A stretch of 64,000 nucleotides of DNA from Nymphaea colorata (lineage: Eukaryota; Streptophyta; Magnoliopsida; Nymphaeales; Nymphaeaceae), in contig NC_045148.1 of the NCBI RefSeq assembly GCF_008831285.2, forward strand, positions 434,001-498,000, in the 5' to 3' direction. The notes under the pieces were generated by a model. The model searched no databases. It saw only the letters and a program-made list of their open reading frames with translations, and was not told the origin of the DNA. Positions 1 through 64,000 of this stretch are shown here, piece after piece. The number at the start of each line of letters is the position of its first letter. Position 1 is the first letter of the stretch. A program made the position numbers and the translations under genes.

Positions 1-442
1 GCATGTTACATAATTGAAAACTCCATACATGTGGGTATTTAGCAACACTAAATCATAATCATGTCACTAAGAACTGTACAGGGGAACAAATATGGCCAGT
101 ATATTCTGTTAAGAAGTACCCATAGATGACTAATGTTAGAAAATAACTAACAGAAGTGCAATATCTAAAATTGAACCAGTTTAAAAACACATAAAGGTAA
201 GAAAAATTGAGCTTTTGTTTCACCAAGCATAGACTGGCCTTCTCCTGGGTGTGCTTAGTTGTTTTCACTACCCATAGACATTAAGCCTAGGTGGCCAAGC
301 TGGCTTAGGGACCCTAAAGAGACTGAGTCTAACTCTTTGGCGAGCTTTTGATGGTGTAGGGTATAGTTGAATAATTTTCTTGATTTTGTTCTTATTGGTA
401 AAGTGGCGAAATTAATTAATGCTCCTGTTCTTTTTTCTGCAG

Positions 443-3400
443 TGTCATCATGGTGGATGAGGCTCATGAGAGAACCCTGTCAACAGATATTTTGTTTGGT
501 TTAGTCAAGGTATGTGACATTGCTTTCCCATCATATGTTGCTGATTCTTTTTCTTAGAAAACATGCTCTTTAGCGATCACCAGACTGTTGCAAGCAATTC
601 CGTGCTTTATGCTTTGTTGCATAGGTTTGTTCTTTTTTCCTTGTACAAAAAATTTACCCGTGATTCATGGCGTTATTGAAAACCATTTTTGGACTTTGGT
701 AGTGATTGCATTTTGCACTGTCATTACACGTTCTTGTTTAAAGCGCAGTGATGCTTCTTAACTCTTAATGTGCTTAATTTCCCAAAAATTTGGATGCCAT
801 GATGAGGATTTACACATTGAAATATCATGGCGTTCTGTTAACATAGCTGTTGAATTACTCCATTAGGATATAGCATGTTTTTGGCCTGATCTATGCTTCT
901 TGAATTGCTTGATTAGGATATATCACGTTTCCGGCCTGATTTAAAGCTTCTTATATCGAGTGCAACCCTTGATGCCGAGAAGTTCAGTGATTATTTTGAT
1001 TCTGCTCCTATTTTCAAAATACCAGGAAGACGTTTCCCGGTTGATATTCATTATACAAAAGCTCCAGAAGCAGATTATTTGGATGCTGCTATTGTTACTG
1101 TGTTGCAGATCCACGTGACACAGCCAGCAGGTGATATTCTTGTTTTCCTTACGGGACAAGAAGAAATAGAAACAGCAGAAGAGATTCTGAAACACAGAAC
1201 AAGGGGCTTGGGAACAAGAATTGCGGAGCTCATCATATGCCCGATTTATGCCAACCTTCCAACAGATCTTCAAGCTAAGATATTTGAACCAACTCCTGAA
1301 GGTGCTCGAAAAGTTGTCTTGGCAACAAATATTGCAGAGACATCACTTACAATTGATGGAATAAAATATGTTATTGATCCTGGATTTTGTAAATTGAATT
1401 CTTATAATCCAAGAACAGGTATGGAGTCATTGCTGATTACTCCTATCTCTAAAGCATCTGCTTTGCAGAGGGCTGGTAGGTCTGGGCGTACTGGCCCTGG
1501 GAAATGCTTTCGTCTGTACACTGCATATAACTATCACCAAGATTTGGAAGACAACACGGTTCCTGAGATACAGAGAACTAATCTTGCAAATGTTGCACTA
1601 ATGCTCAAAACAATGGGCATCAATGACCTAGTTAATTTTGATTTTATGGATCCCCCTCCTTCCGAGGCATTACTTAAGGCACTTGAGCAACTTTATGCTC
1701 TTGGTGCACTCAATAACAAAGGGGAGCTGACAAAGACAGGAAGGAGGATGGCAGAGTTTCCTCTTGATCCCATGCTCTCCAAGATGATCGTTGCTTCTGA
1801 TAAATACAAGTGTTCTGAAGAGATCATTTCAATAGCTGCAATGCTTTCTGTTGGCAACTCCATCTTTTACCGTCCAAAGGATAAGCAAGTGCATGCTGAT
1901 AATGCAAGAATGAACTTCCATATGGGCAATGTTGGTGACCATATTGCCTTGCTAAAGGTGCTTTTTATTTTGATGTATTTTTGATAGGGTAACTCACACT
2001 TCTTTTTACCTTAATGAAGTAATTGGCCATACTTATTTTCTTGGCCTCATTTTGCTGTTATAGGTTTATGATTCGTGGAAAGAAACAAACTTTTCTACTC
2101 AATGGTGTTACGAAAATTATATTCAGGTAGTATTGGTTCACTTTTGTTTTACTATTTCTTGGTACTGGTTGTTAGTCATAGACATGTAATCTTTGTCAAT
2201 GCCAGGTGAGGAGTATGAAACGTGCTAGAGATATTCGAGATCAGTTGCAAGGACTGTTAGAGAGGGTGGAGATTGAACTTACCTCTAACCCAAATGATCT
2301 TGACTCTATAAAGAAGGCCATAACATCAGGTTTGTATAGTAACTATTTACTTGGACTATTTTATTGTAAAGTGTATAAAATGCTGCAATCGTTGTTACTC
2401 TGCCTAATCTTTTTCTTTTATTTTTTGTTTTTTCTTGTCTAGGTTTTTTTCACAACTCAGCAAAACTGCAAAAGACTGGGGCATATCGTACTGTAAAAAA
2501 CCCGCAAACTGTACATATACATCCAACCTCTGGTCTAGCACAGGTATTCACTATTTCTTTTTCTTTATGTAAACTACACACGCACATACATATTCACAAC
2601 ATTTTTCTGGAATAATAATATTTTCGAGACGGTCTCAACCTTGTCCAGAACAAGGAAACTGACTATATTTGTATATGTTTTTGACAAATGCAAGCTAATT
2701 TTGGTGGAGGAATACTTCCCCTGTAGAAGGTGGTCGAAAGCCAGTATTAACTTATGACCCGCCTGTGGCTGTATGAGATGGAAATGTCCAACCACCCTTT
2801 ACCCAATTGGACCAGTGTAGCAGCTAGTCCTTGATAGGATTAGAAGGGATCGATTGTTTGTGGAATAGCTTGGAAGTAAACCTGTTAGAACCATCATAAG
2901 ATAAAAGGACCGACTGTGAAATGGTTTGGAAGTGTGGAGTTTTATTTGCCCCTAGAATTAAGGCATTTTTCTAGGTGAAGCTAAACTTCTGGGGAATTGG
3001 GTAGTCCTCCTGGCGAGTCTGATTCTTACAATTTTCTGGCGCTCTTAGGATATAATTGTATTACTGTATCTTAACCCTTATGCTATAAGATTAGGAGATT
3101 TCTTAGAATATGAGCTCCTCAAATATGGGCACTTATGTGCACTAGTTTTAACCACCCAATCATACACGTTTAGAATAGCTTCTAAAAGGTCAACTATCAC
3201 CTTTTTTGGTAATTTTCTTGAGTCAGAGTTCTTTTAACCATAATTCCTTTTGATTTGGAATTTTTCTATCCATAATTCTGACATGGTCAACTGTTAAGAT
3301 TAGTGCATAACTAGTGCTTATATTTGGGGGTGCTCATGTTATTGAGGCCCATCTTTGGGATACTTGGTTTTTTTAATTTACGTTCTTTTTATATGTTCCG

Positions 3401-4044
3401 CTTAGGGGGCAATACTTGTCTATTTGTCTTTTTCAGGTTCTTCCTAGATGGGTAATTTACCACGAATTGGTGCTAACAACGAAAGAGTTCATGCGCCAGG
3501 TATGGATTGGGCTTCTGTAATACGTGTCGTCAATAATTTCAATTAATAAAAGCTTCTGATGTGAACCAACTGAATGCAGGTTACAGAGCTGAAACCTGAA
3601 TGGCTGGTTGAAATAGCTCCACACTACTACCAATTAAAAGATGTTGAGGATTGTTAGTCCCTCTTTCTCTTTCTCTCCATCTCTGTGTTTGTGTGTGTGT
3701 GTGTGTTTCTGAAGACAAAGTCACTTTGGAAGATGAAATTAATTCTGGTGGCTTAAAACCCCGTGGTTAGCTTCAGTCTTAAGGCCTATGAATGTTTAGG
3801 CTTGCATAGAGAGTGGTACCTATGAAATTTGAACCCACATTGCATTTCTGACGGGCAAAGGCCAACGTCATTGCGGCAACCCCGTTGGGCCTCTCTCCTT
3901 CTCTCTGCTTGGTGTGTGTTTGCTATTCACTATCATAATTTATTTATTACTTACATATCTTATTTTTCTTCTTAATTAATTCCATTGACAGCCGGGACAC
4001 AAAAATTGCCACGTGGGCAAGGTCGTGCAGCTCCAGACGCATAG
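443..4044 (+). CDS. ESP3: DEAH-box pre-mRNA-splicing ATP-dependent RNA helicase, PRP2/DHX16 type (3' part of gene)
   Basis: Partial at the 5' side: the first visible exon is internal. Exons read by splice sites and frame: 443-509, 917-1957, 2064-2126, 2206-2329, 2443-2543, 3437-3499, 3580-3652, 3992-4044 (stop TAG). Visible motifs: motif [10 protein letters not shown] (DEAH codons 456-467), motif III SAT (959-967), TGQEEIE, motif [11 protein letters not shown], motif [14 protein letters not shown] (1466-1501), then the helicase-associated and OB-fold region through [11 protein letters not shown] and the C-terminal end [13 protein letters not shown]. Family knowledge: PRP2-type DEAH ATPases remodel the activated spliceosome before the first catalytic step; Arabidopsis has two close homologues, ESP3 and MEE29. 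The last exon is easily missed, because retaining the final intron gives a stop after VEDC. The N-terminal exons, including the Walker A motif, are not in the window. Confidence 0.93.
851..950 (+). repeat. 50-bp tandem duplication across the 3' splice site of the helicase exon
   Basis: Bases 851-900 and 901-950 are diverged copies with a 50-bp offset. Each contains the acceptor-like ATTAG followed by GATATA. The second copy supplies the exon start used here (917). The first carries a decoy AG at 865-866 and encodes a mutated start of the same exon (DIACFWPDL against DISRFRPDL). Using the decoy would add 50 nt and shift the frame. Confidence 0.8.
3790..3905 (-). repeat. Possible tRNA-derived SINE fragment in the last helicase intron
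   Basis: On the minus strand there is a box-B-like GGTTCAAATTTC preceded at tRNA-like spacing by a weak box-A-like stretch (TTGCCGCAATGACG). No clear 3' tail or target duplication was found. This is a weak call from promoter-box resemblance only. Confidence 0.25.
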
Positions 4045-4307
4045 TTTATCCTCGGTGTACGAATCTCATTGCCTAAGCTTTGTTTTGTGCTGGCAACAAT
4101 GATGTCCTTGCCTTGGAGAGTTCCTATAGATCGGAGACGGAGATAAAAAAGCTTTAAAATGCTGAAGGTGAGGGCATTCATTCTTCGGTGTTTTACTAAA
4201 AGCGGGGGGTTTTCCTGATGTACAAATTTGAGACGTAACCCAATAAAATGAAGAAAAAGGTAGAAATAGTGGCCGATTAATCAATTCATATTTTGTAGAA
4301 AGCTGTG

Positions 4308-4369
4308 GTGCTGTATATGTAACAATTAACTTCTACTGGTGCTGTATATGTAACAATTAACTTCTACCG
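4308..4369. repeat. 31-bp direct tandem repeat downstream of the helicase stop
   Basis: Two nearly identical 31-bp units (4308-4338 and 4339-4369), each containing GTGCTGTATATGTAACAATT. They lie about 265 bp beyond the helicase stop codon, probably in or near the 3' UTR. Confidence 0.85.
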
Positions 4370-4729
4370 GCGCTGTGCAGCTGCTTGTATGCTTATGATT
4401 CATTTTCCTTGTATCAATACATCAAATGTCTCCTTTTAGAGGTTACACTTGGTCTAGTTCGTTCCTGATGCTCCTCGTGCTCCTTAATCTGTATGGCTAA
4501 TCTGCAACATTGGTTCGTCATCTTGGAGACCAGTCAAATGTATAAAGGGTTCAAGTTTATCTTCTCTCTTGCAGTTAGCAGGTTCTCTTATATCTGTAAG
4601 TTGTACAACTGGTTCCTTTAAGTTCTTAAGAGATATGACAGTTATGGAGAAGCATCAGATGCAGACATCTTAGATGTTTATTATGAACAAACATCCTTGC
4701 CCGAGGTTGGCCTTCGACCTTTTATTAAA

Positions 4730-5884
4730 AATTCAAGTTCGGAGCTTACGTGCTGGAGTTACACAAAAAGAAGTGGGAAAAACAGGTTCCACAAGTACAA
4801 CAAAGGAAAAACAAGGAAGTCGATTAAATAACACCCAAAATTGTAGCATTTCAACAGCAGGGTCAACGATTGAGGCCAAGGGAGAGTACCGTTGCACAAA
4901 ATAGCCTCTCTCCTCGCCGCTGCCAATGATCCATCGGCACCAATGGACATTTTTAGAGACGAGAACAATTTCGGAAGTGGAAGGCCCGAGAGCTTTAGTA
5001 AGGACATCTTGTAATGAAGATGTTTCTGGCAATAGATCTTCCCGAGGTAGCTCCGAATTCCGTTAAGGCCAGATTCTTTCTGTTTCTTCATGATATACGC
5101 TGCAAACCTCTTGTTTTTCTGCACTGAGATGATCTGCGCGCACATTCCTAGATCGGGGATCTCAGGCCAGTCTCCTGCGACGCATCTTGTCAGCAGCCAT
5201 AACTTCATCTCTTATTTGGCAGGCCACATAAGACAGAGTCGGCCTGTAAAGGAGAGGACATTTATCCTTCCACGCTGGTTTCCACATTCTTCATAAGTGG
5301 GAAGTAGTCGAAGATGGTGAATTTACTAAGTAAATCATCTGCATATGCCAAAGATAGGATGACATTTGCCAATGTTACGAAAACTAGGGAGTTTGATCTT
5401 ACCTTTAATCACAAGTGTGTGATTAATGTGGCCGGAGAAAGCTTCCATAACAATCAAGAGTAGATAAGGTGAGGGGATCGCCTTGTCTCAGTGCCCCTTT
5501 GAATTTAAACCAGTCTCCAGGACTTTCCTTTATAAACACCAAGGCCGAAGCTGAAGAAATGCAATCCATGACCCGATTCACCAAGGCTACGTCGCACCCA
5601 AAATGTTTCACAGCATTACGAAGAAAGAACCAGCTCACCCGGTTGTATGCCTTCCCCAAATCAATTTTGAGGCAGCAAGTCTTGGAAGAACTTTTCTGGA
5701 TAGAATCGACAATCTCATTGGCAAGAATGGCGTTGTTGATACCCACACTATTGATGTTGGTGCACTGGCTAGGTATCATAGAGGCCTGCAGATGGTGCTG
5801 TCCGAGGGAGAAGGCAAAACGCACCTTCGGTTTGTCTAAGGGAGGAGGCACAACGCAATGAAAAGGTGAAAGGCGGCACTTCAT
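4730..5884 (-). mobile_element. Degenerate LINE (non-LTR retrotransposon) reverse-transcriptase fragment
   Basis: Minus-strand translation shows LINE reverse-transcriptase landmarks in order, but in shifting frames: LANEIVDSIQ, palm motif A KIDLGKAYNRVSW, motif B GALRQGDPL, then after frameshifts the catalytic YADD box (codons 5345-5334) and a downstream stretch with GDWPEIPDLG. Family knowledge: these mark the palm domain of plant L1-type elements. At least two frame changes and several stops separate the blocks, so the copy is dead. The endonuclease part and a poly(A) tail were not recognised, and the ends are approximate. Confidence 0.8.
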
Positions 5885-6681
5885 TCCGAGCTACCTATAG
5901 ACGCTACATATTTTTTGTTAGTTTCTCACAAATCGAATGTTGTGTAAAATTTTCTTTCTTAGATATTGATCCAAGACTTTCCCTGCTTCGTGACATGGTC
6001 CAAGAGGTTTTGCTCATGATCATTTCTGATGGTCCTGGCAAGTTCGCAATGTCTGCGATTTTTGCTGTGTCTTGGCCAGCTTGGACATGTGCATGGTGCA
6101 TCAATAAATTCAAACTCCATTACTTAGAAAAGATGAAAACAATTGTCATTGTCAAATGCAGAAGATATTCCAGCAAAATGCTTTCTAACAACAGACGCCG
6201 TGTATTCTGTCCTTATCTTCAACAAGATACGCGGAAATTGGACTCTTTACGCACCAATCTGTTGGTGCCAAATGAATGACCCACACATTGTTGGAGTTGT
6301 CACAGTACCTTGTAAAAACACATAATTATAACCATCAGAAAGTATTGAGCTTATTGTTTATCAATTATCTCTTCTTTTTCTTTGCTTTTACGTAAATGGA
6401 CATGCAATGATTGCTTGATTGTAATTAAGTTACTCAGTCTTTTGCATTTTAACACTACAAACTTTTGGAGTAACTACAAACGGAATATTGCATGTGGTTA
6501 ATGCAACTGCTTAAACCCATTTCCGCCCCAACTATCCTTCTTAACTATCTCTTAAACATCGAATAACATCCAAATTAAACAGAAAAGTATGAAGAGATTA
6601 TCAATGATGTGACAAACAAACACTGCTGGGCATCTAATTTCCACACACAGCGAGCGCGCGCGCGCACACACACTTTATATA
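5885..6681. other. Spacer between the LINE remnant and the P450; no supported gene
   Basis: A 137-codon plus-strand frame (5866-6279) and a 69-codon minus-strand frame lie here. Neither shows a family motif, and both could be further transposon debris. The end of the spacer carries an alternating (GC)n-(AC)n tract at about 6652-6672, just past the P450 stop codon. Confidence 0.5.
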
Positions 6682-8223
6682 TTACGAAGGTCTTGGCTTG
6701 ACAATGACAGTAAGGCCACCTCTAATATTAGAAGTGAGGCCAGGGGAGAAGTCCAATCGATTGCAAGAAGGCTCAGTTTGTAAGGTGAACTTCCGAAAGA
6801 TAGCTGCAGCAACGCACTTCATCTGCATGAGGGCGATCTCCTTCCCCAGGCAGACCCTCCGCCCCGCCTGGAACACGGGATACTTATAGGGGCTCTCCGC
6901 CACGAATTCGCCGTCCTTAAGCCATCTCTCCGGCCGAAACTCGTGGCAGTCGGCACCCCAGATGGACTCCATCCTTCCCATTGCATAAGGGTGGTACGTC
7001 ACTCGAGTGCCCCTCCTCACAAACGTCCCGTCCGGCAGCTTGTCGTCCTCGACGGCTCTCTTCGAGTCGAATTGCACAGGTGGGTACAGCCTCAAGCTCT
7101 CGCAAATTGCCGCCTGAAGGTAGTGGAGATCCTTTAGTTGCGCGTACTCGAGGCCGCCGGCCTCCTCCTTGCACGCTTCAACGTATGTGGTAATGGTTTC
7201 TTTAGTTGCTTCATGTGTTGTGGTACTGTTGGTGGTGGTTGGCTGCGTAACGACTCGCTGTAGTTCGTCGAGAATTGAGAGCTCGACGTGTGGATGTCTG
7301 GACACGAGCCAGAAGAAGGCGGCGAGTGCGGAGGCGACGGTGTCCCGGCCGGCGAGCATGAAGTTGATGACGATGTCCCTAAGCAGGCGGTCGTCGCTCG
7401 TCGTGCTCATGAATTTCGCGAGAAGGTCCCCGATAGTTGTTGCCTGAGTTAGGGCTCGGCGTTTGCGGATGATCTCGTCCGCAAGCCGTTGGACCACTCC
7501 AACGGCCTCCTGGAGATCCCTTTCGGAGCCGACGCACAGAAGGCGTTTCGCCTTCCACAGGAATGGCGCCCACGCCGCTCCCCGGCACGCCGAGATCCTT
7601 GACGCCGAGTCAAAGGCGTCAGCCAGCACGTGAGCAGGCTGGTCTAGCTCCAGCTGTTGGGGGGAGACGCCGAAGTACGACCTGCAGATGCACTCGAAGA
7701 AGAAGCTGCGGAGCAGATCCTGCAGGTCGATCCCGTGAGGGAAGCAGGCGGCAGAGGCGACAGCCGGCAGCAGGCGGTCTTGGACCAGGGCGCGCAGGAC
7801 AACGAAGGAGGCGGCCCTGGCTCTGGCGCTGCCGATGCCTTGGCTGGCGAGCTTGCGCTGGGAGAGCCAACGGTCGCCGTCGACGTTGAAGATGCCGCAG
7901 CCGAGGAGGTCGTGGAGCACGGCGGAGAAAGCCTTGCCCTTGGGGTAGTTGTAGAAGCGGGTGCGGAGGATGTGCTCGACGTTCTTGGGGTTGGCGGTGA
8001 CGATGCTGCGGAGAAGGTGGTTGTGGATGGTGAGCGTGGGGGATTTGCTGAGCAGCGAGGAATACCAGTCAGAAAGGTTGTCAAATTCGGCGGTCCAGCT
8101 GCCGGTCAGGTAGCTGCGGCAGATGCTGCACGGCCTCACCCTGCGCCACAGCGCCACCGAGAGGGGCAGCAACATCAACAACGAAATGAAGATACACTGC
8201 AACCAAGAAACTTTCATTCCCAT
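6682..8223 (-). CDS. Cytochrome P450, CYP94 family (fatty-acid / jasmonoyl-isoleucine hydroxylase type)
   Basis: Single exon, 513 aa, full length for the family. An N-terminal membrane anchor (about residues 7-25) is followed by the CYP94-like IVTANPKNVEHILRTRF and YNYPKGKAFS. The I-helix oxygen-binding motif AGRDT is at 291-295, K-helix ESLR at 375-378, PERW at 431-434 and the haem loop FQAGRRVCLG at 451-460 with Cys458 as the thiolate ligand; all are intact. Family knowledge: CYP94 enzymes are ER-bound omega or in-chain fatty-acid hydroxylases, and CYP94B members 12-hydroxylate jasmonoyl-isoleucine. The C-terminal motifs resemble CYP94B most, but the substrate cannot be assigned. A Thr-rich insertion lies at about 327-348. 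The gene is markedly GC-rich (especially 7.3-8.1 kb) against AT-rich flanks. The first ATG after a CT-rich leader was chosen as start. Confidence 0.92.
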   Translation of the reverse strand: MGMKVSWLQCIFISLLMLLPLSVALWRRVRPCSICRSYLTGSWTAEFDNLSDWYSSLLSKSPTLTIHNHLLRSIVTANPKNVEHILRTRFYNYPKGKAFSAVLHDLLGCGIFNVDGDRWLSQRKLASQGIGSARARAASFVVLRALVQDRLLPAVASAACFPHGIDLQDLLRSFFFECICRSYFGVSPQQLELDQPAHVLADAFDSASRISACRGAAWAPFLWKAKRLLCVGSERDLQEAVGVVQRLADEIIRKRRALTQATTIGDLLAKFMSTTSDDRLLRDIVINFMLAGRDTVASALAAFFWLVSRHPHVELSILDELQRVVTQPTTTNSTTTHEATKETITTYVEACKEEAGGLEYAQLKDLHYLQAAICESLRLYPPVQFDSKRAVEDDKLPDGTFVRRGTRVTYHPYAMGRMESIWGADCHEFRPERWLKDGEFVAESPYKYPVFQAGRRVCLGKEIALMQMKCVAAAIFRKFTLQTEPSCNRLDFSPGLTSNIRGGLTVIVKPRPS

Positions 8224-8284
8224 TCTCTCTCGCTCTCTCTAAATGTTTCTCTCACGCTCTCACTCACTAAATGATTCTTATAAG
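8224..8284 (-). promoter_or_regulatory. Likely P450 leader and TATA-like box
   Basis: Directly upstream of the P450 ATG is a pyrimidine/purine tract (CTCTCT repeats on the plus strand, GA on the coding strand). A TATAAG box lies at 8282-8277 on the minus strand, 54-59 bp before the ATG. Assignment rests on position and motif only. Confidence 0.35.
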
Positions 8285-9600
8285 GGTAGAATAACTAAAC
8301 TGTTGGATTCTAGATCTTTCCACCTTTTTCTTGAACATTTTAGGTGCATTAAGAGGGTGTCTTCATCTTAGATGATCGATGGAGTCGAAGACAGACATGG
8401 TCCTCTTGAATTAACCACAGTTTCTTACTCTTCTTGCCAAATCAACAGAATGGTTGGAATTTCAGACGCCGTATTTTCATTCATTCATTCAGCATTTGCA
8501 TGGGAAGAGGGAAGCCTGAATCGAACGCTTTATCAGTGGAAGGAAACAAAATATTTTTGACAATAAGGAAAAACCTTAATGAAAAAAATTAAATTAACAC
8601 AAACACAAAAGTTTCCCCTTTCTTGGTTGCGCACCAACCGCATGGAGTAGACAAGGAATGAAAGCTCAATTTAGAGATGATCGTGTGCAACTTTTGCTTG
8701 ATTGCGGCACCAACAAGAAGATGGCAACATTTTCCATCAACCCTTTTCAGGGAATGGAATGCATTGGGTCCTCACAGCCGAAAGAACTGTTGGAGTGTGG
8801 AGCCAGATCCCACATAGGAGGCTTTCCTTGGTTTATATGAAATTTTTTGTGTCTGGGGTACCATCGTATTTTTCAATTCGCTAGTCTGGTAGTGCTTTAG
8901 GCTCCTGTTTTAAAGGAAGCCAGCATCTCTAATATTTGTCTTGTTTCTAAGTAGAGGTTCAACCCAGGAAGACTGTTGATAAATCTGTCTGATATTGTGT
9001 GTTTGTTTCACCTTAATCTCGAGAGTACGCGAGGGAACCAGTTTTTACAAGGAGCATACCAGTGTGAGTGAGCCAGATGTTCATCACTCCCCAAAAAGGG
9101 AATTGAAGGTTCTTCTATTTCCTCTCCTTTGCTTCTAGTGTGTTAAGTTGATGACATCATCGATGACACCAGCGCACAAATAAGGTATAAGTTGGAGGAG
9201 AACGCCAAGAGGCCCTTTTCATGTAGCCCTTTTCGGAAGAGTATATATTTATAAAATGTAAGTTTTTTGGAGGTATTAATTCAACGACCTATTTTCTAGC
9301 TCAACAGAAAAATCACCACAGAAATTTTTTTTACATGATCTAATTCCACATGTTCCAACTTGACGTGATTACCGTGGGACCGGGTTATATATGCCCTATG
9401 GTGCACGAAAATTTCGTGTATAGGCTTGTGATGTTGCTGCGTGGTGACCTAACGTTTTGGGATTTGAAAATAGAATCGAAATTTGCAGCTGAATTTACTT
9501 GGTAAAGAATTTTTTGATTTTGAAGGTGAGAATGATTCTGTCAGATAACCAACATACCCCACTGAGAAGGGAAGAAGATCTTTTTTTGGTCCTGCATTTG
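8285..9600. other. Spacer upstream of the P450; no supported gene
   Basis: Only short frames (about 60 aa) without recognisable domains. AT-rich, with no clear repeat or mobile-element end. Confidence 0.5.
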
Positions 9601-9605
9601 TTGTT

Positions 9606-9780
9606 ATTTCACACCCTTGTCATTATCTCATACCCCCGTCGTTATCTCAAACTCCTTTTGTTATCTAAGATCTTATAGGACCCATTTTGTTATCTCATAC
9701 TCATGTCATTATCTCATACACTATAAGAGGTGTTTCGTTATCTCATACCCATGTCGTTATCTCATATGTTATGAGATAAA
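9606..9780. repeat. Array of GTTATCTCATAC-like units ending in a palindrome
   Basis: About nine imperfect copies of a short motif around TTATCTCATAC occur within 175 bp at irregular 15-35-bp spacing. The array ends in an inverted repeat, TTATCTCATA-tgt-TATGAGATAA. It is visible directly in the sequence; no coding function is evident. Confidence 0.8.
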
Positions 9781-12700
9781 ACACATGTTAAGAATGTCTG
9801 ATGTGCTCATGCAATGTCGAAGTATTGAAGTAATATTTTCTTTGTTATAAAGGTCAATAATGAAAGTTCATATATTAGTATTAGGGTCCACCCGTCGACA
9901 TACGCTCATTGTGTAGATAGGGTGACACACAAAACTCACTTTCAATCACCATGAGTAAATGGACCAACTGAAGGCTGATCAACTGCAAGTTGGATCAAGA
10001 TCCAATAATGATCTGTTGACAGTCGTTGTTTGAGAATGATCGAAAGTAGGTGACATTGAGTTGGGAGCTGAACAATGTCTACAATCTAATTGAACTACTT
10101 GAAAATCATATGCACCATTGCTACGCCATTGTGGTGCAGCGAGTTGAATAGAAATCCAAAGGGATTGGAAAATCAATTGTTTTTTTTTTTTTTTTTCTGT
10201 CTTTGACCTTATAAACTTTCCCCTATGCATAAACATCTACATTATACAGGAAATCTTGTTCATACACTTTGACGGTATAGAAGCTTAAAGCCAGCAATGT
10301 AGATTTTTAAGTCAGGTTTGAATGTTCAAGGAAGTTGTTCAGGTTGAGTCCATCTCTTCTTAGGTCAAAAAAGGGTAGAACCCGTTCGTTCACGTCAAAG
10401 AACATAACATAGTTGGTCAGACAAATAAGCATATATATTTCATGTCATCTATTTCATTCCCGCTGACCGGACAATATTCCTCTGGCCTATGCAATAGAGC
10501 ACAACATCCTCCTAGATAAACTTGTTAATTTTATGGAAAATTGTGGAATAATAATAATAATGCATTTGTTGTATATTAAAGAATGTATAGGTAGATCAGC
10601 GACCAAATTCAAATTCATCTAACCGGGCCGACGTCAGGAAACCAAGATACCATTAACGAGCTGAAATTGGGTCCTTGATGCTAACAGTATAGGACTATAT
10701 CGTTCTAATTTTATTGGATGTCTGGGGCTGACCCGACCTTGGGTTGAGGTCAGCTCAGTCCAATTAAAACTGGGTCAGGTTTGGAGAGGCCAATTGAGCT
10801 TGGTCGGAACCCTGCTAGTATACAGTTAGACCTAATGCCATTTAGTGAATGATTGCACATACTTAGATCGACAGATATCCTACTATTCATAGTCATGAGG
10901 AACTAGTAATTCAAACTCAATGTTATTAGCTGTCTTTTTTTTTGGATGTAAATCGAATTATGGTGCTCTGTGTGTGTGTGAGTGTGTGTGTATGTGTGTG
11001 ACACACCACAGAAAAGGTTTAATAAGATGCCAAATTCTTGACAGTTCATGCATGCATGTTATGAGATTTGAAGAGAATAGCCATGACGACTATACCAGTC
11101 TGCTTCTTGAACAACGATTATGTCAAGTGGGATTATACTTGAATTATTAATTTTTGAGGTTCCAATATAATTTAACTAAAGAGAAAAAGTTTAAGATATC
11201 TCCTTCCTTTGTGTATAAAATTTAGCTATTTGGGTCCTCCTTTGTGCAATAGCACAGCCACCTTTCCCAGGCAAGAAACTACAAGTTTTTATGATGAGCT
11301 TTCCTAATTTGTTAGCAACAATAATGAATTTTCCAATGGATGGGTTTTTTTCTTCTCCTTTCTTACTGAACGCTGATTTGTTTATATTTTTACACACAAC
11401 AATTATATTTCTGTTAGTAAGATTGGCTGCAAGTTGATACATTATGCTTCCATATTGCTTTTAAGTATGGTAGGGTAGTCACAAGTTGATGCTGATTCCC
11501 CACGTTTAAAATCGTATTATTGAATGCAAATTGAGGATAGCCAGTCGTTTAATAAATATTGCCTTTACTCTCTGTCTTGAAAGCACATGTGACTCCTTTT
11601 TAAAATATGTATGCGTTTGAATGGTGGTACATCCTGTCCGAAGTTAGTGACATTCTCGTTGGAATATCTTGATCAAAAGCTTATCCTGTTGAAGTGTTGG
11701 AGCCCAGGAAACTGTTATAGCACCTTATTATATGCAGTCTGAGTTCGTGGGAACTTGCCGCCCACATGACATCTGAATTTATTAATAGCATACGACATTT
11801 ATATTTTATTCTAATGCGATTATTTTTTCATTAATATTCCAACCGCTTTCTCTCAGAGCCACTTTTTTCATAATAAGCCTGACCTCACTCTCTCTACGTC
11901 AACGTGGAAACTTGGCCTCCATAGGTTGGTTTAAGTTTATTAATAGCAAGTGACATTCGTGGATGCATTTTTATAATACCTGTCGCCCTTTTGTGACTAT
12001 GAAAGGTTAGGATTGAAATAATTTAAATACATAAGAGTTGGGCTCATCATGTTTGCCATAATAGCCAAAAAAACCTACCAAAATCATGTGGTATAATTAA
12101 AGTCCAAGTGACAAATAGTTTTACTATTTCACGGAATATCTTAAGTTAATCTTACTACCAATTAGAACTCTAATATGACGGCCGAGTGTAGACCAAAATT
12201 TGAACTAATTGTATTTTTTTTAAGAGGCAAGGGAAGATCTATTTGATTTGTTGGACATAGCGGTCATATTTACGAATGTAGCTTAATGAGGAGAATTGCA
12301 CGCCTTTTGTCCTGAACATTTGATGTCAACTTCCTTTGCTTTAATTGGCTTTCCACAAAATAAGCTACTATTTCGTGTTTTCGTATTGTTTCTTATTTTC
12401 TGTCCTCAAAAAAATAAGATGATCCTGAAGATTCAAAAGTTTAAAAGGTCCGGTTTTTATTCCTGATTTAGCGGTTTGGGAGCCACCAATTTCCCTATAT
12501 ATAAGTTGGTAAAAACCATAGATTTAGGTCATTGATAAAACCAGACCCATTAAAATTAATTATTAAAATATATATTTTTAATTTATGATGTATATGTTCA
12601 GTTAGTCGTTTTCTTATTCAAATAATTTTTAACAGTAAAAAAATGGACGACTCTTGTAACATCAAAATTTTGATAGTACAAATATCATTTTTTTTACAAA

Positions 12701-15700
12701 ATTAAAATGGCTTGAATTAAAAAAAGATTTGTATTAAGTTAGTGTTTATAAACACATTAGAAGGTTTACATTTTAATTAAAACACTTTTTAACACTAACT
12801 TAAGAGGTCTGCTTTTTATTCATTACCCAAATAGTTTGGTATCTAACAATCACTTATATATATATATATATATATATATCATAAAATGTTTCTTAATTAA
12901 CCCTTGAAGGTCATTTTGAAAATTCAGCCAGAAAGGTAATTCTTTGAAAAGTTTGCCGCTTCACGATCTTGTCATTCCATTAAATATGTTGGTAGCAGCG
13001 TAGACATGTTCATCAACTGCAAATGTAATTTTCAACCAGAAAGGTAATTCCATTAATTTAAAACTAAGTTCTCTTACATAAATGGGTTTTGTACAAACCT
13101 AATTCTGAGATATGTAAATTTGCCAGCTAGACCGTATCTTACCATTATACTAGAATGAAAATCACGAATGACTATTAACACTAGCACATAATAATAACTT
13201 AACTATATAACTATAACTCTTAAATACAAATAAAAGAAAAAAAACTTTTTATCTAAAGAAATTCCATTAACAATAAGTTACAGTTATTATAGTAGTTATA
13301 TGGAGTTGTTGTATGATATATTTAGAAACTGAATTGTTTTTTCAGATTAATGAAAATGAATAAGTTTCAGTTCATTAAAATTAAGAAGGAATTTCATTAG
13401 TTTTTATGGCGCCTGGCTACGCCATTCTAATGACATCATGCACCTCAACGTTTGCATCGACATCATCACATGAGCTCACCAACATCATAAAATTAATCAC
13501 CTCCACCATCAGCAGGCAAGATCAAAAGCTAGCAGTGGCTTCCAATACCTTTATCATGTCCTAACTTTTCTAGAAACAACGAGTCAACGAAGCATGCGAT
13601 CATTGATAGCGGCATAGACATGTTCATCAACTGTTATAAATACTACAATGTTGATAAATAAAAGTTGTTTATTCTAATTTTGTTTTCAATTGATGAAGAG
13701 CACAGTGGAAACGTCTCTCTCAATCAAAATTAAGTGCCAATTGATTGTAATATGTTGCGGTGAACAATATTTCGGCTATAGTAATATGAATTAAGCGTAC
13801 GAGGCGGTGACTTGATTCCTTTGTTTCCAAAATAAGGGTGTCCGATTGTGTTATTTCCATGAAAGAGAAGCAGTTTCAATTCACAAGTATAATTGCAGAG
13901 GCGTACATGAATGAATTTGTCTTAGCAGTAAGCTGTAAGGCAGTGACGGATTTGTTGTTTGCCCACAAGTGGTCATGAACGAAATTTGGAAAGAAACCTC
14001 AAAGCATAAAAGTATTACCGTCTAATTAAAGACGTTAATAGCATTTAATACTAAAGAAGAAAAACAAGCTAAGGAGTAGGTCTCGTATCTTACCTACTCT
14101 AGTACACATAAAAATTAAAGAATTACAGTTCCCAGTTACTTGGTCGCCCAGTTACTTACCTACTCTCCCACTCCAATCGTTGCTTTTCTTTTGTTACTTC
14201 TAAAGTAGCTGCTTCAGCTTTAGCCACTATAATTTTCGATATTCCTTTTTATTTCTCATCAAATAAATGGCATCTTCTTCTGGAAATCCTAGCTATTCTT
14301 AGCATGATATTGGAGAATCTCATTGCTATTACTCAAATGAGCATGAAACGTATGCTATTAGCTAAAAAATTGGGGCACCTAATGCCCAAAAGCCTGCAAT
14401 AATTTTTGAACAGCATTTAGAGCAAGATAAGAAGCAAACCAATAGCTTTTGTATCAAGAACAAGGGAACTTTGTGGACACGAAAGATGGAAAGTAGGGAA
14501 AGATAAGATACACTTTCTTTATCTCCTTGCCACAGCACACTTGTTTGCTTCAGCAAGAAGATTGCCAAATTCATTTAAGGAGAATGACGATGACTGCTTG
14601 ATTTTGAAAGATGATCAGCAACTGCACACAAAAAGAATGATGATGAGCAAAATAGTTATAGATTCATCAGCAACCTTCCTGAAAACAGTTAGATTTCGAG
14701 TAGAAACGAATTCAAAAAGTGGTAGTATGCTATTCCTAAATTTCATTAATTAATGCAGTCTTATTTGAAATCTGATGATCCATGCCTTAAGAAAAAAAAA
14801 AATTCCAAGAAAAATGTTTTGTCCACAACTTTTATTCCAAAAAATTGATGTGCTTCTTCCAAATTCAATAATGTAGTAGGTTGGGTGCTTCCAAATTCAA
14901 TAATGTAGTGCAACATGAACAATGCATGTGCTAACTTTCTTAGTGTCAAAAGCACGCTGAATGCAATGAACATATGAAAATGTCAAACAATTTTTATAAT
15001 GTGCACTTACTTATTTTAGGCTTCGACGTGCCTTTGTGTTCTGACATAAGAGCCCAGAACTCAGTCGATATATGTTTTTAACTTTTTACAAAACAAAAGT
15101 TCTTCTAGTCGTCATTAATCACGCTAACATCAGTTGCATCTTTGCTACTTTTGTGTAAGAATTTGTCGCAGTAAATTGTGTTATCAGTTCAATTAATTTA
15201 CGTTGCACTTGGGAATGGTGCAATTTTTTCTTAGTCTTCAAGTCTTGAGGAATGGCATAACATTCAGATAGAAATAATCTCCAACCATTTTCAAATTTCG
15301 TGGGCTTTAATTTGTCCTTCCTGGGAAATGGGCAAAAACTTTTTAGTAACTGGTAGCAGTGATGCACAAAAAAAAAGTGCAATTCTTTTTGGGGCCCAAT
15401 GCGTGATATATAGATTAAACTTTGTCATATGATTAACCTCTTCAATGCTGCCCATTAATCCAAATCATCTCCTTAACATAATTTAAAAAATCCTCATGGG
15501 GAATGGCGCAACGGCTTGGGGTACGACTGTTATGTGGACAGTATATACATCAAATGTTAGGGGCCGGCGCCACTGATCCTATGCTAGAAAAAAAAGGGCG
15601 CGAGGGTGAGGGAGTTACAGGTGTGTAAGTTAAAACATAACAGAAGTATCACCTTAAGACACCAAAAGTAGGCCTTCTAGCCGATTAAGATAAGGTGTAG

Positions 15701-17083
15701 GATGAAAGCTTCAGCTTTCTTCTTGGTAATGAGTCTCCCATGCTAAAGGTCCCATATCCAAGATGCATAACATGCATGGAATCTGGTTGGTCCTTTAACT
15801 AGGTGCCCGCCAATATAAGACAAATGAACACAATCTCTCTTAGTTTGAACAGCTGAGAATACAGAGGGCAGGTACTTTTATTATTGATAATATATAAAAT
15901 AGTCAATATATACAATTCTTACTGAAATCGCCTCTGCGAGCCGGTGACACTGAAAATAAGTTGCTAGTTTGGGCCAATTGTAATTCATGTGATCCTAACT
16001 ATTTATGCATATCATAGGTTTTACTGCCGCCAGATCAACTGCCATGTTTCTAAGACAAAGGACCAGGTCGATTATGTTTCCGGGTACAATTCTCAGTAAA
16101 TCTGATTCCTGGAAAAGTAGGCAAAACAACGCCTAAATAATTAAAGAGTTTTTATTTCTACTACAGTGCATCTTCTACAATGTCATGCATATTTGATCTA
16201 CACAAATTTGCATGAGGAAGAGCGGGTTTTAGTTTTGGGGTGATCAGTGATGATAGTAGAAAATGTGAGCGAAACTAACGGCTTTGTACGTTGTCCGATC
16301 CGATGCAGGTCCGAGCTGGGAGTTTAGAATCCCCTCCTTCTATTCAAAATGAGTCGAGAAATATAATGTCTATGTACAGAAAGAGAAAGAATATAACAAG
16401 AATGAACCGTCTGACAGTCTTCATTATTTAGACTTCTGTTCTCTAACATAATTAAGATCTAAAGGCTGAACAACACATCAGATTGCAACAATAATTCCAG
16501 ATATGCTTCATCATTTTATCATCTGTCCCAAGAGGAAGAATTCTGTTGTATGTACCTCATGTTCTCTTCAATTTTGTAACGTCAGTGTTGCCCCAAAGCA
16601 ATACAGTCTTCTCTCTACGCAGTTGGCAACATTCGATTACATGTTTCAACCAGGGGGAACTAAGCTTAGACATTAAGTTGCAACCAGGGGGAACCGCTTT
16701 GCACCTTGTCACTACTCAGTACCTCATCGAACCTTACATGAGATTTTTGGTTCATACTGGCCCTTCATTCAATTCTCTGAGCCTCAAAAGCATTTCTTTA
16801 ATTCATTCGAGAATCATTTCCCTTCTTCCTCTCTGATACATGAGCCCGTTTTTAGCTTGATCTTGAAAATGATAAAGGAAACGGCAATCCTCGTAAGTGC
16901 AGCAGTTACAGACGTAGACGTTGTTCAGCAAGTGATAGTATGAGCGTCTCATAAGCTATTATATATTCTTGACAATTGGTGAAATCCGGCATACTCTTAC
17001 AACGACATCTGGGCGGATCAGTGTCATGACAAATGTATCCAACTGATATGCTGGTCACCTAAAGTAAACACACATATATTTAT

Positions 17084-17125
<42 letters not shown>

Positions 17126-17671
17126 ATTATAGCTTCAAAATTATAACAGCAGCCAAAATATAGTTTTTGAAAATTTGTCTGTGGGTTAAGTATTTCTTTT
17201 TAAATTACATGTACATTCTTTTTTAATTTGAGGTGCGGCTACCTAAGTCACCGAACTCTTCTATTTTACTGCCGTACCAGAGTCTGCATCGAGTTGGGTG
17301 CGCATCGAACATGGATGCGGTTTCGACTCACACCCGAGCCCAATTAGAATCTTATATTACTAAATTACTTATATAATATATGTTGTTTTGATAAAATTAC
17401 TTATATAATATATGTTTTTTGATATTTTTCTATGCAATACAATTATTCAAGTATGTTATTTGCCCTGGTCGACAACAGACGTGTAAAGTTGTAATCTAGA
17501 CATGAATATATACTTAAATTCAGATTAAAAGCGGCACAAAGAGTCCATGCCCGATCTATTAGAAGCAAGCAGTAGAGGCCGGATCGATCTTCATGCTGAC
17601 GAGCGTACAGAGGGAACAATAACGAAGGAGTGAGTGCACTACGTTTTGTTACACAAGATCACCAATGGCTC
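9781..17671. other. AT-rich intergenic region with simple repeats; no supported gene
   Basis: Holds a poly(T) run at about 10180-10196, a TG-rich microsatellite at about 10969-11000, (TA)n at 12854-12879 and 17091-17120, and a possible SINE-like start (GGCGCAACGG) near 15505. All frames are short (under 100 aa) and lack family motifs. No tRNA gene or full transposon was recognised. Confidence 0.55.
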
Positions 17672-20494
17672 TCACAAACTGGCCAAGAGTTGGTGGAGAG
17701 TTGGGCGGAGGGAGGGAAGGACCACGGACCAGCCGGCCTGGGTTGGGTGCACGCTGTCCCAGAAGAAGGTGTACCATGGACTCGAACACACCTGGTACAG
17801 CCTGTTCCCTTGTTGGTCCATGCTGCCGCAATTGCTGGCCGAGCTCACTCCCCTGCAGCATGGCTTCAGTGGGTCCTTAAATTTCGAACCTGCAATATGG
17901 AAAAAAACTTTCACATGCATTAGGAAATTGCATGGATTGAATTTGAATTTAAGAATTAACATGATTTCATCAGATTTGAGTTCAGATTTAAATGAATATA
18001 GGGCGGATTCATATGAAATTTTAAATTAATATCTTATATCTTTATGTATGAAAGTTGGTTCTTAACATGTCGCAATGCGGTTTAGATTTGGTTTGGAAGT
18101 CAGATTCTGATTTGGCTGTAAATTTAAAGATCAGATTCAGATATGGTAAGACCTTTGTTCATGCGTATCTGCAATCCCAATATATAAAACATTTGATATG
18201 ATAGAGTGCACCCGATTCCAATCTGGACCGTATAAATTAGAACTCGACCCATGCGTATATTCTATCTATTTAGAGAAAATAATGTGAAATTTTTTACGAA
18301 TTTACGAAAATTTCCAGAATTTGAAGTTAAAATATTCGCATCTTGGCCAGAAAGACGCACTTACGGGTGTTTCTTAGCTGCCAACTGGCCGGATTTTTAA
18401 GAAAACTTTGGGCCCGACCGTTTCCTTAAGATTTCGAACCCGATCCATATTCAGGGCGTCAGATTTGGGCAAAACCAGCAGCATTTTCAAAAAATCGGCT
18501 CCCGTCAAGCCAATTTATCGGCCGATATTATGCTTTATAAAAAATCGTCTTCGGCAGAAGAAGGGAAAGGTCGCGTTCCACAGACCTTGTAATGCGGACA
18601 AAAAGGCGCCGTAGAGATCAAGGATCGCAACTTGAGATGGACGGCCGAGACGAGCGTTGATCGCATCGACGGCCGCGCGCAGGGCCGCGTTGTGGAAGCC
18701 CACGTATCGATTCGAGGCGTCATCGCAGGCCGTGTAGGAAGTCCGCAGCGTATTAGTCGGCAGGCAGCCCACCGGCTGCAGCGCTACCACCGCCACTTTC
18801 CGGACCCCCATTTGCACTATCCTCTGTATGTTCGCTGCCGTCCGGTTCACCACCGACTCCACAAACCCCTTCAAACCCTAATTATTAAAATCATATAAAA
18901 AAAAAACACATTAAATTATGTTCGTAGAGAAAAATTCAGTTTATCGGATTCAAGCTTGAAAATTTTACCAAACCAATTAATGCATCCCTAGATCTGGACC
19001 GGAGCGAACCAAATCCATTATTATTTGATTTGCATCCGGTGGTTTCACTTTATCGTTTTAATAATTATGTTTCCCAGAAAGAAAAAGGGAAAAGCAACAC
19101 ACTTCTACACTGCAGTGTTCTTTACCCTTTTAAATTATTGTATATGGGAGGACTATGGTGGGCCTCATGATTTGTTTTCTTTTTTTCTTTTTCTTTTTTT
19201 TAAATAATTTCTTGGGGTGCGAAAAAAATTTCAAGACCTGCACCTGAATTTCAATAAAACCCCAAAAGTACCCAGAATAGAAACAATTAGAAACTTGATA
19301 AGAAAGGCGTCATTAGGGTTGGGCTGTTAAACGAGTCGAGTTAACTCAAGCTCCACTCGAACTCCCTCGCTCAATAAACTTGACTCGTTTATTAAACAAG
19401 TCGAGTTCGAGTTAAAAAATGAACTTGACAACCTAAACGAGTCAAACTCGAGTTAAGTGAGCTCGGTTCGGTTACGTTCGATAAAAAAAATATAAAATAT
19501 GTCTCATAAAAAAGTAAATTGCTCAAATAAGTATACATAGGAGGTTTTTCAAGTATATGCGGCTTCTTCCTTTAACATGAACAGTACTAATAGGACCAAG
19601 CACGCTCACTCTAATACCCGGAACCGAGTCTAACAAAAAACCGAACCGATATCCTACTGACTGTGGAGATCACACTGGTCTGAACTCAGGGCAATCCGAG
19701 TCCTACTGATATTTGATTGTGGTTGCATAGGCATACCTGCATGGTGCCATTTCTAGCAAGGTATGCACTGTAATCGTTGCCTGCAACCGATACGAGAGCC
19801 ATGGACGATCCGAGTTCCCACTCCTGATACTCGCCTTCATCAATCAGTTGCTGGAAGAGATCAATCTGTGTGGTCATGTTTGGCAGAGAGACAAGTGTGT
19901 CGAAGACGCCGGTTCCTCCGAACGCAAAGTTCATACCGAACCGCTTCCGATTCCCAGCAAATTGTCTCACTCTGTAAGGAATCGGAGATTTGATCCCCAA
20001 ATAGGAAGCTGCATGCACGAAAACAAACACTAAGTTTAGGTAGGATCATGCGGATCAGCACATCAGAAACCGGGTTTGAATGGTAACTGTGTCCAAAATG
20101 AAGCTTCATCTAAAGCGGGTATGGACCCGGTTATCAAGGGTCCGACTGTTGGCCACCCTTTTATCCCCAAAATGAGATCCAAAATATTAAGAGTCTGAAC
20201 AAGTTACGATACCCGAGAACCATAATTAAGTTGCTCCAAATCAAAATAGACCAACAGAATTTGTCCTTTAAGAATAACTCCTTACTAAAAGAAGGCCTGA
20301 AACAGCATGCTTTCGGAATTCGACTAAAAACACTAAGCAGCGGTTCATTTTAATATGAGGAAAAGAAAAGCACAAAGGCAATAAAGCACTAGTGGTTTAG
20401 TTGGCGACTCGGTCTTACTTTGCGTCATTCGAATTTTGAATTCTGACACGCATGACAGAAACTTTCAACTACTATATCTTAGTAGTTTTCTGAG

Positions 20495-20564
<70 letters not shown>

Positions 20565-21434
20565 TAGATGGAAGCCATGGATACAAGTAGTTACTGAGGA
20601 ATAGTCCTCAAACTGTGCCTGTAAGCAGGAAGTATTAGGCTTCTGTAACTCGAGCTTCGACAATTCAAGCGAGTAGTGAAGTTCATGCTTAACAATTCTA
20701 CAGATTCATTTAGTATTAAAGGAACAAGCCTTAGATCGAATCTTTCAAAAGCTAAATGCTTTTCTTCAAGAATCTTGTTATTTTGCCACTTAGATGCCCT
20801 TCATAAACAGCTGCCTAGCACAAGAAGCTCCTTATTTAAATGGATTGGCATCTCAAGAACAAAGAACGGTGATTAGAAACAAATACTTTTCTAAATGCAC
20901 CAATCAGAAAACAAACGGGGGTGTTTCTTTTATACAATACACAGTGCAGCTGGTTTAATTTGGAGTTCTGTGATCAATTCAAAGCCAAACAGAAAGAAAA
21001 GATGAAGTTGATCGAGGCACCACAGCAAAGCTAGCAAAATAAAGAGATCAGAAAAGACGTTACCAACAAAATCAGTCAAGACGCGGCCGTCGGAAAACCG
21101 GCCGGTGGGTTTCCCCGGAAAAGTGATGCCGTAAGGATCCTTCCACGAGTTCGCTACTGATTTCCCAATGTTTCCTGTGTCTACATAAGAGTCTCCAAAA
21201 ACAAAGAGCATCCGGCTTGGCCCGTCGTCGCGTTGATGGTGACCATGGCCGTGGCTGTGACCTTCCAATTTGGTGCCTAAGCATCAGAATTTTAAAACCG
21301 ACATCAGAGACATACAATTCCTCCATCAATCCAATCTTCACTTGTGACGATTTACATCAGAAAACTCTTAACAAAATGAAGAATTTACCTAAGAGAAGCA
21401 CCAGAAGTAAGCCTAGAACCGGCCCTGCACCCAT
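17672..21434 (-). CDS. GDSL esterase/lipase, array copy 1 (intact)
   Basis: Five exons in transcription order: 21434-21389, 21276-21064, 20008-19737, 18877-18586, 17889-17672 (stop TGA); intron phases 1,1,0,1; 346 aa. A hydrophobic signal peptide (MGAGPVLGLLLVLLLG) is followed by a His-rich linker (HSHGHGHH) and then block I FVFGDSYVDTGN with nucleophile Ser45. GMNFAFGGTGVFDT marks the subfamily, block III AGNDY carries Asn164, block II-like QPVGC carries Gly214, and block V DSVHPT carries Asp319 and His322. Family knowledge: SGNH/GDSL plant enzymes are usually secreted acyl-ester hydrolases; the GTGVFDT signature and PNMTTQID resemble Arabidopsis At5g03610 and At3g09930. The substrate is unknown. 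First in a tandem run of four genes on the same strand. Confidence 0.93.
20498..20562. repeat. (TA)n microsatellite in intron 2 of GDSL copy 1
   Basis: About 32 perfect TA dinucleotides. They create a false YIYIY reading frame on both strands. The tract lies in the 1.06-kb intron between exons 2 and 3. Confidence 0.95.
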
Positions 21435-21530
21435 AAGTAGGAGAGAGAGAGAGAGAGAGAGAAAGAGAGATAGAAAGAGCTTCTCAGTGTCGAAGGGACA
21501 ATGTAACTGAAGAATAGTATAAGATATATA
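21435..21530 (-). promoter_or_regulatory. Core promoter and GA/CT leader of GDSL copy 1
   Basis: A TATATA box (21530-21525, minus strand) lies about 91-96 bp before the ATG. A perfect (GA)n run at 21439-21462 on the plus strand, CT on the coding strand, sits directly upstream of the start codon. The other array copies also have a TATA box 60-95 bp before the ATG. Confidence 0.5.
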
Positions 21531-24005
21531 CAAGAAAGTGCTTTACAGGCTTTATACTGAAAAAGGTCTCATGAGTTGTCCTCAACCAAATAATTCACGC
21601 TTTGTTAACTTTTTAAGAGTTGATATTTTAGACCACAGAGTTGGTTTTCTCAAATTTTATATACTTTCTTTTTAGCAGAGATCTCGAAGCTTCCTTCTTG
21701 ATGAAGTTTTTTGAGCACTGTAATCGCTTACACGATTCAAAACCAAATCCCCACTTTGTATTGGTGTTCGTCCTGATGTGAATCTGATTTCCTTGAATAA
21801 TAATGGAGTAAAGCACGGTTAATTTGTCTTAAAGTTCTGAACTTAATTTGCCACAAGGGTGAAGTCATTACTAGAATTTCTGGTAAATAATGAGGGAATA
21901 TTGCCTGAGGATATAGCTAGCTAGCTAGAGATGCTCCCCGTGATACTTCACATCCTAAAGGTTCAATTGGTGCAGAAATCAATAGTACCATTGACTGTAA
22001 AAAGTGGAATCAGAAGCACTCATATGCACCCAAAAATAGAGTAGAATACTAAATAAAACATACACTACCCATTTGAACTTAACTTGTTTTGGAAAATATA
22101 GATCATATAGTATTTTTTGGGGGAAAATATCATGATTTTTCACTGCTTTTTGATACTTACTTTTTTATATATTTGTTAGAACCGCTGGAAGGACCACATG
22201 AAATGTGAAAACACAATAGAACTATTGTGAGTATTCAAACAAAAGAAGTCTTTCTAGATTTAGATTGAGGGTTTAAACTTGGTTTCCGGAATTACATTTT
22301 CACAAGACATCACGTGAATAATGATCTCATCCATTTCATGAATAGACAGATGACACAAAGTAATTGTCATGAGTTGTCGTACTTCATTATTCTTGCATCC
22401 CAGCAGGCCCTATTTAACTAGTAACACGGCTATATCTTTTTGTCTTTCACAGCATTAAATTAATCTGCATATGCTTCTATCATGAAGATATTTAATTAAG
22501 TTGCTGCTTATCTCTTAATGCTGGTGGTGTTCCTCAGTTAAGTTTCTTTGCAGGATGATACTCTTCAAAAGCCAAGACGCTAGAGTACATATAGTCTCAC
22601 TTTTCTTAATCATATTTTGCGCTGAATTGGTGCAGCATCAGGTTTTATAGGGTTTTCGGTTATCTTTTTTTTTTATATATGTTCATGAGGGGAATCCCTA
22701 CCAGAATAGTATACATTTTGAAAATCTGAAGTCATTACCAGCACAAAGAGCTATTGTTGCTGAACCGATTATCCTATATTTTATTAAGAATTTTTTTTAG
22801 TAAAATGTAGCAGATGAGTTTGTATATCCTAAAGAAATTAGGCAGAGATATATATTATATATGCAAGACACAGAAGTTTTTTTTTTTTTTTTGCTAATGT
22901 ATATGATCTTAAAGACTAACTTTGCATGAAGAAATGCGAAACCCTTCAAATTTTCAGCCATACAAAAATCTAAATCCCTAGTAACGCCAGAAGTTTATTT
23001 TTTAAAAAACTTAAGGTTTTTCTATACTAAAACAATTTGAGTATCAAAACAGGTTTCCTATTAAATAAGATAGTGATATATAGTTCAGAAGAAGTTAAAA
23101 GCATCTTCAGGAGTGCAATTTGAGTTCTCTGGTTTTGTCCATGGTCTAACTTGTCTTGGACGAACCAATTCCTCAACGTAAGCATAAATAAATTGTAGTA
23201 ATATCAAGAAAATAACAAGATTGAGTTGTAAACATTGATATGTCATTTTCAAATAAGCATTTAAAAAATATCATATCTTCTCATCATTCGTGGTATAACC
23301 ATTAACTTCTTGTTACTTTGTCAATATTTGAGATGCTGTTGGTTAACGCCGACAGAATTTTATTCATTTATTTATTGTTTTGCTTTTAATCTTTTCTTTT
23401 TTTAAGTGAAGAAAAAGCTCTTCATCGATTGGAGGATGACAATTCACCTTTTCCCTAGGTAGGACCTGCCTACTCATTGTGGGGGTGCTGATAGTTCCTC
23501 ATTCATTGCTCTCCTTCCACAATTTACTAGCATTTGCTTTTCTTGTTTTGTTTGCTCTTGCTTGGTTGATTGCTTGTTCAAGAATTTGTGCCCCAAAGCT
23601 TTATGAATCTTTGTATGATCCCCAATAACTTTATTATTGACAAACCAGTGACAAAGCGACACATGGCGCATGACGGCTACTAGTCTGGCTTGAAGCACAA
23701 GGTTTAACTAAAAATGCAGACTAAGGGCAAGAGCTGCCTGCTTGATTCAGTGGCGGAGCCAAAAATTTTGCGCTGATGAATTTCCCTAATTCAAAAGGCT
23801 TTCACATTTAGAGTTATTAAAATGTATATACATAGCAAATGATTAAAAGACACTTATATTGCACCAACATATATGTGACTCCACCACTAGCATGAATATG
23901 AAGTTGAGTTCCTTATGCTCCTCTTGATCCCTTATCCGATCTTCTTCCATTATGATCACTTGACTAACCAGTGGTGGAGCCGGACATATTTGGATGAGGG
24001 GCGCG

Positions 24006-24045
<40 letters not shown>

Positions 24046-24671
24046 CACAAAAATTTGAGGTCAACCAATATGTAAATATGAATACTTCATTGGCTTGCCC
24101 GTACATGCCCACATGTTCCCTCCCCTAGGTCGATCATTATGTACATGCGTCTTTCAAACAACAGATTTAGGGCTTTCATTTAAAACCAGTGGATTCAAAA
24201 TCCAGAGATTTAAAATCCTAGCATCTCAAATCACCTGTGGCGTGGCTTAAGTGGCATACTAAGGCGACCTTCTTCGCATACCTTAAACACTTCTCGACAG
24301 TGGATTTTCGATAGAAGGAGCTCTAAATTGAGTACAAGATGCAGACCTCTGTTTATGACAAGAACTCTCTAATAACTTCAACTTTTTAACAAACAGATGT
24401 TACAGTGAGGGGGTGAGAACAGGTCTTATTCTCGTTTATTAAGTACATAAGGAATCAGATTCAGACCCAAATTCCACACTCCAAAAGAGAAAAAGACAAA
24501 ATAAAATCTAAAAGTGCAACAACCCAGCGGCACCCATAGCACAACTTGTTGAATGCAAAAACGTTTGAAACTCAAATCGTGAAAACTACTTTTAACATCT
24601 TAAAAGATAAGGCGACATGAACAGATCTATCAGTAGATGTGTCCGATTATTACCCATCTTCAAGTATTGGG
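21531..24671. other. Spacer between GDSL copies 1 and 2; no supported gene
   Basis: AT-rich, with short frames only. It contains a probable MITE at 23748-23889 and a (CA)n(TA)n tract at 24001-24046 next to another GTGGTGGAGCC-type repeat end. The last 250 bp (from about 24420) match sequence downstream of GDSL copy 3, so they belong to the duplicated unit. Confidence 0.55.
23748..23889. mobile_element. Short MITE-like element with imperfect terminal inverted repeats
   Basis: The left end CAGTGGCGGAGCCA matches the reverse complement of the right end (TGACTCCACCACTAG) with a few mismatches. The interior is about 110 bp of AT-rich, non-coding sequence. Similar GTGGCGGAGCC ends occur at about 23972, 30909, 37930 and 38125. 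The target duplication is not clear. Confidence 0.5.
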
Positions 24672-27600
24672 TTAAGTAGTCCTATAAGAGACAAGTTGTT
24701 GAAGAGTCGGGCGAAAAGATCGGAAAACTCTGGACCAGGTAGCCTGAGTTGGGTGCACACTGTCCCAGAACACGGCCTTTTCCGGATCTTCACATACTTT
24801 ATACAGTGGTTTTCCGTTCTGGTCGGTGTCACCGCAGCCGTTCAACGGGGTGATTCCCATGCAGCACGGCCTGAGTGGATTCTCACTTTCTTGTCCTGCA
24901 AATGAGCCACCAACATCAGCTTAATTTTTTCGCACTCTCTATGGAAAGTGATTCCAGGACATGTTTGGAACATGTGAGAAAATGGAATCCCTTAGAACCT
25001 TGTTCATTTTCTCAAATGGTTTTCAATAGAGGGATTGAACATGGCAATCGCTGAAACCTGAGACAAAGATTGGACTTCGTTGAACAAGAAAGCTTTTATT
25101 TCATGAGTGAAACCAGAATTTTGTTCAAATAGGGCACTACAATTAACAAATTTTTAATTGGTCACGACTTTTATCGAACTGCCCATAAAACACGATGTAG
25201 GTCCACGTAAGGAAACCCCATCTATCTTCAATAGGGGTGAACAAAGGGTCGAGCTACTCGAGCTCGACTCGTTAAAGCTCGTCTCGGAAACGAGTTCAAG
25301 CCAAGTCATTTGCTTAACGAGTTGAGATCGAGTTCATGAGTCGACTCGTTCAAATAACCGAGTTGAGTTCGAGCTCAACACGTAATTATCGAGTCGACCT
25401 CGAGTCTTAGTCGAGTTTGTCGAGCCTTAATCAAGTCGATATATTTAAACGAGTTTACAAGTTTGTTGAGCTTTAATCGAGTCGAGCTCGAGTTCAACAC
25501 ATAATAATAAATATCAATTCTATTCAAATGAGTTTATCGAGCCTTAATCGAGTTGACCTCGAGTTCAACACGTAACTGTTGAGTCGAGCTCGAGATGCTT
25601 CCGTCAAGCTATTCTCGAGCTCGAGGTTTCATTAGTCAAGTAGAGCTCGAGCTGAATGAACATGAGCGTGTTCACCCCTGCCCGCCACTAATGGAATTGA
25701 GTAGAGTACATCATTGGCCAAGATGAAGAAACTCACCCAGTTTTTGAGGGCCGTGAATCAGTGACTGCCATGCATCAAATACGCTGAGCATCTCAACACG
25801 CGATCGATGGCTGGGATGAGCGTTGATGGCATCGACGGCTTTTTGCAGAAGAGCGTTGTGATAGACAGCATTTTGGTTGAACAAATCAACGCAGGAGGAG
25901 TATGATATGTTCTGAGTATTAAACGGGACGCATCCCACTGGGCCCAGACCGAGCACGCCTATCCGTCCCACTCCTAGCCTGACCAGGCGTTCTAGGTCCG
26001 CTTCAGCCCGGTTAACCACTGAACGTATGAAGCTCTTCAAGCGCTGCTTTTCCAAAGTTTTTTGAGAATGAAACATCCAAATATATTAGATCTCCAAACT
26101 GAAAGAAAACCGAGTCGGTTTAGAAGTCGTACCGCTATGGTGCCATTGCCAAAGTAAAGGTAGGATAAATAATCGTTGCCGCCGATGGAGACGAAGGCCA
26201 TGGATGATCTCAGTTGCCGTGGCCCGTAAGTGCCGTCCTTGATGAGCTGCTCCAAGAAGTCGATCTGCGTCGTCATGTTGGGCAGAGGGATAGCCGTGTC
26301 GAACACACCCGTCCCGCCATAGGCAAAATTTATGCCGTATCGGCTTCGGTGACCAGCGACACTTTCCAATCTGTAAGGAACAGGAGATGGAACCCCTAGG
26401 TAGGTGGCTGCATGCAAAATGTTAAAATTGTTGCACGGTTTTGAGGATAAAGAATGGTCACGTTAAAACTTTAAAATCGAAAACGAAACGGCATGGCTTA
26501 ATTTCAAAATGGCACCTCATATTTCTACTTTTACGGACACACGCTGCTGCAAAATATAAAACTATTTTATCTAGAAACGTTGATTATATACGCAACTGTA
26601 GTTACAAAAAAATACATTACACACAGTGGAGCAAATTTACTGGTGTTCATATTTCTTGCCACTCGGCAGGTTTGGGTTACCTTTCTCCATTAAATACACC
26701 AAACAAACAGCATTGAATGGAGACACATGGCGTGTTTTTCGATGACTTTGTATGTTTAATTTTTTTTTCTTATTCTTTTTTGCTTTTTGATTCGTTAGTG
26801 AATAAGTGTGTAATTTTAACTTGGTTTACGCAGGGTGATTCTGAGGGTCGATTATTAATATCTTTCTAATTAGTGTTTACTTCCTGATAGGCCGTTTTTA
26901 ATAACATTTGTGGCATCTTCTGGCATTTTTTATGATTATAAATGATGAAGGAAGCCTATTTTAGAGGAGGCTGTGACGTGCACGGCTGTCCGCCTTATAA
27001 GGCAAGATATCTGTAATCTTCGCCCACTTTTATCACTTTACTTGGCACTATTAAAAACCTTGTGCCATGTAAATGTGCATATAATCAGGTTCGGCCCCAA
27101 GCCATCGAGAAACCGACTCTTTGCCAAATATTTTGAACTAGTTCAACATATTCATGTTAAATAGCTTTTTCTTTTTTTCTTTTGCAGCAGAAAGAGTAGT
27201 GTTGATACTTTGATAACTTAAAAAAAAAAAACTCACTGCCTAATAACTTTCATCTCGATTGTTGCACCAACTCTTCTAAGAAGGCAATAACGTCACCAAG
27301 TCATGTTTGACTGAACCTTGCAGCTGCCAATAAAAATTCTTCGAATGCATTGAACAGGGGAACAGTAATAATTCTATAAAATTCAACGGTTTTTATTTGA
27401 AAGTGATCCCACACGTCCGTCTCACACGAATGACTCTCTTTCGATGAATCATTTTATTCATATTTAAAGGCACCGCTTGTGTTTAATTTCTGGTCCCCTT
27501 CATGGTCCGTTCTCCACCACACTCTATTTGCTTCACCTGAACATCAATCTTACCTGATCATGCCCCCTTTTCTTTGTGTGAGCAGGAAGTTAGAAGACCC

Positions 27601-28915
27601 GGACGTCCCCAATTCCTTTTAATTGGGAGGTTCTAAACTGTAGGTGAGATACAGTACGCTTTTCAACTTAGGTGTTAGGATCCCCATTTGCCTTTTCTAT
27701 GTCCATCAGCCTAATATTTAATCTTGAAGCAATCGTGTCCTTCCTTTTAAACTTTCAATCGAAGCACAAAAATTTAAATTTTATGAGGAATAAAGTTGGA
27801 CATTGAAAGCAAACAAATGTGAGAAGAACGGATTGGATTTCGATATTAAAGTTGGCTTTGTGGTTAAATCTAGGCAGATGTGGAGAGGGCATGGTGTGGC
27901 AAATTGCCCACACAATGCAGTTTTCCTCATTTACATACATGTGCCTCTTAAAAATCTTACATTACAGTACATAATTAGTTATTGCTCTCTTGCCAAATTT
28001 TTTTAACCCTGCCCTTACTCCCATTCCCGCCCCTGTTCCTGCCGGTGCAGCTATTTAACAACGTTTTCTTGAGAAAGCCAGCAATTTTTTATTACAACAA
28101 CCAAATTATAGTTTGAAAATTTTAACAAGAAACAAAATAAAAAATTTCAATTTATATATATATATATATATATATTAAAATAAACTTTTAAAATTTTAAA
28201 AATGTGAGGTGGCCAAGGCCCCAGCCGGCCCCCCATCCCTCCGCCCCCGCGATTCCTTGCTGTGTGTGTGTTGTTTGTTATGTCGGCCGATCAATTTCCC
28301 GATGAAAAATGCCCTAAACAAGAGGAGTATTGAGAAGAAGACGGGCCCTTATAAAGATCGTTTCAACATATTTTGACCATGAGACTCAATTCATGGCCTC
28401 TACATGAAGCTTTATGCTGCGCTTACAAGCAGCGATAGCTTAACGCATTTCTGAAAACGGTGGTTGTTACCGAGCACCAGAGAAATCAAGCACGGTAAAT
28501 GAGAATACTTAACGAGAGAGACAGAGAGAGAGAGGTACCAACGAAATCGGTGATAACTCTGCCGTCGGAAAACCTGCCGGCCGGTTTGCCGGGGAAGGTA
28601 GAGCCGTAGGGAGACTTCCAGCAATTGGCCAGCCCCCTCCATATGTTGCCCGTGTCTGCATATGAGTCGCCAAACACGAAGAGCCTCTTTACTAAATGAT
28701 GGCGGCGATGGTGGTGGCGATGGCCATGGCCTTCTGTGCCGCTTCCTGAAATACAATCCACAATTATGTTATGAAAAATTAAGATAAAAGCGACTGCTCC
28801 TACGCTCACATCTGAACATCTAAGGCTTCCATGAAGCAAAATTAGAGACGGAGAGAGGGCCGGATTTACCTAATAGAAGCGCCAAAAGGAAGCATAAGAA
28901 AAATCTCGCTTCCAT
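24672..28915 (-). CDS. GDSL esterase/lipase, array copy 2 (intact)
   Basis: Exons in transcription order: 28915-28870, 28745-28539, 26407-26133, 26043-25737, 24895-24672 (stop TAA); phases 1,1,0,1; 352 aa. A signal peptide (MEARFFLCFLLALLLG) precedes a strongly basic His linker (HGHRHHHRRHH). Block I is FVFGDSYADTGN (Ser43); GINFAYGGTGVFDT follows; block III GGNDY carries Asn162, then GLGPVGCVP, and block V DSVHPT carries Asp323 and His326. The catalytic set is complete. Exons 3 and 4 have exactly the same lengths (275 and 307 nt) as in copy 3, and the flanks are shared too, so copies 2 and 3 are the most recent duplicates. Intron 3 is only 89 bp and intron 2 is 2.1 kb. Likely a secreted acyl-ester hydrolase; substrate unknown. 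Confidence 0.93.
25233..25679. mobile_element. TCGAG-rich element with 11-bp perfect terminal inverted repeats in intron 4 of GDSL copy 2
   Basis: Left end AGGGGTGAACA (25233-25243) is the exact reverse complement of the right end TGTTCACCCCT (25669-25679). The 447-bp interior is built of degenerate GAGCTCGAGTCGAG-type units and has no open frame. Related TCGAG-rich stretches occur at about 19320-19480, 38790-39120 and 63150-63240. No flanking target duplication was recognised. Confidence 0.65.
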
Positions 28916-29030
28916 CAGGGCAAGTGAGAGAGGGAGGGGCGCTTGGAGTTGGAGCAGAATGGTCGGGCTGGGAGTGAAGCAGATATATAAGTATTATAAA
29001 ATTTCATTTAGGGGCTTCACATTTCTATGG
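28916..29030 (-). promoter_or_regulatory. Core promoter of GDSL copy 2
   Basis: A TATATAT box (28989-28983, minus strand) lies about 70 bp before the ATG. The block from about 28983 to 29015 (ATATATAAGTATTATAAAAT followed by TTCATTTAGGGGC on the plus strand) is closely matched upstream of copy 3 at about 36692-36722. The core promoter was therefore duplicated with the gene. Confidence 0.55.
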
Positions 29031-31270
29031 ATTCTCCTATTGCAGTTGTTTCTTGTATAAATAAGTTAGACAAGTCCTAAACCTGTTAGCTACAAATGCG
29101 CGTCGCAACAATGATATCGTAAGTGTGAAACGAAAATGATATGTTGCCTTTAGATTTCAAAACAATAAAGAGACACGTAGTAAGAAAAAGCAAGTTTTTT
29201 TTTTTTTTTTTTTTTTGGAAAAAATGCATTCAGATTGAGCAAAGCAAGTCAACCAAAAAAGGCAAAAAAAAAAAGTGTCGTTTCTTTGAAAAAAAAATAC
29301 CAAAATAAAAAAGACATTAAAAAAAACGAGCTTTTTCATTTTTTGCCTCTCATTTTATCATTTTAGGCATTTTTTTAATGTCAAACTGTTTCTATTTTCT
29401 AATTTTTATTTGTGGATTATCTATTCATTTTTTATGTTCCTTTTCTAGTTTCTATTTTTTCCTATTTTTTAAGATTTTTAAAAATTTAAAAAAATATCAT
29501 ATTTTCCCCATCTTTTCAAGCTCACTGTATTATGCCCCACAAAAATTAAACACACTGTTTAAAACGTGAAAACGATATTTTGTAGCTATCAGCAGACAAT
29601 ACTTTTGACCTTGAGAGGTTAATATTGAAAAAAAAAGAGACCAAAAAACAAACAAAGTCTCCGTTTAAATTGTGTTGTTCCATTCAGTTCCCACAACTTT
29701 TGATAAATCTAATCGAATAATTTAGCATGAGTTCGACATTCTCTAATACACAATTCGAATAACAAAAGCGTTGTTTCTAAAAATGTTGACAGGATTTAAA
29801 GTCAGAAGAAATCATATTGCTGATTTAAAAACTTGCGAAGCAATCTGATTTGAATCGAACATTTCAGGACATAAATAATATATTCCATTGCATAATTAAA
29901 TGGGTCATCAAAAACAGCAATATGAATTTGGGCAACGACAATATTTGCGCGTGAGCCTTGAATGCGTCAACGGGCAGTGAGCTGTACGTGGTCCGGACAG
30001 CGCGAGCCAAACTTAAATGTTGAAAGGGACGAGTTGGTGTGTACATATAACGCCCTTATTGAGTGAGAACAATGACATACTTAGTCTACCGGGGGCAGCA
30101 ACTTGCTTGACGCTTCAAACAGTCAACTCCATGAATCCTCTAACGTTTATCTACATTGTATAATTGTTGATATAAAGCAAATGTATGAACACTATGACAA
30201 TCTTGAGCACACTTTTGGACTTAGAGAAATGGGTCGCCAGCTTTTCCATTTGTCGACTTGCATATCCCGAAAAAGCCTCAATCAAGCTCATTTCCTAATT
30301 CCTTTTTTTTTTCTATGGGGGCTTAACAGTTCAAAGACTTCCAATTAGTTATTTACGTTTTTATATGTGGTTTCTCTCCATCCTTTTATCATGTGTTGGA
30401 GAGAAGAGGATATGCCGAAGAGGCCGAACCTCTCCTCTTTCTTTTTCCATGTTCCTAGTGTTTAGGGTTGCGTTGGAATCTGGATGGGAAGCAGAACCCC
30501 ACCACCAAAGTGTCGCACATCTATTGTTTGCAGTTTAAAAGAGTTGTGTCCATAGAATCAATTGATGAGCATGAACGATACCAGCCATGCTACATCCCTC
30601 GTGACTATCACTTATTTAAAGGGTCTGCGACTTTCTGAATTCATACCCATTAACCAAAAAATTTCTGGTTCCACCACTTACTACGGGAGCTATTTTGCCT
30701 GTGAATTGCAGCCATGTTCATTTGAGAAAGCTCTAAAAAATTAATGAGTGATTTGGACCTCATTACTCATGTAGAGCATAGATCAGTTTCATGATCAGCA
30801 CACATCGAATTACCTGAGCGCGCCCACCCTTGGGTTGGTCAAGAGGTAGACTGAGGCCCTTGCGGTCGACCGATCGAGTTGACCTATGAAAATGCAGTAA
30901 CAACAGCAAGTGGCGGAGCCAGAGAGCTATGTCTTCTTTGCTGAGGTCTTCCTCTTTTAATTTGGATTAGGATTCACATTCTCTTGGGTCAAAATCAACT
31001 GTATCAAGTCTCAAAAGTGTTTATTGAGCTTATTCTCATCTATTAAGTACATAAGAAATCAGATTCAGATCCAACAATAACGACCCAACGGTACCCACAA
31101 TACCAATTGCTCAACACAAAATTTGATACTCAAGACTTAGTGAAAAGCTTCCTAATGTAGAACTTTTACCATCCTAAACAAGGTTACATGGAAAAAACTC
31201 GAGTCCGACCGCTGCCTTGGACCACACTAGATCTGACCCGCAACTCATCTTCATGTTTTTGGATTATTTT
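29031..31270. other. Spacer between GDSL copies 2 and 3; no supported gene
   Basis: AT-rich, with poly(T)/poly(A) runs around 29192-29216 and 29261-29300 and short frames only. A GTGGCGGAGCCAGAGAG repeat end lies near 30909. From about 31010 onward the sequence matches the 3' flank of copy 2 (for example TTAAGTACATAAG near 31049 and near 24438). Confidence 0.55.
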
Positions 31271-34200
31271 TCAAGAGAATAAATGTTGAAGAGTTGGGCG
31301 AAAGGATTGAAAAATTGTGGTCCAAGTAGCCTGAGTTGGGTGGTTGCCGTCCCAGAAAACTGCTTTTCCCGGGTCATCACATACTTTATATAGCGGTTTC
31401 CCGTTCCCATCGGTGTCTCCGCAGCTGCTACCTGCGGCCGTTCCAATACAGCATGGCCGAAGCGTACCCTCAATTCCTTGTCCTGCAAAAGAGCCATGAG
31501 AGATCTCATAATTTTCTCATTCTACGTGGAAAGGGATTCCAAGAACATGTATGGGAGACGTGAGAAAGTGGTACTCTTTAGAAAATCTTTGTCTAAAGAA
31601 TTGCCTAAGAATTGGCCCATGACCATGACAAAACCAAACCAAGGATTGGCCTCCAGCAAGTTGCTAGTATGACGTTGAACCATCTTGGATCTTGGAGGAA
31701 GGAAGTATACTGTTCAACAAGTCTTTACGATTATTTTATGCTATGCTTCAGCTTGCATCTCAGTGTTTCCTTTCGAAAGAACATGTATGGGAGACGTGAG
31801 AAAGTGGTACTCTTTAGAAAATCTTTGTCTAAAGAATTGCCTAAAAATTGGCCCATGACCATGACAAAACCAAACCAAGGATTGGCCTTCCGCAAGTTGC
31901 TAGTCTGACGTTGAACCATCTTGGAGGAAGTATACTGTTCAACAGGACGACTATTTTATGCTATGCTTCAACTTGCATCTCAGTGTTTTCTAGTGTTTAA
32001 AATTGACACAAAGTTGACGTTCAAGAACAAGGTTGAGTTGAATAATTGGATAAGGCAAAACACTTACTCAATTTGTTATGGCGGTGAACCAGCGCCTGCA
32101 ACGTGTCGAACATGTCGAATACCGCAATGCGCGATGGACGGCTGGGATGAGCATTGATTACATTGATGGCTTTGTGGAGCAGGGCATTGTGATAGGCAGC
32201 ATCTTGATTGAACGCTTCCATGCATGAGGAGTAAGATGTGTTTTGAGTCATGATCGGGACGCAGCCTGCTGGGCCCAGACCGAGCACACCTATCCGTCCT
32301 ACTCCTAGCCTGATCAGACGTTGCAGGTCCACTTCAATCTGGTCAACCACTGAACGTACGAAGCTCCTCAGGCCCTGGATCGCCAATATTTCAAAATTAT
32401 CTTATATATATGTATGTCTAAAAGCAGATCATGAATTACATCGTTTCCATGTTTAAGCGTATGAGAGTGAAAAAAACAAGGACATCAAAGTTTAACCGCT
32501 TTTAATTTTCTAAAATCTACCGACTTACAAGAGAATGATTTTGTTGGAAAACTATGATGCAAAACATGATCTTTAGGAAAGCAAACACTAGTGTTTCAAG
32601 AATCTGTTCTAAACATTAGACTATCTTATTGGAATATTAATTATAGTGGTCCATGAACCTTCTTTAATTTTTAGACAAATTTATGAGACATTTATAGTGT
32701 TTTTCATACCAAACAACTTTTTAGAGGTCGTTTGACAACTGTTAGTCTCATAATCTGCCAGAAAATGTACCAGCTTCATGGAAACTTTGTTATGGTGTCC
32801 TATGAATCCGCCCCATTCTTTGGGACAGTAAAGTACTGTTAATTTTAGCTAACAACCTCTTAATGATAAACAAATTACATTCACTAAATGAAGTGAACGC
32901 TGTTTTGACCTTGGGGCACATGTTCTGTTCCTGGTAATTGTATATATATGAGGTCCAAAAATTTGATTCTTGCAATTAAAAGGGCCTCTAGAAAATTATG
33001 ATTAATTTCTGCACACAGACCAGGATGCATAACTACCTCAAATTGAACCCTTTTGGTAACAGATTGAAAGGAAACCGGGTCGTGACCAGAATATCCGAGA
33101 CATCAAGAATTGGACCAGAATTCGTACCGCAACGGTGCCGTTGTGAAAGTTGAGGTAGGATACATAATCGTCGCCGGCGAGGGAGATAAGAGCCATGGAT
33201 GACCTCAGTTGCCGGGGCCGGTAAGTGCCTGCCTTGATCTCCTCCTCCAAGAAGTCGATTTGCGTTGTCATGTTTGGCAGAGGGTAAATTGTGTCGAAGA
33301 CACCAGTCCCACCATAAGCAAAGTTTATCCCATATCGCCTTCGGTCCCCCGCGAGACGCCTCAATCTGTAAGGAACCGGAGACGGAACTCCTAGATAGGT
33401 AGCTGCATGAAGATGCCAATCAAGTGGTGTTCATGTTCTAAAAGTCAAATGCGAAGTGGCAGCCCATTTATGATCCAACCAGAAGCCGTGTTCATTCAAT
33501 ACACCAACCTATTTAATGGAGACGCAGTCACGCAGGGTACGTTTCTTTGATTTTTACTTGTTTTTTACACAAATAAAATTTTCTTCTTCTTTCTTTTTGC
33601 GATTTGATTCTCTAACTTTTTCCACTTACTGGTTGTAATGTTAGGCCAATTTCAACAACATTGGTGGCATCGTTTGAGAGCATATTGCTCTGAGAAATTT
33701 TACGGTGATATGATGATGATGGAGGACCATTTTGGAGAAGATTGTGGCGGAGCCCATGAGCAAAACGAGAAAAGATGGTGGCACTTTCAGTGGCCCGAAT
33801 CGATTGGCCAGGAAAAAGAAAGAGCCTTTCATGAAGCCTAAACTTGACACTCTATAAAAGTGCAGAATGGTTCCACCAAAGCACAGTGCTCCTCTTCTTC
33901 TAAGAAGCATCTCCATTCTCTTTGTGGCCCATACGTAGTGTAAAGATGTGTATCAGAAGAAGATAGTGCTGACTAAATGGGCAGATAGAATATTTCTAGG
34001 ACATCCTGTCTCAAGTTTTAAGTATAATTAACCTAATGAAACAAAGACGTTAACAGAAACATAAATGAGGGTAAGGCCGGGATGGTCAAGTCGGCTAGAA
34101 ACCAGCACTTTACTAGAGATAAAGCCGCTCTTGATTAATGCGGATTCAGATCTGCAGTTTCTGATCTCCGACAACGCCCCTCCAAAAAAAAAAGAAAAGA

Positions 34201-36611
34201 AAAAAAACTGAAGCATGGATTTGAGATAGACATTGGGTGTGGATGTTGAAATCCACAGTTTGATAAAACTGAAATCCACAGTATGATAAAACTGTAGATT
34301 TCAACTATCATCGATGAGATTCCCTCGATCTAAAACCCATGGAAAGACAAATGCAACCTAAAGATTTTTTTTATGCCCGTGATGTGGATGACCCAAAGAC
34401 CCATATGTGAACTTTTGGGTTGGGATCTGGTTCTTATGAGACCAGGTGTTGACTGAAAATTGAAACCGGATTTTCACATGGTTACTAATTTGTAAAACCT
34501 GATCCATGGCCCCGTTTTTTTTTTTTTTTTTTTGTTAATTGTGTTTCTTGGGTAGATCGTCATGGCAGAATTAGTTAAACCACAATTAAAATAATAGTTA
34601 TTCTTTATGATGCCGAAGCTGATCGAAATGAAGCATCTAGAAGAAACCATAGTTTTATGTCAGTATTAATTTTAGAGGAGATGAATCCCACACTGGCACA
34701 CGTCTCTGTAACCGTAATTTGTTATTTGAAACTTTCAAAAAACACGCACGCTTAGCTTATGCTGATTAGTTTGTATTTGGCAATTTTCAACTATACTGAA
34801 CAATATTATTATATGTTAAACTATATCTAAATTATTTGTTTTGTTATCAAAATTAGACCTGCAGTCGCGTGTTTTTTTTTTCAACAACATGACGTGCTTG
34901 CAAAATTAAATATATTTTTTATGTTCGTTTTAAGATGAAAAGAGTAATCATTCGCTAACTTAATTAAAAATCGACTCAAAGTTTTAAAACTACAAAGAAA
35001 AGTTAAGTTGCAATTTTTCAGTTATTGTCCATTCTTTACGCATCTGCTTTTGATTTTTTTTTTTTTTTTGGCGAGAAAAACAATATAGCCTGACACTCTC
35101 CCCCAAAAATTCAACCCCGTCTCCAATTGCAAACTTTCAATTAAATCTAAGAAGGCAGGACACAGCTTGGATTTGGGTCAAAACTTTAGCAATCAACTTG
35201 TATTTAAAGATCTAATGATGCATTCAATACAGGAACTGTAGCACTAACTCTAAAATATTCAACGGGCTTCCTTTTTTTCACTGAAAGTGAACCCAAAGTA
35301 CACATGTGAAAACACTATAGAAGTTGGTTGCCAAGAAAAACTTCTTACTTATGAGCGTGTCAGTAGATTTGGATTCAATATTGCTTCTAGATGTTACAAA
35401 ACAAGGAGAACTTGTTTTTAAATGTAAAGTTGCGGCCAATGTTTGGAAGTATGTACTTGATAGGTTTGGAGTAATCAGAACCCAAAGTGGAGGCATTGCC
35501 GTCGAATATTTCAGCTTTTGGCAAAGAATTTCATGCATAAAGCATTAGGTAGAAGTTGAAGGCCATGTTTCCAGTCATTTGGGCATTTGGAAGTTCCACC
35601 GTAAGCGCAAAAATAAAGCTTACGCTATTTGAGCAAACCCTTGTCCAATGTGGAGGCAGCATACCGATCATATTCTGGGTTGTTTGGCATCAAAGAAAAT
35701 CGGTGATTATTTTATAAATCAGCTGTAACGATTGGACAGCTGTAACGATTGTGATTATACTGAGTGTTTTATAAATCTGCTGGAAAAATTGGGCAGATTG
35801 AGATTTTCTACCCAATCTCTGTGGTAGATTCATGAGACTTCATGAAACACTTGTAGCCCCTGCGTCGTCCAAGAGAATACTGCAGATCTGGGCCATAAAG
35901 GGTATTCGCCGGGATGATCGGCATTTCGAGGATGGGACTGCTTAGAATGTTTACATTGTAAGCAGCAGCCATTGTTAATGGAAGAAATGGGGTTCATACT
36001 TCGCCTTTGTTTCATGTAAGCAAGTCAGAGAACTTGATGTCGCGTAGCAGCGATTTTGAAGAAACAAATGCATGACATAGCGTATTTCTGAAAACGGTAG
36101 GTCTAGGAGAGAAATTTTTCCCACTTCAAAAAAGTTCAGAACCTTCCTATGGAGCACCGAAGAAATCAAGCACAGTAAAAGAGAATCCATTAAACTTGAA
36201 CCGAATAATGAGAGAGAGAGAGACAGAGATGTACCGACGAAATCGGTGATAACTCGGCCATCGGAAAACCTGCCGGCTGGCTTGCCGGGGAAGGTGGATC
36301 CGTAGGGGGACTTCCAGCAACTGGCCAGCCCCTTCCATATGTTGCCTGTGTCTGCGTATGAATCACCAAAAACAAAGAGCCTCTTCGGTAAGTGATGGCG
36401 GCGATGGCGAAGCCCTTCTGTGCCTCTTCCTGAAATACATATATTCAAACAAGAAACGAAAAATTATGATCCAAGCGATTGCTTTTCACGCCTAATGTCA
36501 AATTAATGCCTAAGATCAGGGCTTCCATAGAGTAAGATTAGGGAGAGAGAGAGAACTAAGTTTACCTAAGAGAAGCATCAAAAAGATGCTTAAGAAAAAC
36601 CTTGCCGCCAT
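31271..36611 (-). CDS. GDSL esterase/lipase-like, array copy 3 (block III Asn replaced by Asp)
   Basis: Exons in transcription order: 36611-36566, 36429-36235, 33402-33128, 32374-32068, 31482-31271 (stop TGA); phases 1,1,0,1; 344 aa. Signal peptide MAARFFLSIFLMLLLG and short basic linker (LRHRRHH) precede block I FVFGDSYADTGN (Ser39). GINFAYGGTGVFDT follows, then ALISLAGDDY, GLGPAGCVP and block V DGNHPT (Asp319, His322). Odd: the invariant GND of block III reads GDD (codon GAC at 33172-33170, residue 158), so the oxyanion-hole Asn of SGNH hydrolases is missing although the frame is open. The exon 4/5 codon is AGA rather than GGN, with a GTAAGT donor. Intron 2 is 2.8 kb. The protein may be catalytically weak or inactive, or have changed role. 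Confidence 0.9.
31541..31990. repeat. 236-bp tandem duplication inside intron 4 of GDSL copy 3
   Basis: A unit starting AAGAACATGTATGGGAGACG at 31541 recurs at 31777 (period 236). The second copy is slightly shorter through small deletions near its end. Copy 2 intron 4 has a single related stretch (GGAAAGTGATTCCAGGACATG), so this duplication arose after the gene duplication. Confidence 0.85.
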
Positions 36612-36740
36612 TATCGCAGAGAGAGAGAGTTTGAGGAAGGACGGGAGGGCGGGAGACTTCACTTGGAGGAGGGCACCCGGAGTGCGGTGGGATATATATG
36701 TATAAAAATTTCAATTAGGGGCCTGGCTTTTTCCCGGAAT
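36612..36740 (-). promoter_or_regulatory. Core promoter of GDSL copy 3
   Basis: A TATATAT box (36700-36691, minus strand) lies about 80-90 bp before the ATG. The block ATATATATGTATAAAAATTT plus CAATTAGGGGC at about 36692-36722 corresponds to the copy 2 promoter block, while the leaders between box and ATG differ. Confidence 0.55.
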
Positions 36741-37134
36741 CCTGTAACCGGTTCCTCATGTTCCTATATTTGTAAGACAAGTCCTTAGAAACGTATTATG
36801 AGGACTGCAGGCGTGAGTAAACTGGCCTCTCATTTTTGCTTGGGTTGTGACAGCGACCACGGGTTTTGAAACATACACTCCTTTAAAATGGATCATTTTA
36901 TGATGCCTAGTGCGCTAGGCCAATGTGGACCAAAAAAAAAAAGGCTGAGATTGGGTGCGACACCTCATTATAAGTGGCATAAGTGGCTGCATGCCCACTT
37001 TTATCCCCACAATAATCTTTACGTGCAAAATAAGTCACTAGGTAGCGCAAAGTTAGGAATTTGAGTAAGAACGAGACATATAGCTCGAGGGGTTTAACAT
37101 AGCTAGTTGGACAGATACAAAAACGTAGTAGAAG

Positions 37135-37296
37135 GCCGCGTCTTTAACTCTAGTTGGTCCATATGGGGTGGGTCGCGGCATCCACCCGATGACGATATAC
37201 TGAGGTCATGCCTGAGTGCCGCGTCTTTTAACTCTAGTTGGTTCATATGGGGTGGGTCGCAGCATCCACCCCTGAGGTCATGCCCGAGTTTTAACA
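37135..37296. repeat. 83-bp direct tandem repeat
   Basis: Two copies starting GCCGCGTCTTTAACTCTAG at 37135 and 37218. Both contain CATATGGGGTGGGTCGC and CATCCACCC. The second copy has small deletions near its end. Confidence 0.85.
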
Positions 37297-40200
37297 CAGC
37301 CCTTTGACACAGAAGCATTGGAAGGAAGAAAGAGGCACAAGTAAAGTTTTAGTGAATGAAGTGGGGACAAGAGGGGCATTCTGAATATGTATATAAAAGG
37401 AAGCCCAGGGAGTCATTTGGAATTGGGGGTCCTTCGTTATTTCAAATGTATAAAGTAATTGATTCGACGAAGTCGTGTCTTGTCTACGTCCAAACAGAGG
37501 AAGTTAATGGCCGGAAGGCGGCGAAGAAAGATAAGGAGAGATAGAAGTTAATGGCCGGAAGGCGGCAAAGGAAACAGAAGAAAGATAAGGAGAGAGGGAG
37601 ACCGATCTCAAGTTTTAGCTGCAAAACGAAGAGGTGAATGCGGCCATTATCGCATCGAACCAATCATATATATTGGCTAATAAATGCGGCCTCCGTTTGT
37701 TTGAAGGACGTAGGATCATTTATTATTACCCGTCCGATCTGACTTCAGGATTAAATTAGGGGAACCAATGGAATCACGTATGTATCATATTCAGGTCAAA
37801 ACTCCAACACGATTATTTTTTCATGATGAGGAAGCCATGACCATAAGCCTCGACTCCGTGACAAGTCCAAGGCAACGGAATGATAGGGTTTGGACTGGTT
37901 TTCAACTCAGAGTCTTTCAACCCATCAACTAGTGGCGGATCAAAAAAAATTTATTGAGAGAGAGAGCAGACGTCAATTGCTTGACTGACCTCTCGGTGCC
38001 AATGCGGTTAGAGCGCACTCAAGAGGCGTCTTCCTCCGTCTACGAAGTGCGGCTCATTGGTGTCGAATCCTTGCTCTACTATAATAGATCGACCTCAGAA
38101 CCTAGTTATAGGATCTTCATGTTTAGAGGTGGAGCCAGAAATTTTTCATGAGAGGGTTGAATTAAAGTTTCTAAATTTTGATTAAGGTTGAAATATCATT
38201 TTTCAAAATTTTTAATATAAAACAAGTGAAATTTTTCAAAATTTACAAAATTGAGACCAAGATCCATGTGTTCACAAGTCATGAATACCTTTCAGTTTGA
38301 TTATTTGTGTTTTAAGCTTTAGAACCAGAGGAACACTCACATACGTAACAACTCAAATATTTAGAACTATTAATTGAGAATAGAAAAGATACTGAGAAGC
38401 TGGTGTGGGCAGCCCGTATGAGGCTCCGCCTCTGCCACCAACAAATACAATTCAGACTTCCATGTAGAAATGGAGGAGGCCGGTGATGAGATCCTCATTC
38501 TCTTGCAGGGGACCTTCTTCAGTGGCCGGTCGTTCTTAGTTGTCAAACGGAAGAAATTAAATATGGTGAACTTGGTTGATCAGCAGTCGTGCGGAGAGTC
38601 CTGACTTAAAGGAATGAGTTGCATTTTCAGGAACAAGGGAATTGCTTTGAGGATGAAATTCGAAGTAGCTCTTCCTTTCTTTGCTTTCATTTTCTCCTTT
38701 TCTTCAAGCCGACCTGAACTGATCAGCTAGTTGCAGCCGGTACTGTTGCCAGGAATGCAGAGCTCCAGCTCCGCTGAGTCACACATTGCTCGGCTCCAGC
38801 TCGAGTCGAGCTTTATGAGGTGAGTTCAGGCTCGACAAGATAAATCGAGTCTAAACTCAAACTCAGCTCATTTAAGCTCCCGTTGCTTGGCTCATACATT
38901 TTTCTTTCTTTAAGTGAAAATGAAAACCATAAAATTGGTGCTAAAATTCATTAAATATTACCACCATGCTCCTAAAAATTAATAAATAAAGGAGACACAA
39001 GCGGAATTGAACTCATGTAACTCAAACTGGACTCATTTATTACTCCTATTTTTAACTCACGATGAAGTTCAACTCTTTTATTAAACAAGTTGAGCTCGAA
39101 TCCATCTTGTACGTTGCATGTTGCCGATCCTAAAGCATTGTCCGCTACTTGCCACCGGCCACCTGATGCTAACGCTACTTTCTGCCGCTATTAATTTTTA
39201 ATCTCATTATTTATATATTTTTACTTAGCCCCTGTCATTGACAGGGGCACAACTCGATTGGATAAGCAGTTTATTTATAAAAAGCCTATCAACAAAAGAT
39301 ATTATAATATAAGGTCATGCCATGCAATATCATTTCGCAAGATCCTTTGAAAAAGTATTTATAAGTATACATTTCAAAACGAAAATAAATACAACAAAAT
39401 ATGAAGACTGTAAATCTTCTCTAACAAAATAAAATATCAAAAAGTGGAACTGAATAAAAGGCATCAATAGCATAAAGGTGTTAGCGAAGTCTGTAATATG
39501 GCGACAGTTTTGGTGGTTTTAGGAAAAATTTATAGACCTTTCAGGAAAGTTTTTGGTCATCTTGCAACATCAAGCAGCTAACTTATATATATATATATAT
39601 ATAGTTAAGACACTAAAATTTCAATTTTTGTGTTTTTCACAAAATTGTAGACCCAACTAAAAGCTTGTTTAAAAAAATATTCAAGAATAAATTTCTTGAC
39701 ATTGCGATCTGAATTTGTAAACAATTTGGTAACTATGCCCAGTTTAAAATGCAATATTAAGTCAAAATTTTCTCAACAAAATAAAATTTTGAAATTGTAA
39801 TATTCAGTTTAAACGGTAAGATTCAGATGTTAAGTAGAGAGAAACAACCGAGAAAATGGAAATTCATTACCAAAATGGGTGACAAGATGTCACTATAATA
39901 CAAAAAAACAAGCAAATCATACAAAAACGAAAAATCAAAACATAAACGAGAGAGAAAAAGCGAGAGCTAGTCAGTAGCTGGGCATAGCCTGCGCCGATGA
40001 ACGTCTGCCTTGACCAAAAACTTTCCTGCATTATAGACTGTTAATGCGCATAGAGTGCGTCCTTTCTACAATGAATTCTTTAGTCAAAAGCATGCATGAA
40101 ATGAGGATCTTGAGTACACTTAGACTGTGAGGACCATTAATTGTTCATTGAACAGCACAACAAAGGGTGAAGAATGAGTGCATTAATGAGTGCATTAATC

Positions 40201-40860
40201 TCTCAAAGGTCTTTTGAGGAGACTAACATCAAAGCATCTGGTTTAGAGGCATTGGACACTTTAACAAATATTTCATAAATCTATTCGCGTTTTTGGCCCA
40301 AATGCATGAAACAATAATACACTATTACTGCTCAAGAACAGGAGACACCATGCTACTTCCTGAACCATTATGAATTTAGGATAGATAAAAATAATACTAT
40401 TAAGTCATGTCATGCGTTGAACCCACCAGAGGAAATGAAGAGAACGCGGAAGGGGGGAGAAATTTGGCGATCGACACAAAGGAACAGTCATTGGCTGGCC
40501 TCCGTTTTTCTTACCATCAAAGAATTTTCCTCTAGAATTTGATTAGTGTGGACCATTGGAATCACGAACGTGGTTTTTACTAGAAACCATGAAAGGGGGC
40601 CGCTCTTTTTTGTTAGAAATTGACGTTTTACTAAATAACAGTAATAAGCCTAATTGACATCCAACAGAGATGGAGACGGAGTTGAGTGCAAGGACAAGCA
40701 TACACTAAAGAAAAAATGAAAGGGGTTTTGGGTATTTTCAAAATTTTGAAATCAAACTTTCTATTTTTTAAATCCTTCATTTTAATTTTTTACCGATGGG
40801 GTATTTTGGTTATTGCACACTTCTGTGGCACAATTTTTCCTGTGCAAACTTGTGCACATA

Positions 40861-40998
40861 ACCCGTTTTGAATAGAACTAGATGCTCTTGGATTTAGACT
40901 TCAAACTGCAAAAAGTTGACTGTGCAAAACCCGTTTTGAATAGAACTAGATGCTCTTGGATTTCGACTTCAAACAGCAAAAAAAAGTTGAGTACAAAC
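40861..40998. repeat. 68-bp direct tandem repeat
   Basis: Two near-identical units beginning ACCCGTTTTGAATAGAACTA at 40861 and 40929. They differ by a few substitutions and the length of an A-run. Confidence 0.88.
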
Positions 40999-41659
40999 TT
41001 TTAGCACAATAAGAACCATACACCAGCGAGAGAAGGTCTAGCGAAGAGGTTTGATGTTGCTACAATGAAACTTTTACATTGTAGCATGTAACGCCCGCTA
41101 ATTGAGACTGATACGACTAACAGAGGTTTGATGAATTGAGTTACATGCTACAATGTCAACAATCTATTTCAAGTTTCATTGATAATTGATCTCATGAATC
41201 GAAAACGACAAAAACAAAGCTCATCTCTTCAATCGCGATCAATTTTAAGATATACATGCCCCAACTTTTTTGATGGGATAACTCGTTATTAATTTATGGG
41301 ACTCGGAAAAATTCTCAGAAGGCTCCATTGAGCTATATGGTCCATACGACCAAGAGGTACACAAGGCCTAGATTTATTCTACAAGATGATGCGAGTTCAA
41401 TTCTTGACAGATGCATCCAGTAGACTCAACTACGTTATTATACATAAGTTGTGCATAACTTGGATTCAGGCCAGCAGCTGGTCGAGGCTGGGGCGGTGGT
41501 ACTCGACTAAGGCCTTCCAGGCAAAGTGGCTGGGGTGGCAGCTGTCCCACCAGAAGGTAGTCCACGGGAGGGGGCAGAGCGTGTACTGCTTGTTCCCACT
41601 GCCGTCCACTGTGCCGCACCAAACCATGATGTACAAGTAGTCAACTACACCATCAACAC

Positions 41660-42407
41660 TGTTGGGTTGGGTCCAGCCTCAAGAGAGGACTCGACTCGAT
41701 CCGACCTGTCACTTAAGTGACTGGCGGAGGAAAAGTAAGGTCACCCGATGGTGCCCTTCTCTCTCACGTTTCTCTCTCTCTCTCTTGGGTTTTTTTTTTT
41801 TTTCTTGAGGAAAAAGAAAAGAGGAGGTTTCTTGTGACTGCACGCAACAAGAGGAGAAGAAGAAGAGAAAGGCAAGAAGAAGAAGAAGGAGAAATTGCAG
41901 AGGCAAGAAGAAGAAGAAGGAGAAATTGCAGCAAGGTTGCGTGGGTTGATCGGTACGCCAAGAAGAGAGAGAAAAGACAAAGAAGAAAGAGGAAATGAAG
42001 GGAGTCTTCATTGGGTGATCTCTTTCTTGTTTCTTTGGAGCTCTTTCTTTTATTTGTATAAAAGAGTGTTATTGTTTTCTTGAATTTACTGTTTTCCTTA
42101 AAACAGTAGGGGTATTACTGCTGGTGTATTTGGCTCTCTTTCTTGATATATAGAAAGTCTTTCTTGCCCTTAGTTTTTTACTCTATTATTCGAGGTTTTT
42201 CCACATAAATTGGTGTCTCTTGTTTTTTGCATTATTTAGTATATATTTTGATGTATATTGCTGCAACATTGGTATTGAAAACTTGATCTTATGCTCGCAG
42301 TCCAGGGATTCTGATTTTCAACAGTTTTGTTCGACTATCATACTAGTTGGTTTGACCTGTTTTATTGTTGTTGAAGCATTTTTTTTTTAAGAAAAATGAC
42401 TATAACA
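41660..42407 (+). mobile_element. Solo LTR A, 748 bp, in or at the start of exon 5 of GDSL copy 4
   Basis: Begins TGTTGGGTTGGG and ends GACTATAACA, so TG..CA ends lie within TGTT..AACA. It is flanked on both sides by the perfect 5-bp target duplication AACAC (41655-41659 and 42408-42412). It contains a CT-rich stretch, an expanded GAAGAA tract (about 41850-41935) and a TATA-like TATAAAAGAG (about 42056-42065). There is no internal coding region and no second LTR nearby, as expected after LTR-LTR recombination. Plus orientation, opposite to the host gene. Confidence 0.92.
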
Positions 42408-42980
42408 AACACCCCGCTTGGTTGCTAAAAAGCTATGCAGTGGGCCTACTGGGCCTACATCTCATGTATTACATATAGGCATGTACCATCTCATTTGGTG
42501 TGAATCAAATATACGTAAAATCAAATATATGTGTGGACCTTTAGAAGCTTTTAAAAGATCTGTTGGACCCTCTAGCAGTAGTTGAGCAGTTGGTTGTGCA
42601 GCTGAGAGAGACCATTGTAGAGTGAAGAGCATTGAGTGAAGTTGGTCGAATATGTCGGGGTTGGACTGCAGCCTATGGGCTGCAGGTTTGTCACGGCCAC
42701 CCTCTTCACGCCCAGATTGTGCAGCCTCTGCGGATTTGCTGTGAGCAGCTGCACTACTTTCGGCCTGAGGGCATGAGACCCTGCGGAACAACGATTAACA
42801 TCAACTTGCCCATGTTGCGGCAGGAGTTGAACTCACGTGAAAGACCTGAAAATACAAGACCCCTAACACTTAAAAGGATCAAATTCCTACACGTCTTCCG
42901 TTCCAAACTTGATGGTGAGAAGTGTTGATCTTGGGATTAGAGAATTAGAGATGCTGTGCAGGCCAAGTGGACCAACTGTT

Positions 42981-42982
42981 CT

Positions 42983-43013
<31 letters not shown>
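42981..43013. repeat. (TC)n(TA)n microsatellite in intron 3 of GDSL copy 4
   Basis: A TCTCTC run passes directly into an AT-dinucleotide run. It lies between exons 3 and 4 of the pseudogene. Confidence 0.9.
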
Positions 43014-43738
43014 AAGAAACTAGGGATTTACATTTATAAAACATGAGACCTTGATTTTTATTATATATCTTTATTAGTTAAATGTTTAGTACTCATACAT
43101 GTAATGCATTTATTTTATTTGGCAGGTACCATGGTTCAGATTATGCCTTGTTCATTTGAAACTTGAGTTTCTAAACCAAAACCAATATATTTTCTCATAG
43201 TTAGATTCCAACTGAAATGGGAATCCCCAAAAGATTGCATAATCCACGCCTAGCTAGGCTGGCACAACATTCAACTAATCGATTTGAACTTGGTCACATA
43301 TGCAATTTGAATGTGAACTGTTTATACCCCTAATAAGGTAGTTGGATCTAATTAATATTGTTACAGATTGAAGACTCCACTTCCCCTAATGCTTCAGGTT
43401 GGGGCCTGTTTAAAAGAAAAGAAAAATATAATCAAAACAAAAGAAATAAGGAAATATATTGTTAGTAGTTACCGCGAGGGAGCCATTGGTTCCTCGATAA
43501 ACTCTACAGTCGTTGCCTGCATAAGAAACGAGAGCAACGGAGGAATCCAGATGGTCAGCATAGAGCCCACTGTTGATCAGCAGTTCGAACTCGTCGATTT
43601 GCTGTGTCATGTCCGGGAGGCCTGTGAACGTGTCGAAGACGCCGGTTCCTCCATAGGCAAAGTTCATGCCATACCGTTGAAGCAGAATAGAGTCATTTCT
43701 CTTAGTGTATGGAACTGGAGAAATCAGATCCATGTATG

Positions 43739-44391
43739 TGTTATAGTCGTAATCCCCAAAAATGCTTCAACAACAATAAAAGAAGCCAAACCAATACAAA
43801 ACTGCTGAAAAACGGAATCACAGGGCTACGAGCATAAGATCGAGTTTCCAACACCACTATTGCAGCAATATACGTCAAGATATATGCTAAACAATGCAGA
43901 AAAGAAGAGACACCAATTTACGTGGAAAAACCCCCAATAATAGAGTAAAAAATCATGGGCAAGAGAGACTTTCTATATATGAAGAAAAGGAGCGAAATAC
44001 ACGAGCAGTAATATCCCTACTGTTTTAAGAAAAACAGTGAACTCAAGAGAATAATAACACTCTCTTATGCGAATGAAAGAATGAGCCCCAAAGATTCAAG
44101 AAAGAAATCACTCAATGAAGACTCTCTTCATTTTCTCTTTCTTTTTTATCTTTCCTCTCTCTTCTTGGCGTGCCGATCAACCCACGGCGCGCTGCGATTT
44201 CTCCTTCTTCTCTTCCTTGCCTTCCTCTTCTCCTTCTCTCCTCTTCTCTTGCTATGAGCCCGCCACAAGAGGGAGCCTTTTTCTTTTTCCCCAAAAAAAG
44301 AAACACACTAGAGAGGGAGTGAGACGTAAGAGAGGGGCACCATCGGGTGCCCTCCTTCTGGTCGGGTCTTGAGGCTGGACCCGACCCAACA
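43739..44391 (-). mobile_element. Solo LTR B, 653 bp, same family as LTR A, inside exon 3 of GDSL copy 4
   Basis: Read on the minus strand it begins TGTTGGGTCGGGTCC and ends GACTATAACA. It is flanked by the perfect 5-bp target duplication GTATG (43734-43738 and 44392-44396). It aligns along its whole length with the reverse complement of 41660-42407; the length difference comes mainly from a shorter GAAGAA region. The insertion point is 8 nt inside the exon 3 acceptor. Confidence 0.94.
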
Positions 44392-45653
44392 GTATGTAGC
44401 TGCACATGCGGCATTGCATCTGTTAGAGTTTTGTTTATTCTTTCAACGTAATGGAAATCTAACTAAAATTTCTAACATGTATAGACTATAAATTATTATA
44501 TACACATCCAAATAAACTGATCCAACAATGAAAGAAGTTCTGTGAAATATATACATATGTATACGATGCCAACATCTGTATTGATGGAATTCTGAACAAA
44601 TCAAAGAAATTTAACTTCTCTGGTGTCGGACAGATCCAGAATCCAACAATGAATTGGTATTCGATTCCATTAGATTATTCTCTCAGATACCCAAAGAGAA
44701 AAAAAATGACCAGTGCCAAGGATGAAATGGAAAACAACCGAGTTGCAAAAGCATACCTACAAAGTCGGTCATGACTTTACCGTCGGACCATCAACCGGTG
44801 GGGTACAAAGGATATGTCTCACCGTAGGGTTTTCTCAAAGAATAGTATGGTTCATCAGGATTCTCTTTATTTCCGGTGTCGGCAAAGGAATCACCAAACA
44901 CGAATAGCCTTCGGTGTTCTAAGCTTTTCAAACTCCGACCAGTCTGCAGATTCTCCGCTTTGATACCTACAACTGTGATGGAACAAACAAGCTTCAGTTT
45001 GCTAAGTCAAATAAAAAGAAGCTCTCAAGTTTTACCAAATGTCCAGTCAGGGCAGACGGAAGCTGGTTATATGCACAGTCCGGAAACGCTAAAAAGGATG
45101 AATCATAGTTTCTAGTCCAGCTTAGATTCACGGGTCAGTTTCTAAGTCCTGCAATTTACAAACTCAACAACTACGTCTCCATTATTCACCAAGCGACAAA
45201 CCCCCAAAGTTAAGGACGCATTAATAATGAAATAAGTTCTGTTCCAGTAAGTGTTGCAACAAGGTGTTATATGTAAGCATTGATGAGAAGTGCATGTGTT
45301 ACTATCATCTACAGTCCAGGATGATCTTTGAAAGCAAAATTCTGCGTCACAAATCCAAAGCTCAAAACCTTATTTCAACACCATTGAAAATAAGTGGTCA
45401 GTCGCAACTCGCAACCCAATGCTAGCCAAGGGCATTAGGTATAAAATTTTAAGGGGCACCAAATGAAAAAAATTACTCAAAAATAACAATATAAAAATAA
45501 AAAGTTTTTCGGGATACATGCAAACAAGTGGTCCATATAAACAATTACCCACATATAACCCAGGAACTATCATTAAAGTAGCTAAAAAGAAATAGAACAA
45601 TTACCCAAAAGAGAGAATATCACGAATAAGCCTATCGATGGTCCTGCAGCCAT

Positions 45654-45755
45654 TGTTGCGCTACCGCTTCGCTACCACAGATTTAGACAGAGACGGAGAC
45701 TGCTGGCCGCTGGGTGGTCTCTAAAGCAAATGCAGGGCTGTATTTAAAGGGAGCA
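45654..45755 (-). promoter_or_regulatory. Residual core promoter of GDSL copy 4
   Basis: A TTTAAATA box (45748-45741, minus strand) lies about 88-95 bp before the former start codon, comparable to the TATA positions of the other copies. It may still drive transcription of the pseudogene. Confidence 0.4.
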
Positions 45756-48700
45756 AGAAGGAGACACTGCTTTGGGGTCCTAATGAAGTCACATCAGAGT
45801 ATTCCAATAATTAATTTATGACTTATGATAGATCATAACGCTTGCGCAAATCGCTCTCCGCAATCTAAAGAGGTCAACTGCTGAAATTTGATCAGATGCT
45901 GTATGCCGCAATAATCTTCCAAAAGCAATCTTTTGCTGCCTTCCTTCAAGGCGCCCTTCTTCCGTTCAGATGAAGATAAGGACTCGGCCAATGGACAAGG
46001 CACTGTTTTGTACGTTTTCACATTTTCCTGATGAAAAGGTAGAATCTTATAAGCTCATAAATCTAAGACTTTCGATTTTGAATTTCATACAAAATAAGTT
46101 TAGACATCATGAGAATATGATATTTTTTACCGTTTTTAGGATGAAGTAGATTATGTATTAGGCTACTTAACAAAAGACAATATGTTAGGAGCTAGGAACT
46201 AAAAAAATATACCCTTCAAGGTAAACCAGAAGCCCTCCCTTCTATAAGGACTGAAGGAAAACTTGAAAATGACTTTTATAAGAAGACGGACATATCCCCC
46301 TCGTCAAATGGTAGAGCACATAGTCTTATGTAAACCACTTAAGTGGAGAAATACTCCAAAGAGGCCCAAGATCTTCCCACTTGTCCTGCCTCTAGAGTTC
46401 ACGTTGAGCATGAGTGGCAAACTGGCAGAGTTGGCTTGGGGATCGTTCGAGTCCACTTGGATCGCTAAAATTTTGGCCACAAGTTGAGGTTAGTATGGCT
46501 CGCTCTTGACTGGGGTGATTCAGCTAGAGTGATTTATATTATGGTTATTTGAAATCTTGACTGAGTCGATGAGTCAACTCACAGATAGGATGACTCAATC
46601 ATCTGCCGATCCAAGTCTGAGTCATGGGTTTACCAACAATGATGTTAACCATTCCATTATAAAGGAGACACTACTCCAGCTTACAATGCCTTGTAGACAT
46701 ATTTAACTATATATAATATGCTCATGTGCATTGAATATGCCAAAAATGAGGGGTCATCTGAGTGCAAGTTATAGCACTGCAGATAAACATGCCATGTACC
46801 CTGATGGGAACAAAGGGTTGGATGCTCTCTCTTAAATGCTGAAATAAAATACTCTTTTTGCTAAGCTATAATATTTTCTGTATAAGTAAGAGCCATTATT
46901 CATTGAAAGTAAAATCCAAAGTATCCTTTTATACAAATACTCTTGGAATATGAAAATTAATAACATTATTCAATCATAAATCCACTTTCAACGTCTACAG
47001 TTTGCATTTTACAGCACCCAGTTTGTGGCAAACGTCACTTCTCTCTTTCGTTAAGCGAACGTGATTCCGTTCCCTGTATGCAGAAATGGAAGTCACTATT
47101 TTACTTTTCAAATTTATGACCATTTAATGTGATTCTTTCATCCTTACAAAAATATTGTTCATTTTGTTACGCTACTGTCAATTTCATAAAAAGCACGAAA
47201 TCATATTCTCTCTTTTTAGTTTCAAATTGAGGTTTTCCTTTCTTTAGACCAACGTTGAAAGGGTATACTTGGGTAACAGAAGAGGCAGGTTGCATTTTTG
47301 TTTGTTACTTTTTTATTGTAGATGCTTGTTTTTTCCTTCGAGTTGAATTCATTCTCAGGTGACTTTTTTCCTTCTAGTTGAATTCATTCACAGGTGAATC
47401 TGACTTGTTTGAGAAGGCCATTTATAAGCATTTGAAAGCAGGGACTCAGTCCCAACTCCCAGCCTTGCCACCTTATAGACTGAACTTTTTCGTGGCGTTG
47501 TCTTACTAGGACATCGTGGTCAGTGTTTGCTTGTGCTTTCCTTTTAAGTTGCAGTGGTTTAATGTTAAATAGTTTGCCATGGAATGGCTAATCCCTACCC
47601 CATTCCTCGAGAAGAAAAAATGAAAGATTAAATATTTCAAATATCATATTGAGATTTAGTCGTATATGCAGGTCCCTTTAAAATGGTTGATGTTTGTTTA
47701 ATCCGAACTTACCAAGAGACCAAAAAAGGTTCAACGAAAATCTGAACTATACAACTATAGCAAAAACGTCAGTTAAATATCAGTGACATTGTAGTAAAAG
47801 TTTTATTAATGTTTCTGCTATCTTTATTGTCGTCAAGGGTAGTAAAAACCTTTTTTTTTTCAGTGATGCATGACATTGTAATAAAAGTTCTACTTACGTT
47901 TTTACTATCTTTATTGACTTAATTTTAACATCAATAAAAACTTTTTTTTAATGATGCATGTACTGCGATTTCGATGCTCTTCCGTATCAAATCAGTTGTT
48001 TCTCCAACCACTGACATGCCAGCCTTTTTATATGGAGAGCTAACATTGGAAAGCAATTAATAATTGTACGCCAAGACATTTTCAAGCTTCGCTTTAAAGA
48101 ATGTAAAAGGTTCCTGACGCCGGATTTAGTAAACCAAAAAATCTAATATCAACCAAGAGCACAAAACAATTTTGCTTGAATGATTCCAGATCTTGCAATT
48201 ATCAAACATTAATTGAACTGCTCGTATTCAAATTCTGCTTTAGCAGATATTACCTCCTACATGTAATGCGTAATCCTATTAAACTAGGATTTAGTTAGGT
48301 CAGAACATATATAACTTAACAAGAAAAAATAATGAAAGCACCTCATGTCAGCAGTAAGAAAGCCCACGCGTTCATTGATCACCATGCATATACACCCGAG
48401 AGAACTACCAAACTTGAAAACTCGCTAGGATTAGTGTGAATTAATCTGAAGAGATATTGCACAACAAGATTTGTTTTATAAGCGAAATTGGCAGTTGTAA
48501 ATTTTATCTCTAAGACAAGTTTCTTGAGGCTACAATAAGTAAATCATTCGATTAATCTGTGCAACTAGTTCATGTGTGTTTCATACAGGCTAGTTGAGCA
48601 TCAATTACTCGTGAAAATTCTTTTGTTTTCAATACAAGAACGTTTCTACTTTTCAGTCAAGATCATCACAGTATAACATCAAAGAGAAGAATTGACGAAC

Positions 48701-48823
48701 ACTATAATGACCAACTGATGGACCTCCTGCTCCTGCCTGCATACATTTCGTTTCTTGCATCGCAATTTTCTGTCTGTGCTCGAGTTACAAGTCGCTCCTG
48801 GAAGCTCCACGCAGCCGCGCGCA
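45756..48823. other. Spacer between the GDSL array and the LysM pair; no supported gene
   Basis: AT-rich, with only short frames. I saw no domain motif, clear mobile-element end or long repeat. Confidence 0.5.
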
Positions 48824-49174
48824 TCATCTGCCGTTGCCGGAGTTCGGAACGATCTTGATGATCAAGCCGGGGAAGACATCATCTGGGTCTTGAATGTGAG
48901 GGTTGTTCTCCACGATGAAAGGGTCGCCGCATTTCTCACTGATAGTGTTCAGCGTCTCCCCTTCTCTCACCACATATATCTCTTCGCACCCATGACCATG
49001 CCCCATTGCATGACCACCATGATGCATCAACATCCTCAGGTCATTCCTTACGTCTTCGATCTGATGATAACAATCCAAATCCAAGCAACACAGAGACGCC
49101 ATCGTCATGGCCACCATGGCCATGTAGAAGCACCAAGTCGTGAACGGTGGTGTTGATGATTTGGCCATCTTCAT
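48824..49174 (-). CDS. Small LysM-domain protein A
   Basis: Single exon, 116 aa. An N-terminal hydrophobic segment (about residues 13-31) suggests a signal peptide or anchor. A Met/His/Gly-rich linker (HHGGHAMGHGHG) follows, then one LysM domain at about 66-109 with YVVREGETLNTISEKCGDPF and DPDDVFPGLIIKI. Family knowledge: small plant LysM proteins of this length carry one LysM motif; some LysM proteins bind chitin or other GlcNAc polymers, but no role can be assigned here. There are two candidate starts, Met1 and Met3. It is divergent to LysM protein B and nearly identical to it across the domain core. A TTATAAG box lies about 36-42 bp upstream of the first ATG. Confidence 0.88.
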   Translation of the reverse strand: MKMAKSSTPPFTTWCFYMAMVAMTMASLCCLDLDCYHQIEDVRNDLRMLMHHGGHAMGHGHGCEEIYVVREGETLNTISEKCGDPFIVENNPHIQDPDDVFPGLIIKIVPNSGNGR

Positions 49175-49216
49175 CGATCTTTCTCTGAACTCCTTTGTTT
49201 CTTCCTCTTCTTATAA

Positions 49217-51434
49217 CGGAGATGGTATGTGAGCTTGGAGGGATGGAGGAGGTGGAAGTTGGTGGGTCAGTGGAGGAATGGATTCAAGTGTTTCTGGTGT
49301 TTGATTTGTTCGAGCGGTTTGGTTCGGAGCTGGTTTTCGGTCTCATGGTGCGGCAGGTAAGGTGTCGCTTCATCTTCTTTTCTTTTATCCATTTTCTTTG
49401 CATTTATTTCCTTTTATTTTGTGAATCCTTCTGTCATAATCTATCATGAGCTAGGTTGATTCAGCTGAATAATCTGAAAAACAGCAATCAATATTATAGT
49501 CGTGTTTGTTTATAATAAAACAAAATTGCATATATAAAGTAACTAAAAAAGTAACAAAGTTTTTAAAGATTATGTCATGATAATGGTCGAGTCAATCTGC
49601 TACTGGTTTGAGCCTACTCAAGATCATTTTCACAACCATGATTAAAAATTGAGTCTTCCCTAAACATTAACCTTTTCCCACCGGTGACCTTTCAAATCCT
49701 CCCCTCTGACCGACCTCGATCTTTCGTTAATTAAGTTTTCTCAATTTAATATAACGATGATCAGATTATTAGTATACGCAATATATGTATTAGGTTGACT
49801 TCTAGGAGAATGACTTCACGAATTTGGTGGTGTGGAAATTAATGGGTTACATCATCTCAACTAGAAGATATCATTTTCATTAGGTTGTCGCTGCTTCGTT
49901 TTAAATTAAGGGAAAAAATAGAACGGATCATTGTCATCGATCCGAATAGTTGGTTGAAGTAGCTCGGTGCTCCAGCCCTACATTAAGCAACTAACGCATG
50001 ACATCTAGTTTGGTAGCGTTGGGAATATAAATGGATCAACTATATTTGATAGCAGATCTGATTTTGGATCCACTGGATATGGTAGAGAAGCTTTGTATTT
50101 GGTTATTAATCAGGTTCTAACCTGGTGGGCAATTTCATAACTGAATCTAAGCGCGAGTCTGATATCCAACATAAAGAATATATCTGACCTAATTATTCGT
50201 ATAAATGTCGGACCTTATACGTATAGGATTTAGATTTTAAGAAGTACGATTACGCTGAATTTGGTAAAGGCTGATCCGATTCTTTATTCTGAATGGTTTG
50301 GATCTCTTCTTAGTAGGACGCTGATCTAAGGCCCAGCGGAGATCCATTTGTTTGGCAGGGGATTGTCAACCCTACGTCACTATATTTAGCCGGTGATTCT
50401 TGCCGTGAAGTCCAATCTGGGCGCGATATTTATTCCCACGCAAACATGGGGACCTGAAGAGACTTGATACCTAATTAAAGTCCAGAAGCCAATAATCATT
50501 ACGCTAATTGGCGCAGAGTCAACCCAAAATCAACCGATTCAGCCTATACTGTACTTCAGAATTATAACTACTAGACTCACTTTCATACGGGACTCGAGCT
50601 CCTAATCTGACCGATCTAGCCCACCCCTTAACAACTTCGGTTCTAATCCAAAAAAGATAGATAGGAACCAGGACAACTAATAACTGCGAACATTGAACTG
50701 GCGCTGATATTAAATGTCACCTGATTTTATTACTTTTGAAGTGTTTCAAGAGTAATCACAATAAATCTTCTAAAGATTTAAACGAAAAAAAAAACGTAGT
50801 TTAAAATTTGATTTTTTGCACCATAATGTCCACCTTATTCTTTCTAAGTTTCCTTGTAGCTTCTCCTCAACAAAAGCAACTTCATCCTTAAAGTTATGTA
50901 GGGCGTTGAATTGATCAATCAAAGGTGACCAATCAGCCTGCGTTAACACAAGCAACATGGTGAAAATTGTATTAATCAATATACAATGACATGCAAGGGC
51001 ATGTTATTTCACATGACTAAGGCTTCATGAAGATCTAACCATTAAGGTTAAACAATTGTTGTTCTAAGATGAAGCTTTTATCAATTACTTCTCAATTAGT
51101 TTCACAAAAAAAGATTTGGAGAAGGCCCTGATACAATAAATGTGGGCCGATTGATCAGGCTCCCGATGCTGACAGCTGAGGTAATGGCTGATATATACCG
51201 GAGGATCTCACAATTTTATAAGAAAAACTATTCAACTCTTGTATCTATTGAGATTAAGATTGAGTACAAATGCAATAACTCGTTTCCTTGCTTAAAAAAC
51301 AAGAGGGAGGGGTTCCCTGCTGCTCACGGCGTCCCATAGAACTGCACCCACTGGAAAAAAAGCAAACCAACCATGGACGAGGTCACTTCCGTTCCATGAA
51401 CACCTTTCTCCAAACATTCCCACGCAACTCGTCC
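49217..51434. other. Shared upstream region of the divergent LysM pair; no supported gene
   Basis: About 2.2 kb of AT-rich sequence. A 69-codon minus-strand frame (50770-50979) contains QADWSPLIDQFNALHNFKDE behind an acceptor-like AG and may be an exon or transposon relic, but I do not recognise a family. Confidence 0.45.
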
Positions 51435-51440
51435 TATAAG
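51435..51440 (+). promoter_or_regulatory. TATA box of LysM protein B
   Basis: TATAAG, 57 bp before the ATG, followed by an A/G-rich leader (AAGAAGAAGAAAAAGAAGC). Position and motif fit a core promoter. Confidence 0.5.
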
Positions 51441-51496
51441 AAGAAGAAAAAGAAGCTCATCAGTTCAACCACCAAGAAGTCAATCAGAGAAAGAAG

Positions 51497-51868
51497 ATGC
51501 CAAAACCATCATTAACTTCCTGGTACTCATCCGTTGCCATAGTCGTCCTCGTGGTTCTTTCTTGCATGGATTGCAATAAGAGAGAGGCGATGAACCAGAG
51601 GATGCTCTACCATGATCATCATCATCAGCAGCAGCAGCAGCAGCCATGGAGACGTGTGTGTGATGAGCTATATGTTGTGCAAGAAGGGGAGACACTGAAC
51701 ACCATAAGCGAGAAGTGTGATGACCCATTCATCGTGGAAAACAATCCTCACATCCAAGACCCGGATGATGTCTTCCCTGGCTTGGTCATCAAAATCACTC
51801 CTCCAACCATGGCGGCTGATTTAGTTATATATAAGTCTCATCTCTGCGAGGCTGGAGAGGACATGTAA
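51497..51868 (+). CDS. Small LysM-domain protein B
   Basis: Single exon, 123 aa. An N-terminal hydrophobic segment (about 11-23) is followed by a His/Gln-rich stretch (HDHHHQQQQQQP, about 39-50, encoded by CAT and CAG repeats) and one LysM domain at about 58-101 with YVVQEGETLNTISEKCDDPF and DPDDVFPGLVIKI. It shares nearly the whole domain core with LysM protein A and is transcribed away from it, so the two are probably an inverted duplicate pair. It has a longer C-terminal tail (AADLVIYKSHLCEAGEDM) that protein A lacks. Ligand unknown. Confidence 0.88.
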   Translation: MPKPSLTSWYSSVAIVVLVVLSCMDCNKREAMNQRMLYHDHHHQQQQQQPWRRVCDELYVVQEGETLNTISEKCDDPFIVENNPHIQDPDDVFPGLVIKITPPTMAADLVIYKSHLCEAGEDM

Positions 51869-54800
51869 ATCATGATGAGTATGCTTCTAGGGCTACTTTG
51901 TTGCTGCTGCTAATGCTTCTGTGGTTGCTGATTAGGGAGAAAGATGAGCAGAAGTCATGTTCCGTCGAGGGACATATAATCTAGAGAAAAATTTCATCCA
52001 ATGGCCAAAACTTTTGACTTCAATCTCAGGAAACCTCCGGTTCTTGATTCTGCCCATCGCTTAAATTTCTGAATTTCTTGATTTAGGAAACAGCTGGTCT
52101 TCTCTCAAGCACAACCATGAATACGTGTTTTTTTTCTCCTTAATTTTACCTTTCTTTTACTTCCCTGGCCCGTGTTGATCTGAAACTGTAAGATGTTTAC
52201 TTTATTTAATATAAAAGAGTGTACAGTCATCAATTGCTTTGCATTTTTACTTAAACTTTTAGCTTGAGTTCAGGCACAATGATGTTGATGATAAGCCTGC
52301 GTCAATGCATGGAATGACACTTGTGACTTCTATAAGGGGAAATCGAATATATATATTTCTTCTGACAGAAAAAGAGGAGCGCTTGAACATTCCAATGAAA
52401 CATGTATTCACGTTCACAAATGGTTTCTAAAAACATGGATGTAAATTTAATATTTTGAACACGAAAATCAAGTAAAGAATCATGTACTTCCTTTTATTCA
52501 TATATAAGAATTCATAAATGAAAAAATTCAGAATATTTGATCTTTTTTAAGTCTTTACGAAACCTAATTTATAGATCAAAAGTATCGCATCCATGCAGTC
52601 AGTTTTGTCGACAAACACAAGACCATGCATACTCAGCTTATTAAGCAGATAGAGCAGTACTGTGCGGCTTTGAGAAAGCTTTAGGCTTTTGGTCAAGAAA
52701 ATATATCATTTCTTGCCATTTTAACTGAGGTGTTGAGGACAAGCACAATAATAGAGCCAACGTTTCAGTTGAGAGGAAGTTATGAACTTGTTTAACTTAT
52801 CATATTCCAAAAGGTAGCCTTTCTTCCTTTTTCTACCTTTGTCTTTATAGGGGGTTTTCTTTTTCATTTTTCTTTTCTCAGTTCAGGGTCATTTTAGTCA
52901 TTCGATACACGAGAATCGACGTGAGTGTGCGGAGGGCCGAGCACTCTATTACTTGGTTCAAGTAACAAAACCGAGGTTTACAGTGGAAGTTGACGTCATG
53001 GTCGTGCAAAACAAATATTCAAATGCTGATGCTAATATTGACACCATAGTACAGTAGTACCCGAATTGAGGAAACTTTAGAGGTGCTATCTAGAGAGTTC
53101 AAGCATCTGTTTTATATCCGTGTACACAAATAAGATTACAAGTTCCATTGCCGGATTCCGGCCAGACATGGCGTCCCGATGACCGCTTCGAGATCATACA
53201 ATCTGCCGCTTCTTTTTAATGACCTGGATGTGCAGTACTTAAAAAAGCACTATCTCCTCATAGATTATACCATTCCAGCTATTGCTTCAAGCAGCTAAGT
53301 ATAGAGCCTGCTCAATGAATTCATGCATCTTTAAGAGTATGAAAATGGTGCAAACGAAACGTCGTGTGATATAGGGTTCTCCCTACACCCTAGAGGCATT
53401 ACTTAAGATGGCATTTACTGGGATCATGCAGCTGCTCGTGAATGATCAGACGGGCACGAAGCTGGTTGCATCATTAGGATTCAGATGTATAATTTTAAGT
53501 AAGACCATCCACCTTCCTTCTCGTCTTTGCCTGCACGCTTTAAACAGTTGATCATCAAACTTGTTTTTTTCTCAACTGTTTTCTTCTAGATACATTTTTA
53601 TATCTCTGTATCTTTAGTCAAAAGGACTTGTAATTCCTCGTCCTCCTCGCTGTCTAACCTTGTTTGTATGTGCATGCAAGAATTTTACACTCTTCTGAAT
53701 ACCCGTTACCAAGTTTCTAAATTCACTATCTTATCCTCATTGCAAGGCCGAAGATGACATCTGAGCCAAGAGTCAAAGGGAAACTTCTATATGGCTATGC
53801 AATATAAATTTCTCATGACAAAGCGTCTCTGATTTTGAATGAGTGGCTTCTTTGACAGTGGTAAAGGGAATTCTTCTGCCATCCCCATGGTGAGCTCTTG
53901 AGCTCTTCATTGTTTGGATGAAAAAGAAGAGACTCCCGTTAAAGCTGCTTTTGACATGAAGGGCTTCCACGGATCTAGGAGCAGTCATTCAGGTCAGCGG
54001 CACAAGCGGCCAAGTACCATTCAGGTTTCAGACACGGCAGTAGGAAAAGCTGCTGTGGATGTTGAACAAGTGGCCTCAACAGGCCTCGGGTCCTCAAATG
54101 ATCAGTTTTTCGTTCCAACACAAAGGTGCAGAAACTAAGGGCCTTTTTCTGGTACTGTGATGATATTAAGCAACATGGTTCCTGCAGTTGCACACTCATG
54201 CATTGATCAAAGGAGACGAGAAGTTCAGCTTAAGAAAAATCATTTGTGCCCCTCCGTTCTCTTTCTCCTCCTTCATCTTTTATGGAATATTATAACAATA
54301 TTAAGCAACATGGAATCAGTAGTCACAAACCAACAGAATAGTTTTGCTGCATGATTTCGAGTTTTAAACCTAATTAAGGAAGTCTTGACGATAATTTTTT
54401 CTTTACTAAACATTCAAATCTAGTATAGAACTATTTTACAGGATTCTTACAAACAAAACAAGTCGCCACCAATATACCCCCGTTATTTATCTAAAGCCAC
54501 TTTCTTTTCAGCCAGTTGCAACTTTTTCAACGCACCTCAATGTGCATTTTTCCATTCATCTGGACTTCAAAACCCCCAGGACATTGGTTTCAAACAGTCT
54601 ATTTTAACCAAATGGATAGGGGACAAGCTAGCAAACAAAACTACATAAAGGAGAGATCCTGCGAAGAGGATAGAGTCCAACACCAAGCTCGCCTCGAGGT
54701 GATCATCCTTCTCCCCACATGATGCCCATCCCCAAGTGATCAAAGCTTGCTGATGAATCGACCAGGATTCGTTCCACTGAGCCATAAGCTACACTGGTTA

Positions 54801-55229
54801 CCAACTTCCTGCTGCTGCACCAGTGTATCTCTTCACGCTCTTCAGTAGCAGTACCAAGCTCGGGGACAAGACGATTTCATCACCATGAAACACCAACATG
54901 ATGGAGCGAATCCTCCTACATATTGCCCCATGTACATTCCAACGAAATGTTAGCCACGGTTAAATAGAGGGGCCATGGATGCGATAAGTGCAACAGAGAA
55001 ACAAATGCTCCTTTGAAAAACATCACATTATAATAGGTGATGATATTTGGAGAAGTAGGAAATAAATCAGAAGTGGCCAAACAAATCTTCAGAAAGGCAA
55101 TTCCTGATAACTATGAAAAAAAGCTAAAACAAATGAATCAGCAGTATTTAGAAGCTTACCAGTGTTTGCAGGACAACTATTGTCACGTCTTAGGAGAGGT
55201 CATTGCAGGACCTTTTCCAGGATGACCTT
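51869..55229. other. Spacer between LysM protein B and the TAF12 3' end; no supported gene
   Basis: Includes the 3' flanks of both genes. A 74-codon plus-strand frame at 53914-54138 and others are not recognised. The phrase ATATTAAGCAACATGG occurs twice (about 54166 and 54298), suggesting a diverged local duplication. Confidence 0.45.
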
Positions 55230-58200
55230 TCACATTTCCAGGAACTTGACCAGAAGAACCCTTTACATTTGCAGTTTCTGCCGTAGCCTGGGTAGTGATA
55301 TATGATTTCTTGATCTAAACACACGTGTAATTGTCAATGAGACAAATGTGCTACTCATATCCAAGTCGAGAGTCATAAAAAGTAAAAAGTAATTACAAGG
55401 TCTTGAAGAATGAGGAACACGGATAAACTAAATGCCTAAATGTACTGCGAGAATGTTCTAGTACGTCCTTTCTTGTCCACAGCATGGTAATTAAGAGAGA
55501 TTGGAGACCTTCCAGAACCTGTCACATAGGTGCAGGGTGCGTGTCCAGACAACAATTTTCAGAAAAACTTGGCAGCCGGCAGAGTGAATACACACACACA
55601 CACAATCGAGCATGCCAAAAAACAACAAATATAGTCTCAAAATGAACGCCATAAAATATATTCAGTTCTAACAAAATATGCCACATCAAAAAGTCCTAGG
55701 CCATATGAAACATAAGAATGCTACAGACATATTAATATAGATCCGAAAATCGACTAATAATTTTCCAAAAACATATTGCAGAGGGAGAGAGTCTTTGGCT
55801 ACAGAAGAGCGCATTACATCGAGAGCTGGCCATGACCAGGTCTGCTGCATCTAATGAAATTTGCAAGAGAGACGCAGAGTGAGAGTGACATTGCGAGAAT
55901 GAAAGAGAATCTCGCTGCTGATGCAATATAATGGAGTGAGGCAGAGCATGAGAAAAAAGAAACTGAGGGAGAGACGGCACCAAGAGTGGGAGAGCAGGAG
56001 CAACAGTTGAGGAACATGCCCTACCCCTTTTATAGTTTTCTTTATTTGTTTAGCTAAAAAACGACAAATATAGACTCAGCCAACATTGTCTTGTTTCTTG
56101 GACACAAATAGTCCAGGTGCATACCTGACCTAGTTCGACCACTCTTGACCCACCATGAACTCAAACATACACATTTATTTTCGAAAAAAAACAGTCTGGT
56201 GCAGTCAGTTTGACTGATAATTTTACCGCACCAGAGCAGTAGCCTGCACCTAAGACATGTCAACTCCAATGGGGCAAACTTTTAGGCAAGTCCATGTCAC
56301 TTAGTCCTGAACCAATTTGGGTGCCAGATAAACCATGTAAAAGATGTCAGTTCAATCAAATAACTGAAGCAGTTGTGTCCCTCTATCATCGATTCTTGTT
56401 TGTCCCCAAATCCATGGGTATGCAGACCAGTTCAAGATCAGGCCAAGTAGTAGAGATGAAGTCAATTAGATCATTAATAGGTCAACATACATTAACAATT
56501 TTATAGCGGAAGGACTAAACTTACAGCGACCATTCGTTGCTTGTGGATATCGTTCACAGGCTGCAGACAACCACCCAAGCCAAGCAGTGAGATTTAAAGA
56601 AATGAACCTACCTAACTATCTCTAACTGCCCTCAAATCATGGGAACCACTTACAGGCTTCTTAAAGATCTTAATCTCATCCGCACTAAATCCTGGGAGTG
56701 TCATATTCCAGTTTCTCTCTGCAATAACCAGAAAAAATGGAGAAAAATGAACACCATTTACTACTACAGCCAGTCAACGAAAGTAAATAAAAATTCAGGT
56801 AGATGCCAAAATCTTACCCATGTGTAAAAGTATGTCTTTTGCTTCTAATGTAGTTGATTTGCGATGTTTGGCCAAGGAACAAGCAAAAGTTGTTATCTGC
56901 CCAAAAAAACAAATACAATATGCAAGCTATATCATGCATGCCATAGTCAAGAACAACTGATTCTGAAAGTATTTGAAGGGACAAAGAAAATCAGGACTGT
57001 CATGTGCACCAGTAATATTATTCCTGCACATATTAGGACAGAAAACATGACAAGTCCCATGTTATTTCAGCTTTTTCACAATTTCAATGATCTTTTCAAT
57101 AATAAATAAATGATCTTTTCAATAATAATTACATTTTGTATATTAAAGTATTAGAAAACATATTTTACCAGTACAAGAAGTAATCTTTAGAATTAAATTG
57201 ACCATTCGTTCTGGTACCAGTATCGAATAAGTGTGTGCCTGTTCTACAGACAATCCACAAAATGCTATACTATTAAATATATAAAATGCCAAGTTCAAAA
57301 AGATCAACTTAAAAGGCCTTTCAATTTCACCAAGACTGACGGGTGCTAATGTTTTCAGAACTCGATGCAAATCAAACCAAGCAACATTCTTTAATTTCAA
57401 CCCAAGGTCTTTTCAATAATAAATACATTCGTAAATTAAAGTATTAGAAAACATATTTTATCAGTACAAGAAGTAATCCTTAGAATTAAATTGGCCATTC
57501 GTTCTGGTACCAGTATCGAATACGTGTTGTGCCTGTTCTACAGATAATCCACAAAATGCTATACTATGAAATATATAAAATGCCAAGTTCAAAAAGATCA
57601 ACTTAAAAGGCCTTTCAATTTCACGAAGATTGACAGGTGCTAATGTTTTCAGAACTGGATGCAAATCAAAACAAGCAACATTCTTTAATTTCAACCCAAG
57701 GTATGAAGCAATAAACGAAAGGAAAAAAACAAACAAAGGAAAAGCTGTTGTCCACTGACAGACTTGTAAGATGACTGATGACTTACAGATTCAACAAAAT
57801 CATCAGCAATCTCTGCCAGAACATCTTCAACTTCTGGATCCAACCTCTCCAATGGATCAATCTGCCAGGATCACTTGTTAAATGAGAATGAGAACTGATA
57901 CTATGATTCTCAACCATTCATGCAAACCCAGACCTTATAAATCCAAACTACTAAATAGTTTGGCATTATAGGAAGAAGAAACTTTGTAATGCATGCGCCA
58001 TGCCCTTAACTCTGAGTTCCTCAGTAGACTAGGTTGCTTGCTACTCATTTTATCGTAATAAACCGTGAGAATGAATGTCATCCAAATCCATCAGAAGGGA
58101 TGAGGTTTGCATCAAGCAACTAGAAAAGAAAAAAAAAAATTCTGAGAGTTGAACTCATGATAGTTTTCATCCCTAATCAAGCTAATGGTATCCAATATAA

Positions 58201-61200
58201 GAAACACACCAATATCTGTCGGTCACTTGTAACCCTCAAACAGTCCAAATATCCTATTCAAACTGAGGCAGGAAGATATTTTTGCATGTGAAATCTACCC
58301 TAAACGAAATGGACCTAATATTTCCATACAAATATTAATCATCTCTACCCATAAAATATCTACCTGTCATAACATGCCTTACTTTTACCTACACAAAAGC
58401 AAAACATGGACCACATAAAGGTCAAATTCGTACTATTCTATTTGTGTTCAAGATGATTCACTATAAAACACTTCATTCTTCTTACTCTTCATCAGTATCT
58501 TCATATTATAACTATAATGTAAGATAAACTTGACATACAAATAAAATACTACATGACAAAGGAATAAGGAAAGGTGAACCAAAATGAAGTTGAAATTGTT
58601 GAATTAATACAAGTTTTGAGACTCTTTAAGAAGTTTGTGTTAAGACTTAAGACAACATACCGACTAAGAGACACATAAAAGCATCAGATTTTAAATTCAC
58701 CATCATATCCTTGTGAGTTATGACCACAGGTTCCATCTTCTCCCCAAAAAAAAAAAAAAAAAAAAAAAAAACAAGCAAGCAAATTTGGACTTTGAAGTGG
58801 AACTAGTGTCATTGTCAACCATGGTCCATACTGAACAGAAGAAGCAATAACAGCACAGCAGACCTAGGAGTAATATCAATCAAAATGAAGAAAAGCAATA
58901 TAATAGTGCAGCAGACCTGGGCTAGTAGCTCATGGATGCTTCTCTTGGAAAGAATTTGATTGCCCGTTTCAACAGCTTCAGAAGCTTTGGTTGGCGCAAG
59001 AGATCCATGAGGAGCTGATGGCACGCTAGGTGGAGTAATTGATTTCTGTATTGATCCTTGAGGTCGCAGCCCTTGCTGTGGTTGCAACACAGGATGCATC
59101 CGAGATGGTTGATGCATTTGAGGATAATTTTCTGCAGCATGTTGCATTTGTGATGTGTTTTTCTGAGGTTGTTGTTGTTGTTGTAGCTGCTGCTGCTGCT
59201 GCTGCTGAGGTTGTTGTTGTTGTTGTTGCTGCTGTTGTTGTGAAGATGCATTTTCCTGCTGCTGCTGCTGCTGGGGTGCAACTGCCATAGGATTCTGCTG
59301 TTGCTGGGGGTTTGTTGATCTTTGTTGCAAGATAGATGATCGAAATTGTGGTCTGTAAGAAGCAGAAGACAGGACAGATGCAGGCACTGATCTTCCTTGT
59401 GTTGACATCCATGGTTGTGTATGGGACTGTGGACTATGTGGCATGCTGGGTGGTTGAGAATTGCCTGGACCAAATGAAGATCCTCTTGATAATCCCGGAC
59501 CCTGCTGCTTCTGTAAAATTTAGATAGCAGAAGAAAGAGGAGCTAGTTATTGAACTACTAAAGCGTTAAACTTCTTAACTTACAAAGCCAACACTATCTC
59601 CTGAAGAGAGGTTTCAAAAAGAAATAACAAGCTCATCATGTGGAATTAGTAACCCATTAAAGAGTAAGATTGATGTCTTCACTCGAAGATCATAGGCTGT
59701 TGAATACAAATAATAAAAAAGAAACCCCAAGCTAAGGTAGTAAGGTATGCTTTGTGATCAAACAGGAAAGACTGAGAAACAAATAAAAGATGGCTCGGTT
59801 TGAAAACAAATTTTAGTAAGGGACATGCATGCCTTGCAACATCAATATGAAGTAGATTTAGGCATGGGATGAAGAAAACTGGGTTGGCACTAGGGGCATG
59901 GCATGACTTCAAAGAATCAGTCAAGGACACCAATCTAGACAACCAATTGATTCTTCACTTAATGAGAAAAAGAAGAAAACATGTAGTCGTTGAATGAACA
60001 AACCTTTTATCAATGAAGAAATACGACAATAATTGTCTTATAAATAAATGGTAAAGAGAAAACCTGAGGTGCCGAGGGTTGGTTACTCGAAGGAGACTGT
60101 GGTCTCAGTTGCTGCTGAGCAGGTCTTGGTGGAAGATGTGCAGCAGCTGCACCTGGACGAATTTGTGAGCCTGAAAGTGCACCCATCATCCCGATTGTCT
60201 GAATTCCTTGAATGCCTGGTCTTACCTATGTAATTAACAAATTAGAGCATGAAAATTTAAAATTACTTAGACTGAACTTTAGGAGTATAAAAGTAAATAG
60301 ATATAAGATTTGGAGTCTTCATTTGGTCCAATAATATAAGCATACAGGAAACATCAAATAGGGAAAAAGGCTGAAGAAGGTCGTGAACAAAAGTAATGGT
60401 ACATAGAATTGAAAAGAGTTCTGTATTTTGCAATATCCGGCTTGATTCTTAACGGATCTCAAAATAAACCAACCTTAGCCAAATACAAAAAAAGGACCTG
60501 ACAATTGAATCTGTCTTATGAATAATTGAACCTAATGGCACCAACTCTGTGCATACTGAAATCTTCCAAAAAGGACTGTGGCTATTCAAGAATTACTAAG
60601 AGTGTACAAGATTAAGAACTTTAATTATCTTGATGAATTCAACATGTATGTATTTTCTATTATAAGAAACAGAAATACCTTTCGAGATCGAATCTCCAGG
60701 AAGAAGCAAGATACATATTTCAGGAGAAATATAACAGCTAGACGCATTCTTGTCCAATATTCATTATTGGAAGCGGGATTCGATCGGATACTACATGGAT
60801 TAACTTGCTTTTCTGGAAAATGGGTAATAGACGGGGTACTACATGGCTTAACTTACTTTTCTGGGCAAATGGTTGTCGTCTAAAAACTAAGTCTCGTCTA
60901 GGGTATGAGTATCAATTCATCTACATAAATCGGATTCGAAAGTCCGCCAAGTCTGTTCCTCAATCATGTCTATGCCAGTGAACTGGGATAATTATTCAGA
61001 AACCCATGTAAAGCCATGAAGGGGGAAGGAAAAGGTTTTGAAAAAGAAGTACATCCTATTTCAATCATGAGCCGAACGACATGCTCAAAGTAAAGCACCA
61101 AAATACGTCCTCCATTCTCAAACCTGAGGGCTGGCGCTCTGCGTCTGATCCGAAATTCTGCCCAAGCTACCGAGTTGGTGACCAAAAGGGGGTGAACCGA

Positions 61201-61993
61201 ACGTCGACGATGGCAGCAAAGAGGTGGACTGAGGTCGGGGAGGATAAGCAGGGACACCAATGGCGAGCCCCCCTCTTTGGAGAGGGGAGGAAGAGGAGGA
61301 AGGAGACGTAGCAGAAGGAGGAGGAGGAGGAGGAGAAGATGATGATGAGGATGAAGATAAAGAAGACGACGATGATGAAGAAGAAGCCAACAAGGAAGGC
61401 ACACCCACCGATGACGAAGAAGCTGGTGATGACGACGAAAAGGGAAGAGGGGGCGGGGACGGAGAAGGAAGGTGCTGGGCGAAGTGGGGAGATGGCATTG
61501 GAGGTGGCATTTGAGGCCGATTCCTGTTGATTGGGAAAGAAGGTCTCAATGGAAGTGCATTTGATGGTGGTTGGTGGTCGAAAGTAGAGAATGGAGAAGT
61601 GGTGATGGTCGTGGTGGTGGTGGAAATGGTGGTAGCGGCAGTTGGACCGGTGGTGGTGCTGCTGATACTGGTGGACGTCAGAGAATTTGTTTCACCAGTA
61701 GAAGTAGTGGTGGTGGGAGTGGCTCCTAGTATTGGTGGTATATCTATCATTTGGGTGGAGGTGGTGGTGGTGACGGTGGCAGTGGTGTCAGATGTGGCCG
61801 TGGAAGTGGCCATGGTGGTGGCTGTGGCGCTGACGGGAGTGGTGGAAAAGGATGGGGAAGGAGTGGGGGCAACAGTCGAGAAGGGCGATGATGAGGTTGG
61901 AACGCTATCAGTGATAGAGGATGAAGAAGATGATGCAGAGGAAGAGGAGGATGGAGCAGAGGAAGATGGTGGAGGGGCTTGCTCTGCCTCCAT
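55230..61993 (-). CDS. TAF12: Transcription initiation factor TFIID subunit 12 (TAF12)
   Basis: Eight exons in transcription order: 61993-61124, 60225-60064, 59510-58917, 57861-57787, 56896-56818, 56718-56654, 56560-56525, 55316-55230 (stop TGA); about 655 aa. Exon 1 encodes a Ser/Thr/Pro-rich region ending in [13 protein letters not shown]. Exon 2 carries [19 protein letters not shown]. Exon 3 is Gln-rich and leads into the histone fold ([16 protein letters not shown]). Exons 4-7 give [56 protein letters not shown] and [12 protein letters not shown]. Family knowledge: TAF12 pairs with TAF4 in TFIID and with ADA1 in SAGA through a histone fold; Arabidopsis EER4 is a homologue. The C-terminal tail is uncertain: the frame read ends [12 protein letters not shown], whereas the next frame would run on to SPKT and stop at 55183. 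The start is the first ATG after a GA-tract leader. Confidence 0.93.
57112..57705. repeat. 293-bp tandem duplication in intron 4 of TAF12
   Basis: Two copies with a period of 293 bp, seen for example in ATTAAAGTATTAGAAAACAT near 57142 and 57435. They share TTCTGGTACCAGTATCGAAT and the downstream GGCCTTTCAATTTCAC. They differ by scattered substitutions, and both leave the exons untouched. Confidence 0.88.
59160..59300 (-). repeat. CAG/CAA repeat encoding TAF12 polyglutamine
   Basis: Mixed CAA and CAG codons in exon 3 give several Gln runs broken by Pro, Leu, Glu and Asn. The mixture of codons should slow slippage, but pure CAG stretches remain. The other frames read as Asn/Ser or Ala/Thr runs and are shadows. 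Confidence 0.9.
60578..60883 (+). other. Open frame of unknown origin with a 16-residue internal repeat, inside TAF12 intron 1
   Basis: 101-codon frame on the strand opposite to TAF12, lying wholly within its first intron. The end carries a two-fold 16-residue repeat ([16 protein letters not shown], then [16 protein letters not shown]) with a 48-bp DNA period at about 60785-60880. I do not recognise a family. It could be an organellar or mobile-element insertion, or chance. Confidence 0.3.
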
Positions 61994-62002
61994 CCCTGAC
62001 TT

Positions 62003-62003
<1 letters not shown>

Positions 62004-62034
<31 letters not shown>
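62004..62034. repeat. (GA)n tract in the TAF12 leader
   Basis: About 15 GA units just upstream of the TAF12 ATG. Further GA tracts lie at about 62317-62336 and 63022-63057. (GA/CT)n leaders are common in plant 5' UTRs and can bind GAGA-binding (BBR/BPC) factors; here that is inference only. Confidence 0.85.
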
Positions 62035-62039
<5 letters not shown>

Positions 62040-64000
62040 CAGATTCAAGACGGGCGTGGTTTAGAGAGAGAGAGAGATCGGTTAATCAGCAGCTGGGCGC
62101 ACCGCCGCTCGATGTGCAGCGCGAGATGGCCATTAGCCTTCGACGAACTCAGCGGTAGCAGCGCCCAGTTGTGTTCCTCCCCAATCCTCCCACAGATTAA
62201 AAAAGGGTGGGTCTGGATTAATTGGCCCAGACACTTGTGCTGGAGAGAGAGGTGAAACAGGTTCAAGCGGGTGACAAGCTATCACCGAATGTACAAAAGC
62301 GAAGAAGAAAGCGAAAAGAGAGAGAGAGAGAGAGAGCCGACAAAATGGAAAATCAATAATTGTGACAAAAAGTCACAGATGAAAAAAAAAAAACAAAATA
62401 AATACAAAACATAATGCAAAAATCAAACAAATAAAACAGGGAAGCGGCGATTAATCACCGGTTAACTGTAGGCATCAGCCAAGTGCTGGGTGCACTTCAG
62501 CCCGAATTGCATACCCCACAGAAGCGACAGGAGTAGCTGTGTCCCTGTGAGAGACCGATGTGCAACGCAAGGACATCAGCCCTACAACTGACGAATTTAG
62601 TTGTGTCCCTAGACTTCTTGTTGTTCTGTTCTTCCTAAATCTGCTACCAACAACTGACAAGCTAAGTTCGCCATGTGAAACATCAGAGCTAGGAGACAGT
62701 GGGCGAAAGGGCCAAGGGAAGCATCAGGTGACCGGACAGAGGGTTGGGTAAAAAAGGTGGCAAGGAAGGCTAAGTGCAAGAGAAAAGGTAGCTGAAAGGA
62801 AAAGAAGGAAAGAGATGAAAAGATGATGCCGAGACACTGCAGCATAGAAGCAAAAGTTGCATTGGTTGGCTAGAGAATGGAGGAAGAAGGGGGATGCAAT
62901 ACCCCTTCCCGTAAGCCATACAACCCAATACGAACATCTGCCAGAGAGAGAGGTCAGCAGGGCATGAAACAGATCAAACACGGGTGGCTTTGGGTTAATT
63001 GGTCTAGAAAGTTATGTTTATGAGAGAGGGAGAGGGAGAGAGAGAGAGAGAGAGAGATGAAAGAATAACATAGAAGAAAAGATAAAACAATCACCCAGGG
63101 TTGATAAACTCTAGCTCGCATCGTTTAAAATTTCAACCATACATTTGAACTCGATTTCAATTCGTTTATAAATGGTTCATGTTCGAGTCGAATTTGGACG
63201 AGTGAGTTTGAGTCGAGCTCGACCTGGCTCGATTCATTGTGCAGTCCTACTCAGATCCATATGTGAACCTTAGCTTATACGAATCCTCAAACACCAACTT
63301 GAAGCAGGTTGATATACGTTCTGGTAATGCATCTGCATTGGTGGACCTTCATTAGAAATCCATATTGAAATCCAAATGCTTGTTTAATTGCTTGATGTTA
63401 CTAGATCCATTATGTAGATGACATCTACACACTTAATTCCTCAAAAGTGTGTCTAAGAAAAACCGACGATGCTACTTCATCCATTTGGAATATCTCCACC
63501 CCAACCCCATATCAAAAGAGCAACTTAATTCCTCAAAAGTGCGTCTAAGAAAAACTGACGATGCTAGTTCATCCATTTGGAATATCTCCACCCCAACCCC
63601 ATATCAAAAGAGCAACTGCGAGCATATTTGCAACACTGTTCGCGTACAGCAACAACATTATCTCAATGCTAATGTTAAAGATGTGGTCAGCGTGTTTTTT
63701 TTTTTTTCTTTGCTTCATATAAATTAAGAAGAGGTAAAGCTCAAGCTTTGAACAGAAGAATGGAATACCATATTTGGTTTTGCAACCCTTAGAAGACTCC
63801 TCTCATGCATCAGAATTCAGAACCACAGAACCCATTTTTCAATCTTCACAACAAATTTTGTGAATTTTTTTCAGTTCGGTAGATCAGAGAATCCATTGTT
63901 TTTGTTTGTCGTTTCAAAGAGCACAGCCATGTGTCCATGAATAGAGACAGTCCCATCAGCTCTGGAGACAAATCATGAATGAAAATATTACCCAGTCGGC
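62035..64000. other. Upstream region of TAF12; no supported gene
   Basis: Contains two further GA tracts, a short dispersed duplication (GGATTAATTGG near 62214 and GGTTAATTGG near 62992, each followed by a GAGAGAG run), TCGAG-type repeat debris at about 63150-63240, and a 92-bp tandem repeat at 63431-63614. All reading frames lack domain signals. Confidence 0.5.
63431..63614. repeat. 92-bp direct tandem repeat
   Basis: Two copies beginning ACTTAATTCCTCAAAAGTG at 63431 and 63523. They are nearly identical, with a few transitions, so the duplication is young. Confidence 0.92.

Follow-up and report, generated by a model that had tools for sequence, protein, structure and literature searches.

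Insertions of LTR retroelements in plant genes have been described in two systems that resemble, in part, the locus reported here. In Arabidopsis, the element Evelknievel lies in exon 13 of CMT1; splicing removes it from some of the transcripts, and one splice variant is reported to use an AG made at the LTR border (PMC6238269). In torenia, a solo LTR of TORE1, whose LTR measures 560 bp, is put down to recombination between LTRs (PMC4234012). Our study concerns a solo LTR, E1, inside exon 3 of a decayed GDSL gene copy (copy D) in Nymphaea colorata, together with a second LTR, E2, in intron 4 of the same copy. The window is the whole stretch of DNA that was analysed, 64 000 nucleotides long (NC_045148.1, positions 434 001 to 498 000 of the forward strand). 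E1 and Evelknievel are alike in being LTR retroelements in a coding exon of a plant gene; however, Evelknievel has both LTRs and can be spliced, whereas E1 is solo, lacks the border splice site and sits in a gene that is otherwise disabled (PMC6238269). TORE1 and E1 share a single LTR, 5-bp target duplications and a similar LTR length, but TORE1 lies in a promoter and occurs in full-length and solo forms, whereas E1 lies in a coding exon and is found at its site in the solo form alone (PMC4234012). A literature search joining solo LTRs and GDSL genes led nowhere, and rotifer work surfaced.

GDSL array and copy D

The window carries a minus-strand array of GDSL genes, three copies of which have an open frame:

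17672..21434, minus strand: GDSL copy A, five exons, open frame of 346 aa
24672..28915, minus strand: GDSL copy B, five exons, open frame of 352 aa
31271..36611, minus strand: GDSL-like copy C, five exons, open frame of 344 aa (among the open copies, the Pfam scan covered A and B)

The array probably belongs to the At5g03610-like subgroup of plant GDSL proteins. Membership of the GDSL lipase/acylhydrolase family was indicated by matches of copies A and B that span almost all of the PF00657 profile (101.1 and 107.4 bits, the curated cut-off being 23.6), whereas copy D is a remnant: four of its pieces were scanned and the exon 4 piece alone passed (25.5 bits). A search of solved structures with copy A gave two weak matches, both named as GDSL-family esterases. 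Exon 3 of copy C (33200-33140) reads AGDD where copy A has AGND and copy B GGND. The Asn of this block is presumably catalytic in GDSL enzymes, and copy C may be altered in activity through the AGDD reading. Elsewhere in the window, local direct repeats were seen at 31541-31925 (149 nt, 97 %, spacing 236) and at 57135-57702 (100 and 175 nt, 94 and 96 %, spacing ~294), and two similar small frames, which we assume to be LysM-like, form an inverted pair at 48824-49174 (minus strand) and 51497-51868 (plus strand) with the common stretch YVV.EGETLNTISEKC.

A genome search with exon 3 of copy D returned 14 matches, all of which were scored; among these were the window copies A, B, C and, over residues 2-90, copy D. 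The nearest others were two paralogues, P1 and P2, 1.8 Mb off on the same contig. P1 shares 92 % of residues with copy D in this exon, and P2 matches in two pieces (89 and 91 %), the second of which contains a TAG. A third nearby paralogue (72 %, residues 1-86) is likewise uninterrupted in exon 3. The exons of P1 measure 49, 210, 269, 277 and 209 nt; translated separately, they total 1014 nt, which is divisible by three. P2 itself (L041/L043, C11:2326875-2329146) looks decayed, with the break of frame at the TAG in exon 3 and an altered acceptor of exon 2. Copy D was laid out as follows:

45605..45653, minus strand: exon 1
44757..44966, minus strand: exon 2, in which a CGA of P1 and P2 is replaced by an in-frame TGA (44793-44791)
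44397..44399, minus strand: first 3 nt of exon 3, before E1 (8 nt counting one target duplication)
43473..43738, minus strand: remainder of exon 3, counting one target duplication
42581..42780, minus strand: remnant of exon 4, with a 1-nt deletion near its start and its second half gone
41466..41635, minus strand: remnant of exon 5, its acceptor and first part gone

Exons 1 and 2 are complete save for the stop, exon 3 is interrupted, and exons 4 and 5 are partial. The second half of exon 4 has been taken out by a net deletion of ~245 nt relative to P2, and 8 nt present in P1 and P2 are missing upstream of this exon. At the start of exon 5, in the interval from the E2 site to the remnant, copy D is ~57 nt shorter than P1. 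The exon 2 stop, the 1-nt deletion and the losses in exons 4 and 5 are all absent from P1 and P2. No intact five-exon reading frame was found in copy D, which carries a stop, a frameshift, deletions and an insertion. Copy D is a pseudogene with multiple damage, in which E1 is one among several disabling lesions; it should not be taken for a gene that the E1 event is known to have disrupted. Purifying selection on its exon 3 (dN/dS 0.23-0.29 against A, B and C) was considered and set aside, as dS is near saturation at 1.6-1.8.

E1, its empty site and its relatives

The element and its duplications occupy the following positions:

43739..44391, minus strand: E1, solo LTR of a Ty1/copia family, 653 nt, assigned from its termini, duplications and genomic relatives
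43734..43738, no strand: target site duplication GTATG of E1, one copy, read from the letters
44392..44396, no strand: target site duplication GTATG of E1, other copy, read from the letters

A preliminary description of this DNA had proposed a 653-bp element with TGTT..AACA ends and identical 5-bp GTATG flanks, and this was found to be exact to the base. The ends of E1 read TGTTATAG and CCCAACA, and its sense strand is that of the host gene, with the U3 end at the high coordinate and the U5 end at the low. It lies 8 nt into exon 3 of copy D, the fourth copy in the array, as the same description had placed it, and its removal restores the exon in phase and in length: without E1 and one GTATG, exon 3 has 269 nt after the acceptor GTGCAG, as in P1, and reads ATYMDLISPVPY with the frame open throughout. 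The standard phase and near-standard length that had been claimed for this exon also stand, since exon 3 of copies A, B and C measures 272, 275 and 275 nt in equal phase. On alignment over 90 residues, the restored exon has 47, 48 and 48 in common with A, B and C. With E1 in place, translation from the original acceptor runs into a stop codon 30 residues on. Element and duplication together add 653+5 nt, which is not a multiple of 3, so that the frame is shifted in addition to the added stops.

The site was also seen without the element. When the flanks of E1 were aligned to P1 and to P2, they met with a 6-nt overlap on each, which is what a 5-bp duplication leads one to expect, with one further base by chance. 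P2 reads CAGCTACATACATGGATC at the site, and its GTGCAGCTACATACATGGATC equals copy D minus E1 and one duplication, letter for letter; P1 differs by one base, within the target. The perfect empty-site signature of the earlier account thereby has an exact counterpart in P2 over the target, and one a single base off in P1. This empty site is documented in paralogues of the same genome, not as an allele of this very locus.

At the borders of E1 no primer-binding site, polypurine tract or internal sequence was found, and host exon lies on both sides. A search of the plasmids collection with E1 gave no match. The genome of N. colorata itself (407.8 Mb, 783 contigs) yielded 321 candidates, 40 of which were scored; these gave 40 LTR-sized places, one of them E1, and 8 short fragments, and the 39 other LTR-sized places match E1 at 83-91 % identity. 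By manual count among the scored candidates, 24 of the 40 LTRs form 12 direct pairs, 11 of them spaced at 4.7-4.9 kb and one at 3.45 kb. The interior of one pair, taken in two pieces, encodes Retrotran_gag_2, gag_pre-integrs and rve, followed by RVT_2; in this one relative, integrase precedes reverse transcriptase, which is the Copia order. At one LTR border of the inspected pair the sequence runs ..GACTATAACA and then AAGTGGTATCAGAGCC, with TGGTATCAGAGCC shortly after ..GACTATAACA; at the other LTR border the purine tract GGAGGGGGAGTT stands immediately ahead of TGTTGGGTC. In 7 of the 12 pairs (contigs C1, C2 and C8 among them) both LTRs score equally against E1. The Copia family of E1 has probably been active lately, equal-scoring LTR pairs being what recent insertion would be expected to leave.

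Twenty of the 39 relatives were fetched (15 without a scored partner and 5 from pairs), and the E1 termini were present in all 20, with up to 3 substitutions tolerated in 15 nt at the start and up to 1 in 10 nt at the end. A primer-binding site was seen at one border in 9 of the 20 (degenerate in 1 of the 9) and a purine tract at one border in 10, counted by eye. The single relative with neither has a 4-of-5 duplication. One or other feature is thus found in 19 of the 20 fetched relatives, and neither at E1 or E2. E1 is a solo LTR of a Ty1/copia retrotransposon: all but one of the fetched relatives have the primer-binding site or purine tract, whereas E1 has neither and is flanked by host exon. 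This upholds the solo LTR reading of the preliminary description, supported by the paired relatives, their Copia coding frames and the primer-binding site and purine tract beside their LTR ends.

The second LTR and the ancestry of the locus

Copy D contains a second LTR of the same family:

41660..42407, plus strand: E2, solo LTR of the family of E1, 748 nt, in opposite orientation to E1, in intron 4 shortly before exon 5
41655..41659, no strand: target site duplication AACAC of E2, read from the letters
42408..42412, no strand: target site duplication AACAC of E2, other copy, read from the letters

E2 is identical to E1 at 543 of 652 ungapped positions, and no primer-binding site or purine tract was found at its borders. 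It is placed in intron 4 because exon 5 of P1 begins ~37 nt beyond the E2 site; a placement inside exon 5, to which the joined flanks had aligned, was withdrawn on this ground. In P2, E2 occupies the same site and agrees in duplication and orientation, and P1 is without it. In a tree of 23 LTRs, E2 of copy D groups with the P2 copy with a support of 1.000. The two remain together, at 0.973, in a tree of 31 LTRs in which many deep supports are low, and which adds 8 relatives (chosen by rank, plus two partial) from the 39 listed besides E2 in a genome search with E2. Some relatives outscore the P2 copy in that search, and the P2 copy has a deletion. One partial relative (L049) has a raw distance to E2 of 0.145 over 503 positions, equal to that of the P2 copy. 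That E2 is the older element was also argued from its long branch alone; this argument was dropped, the branch having become shorter with the P2 copy in the tree.

Between copy D and P2, E2 has diverged by a K2P distance of 0.145 (62 transitions and 21 transversions), or 0.154 in a larger alignment, and windows of D against P2 from 45089 to 41348 lie below this, at 0.025-0.118, a range that sets aside one misaligned 50-position window at the E2 site. The extra divergence of E2 may be due to methylated LTR DNA decaying faster. As E2 is common to copy D and P2, and E1 is found in copy D only, the sequences place the insertion of E2 before the split of D and P2 and that of E1 after it.

The copy D locus is of mixed likeness. 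From 46031 to 45090, 74 informative sites join D to P1 and 24 join it to P2; from 45089 to 43682 the counts are 10 and 14, and from 43681 to 42581 they are 31 and 74. These sums omit 46277-46032, where P2 is poorly aligned, and the rows past 42581, where gaps interrupt the alignment. Copy D is therefore nearer to P1 upstream and nearer to P2 downstream, with the switch falling within ~45.1-43.7 kb, where E1 also lies. The likely cause of this switch is gene conversion or unequal exchange between copies, and the mixed likeness means that neither P1 nor P2 is a simple ancestor. E1 is read as a plain insertion despite the switch, because of its matching duplications and the exact site in P2.

E1 and E2, being in opposite orientation, raise the idea that a transcript of copy D, if made, would fold back as a long double strand and yield small RNAs that contribute to silencing that Copia family or related GDSL genes. 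The minimum-energy fold of E1 and E2 has 579 pairs between the arms, a count taken without a shuffled control, and we regard such silencing as improbable.

Explanations weighed and significance

The reading that we prefer, at a probability of about 0.95, is that a Ty1/copia retrotransposon inserted in exon 3 of copy D, duplicating GTATG, and that later recombination between its LTRs left E1. The retrotransposon would have integrated 8 nt inside the exon; its two LTRs would then have recombined, with the internal region looped out and one LTR staying behind. This event would come after the insertion of E2 in intron 4 and after the duplication that separated D and P2. Our data show directly the insertion with its duplication, the paralogues with the site empty, the family to which E1 belongs and its lack of internal sequence; the recombination route to the solo state we infer from the form of E1.

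Ends and duplication do not make this case by themselves. Structures of the form TGTT..AACA with identical flanking 5-mers, 300-1500 nt long, occur 9 times in the window (E1 and E2 included), against a mean of 3.62 and a range of 0-7 in a first-order Markov null of 50 resamples of the window; ends plus duplication were accordingly dropped as sufficient proof of insertion, and it is the exon and the genomic relatives that carry the case. This abundance lends something to the view that the termini and the repeated GTATG bracket, by chance, part of a normal gene that is either diverged sequence or an extension of an intron. We nevertheless consider that view extremely unlikely, as the termini recur in every fetched relative, both P2 and P1 lack the element at this site, and the exon is restored once E1 is removed. 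The insertion is taken as settled because of the shared termini in 20 of 20 relatives and the paralogues that have the site without the element. It is also very improbable that E1 is a complete short non-autonomous element, such as a terminal-repeat retrotransposon in miniature. E1 is indeed short, with TG..CA termini and a duplication of 5 bp, a form that E2 shares; however, such an element needs two internal terminal direct repeats, and a comparison of the first with the last 300 nt of E1 gave none (best 10/10 nt). The relatives that match E1 in their ends and approximately in length are LTRs belonging to longer elements, and paired relatives were found with a primer-binding site directly outside an E1-type end.

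A further alternative leaves the insertion in place and supposes that copy D yields a useful message from which the LTR is spliced out. Splicing of an exonic retroelement has a precedent in Evelknievel of Arabidopsis CMT1 (PMC6238269), and copy D keeps the original acceptor GTGCAG and the donor GCG/GTAACT. However, the border of LTR and duplication, AACA/CATAC, offers no AG, unlike the frame-keeping CMT1 variant (PMC6238269), and the message would still meet the TGA in exon 2 upstream, the 1-nt deletion and the loss of half of exon 4 and of the start of exon 5. A useful product of copy D is thus highly unlikely, and the insertion followed by LTR–LTR recombination stands as the preferred reading of the locus.

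In summary, the E1 event is well documented yet ordinary, and leaves general understanding unchanged. It provides a clean case, resolved to the base, of retrotransposon insertion in a coding exon for which the same genome supplies natural empty sites, and E1 and E2 together allow steps in the decay of a single duplicate gene to be put in sequence.
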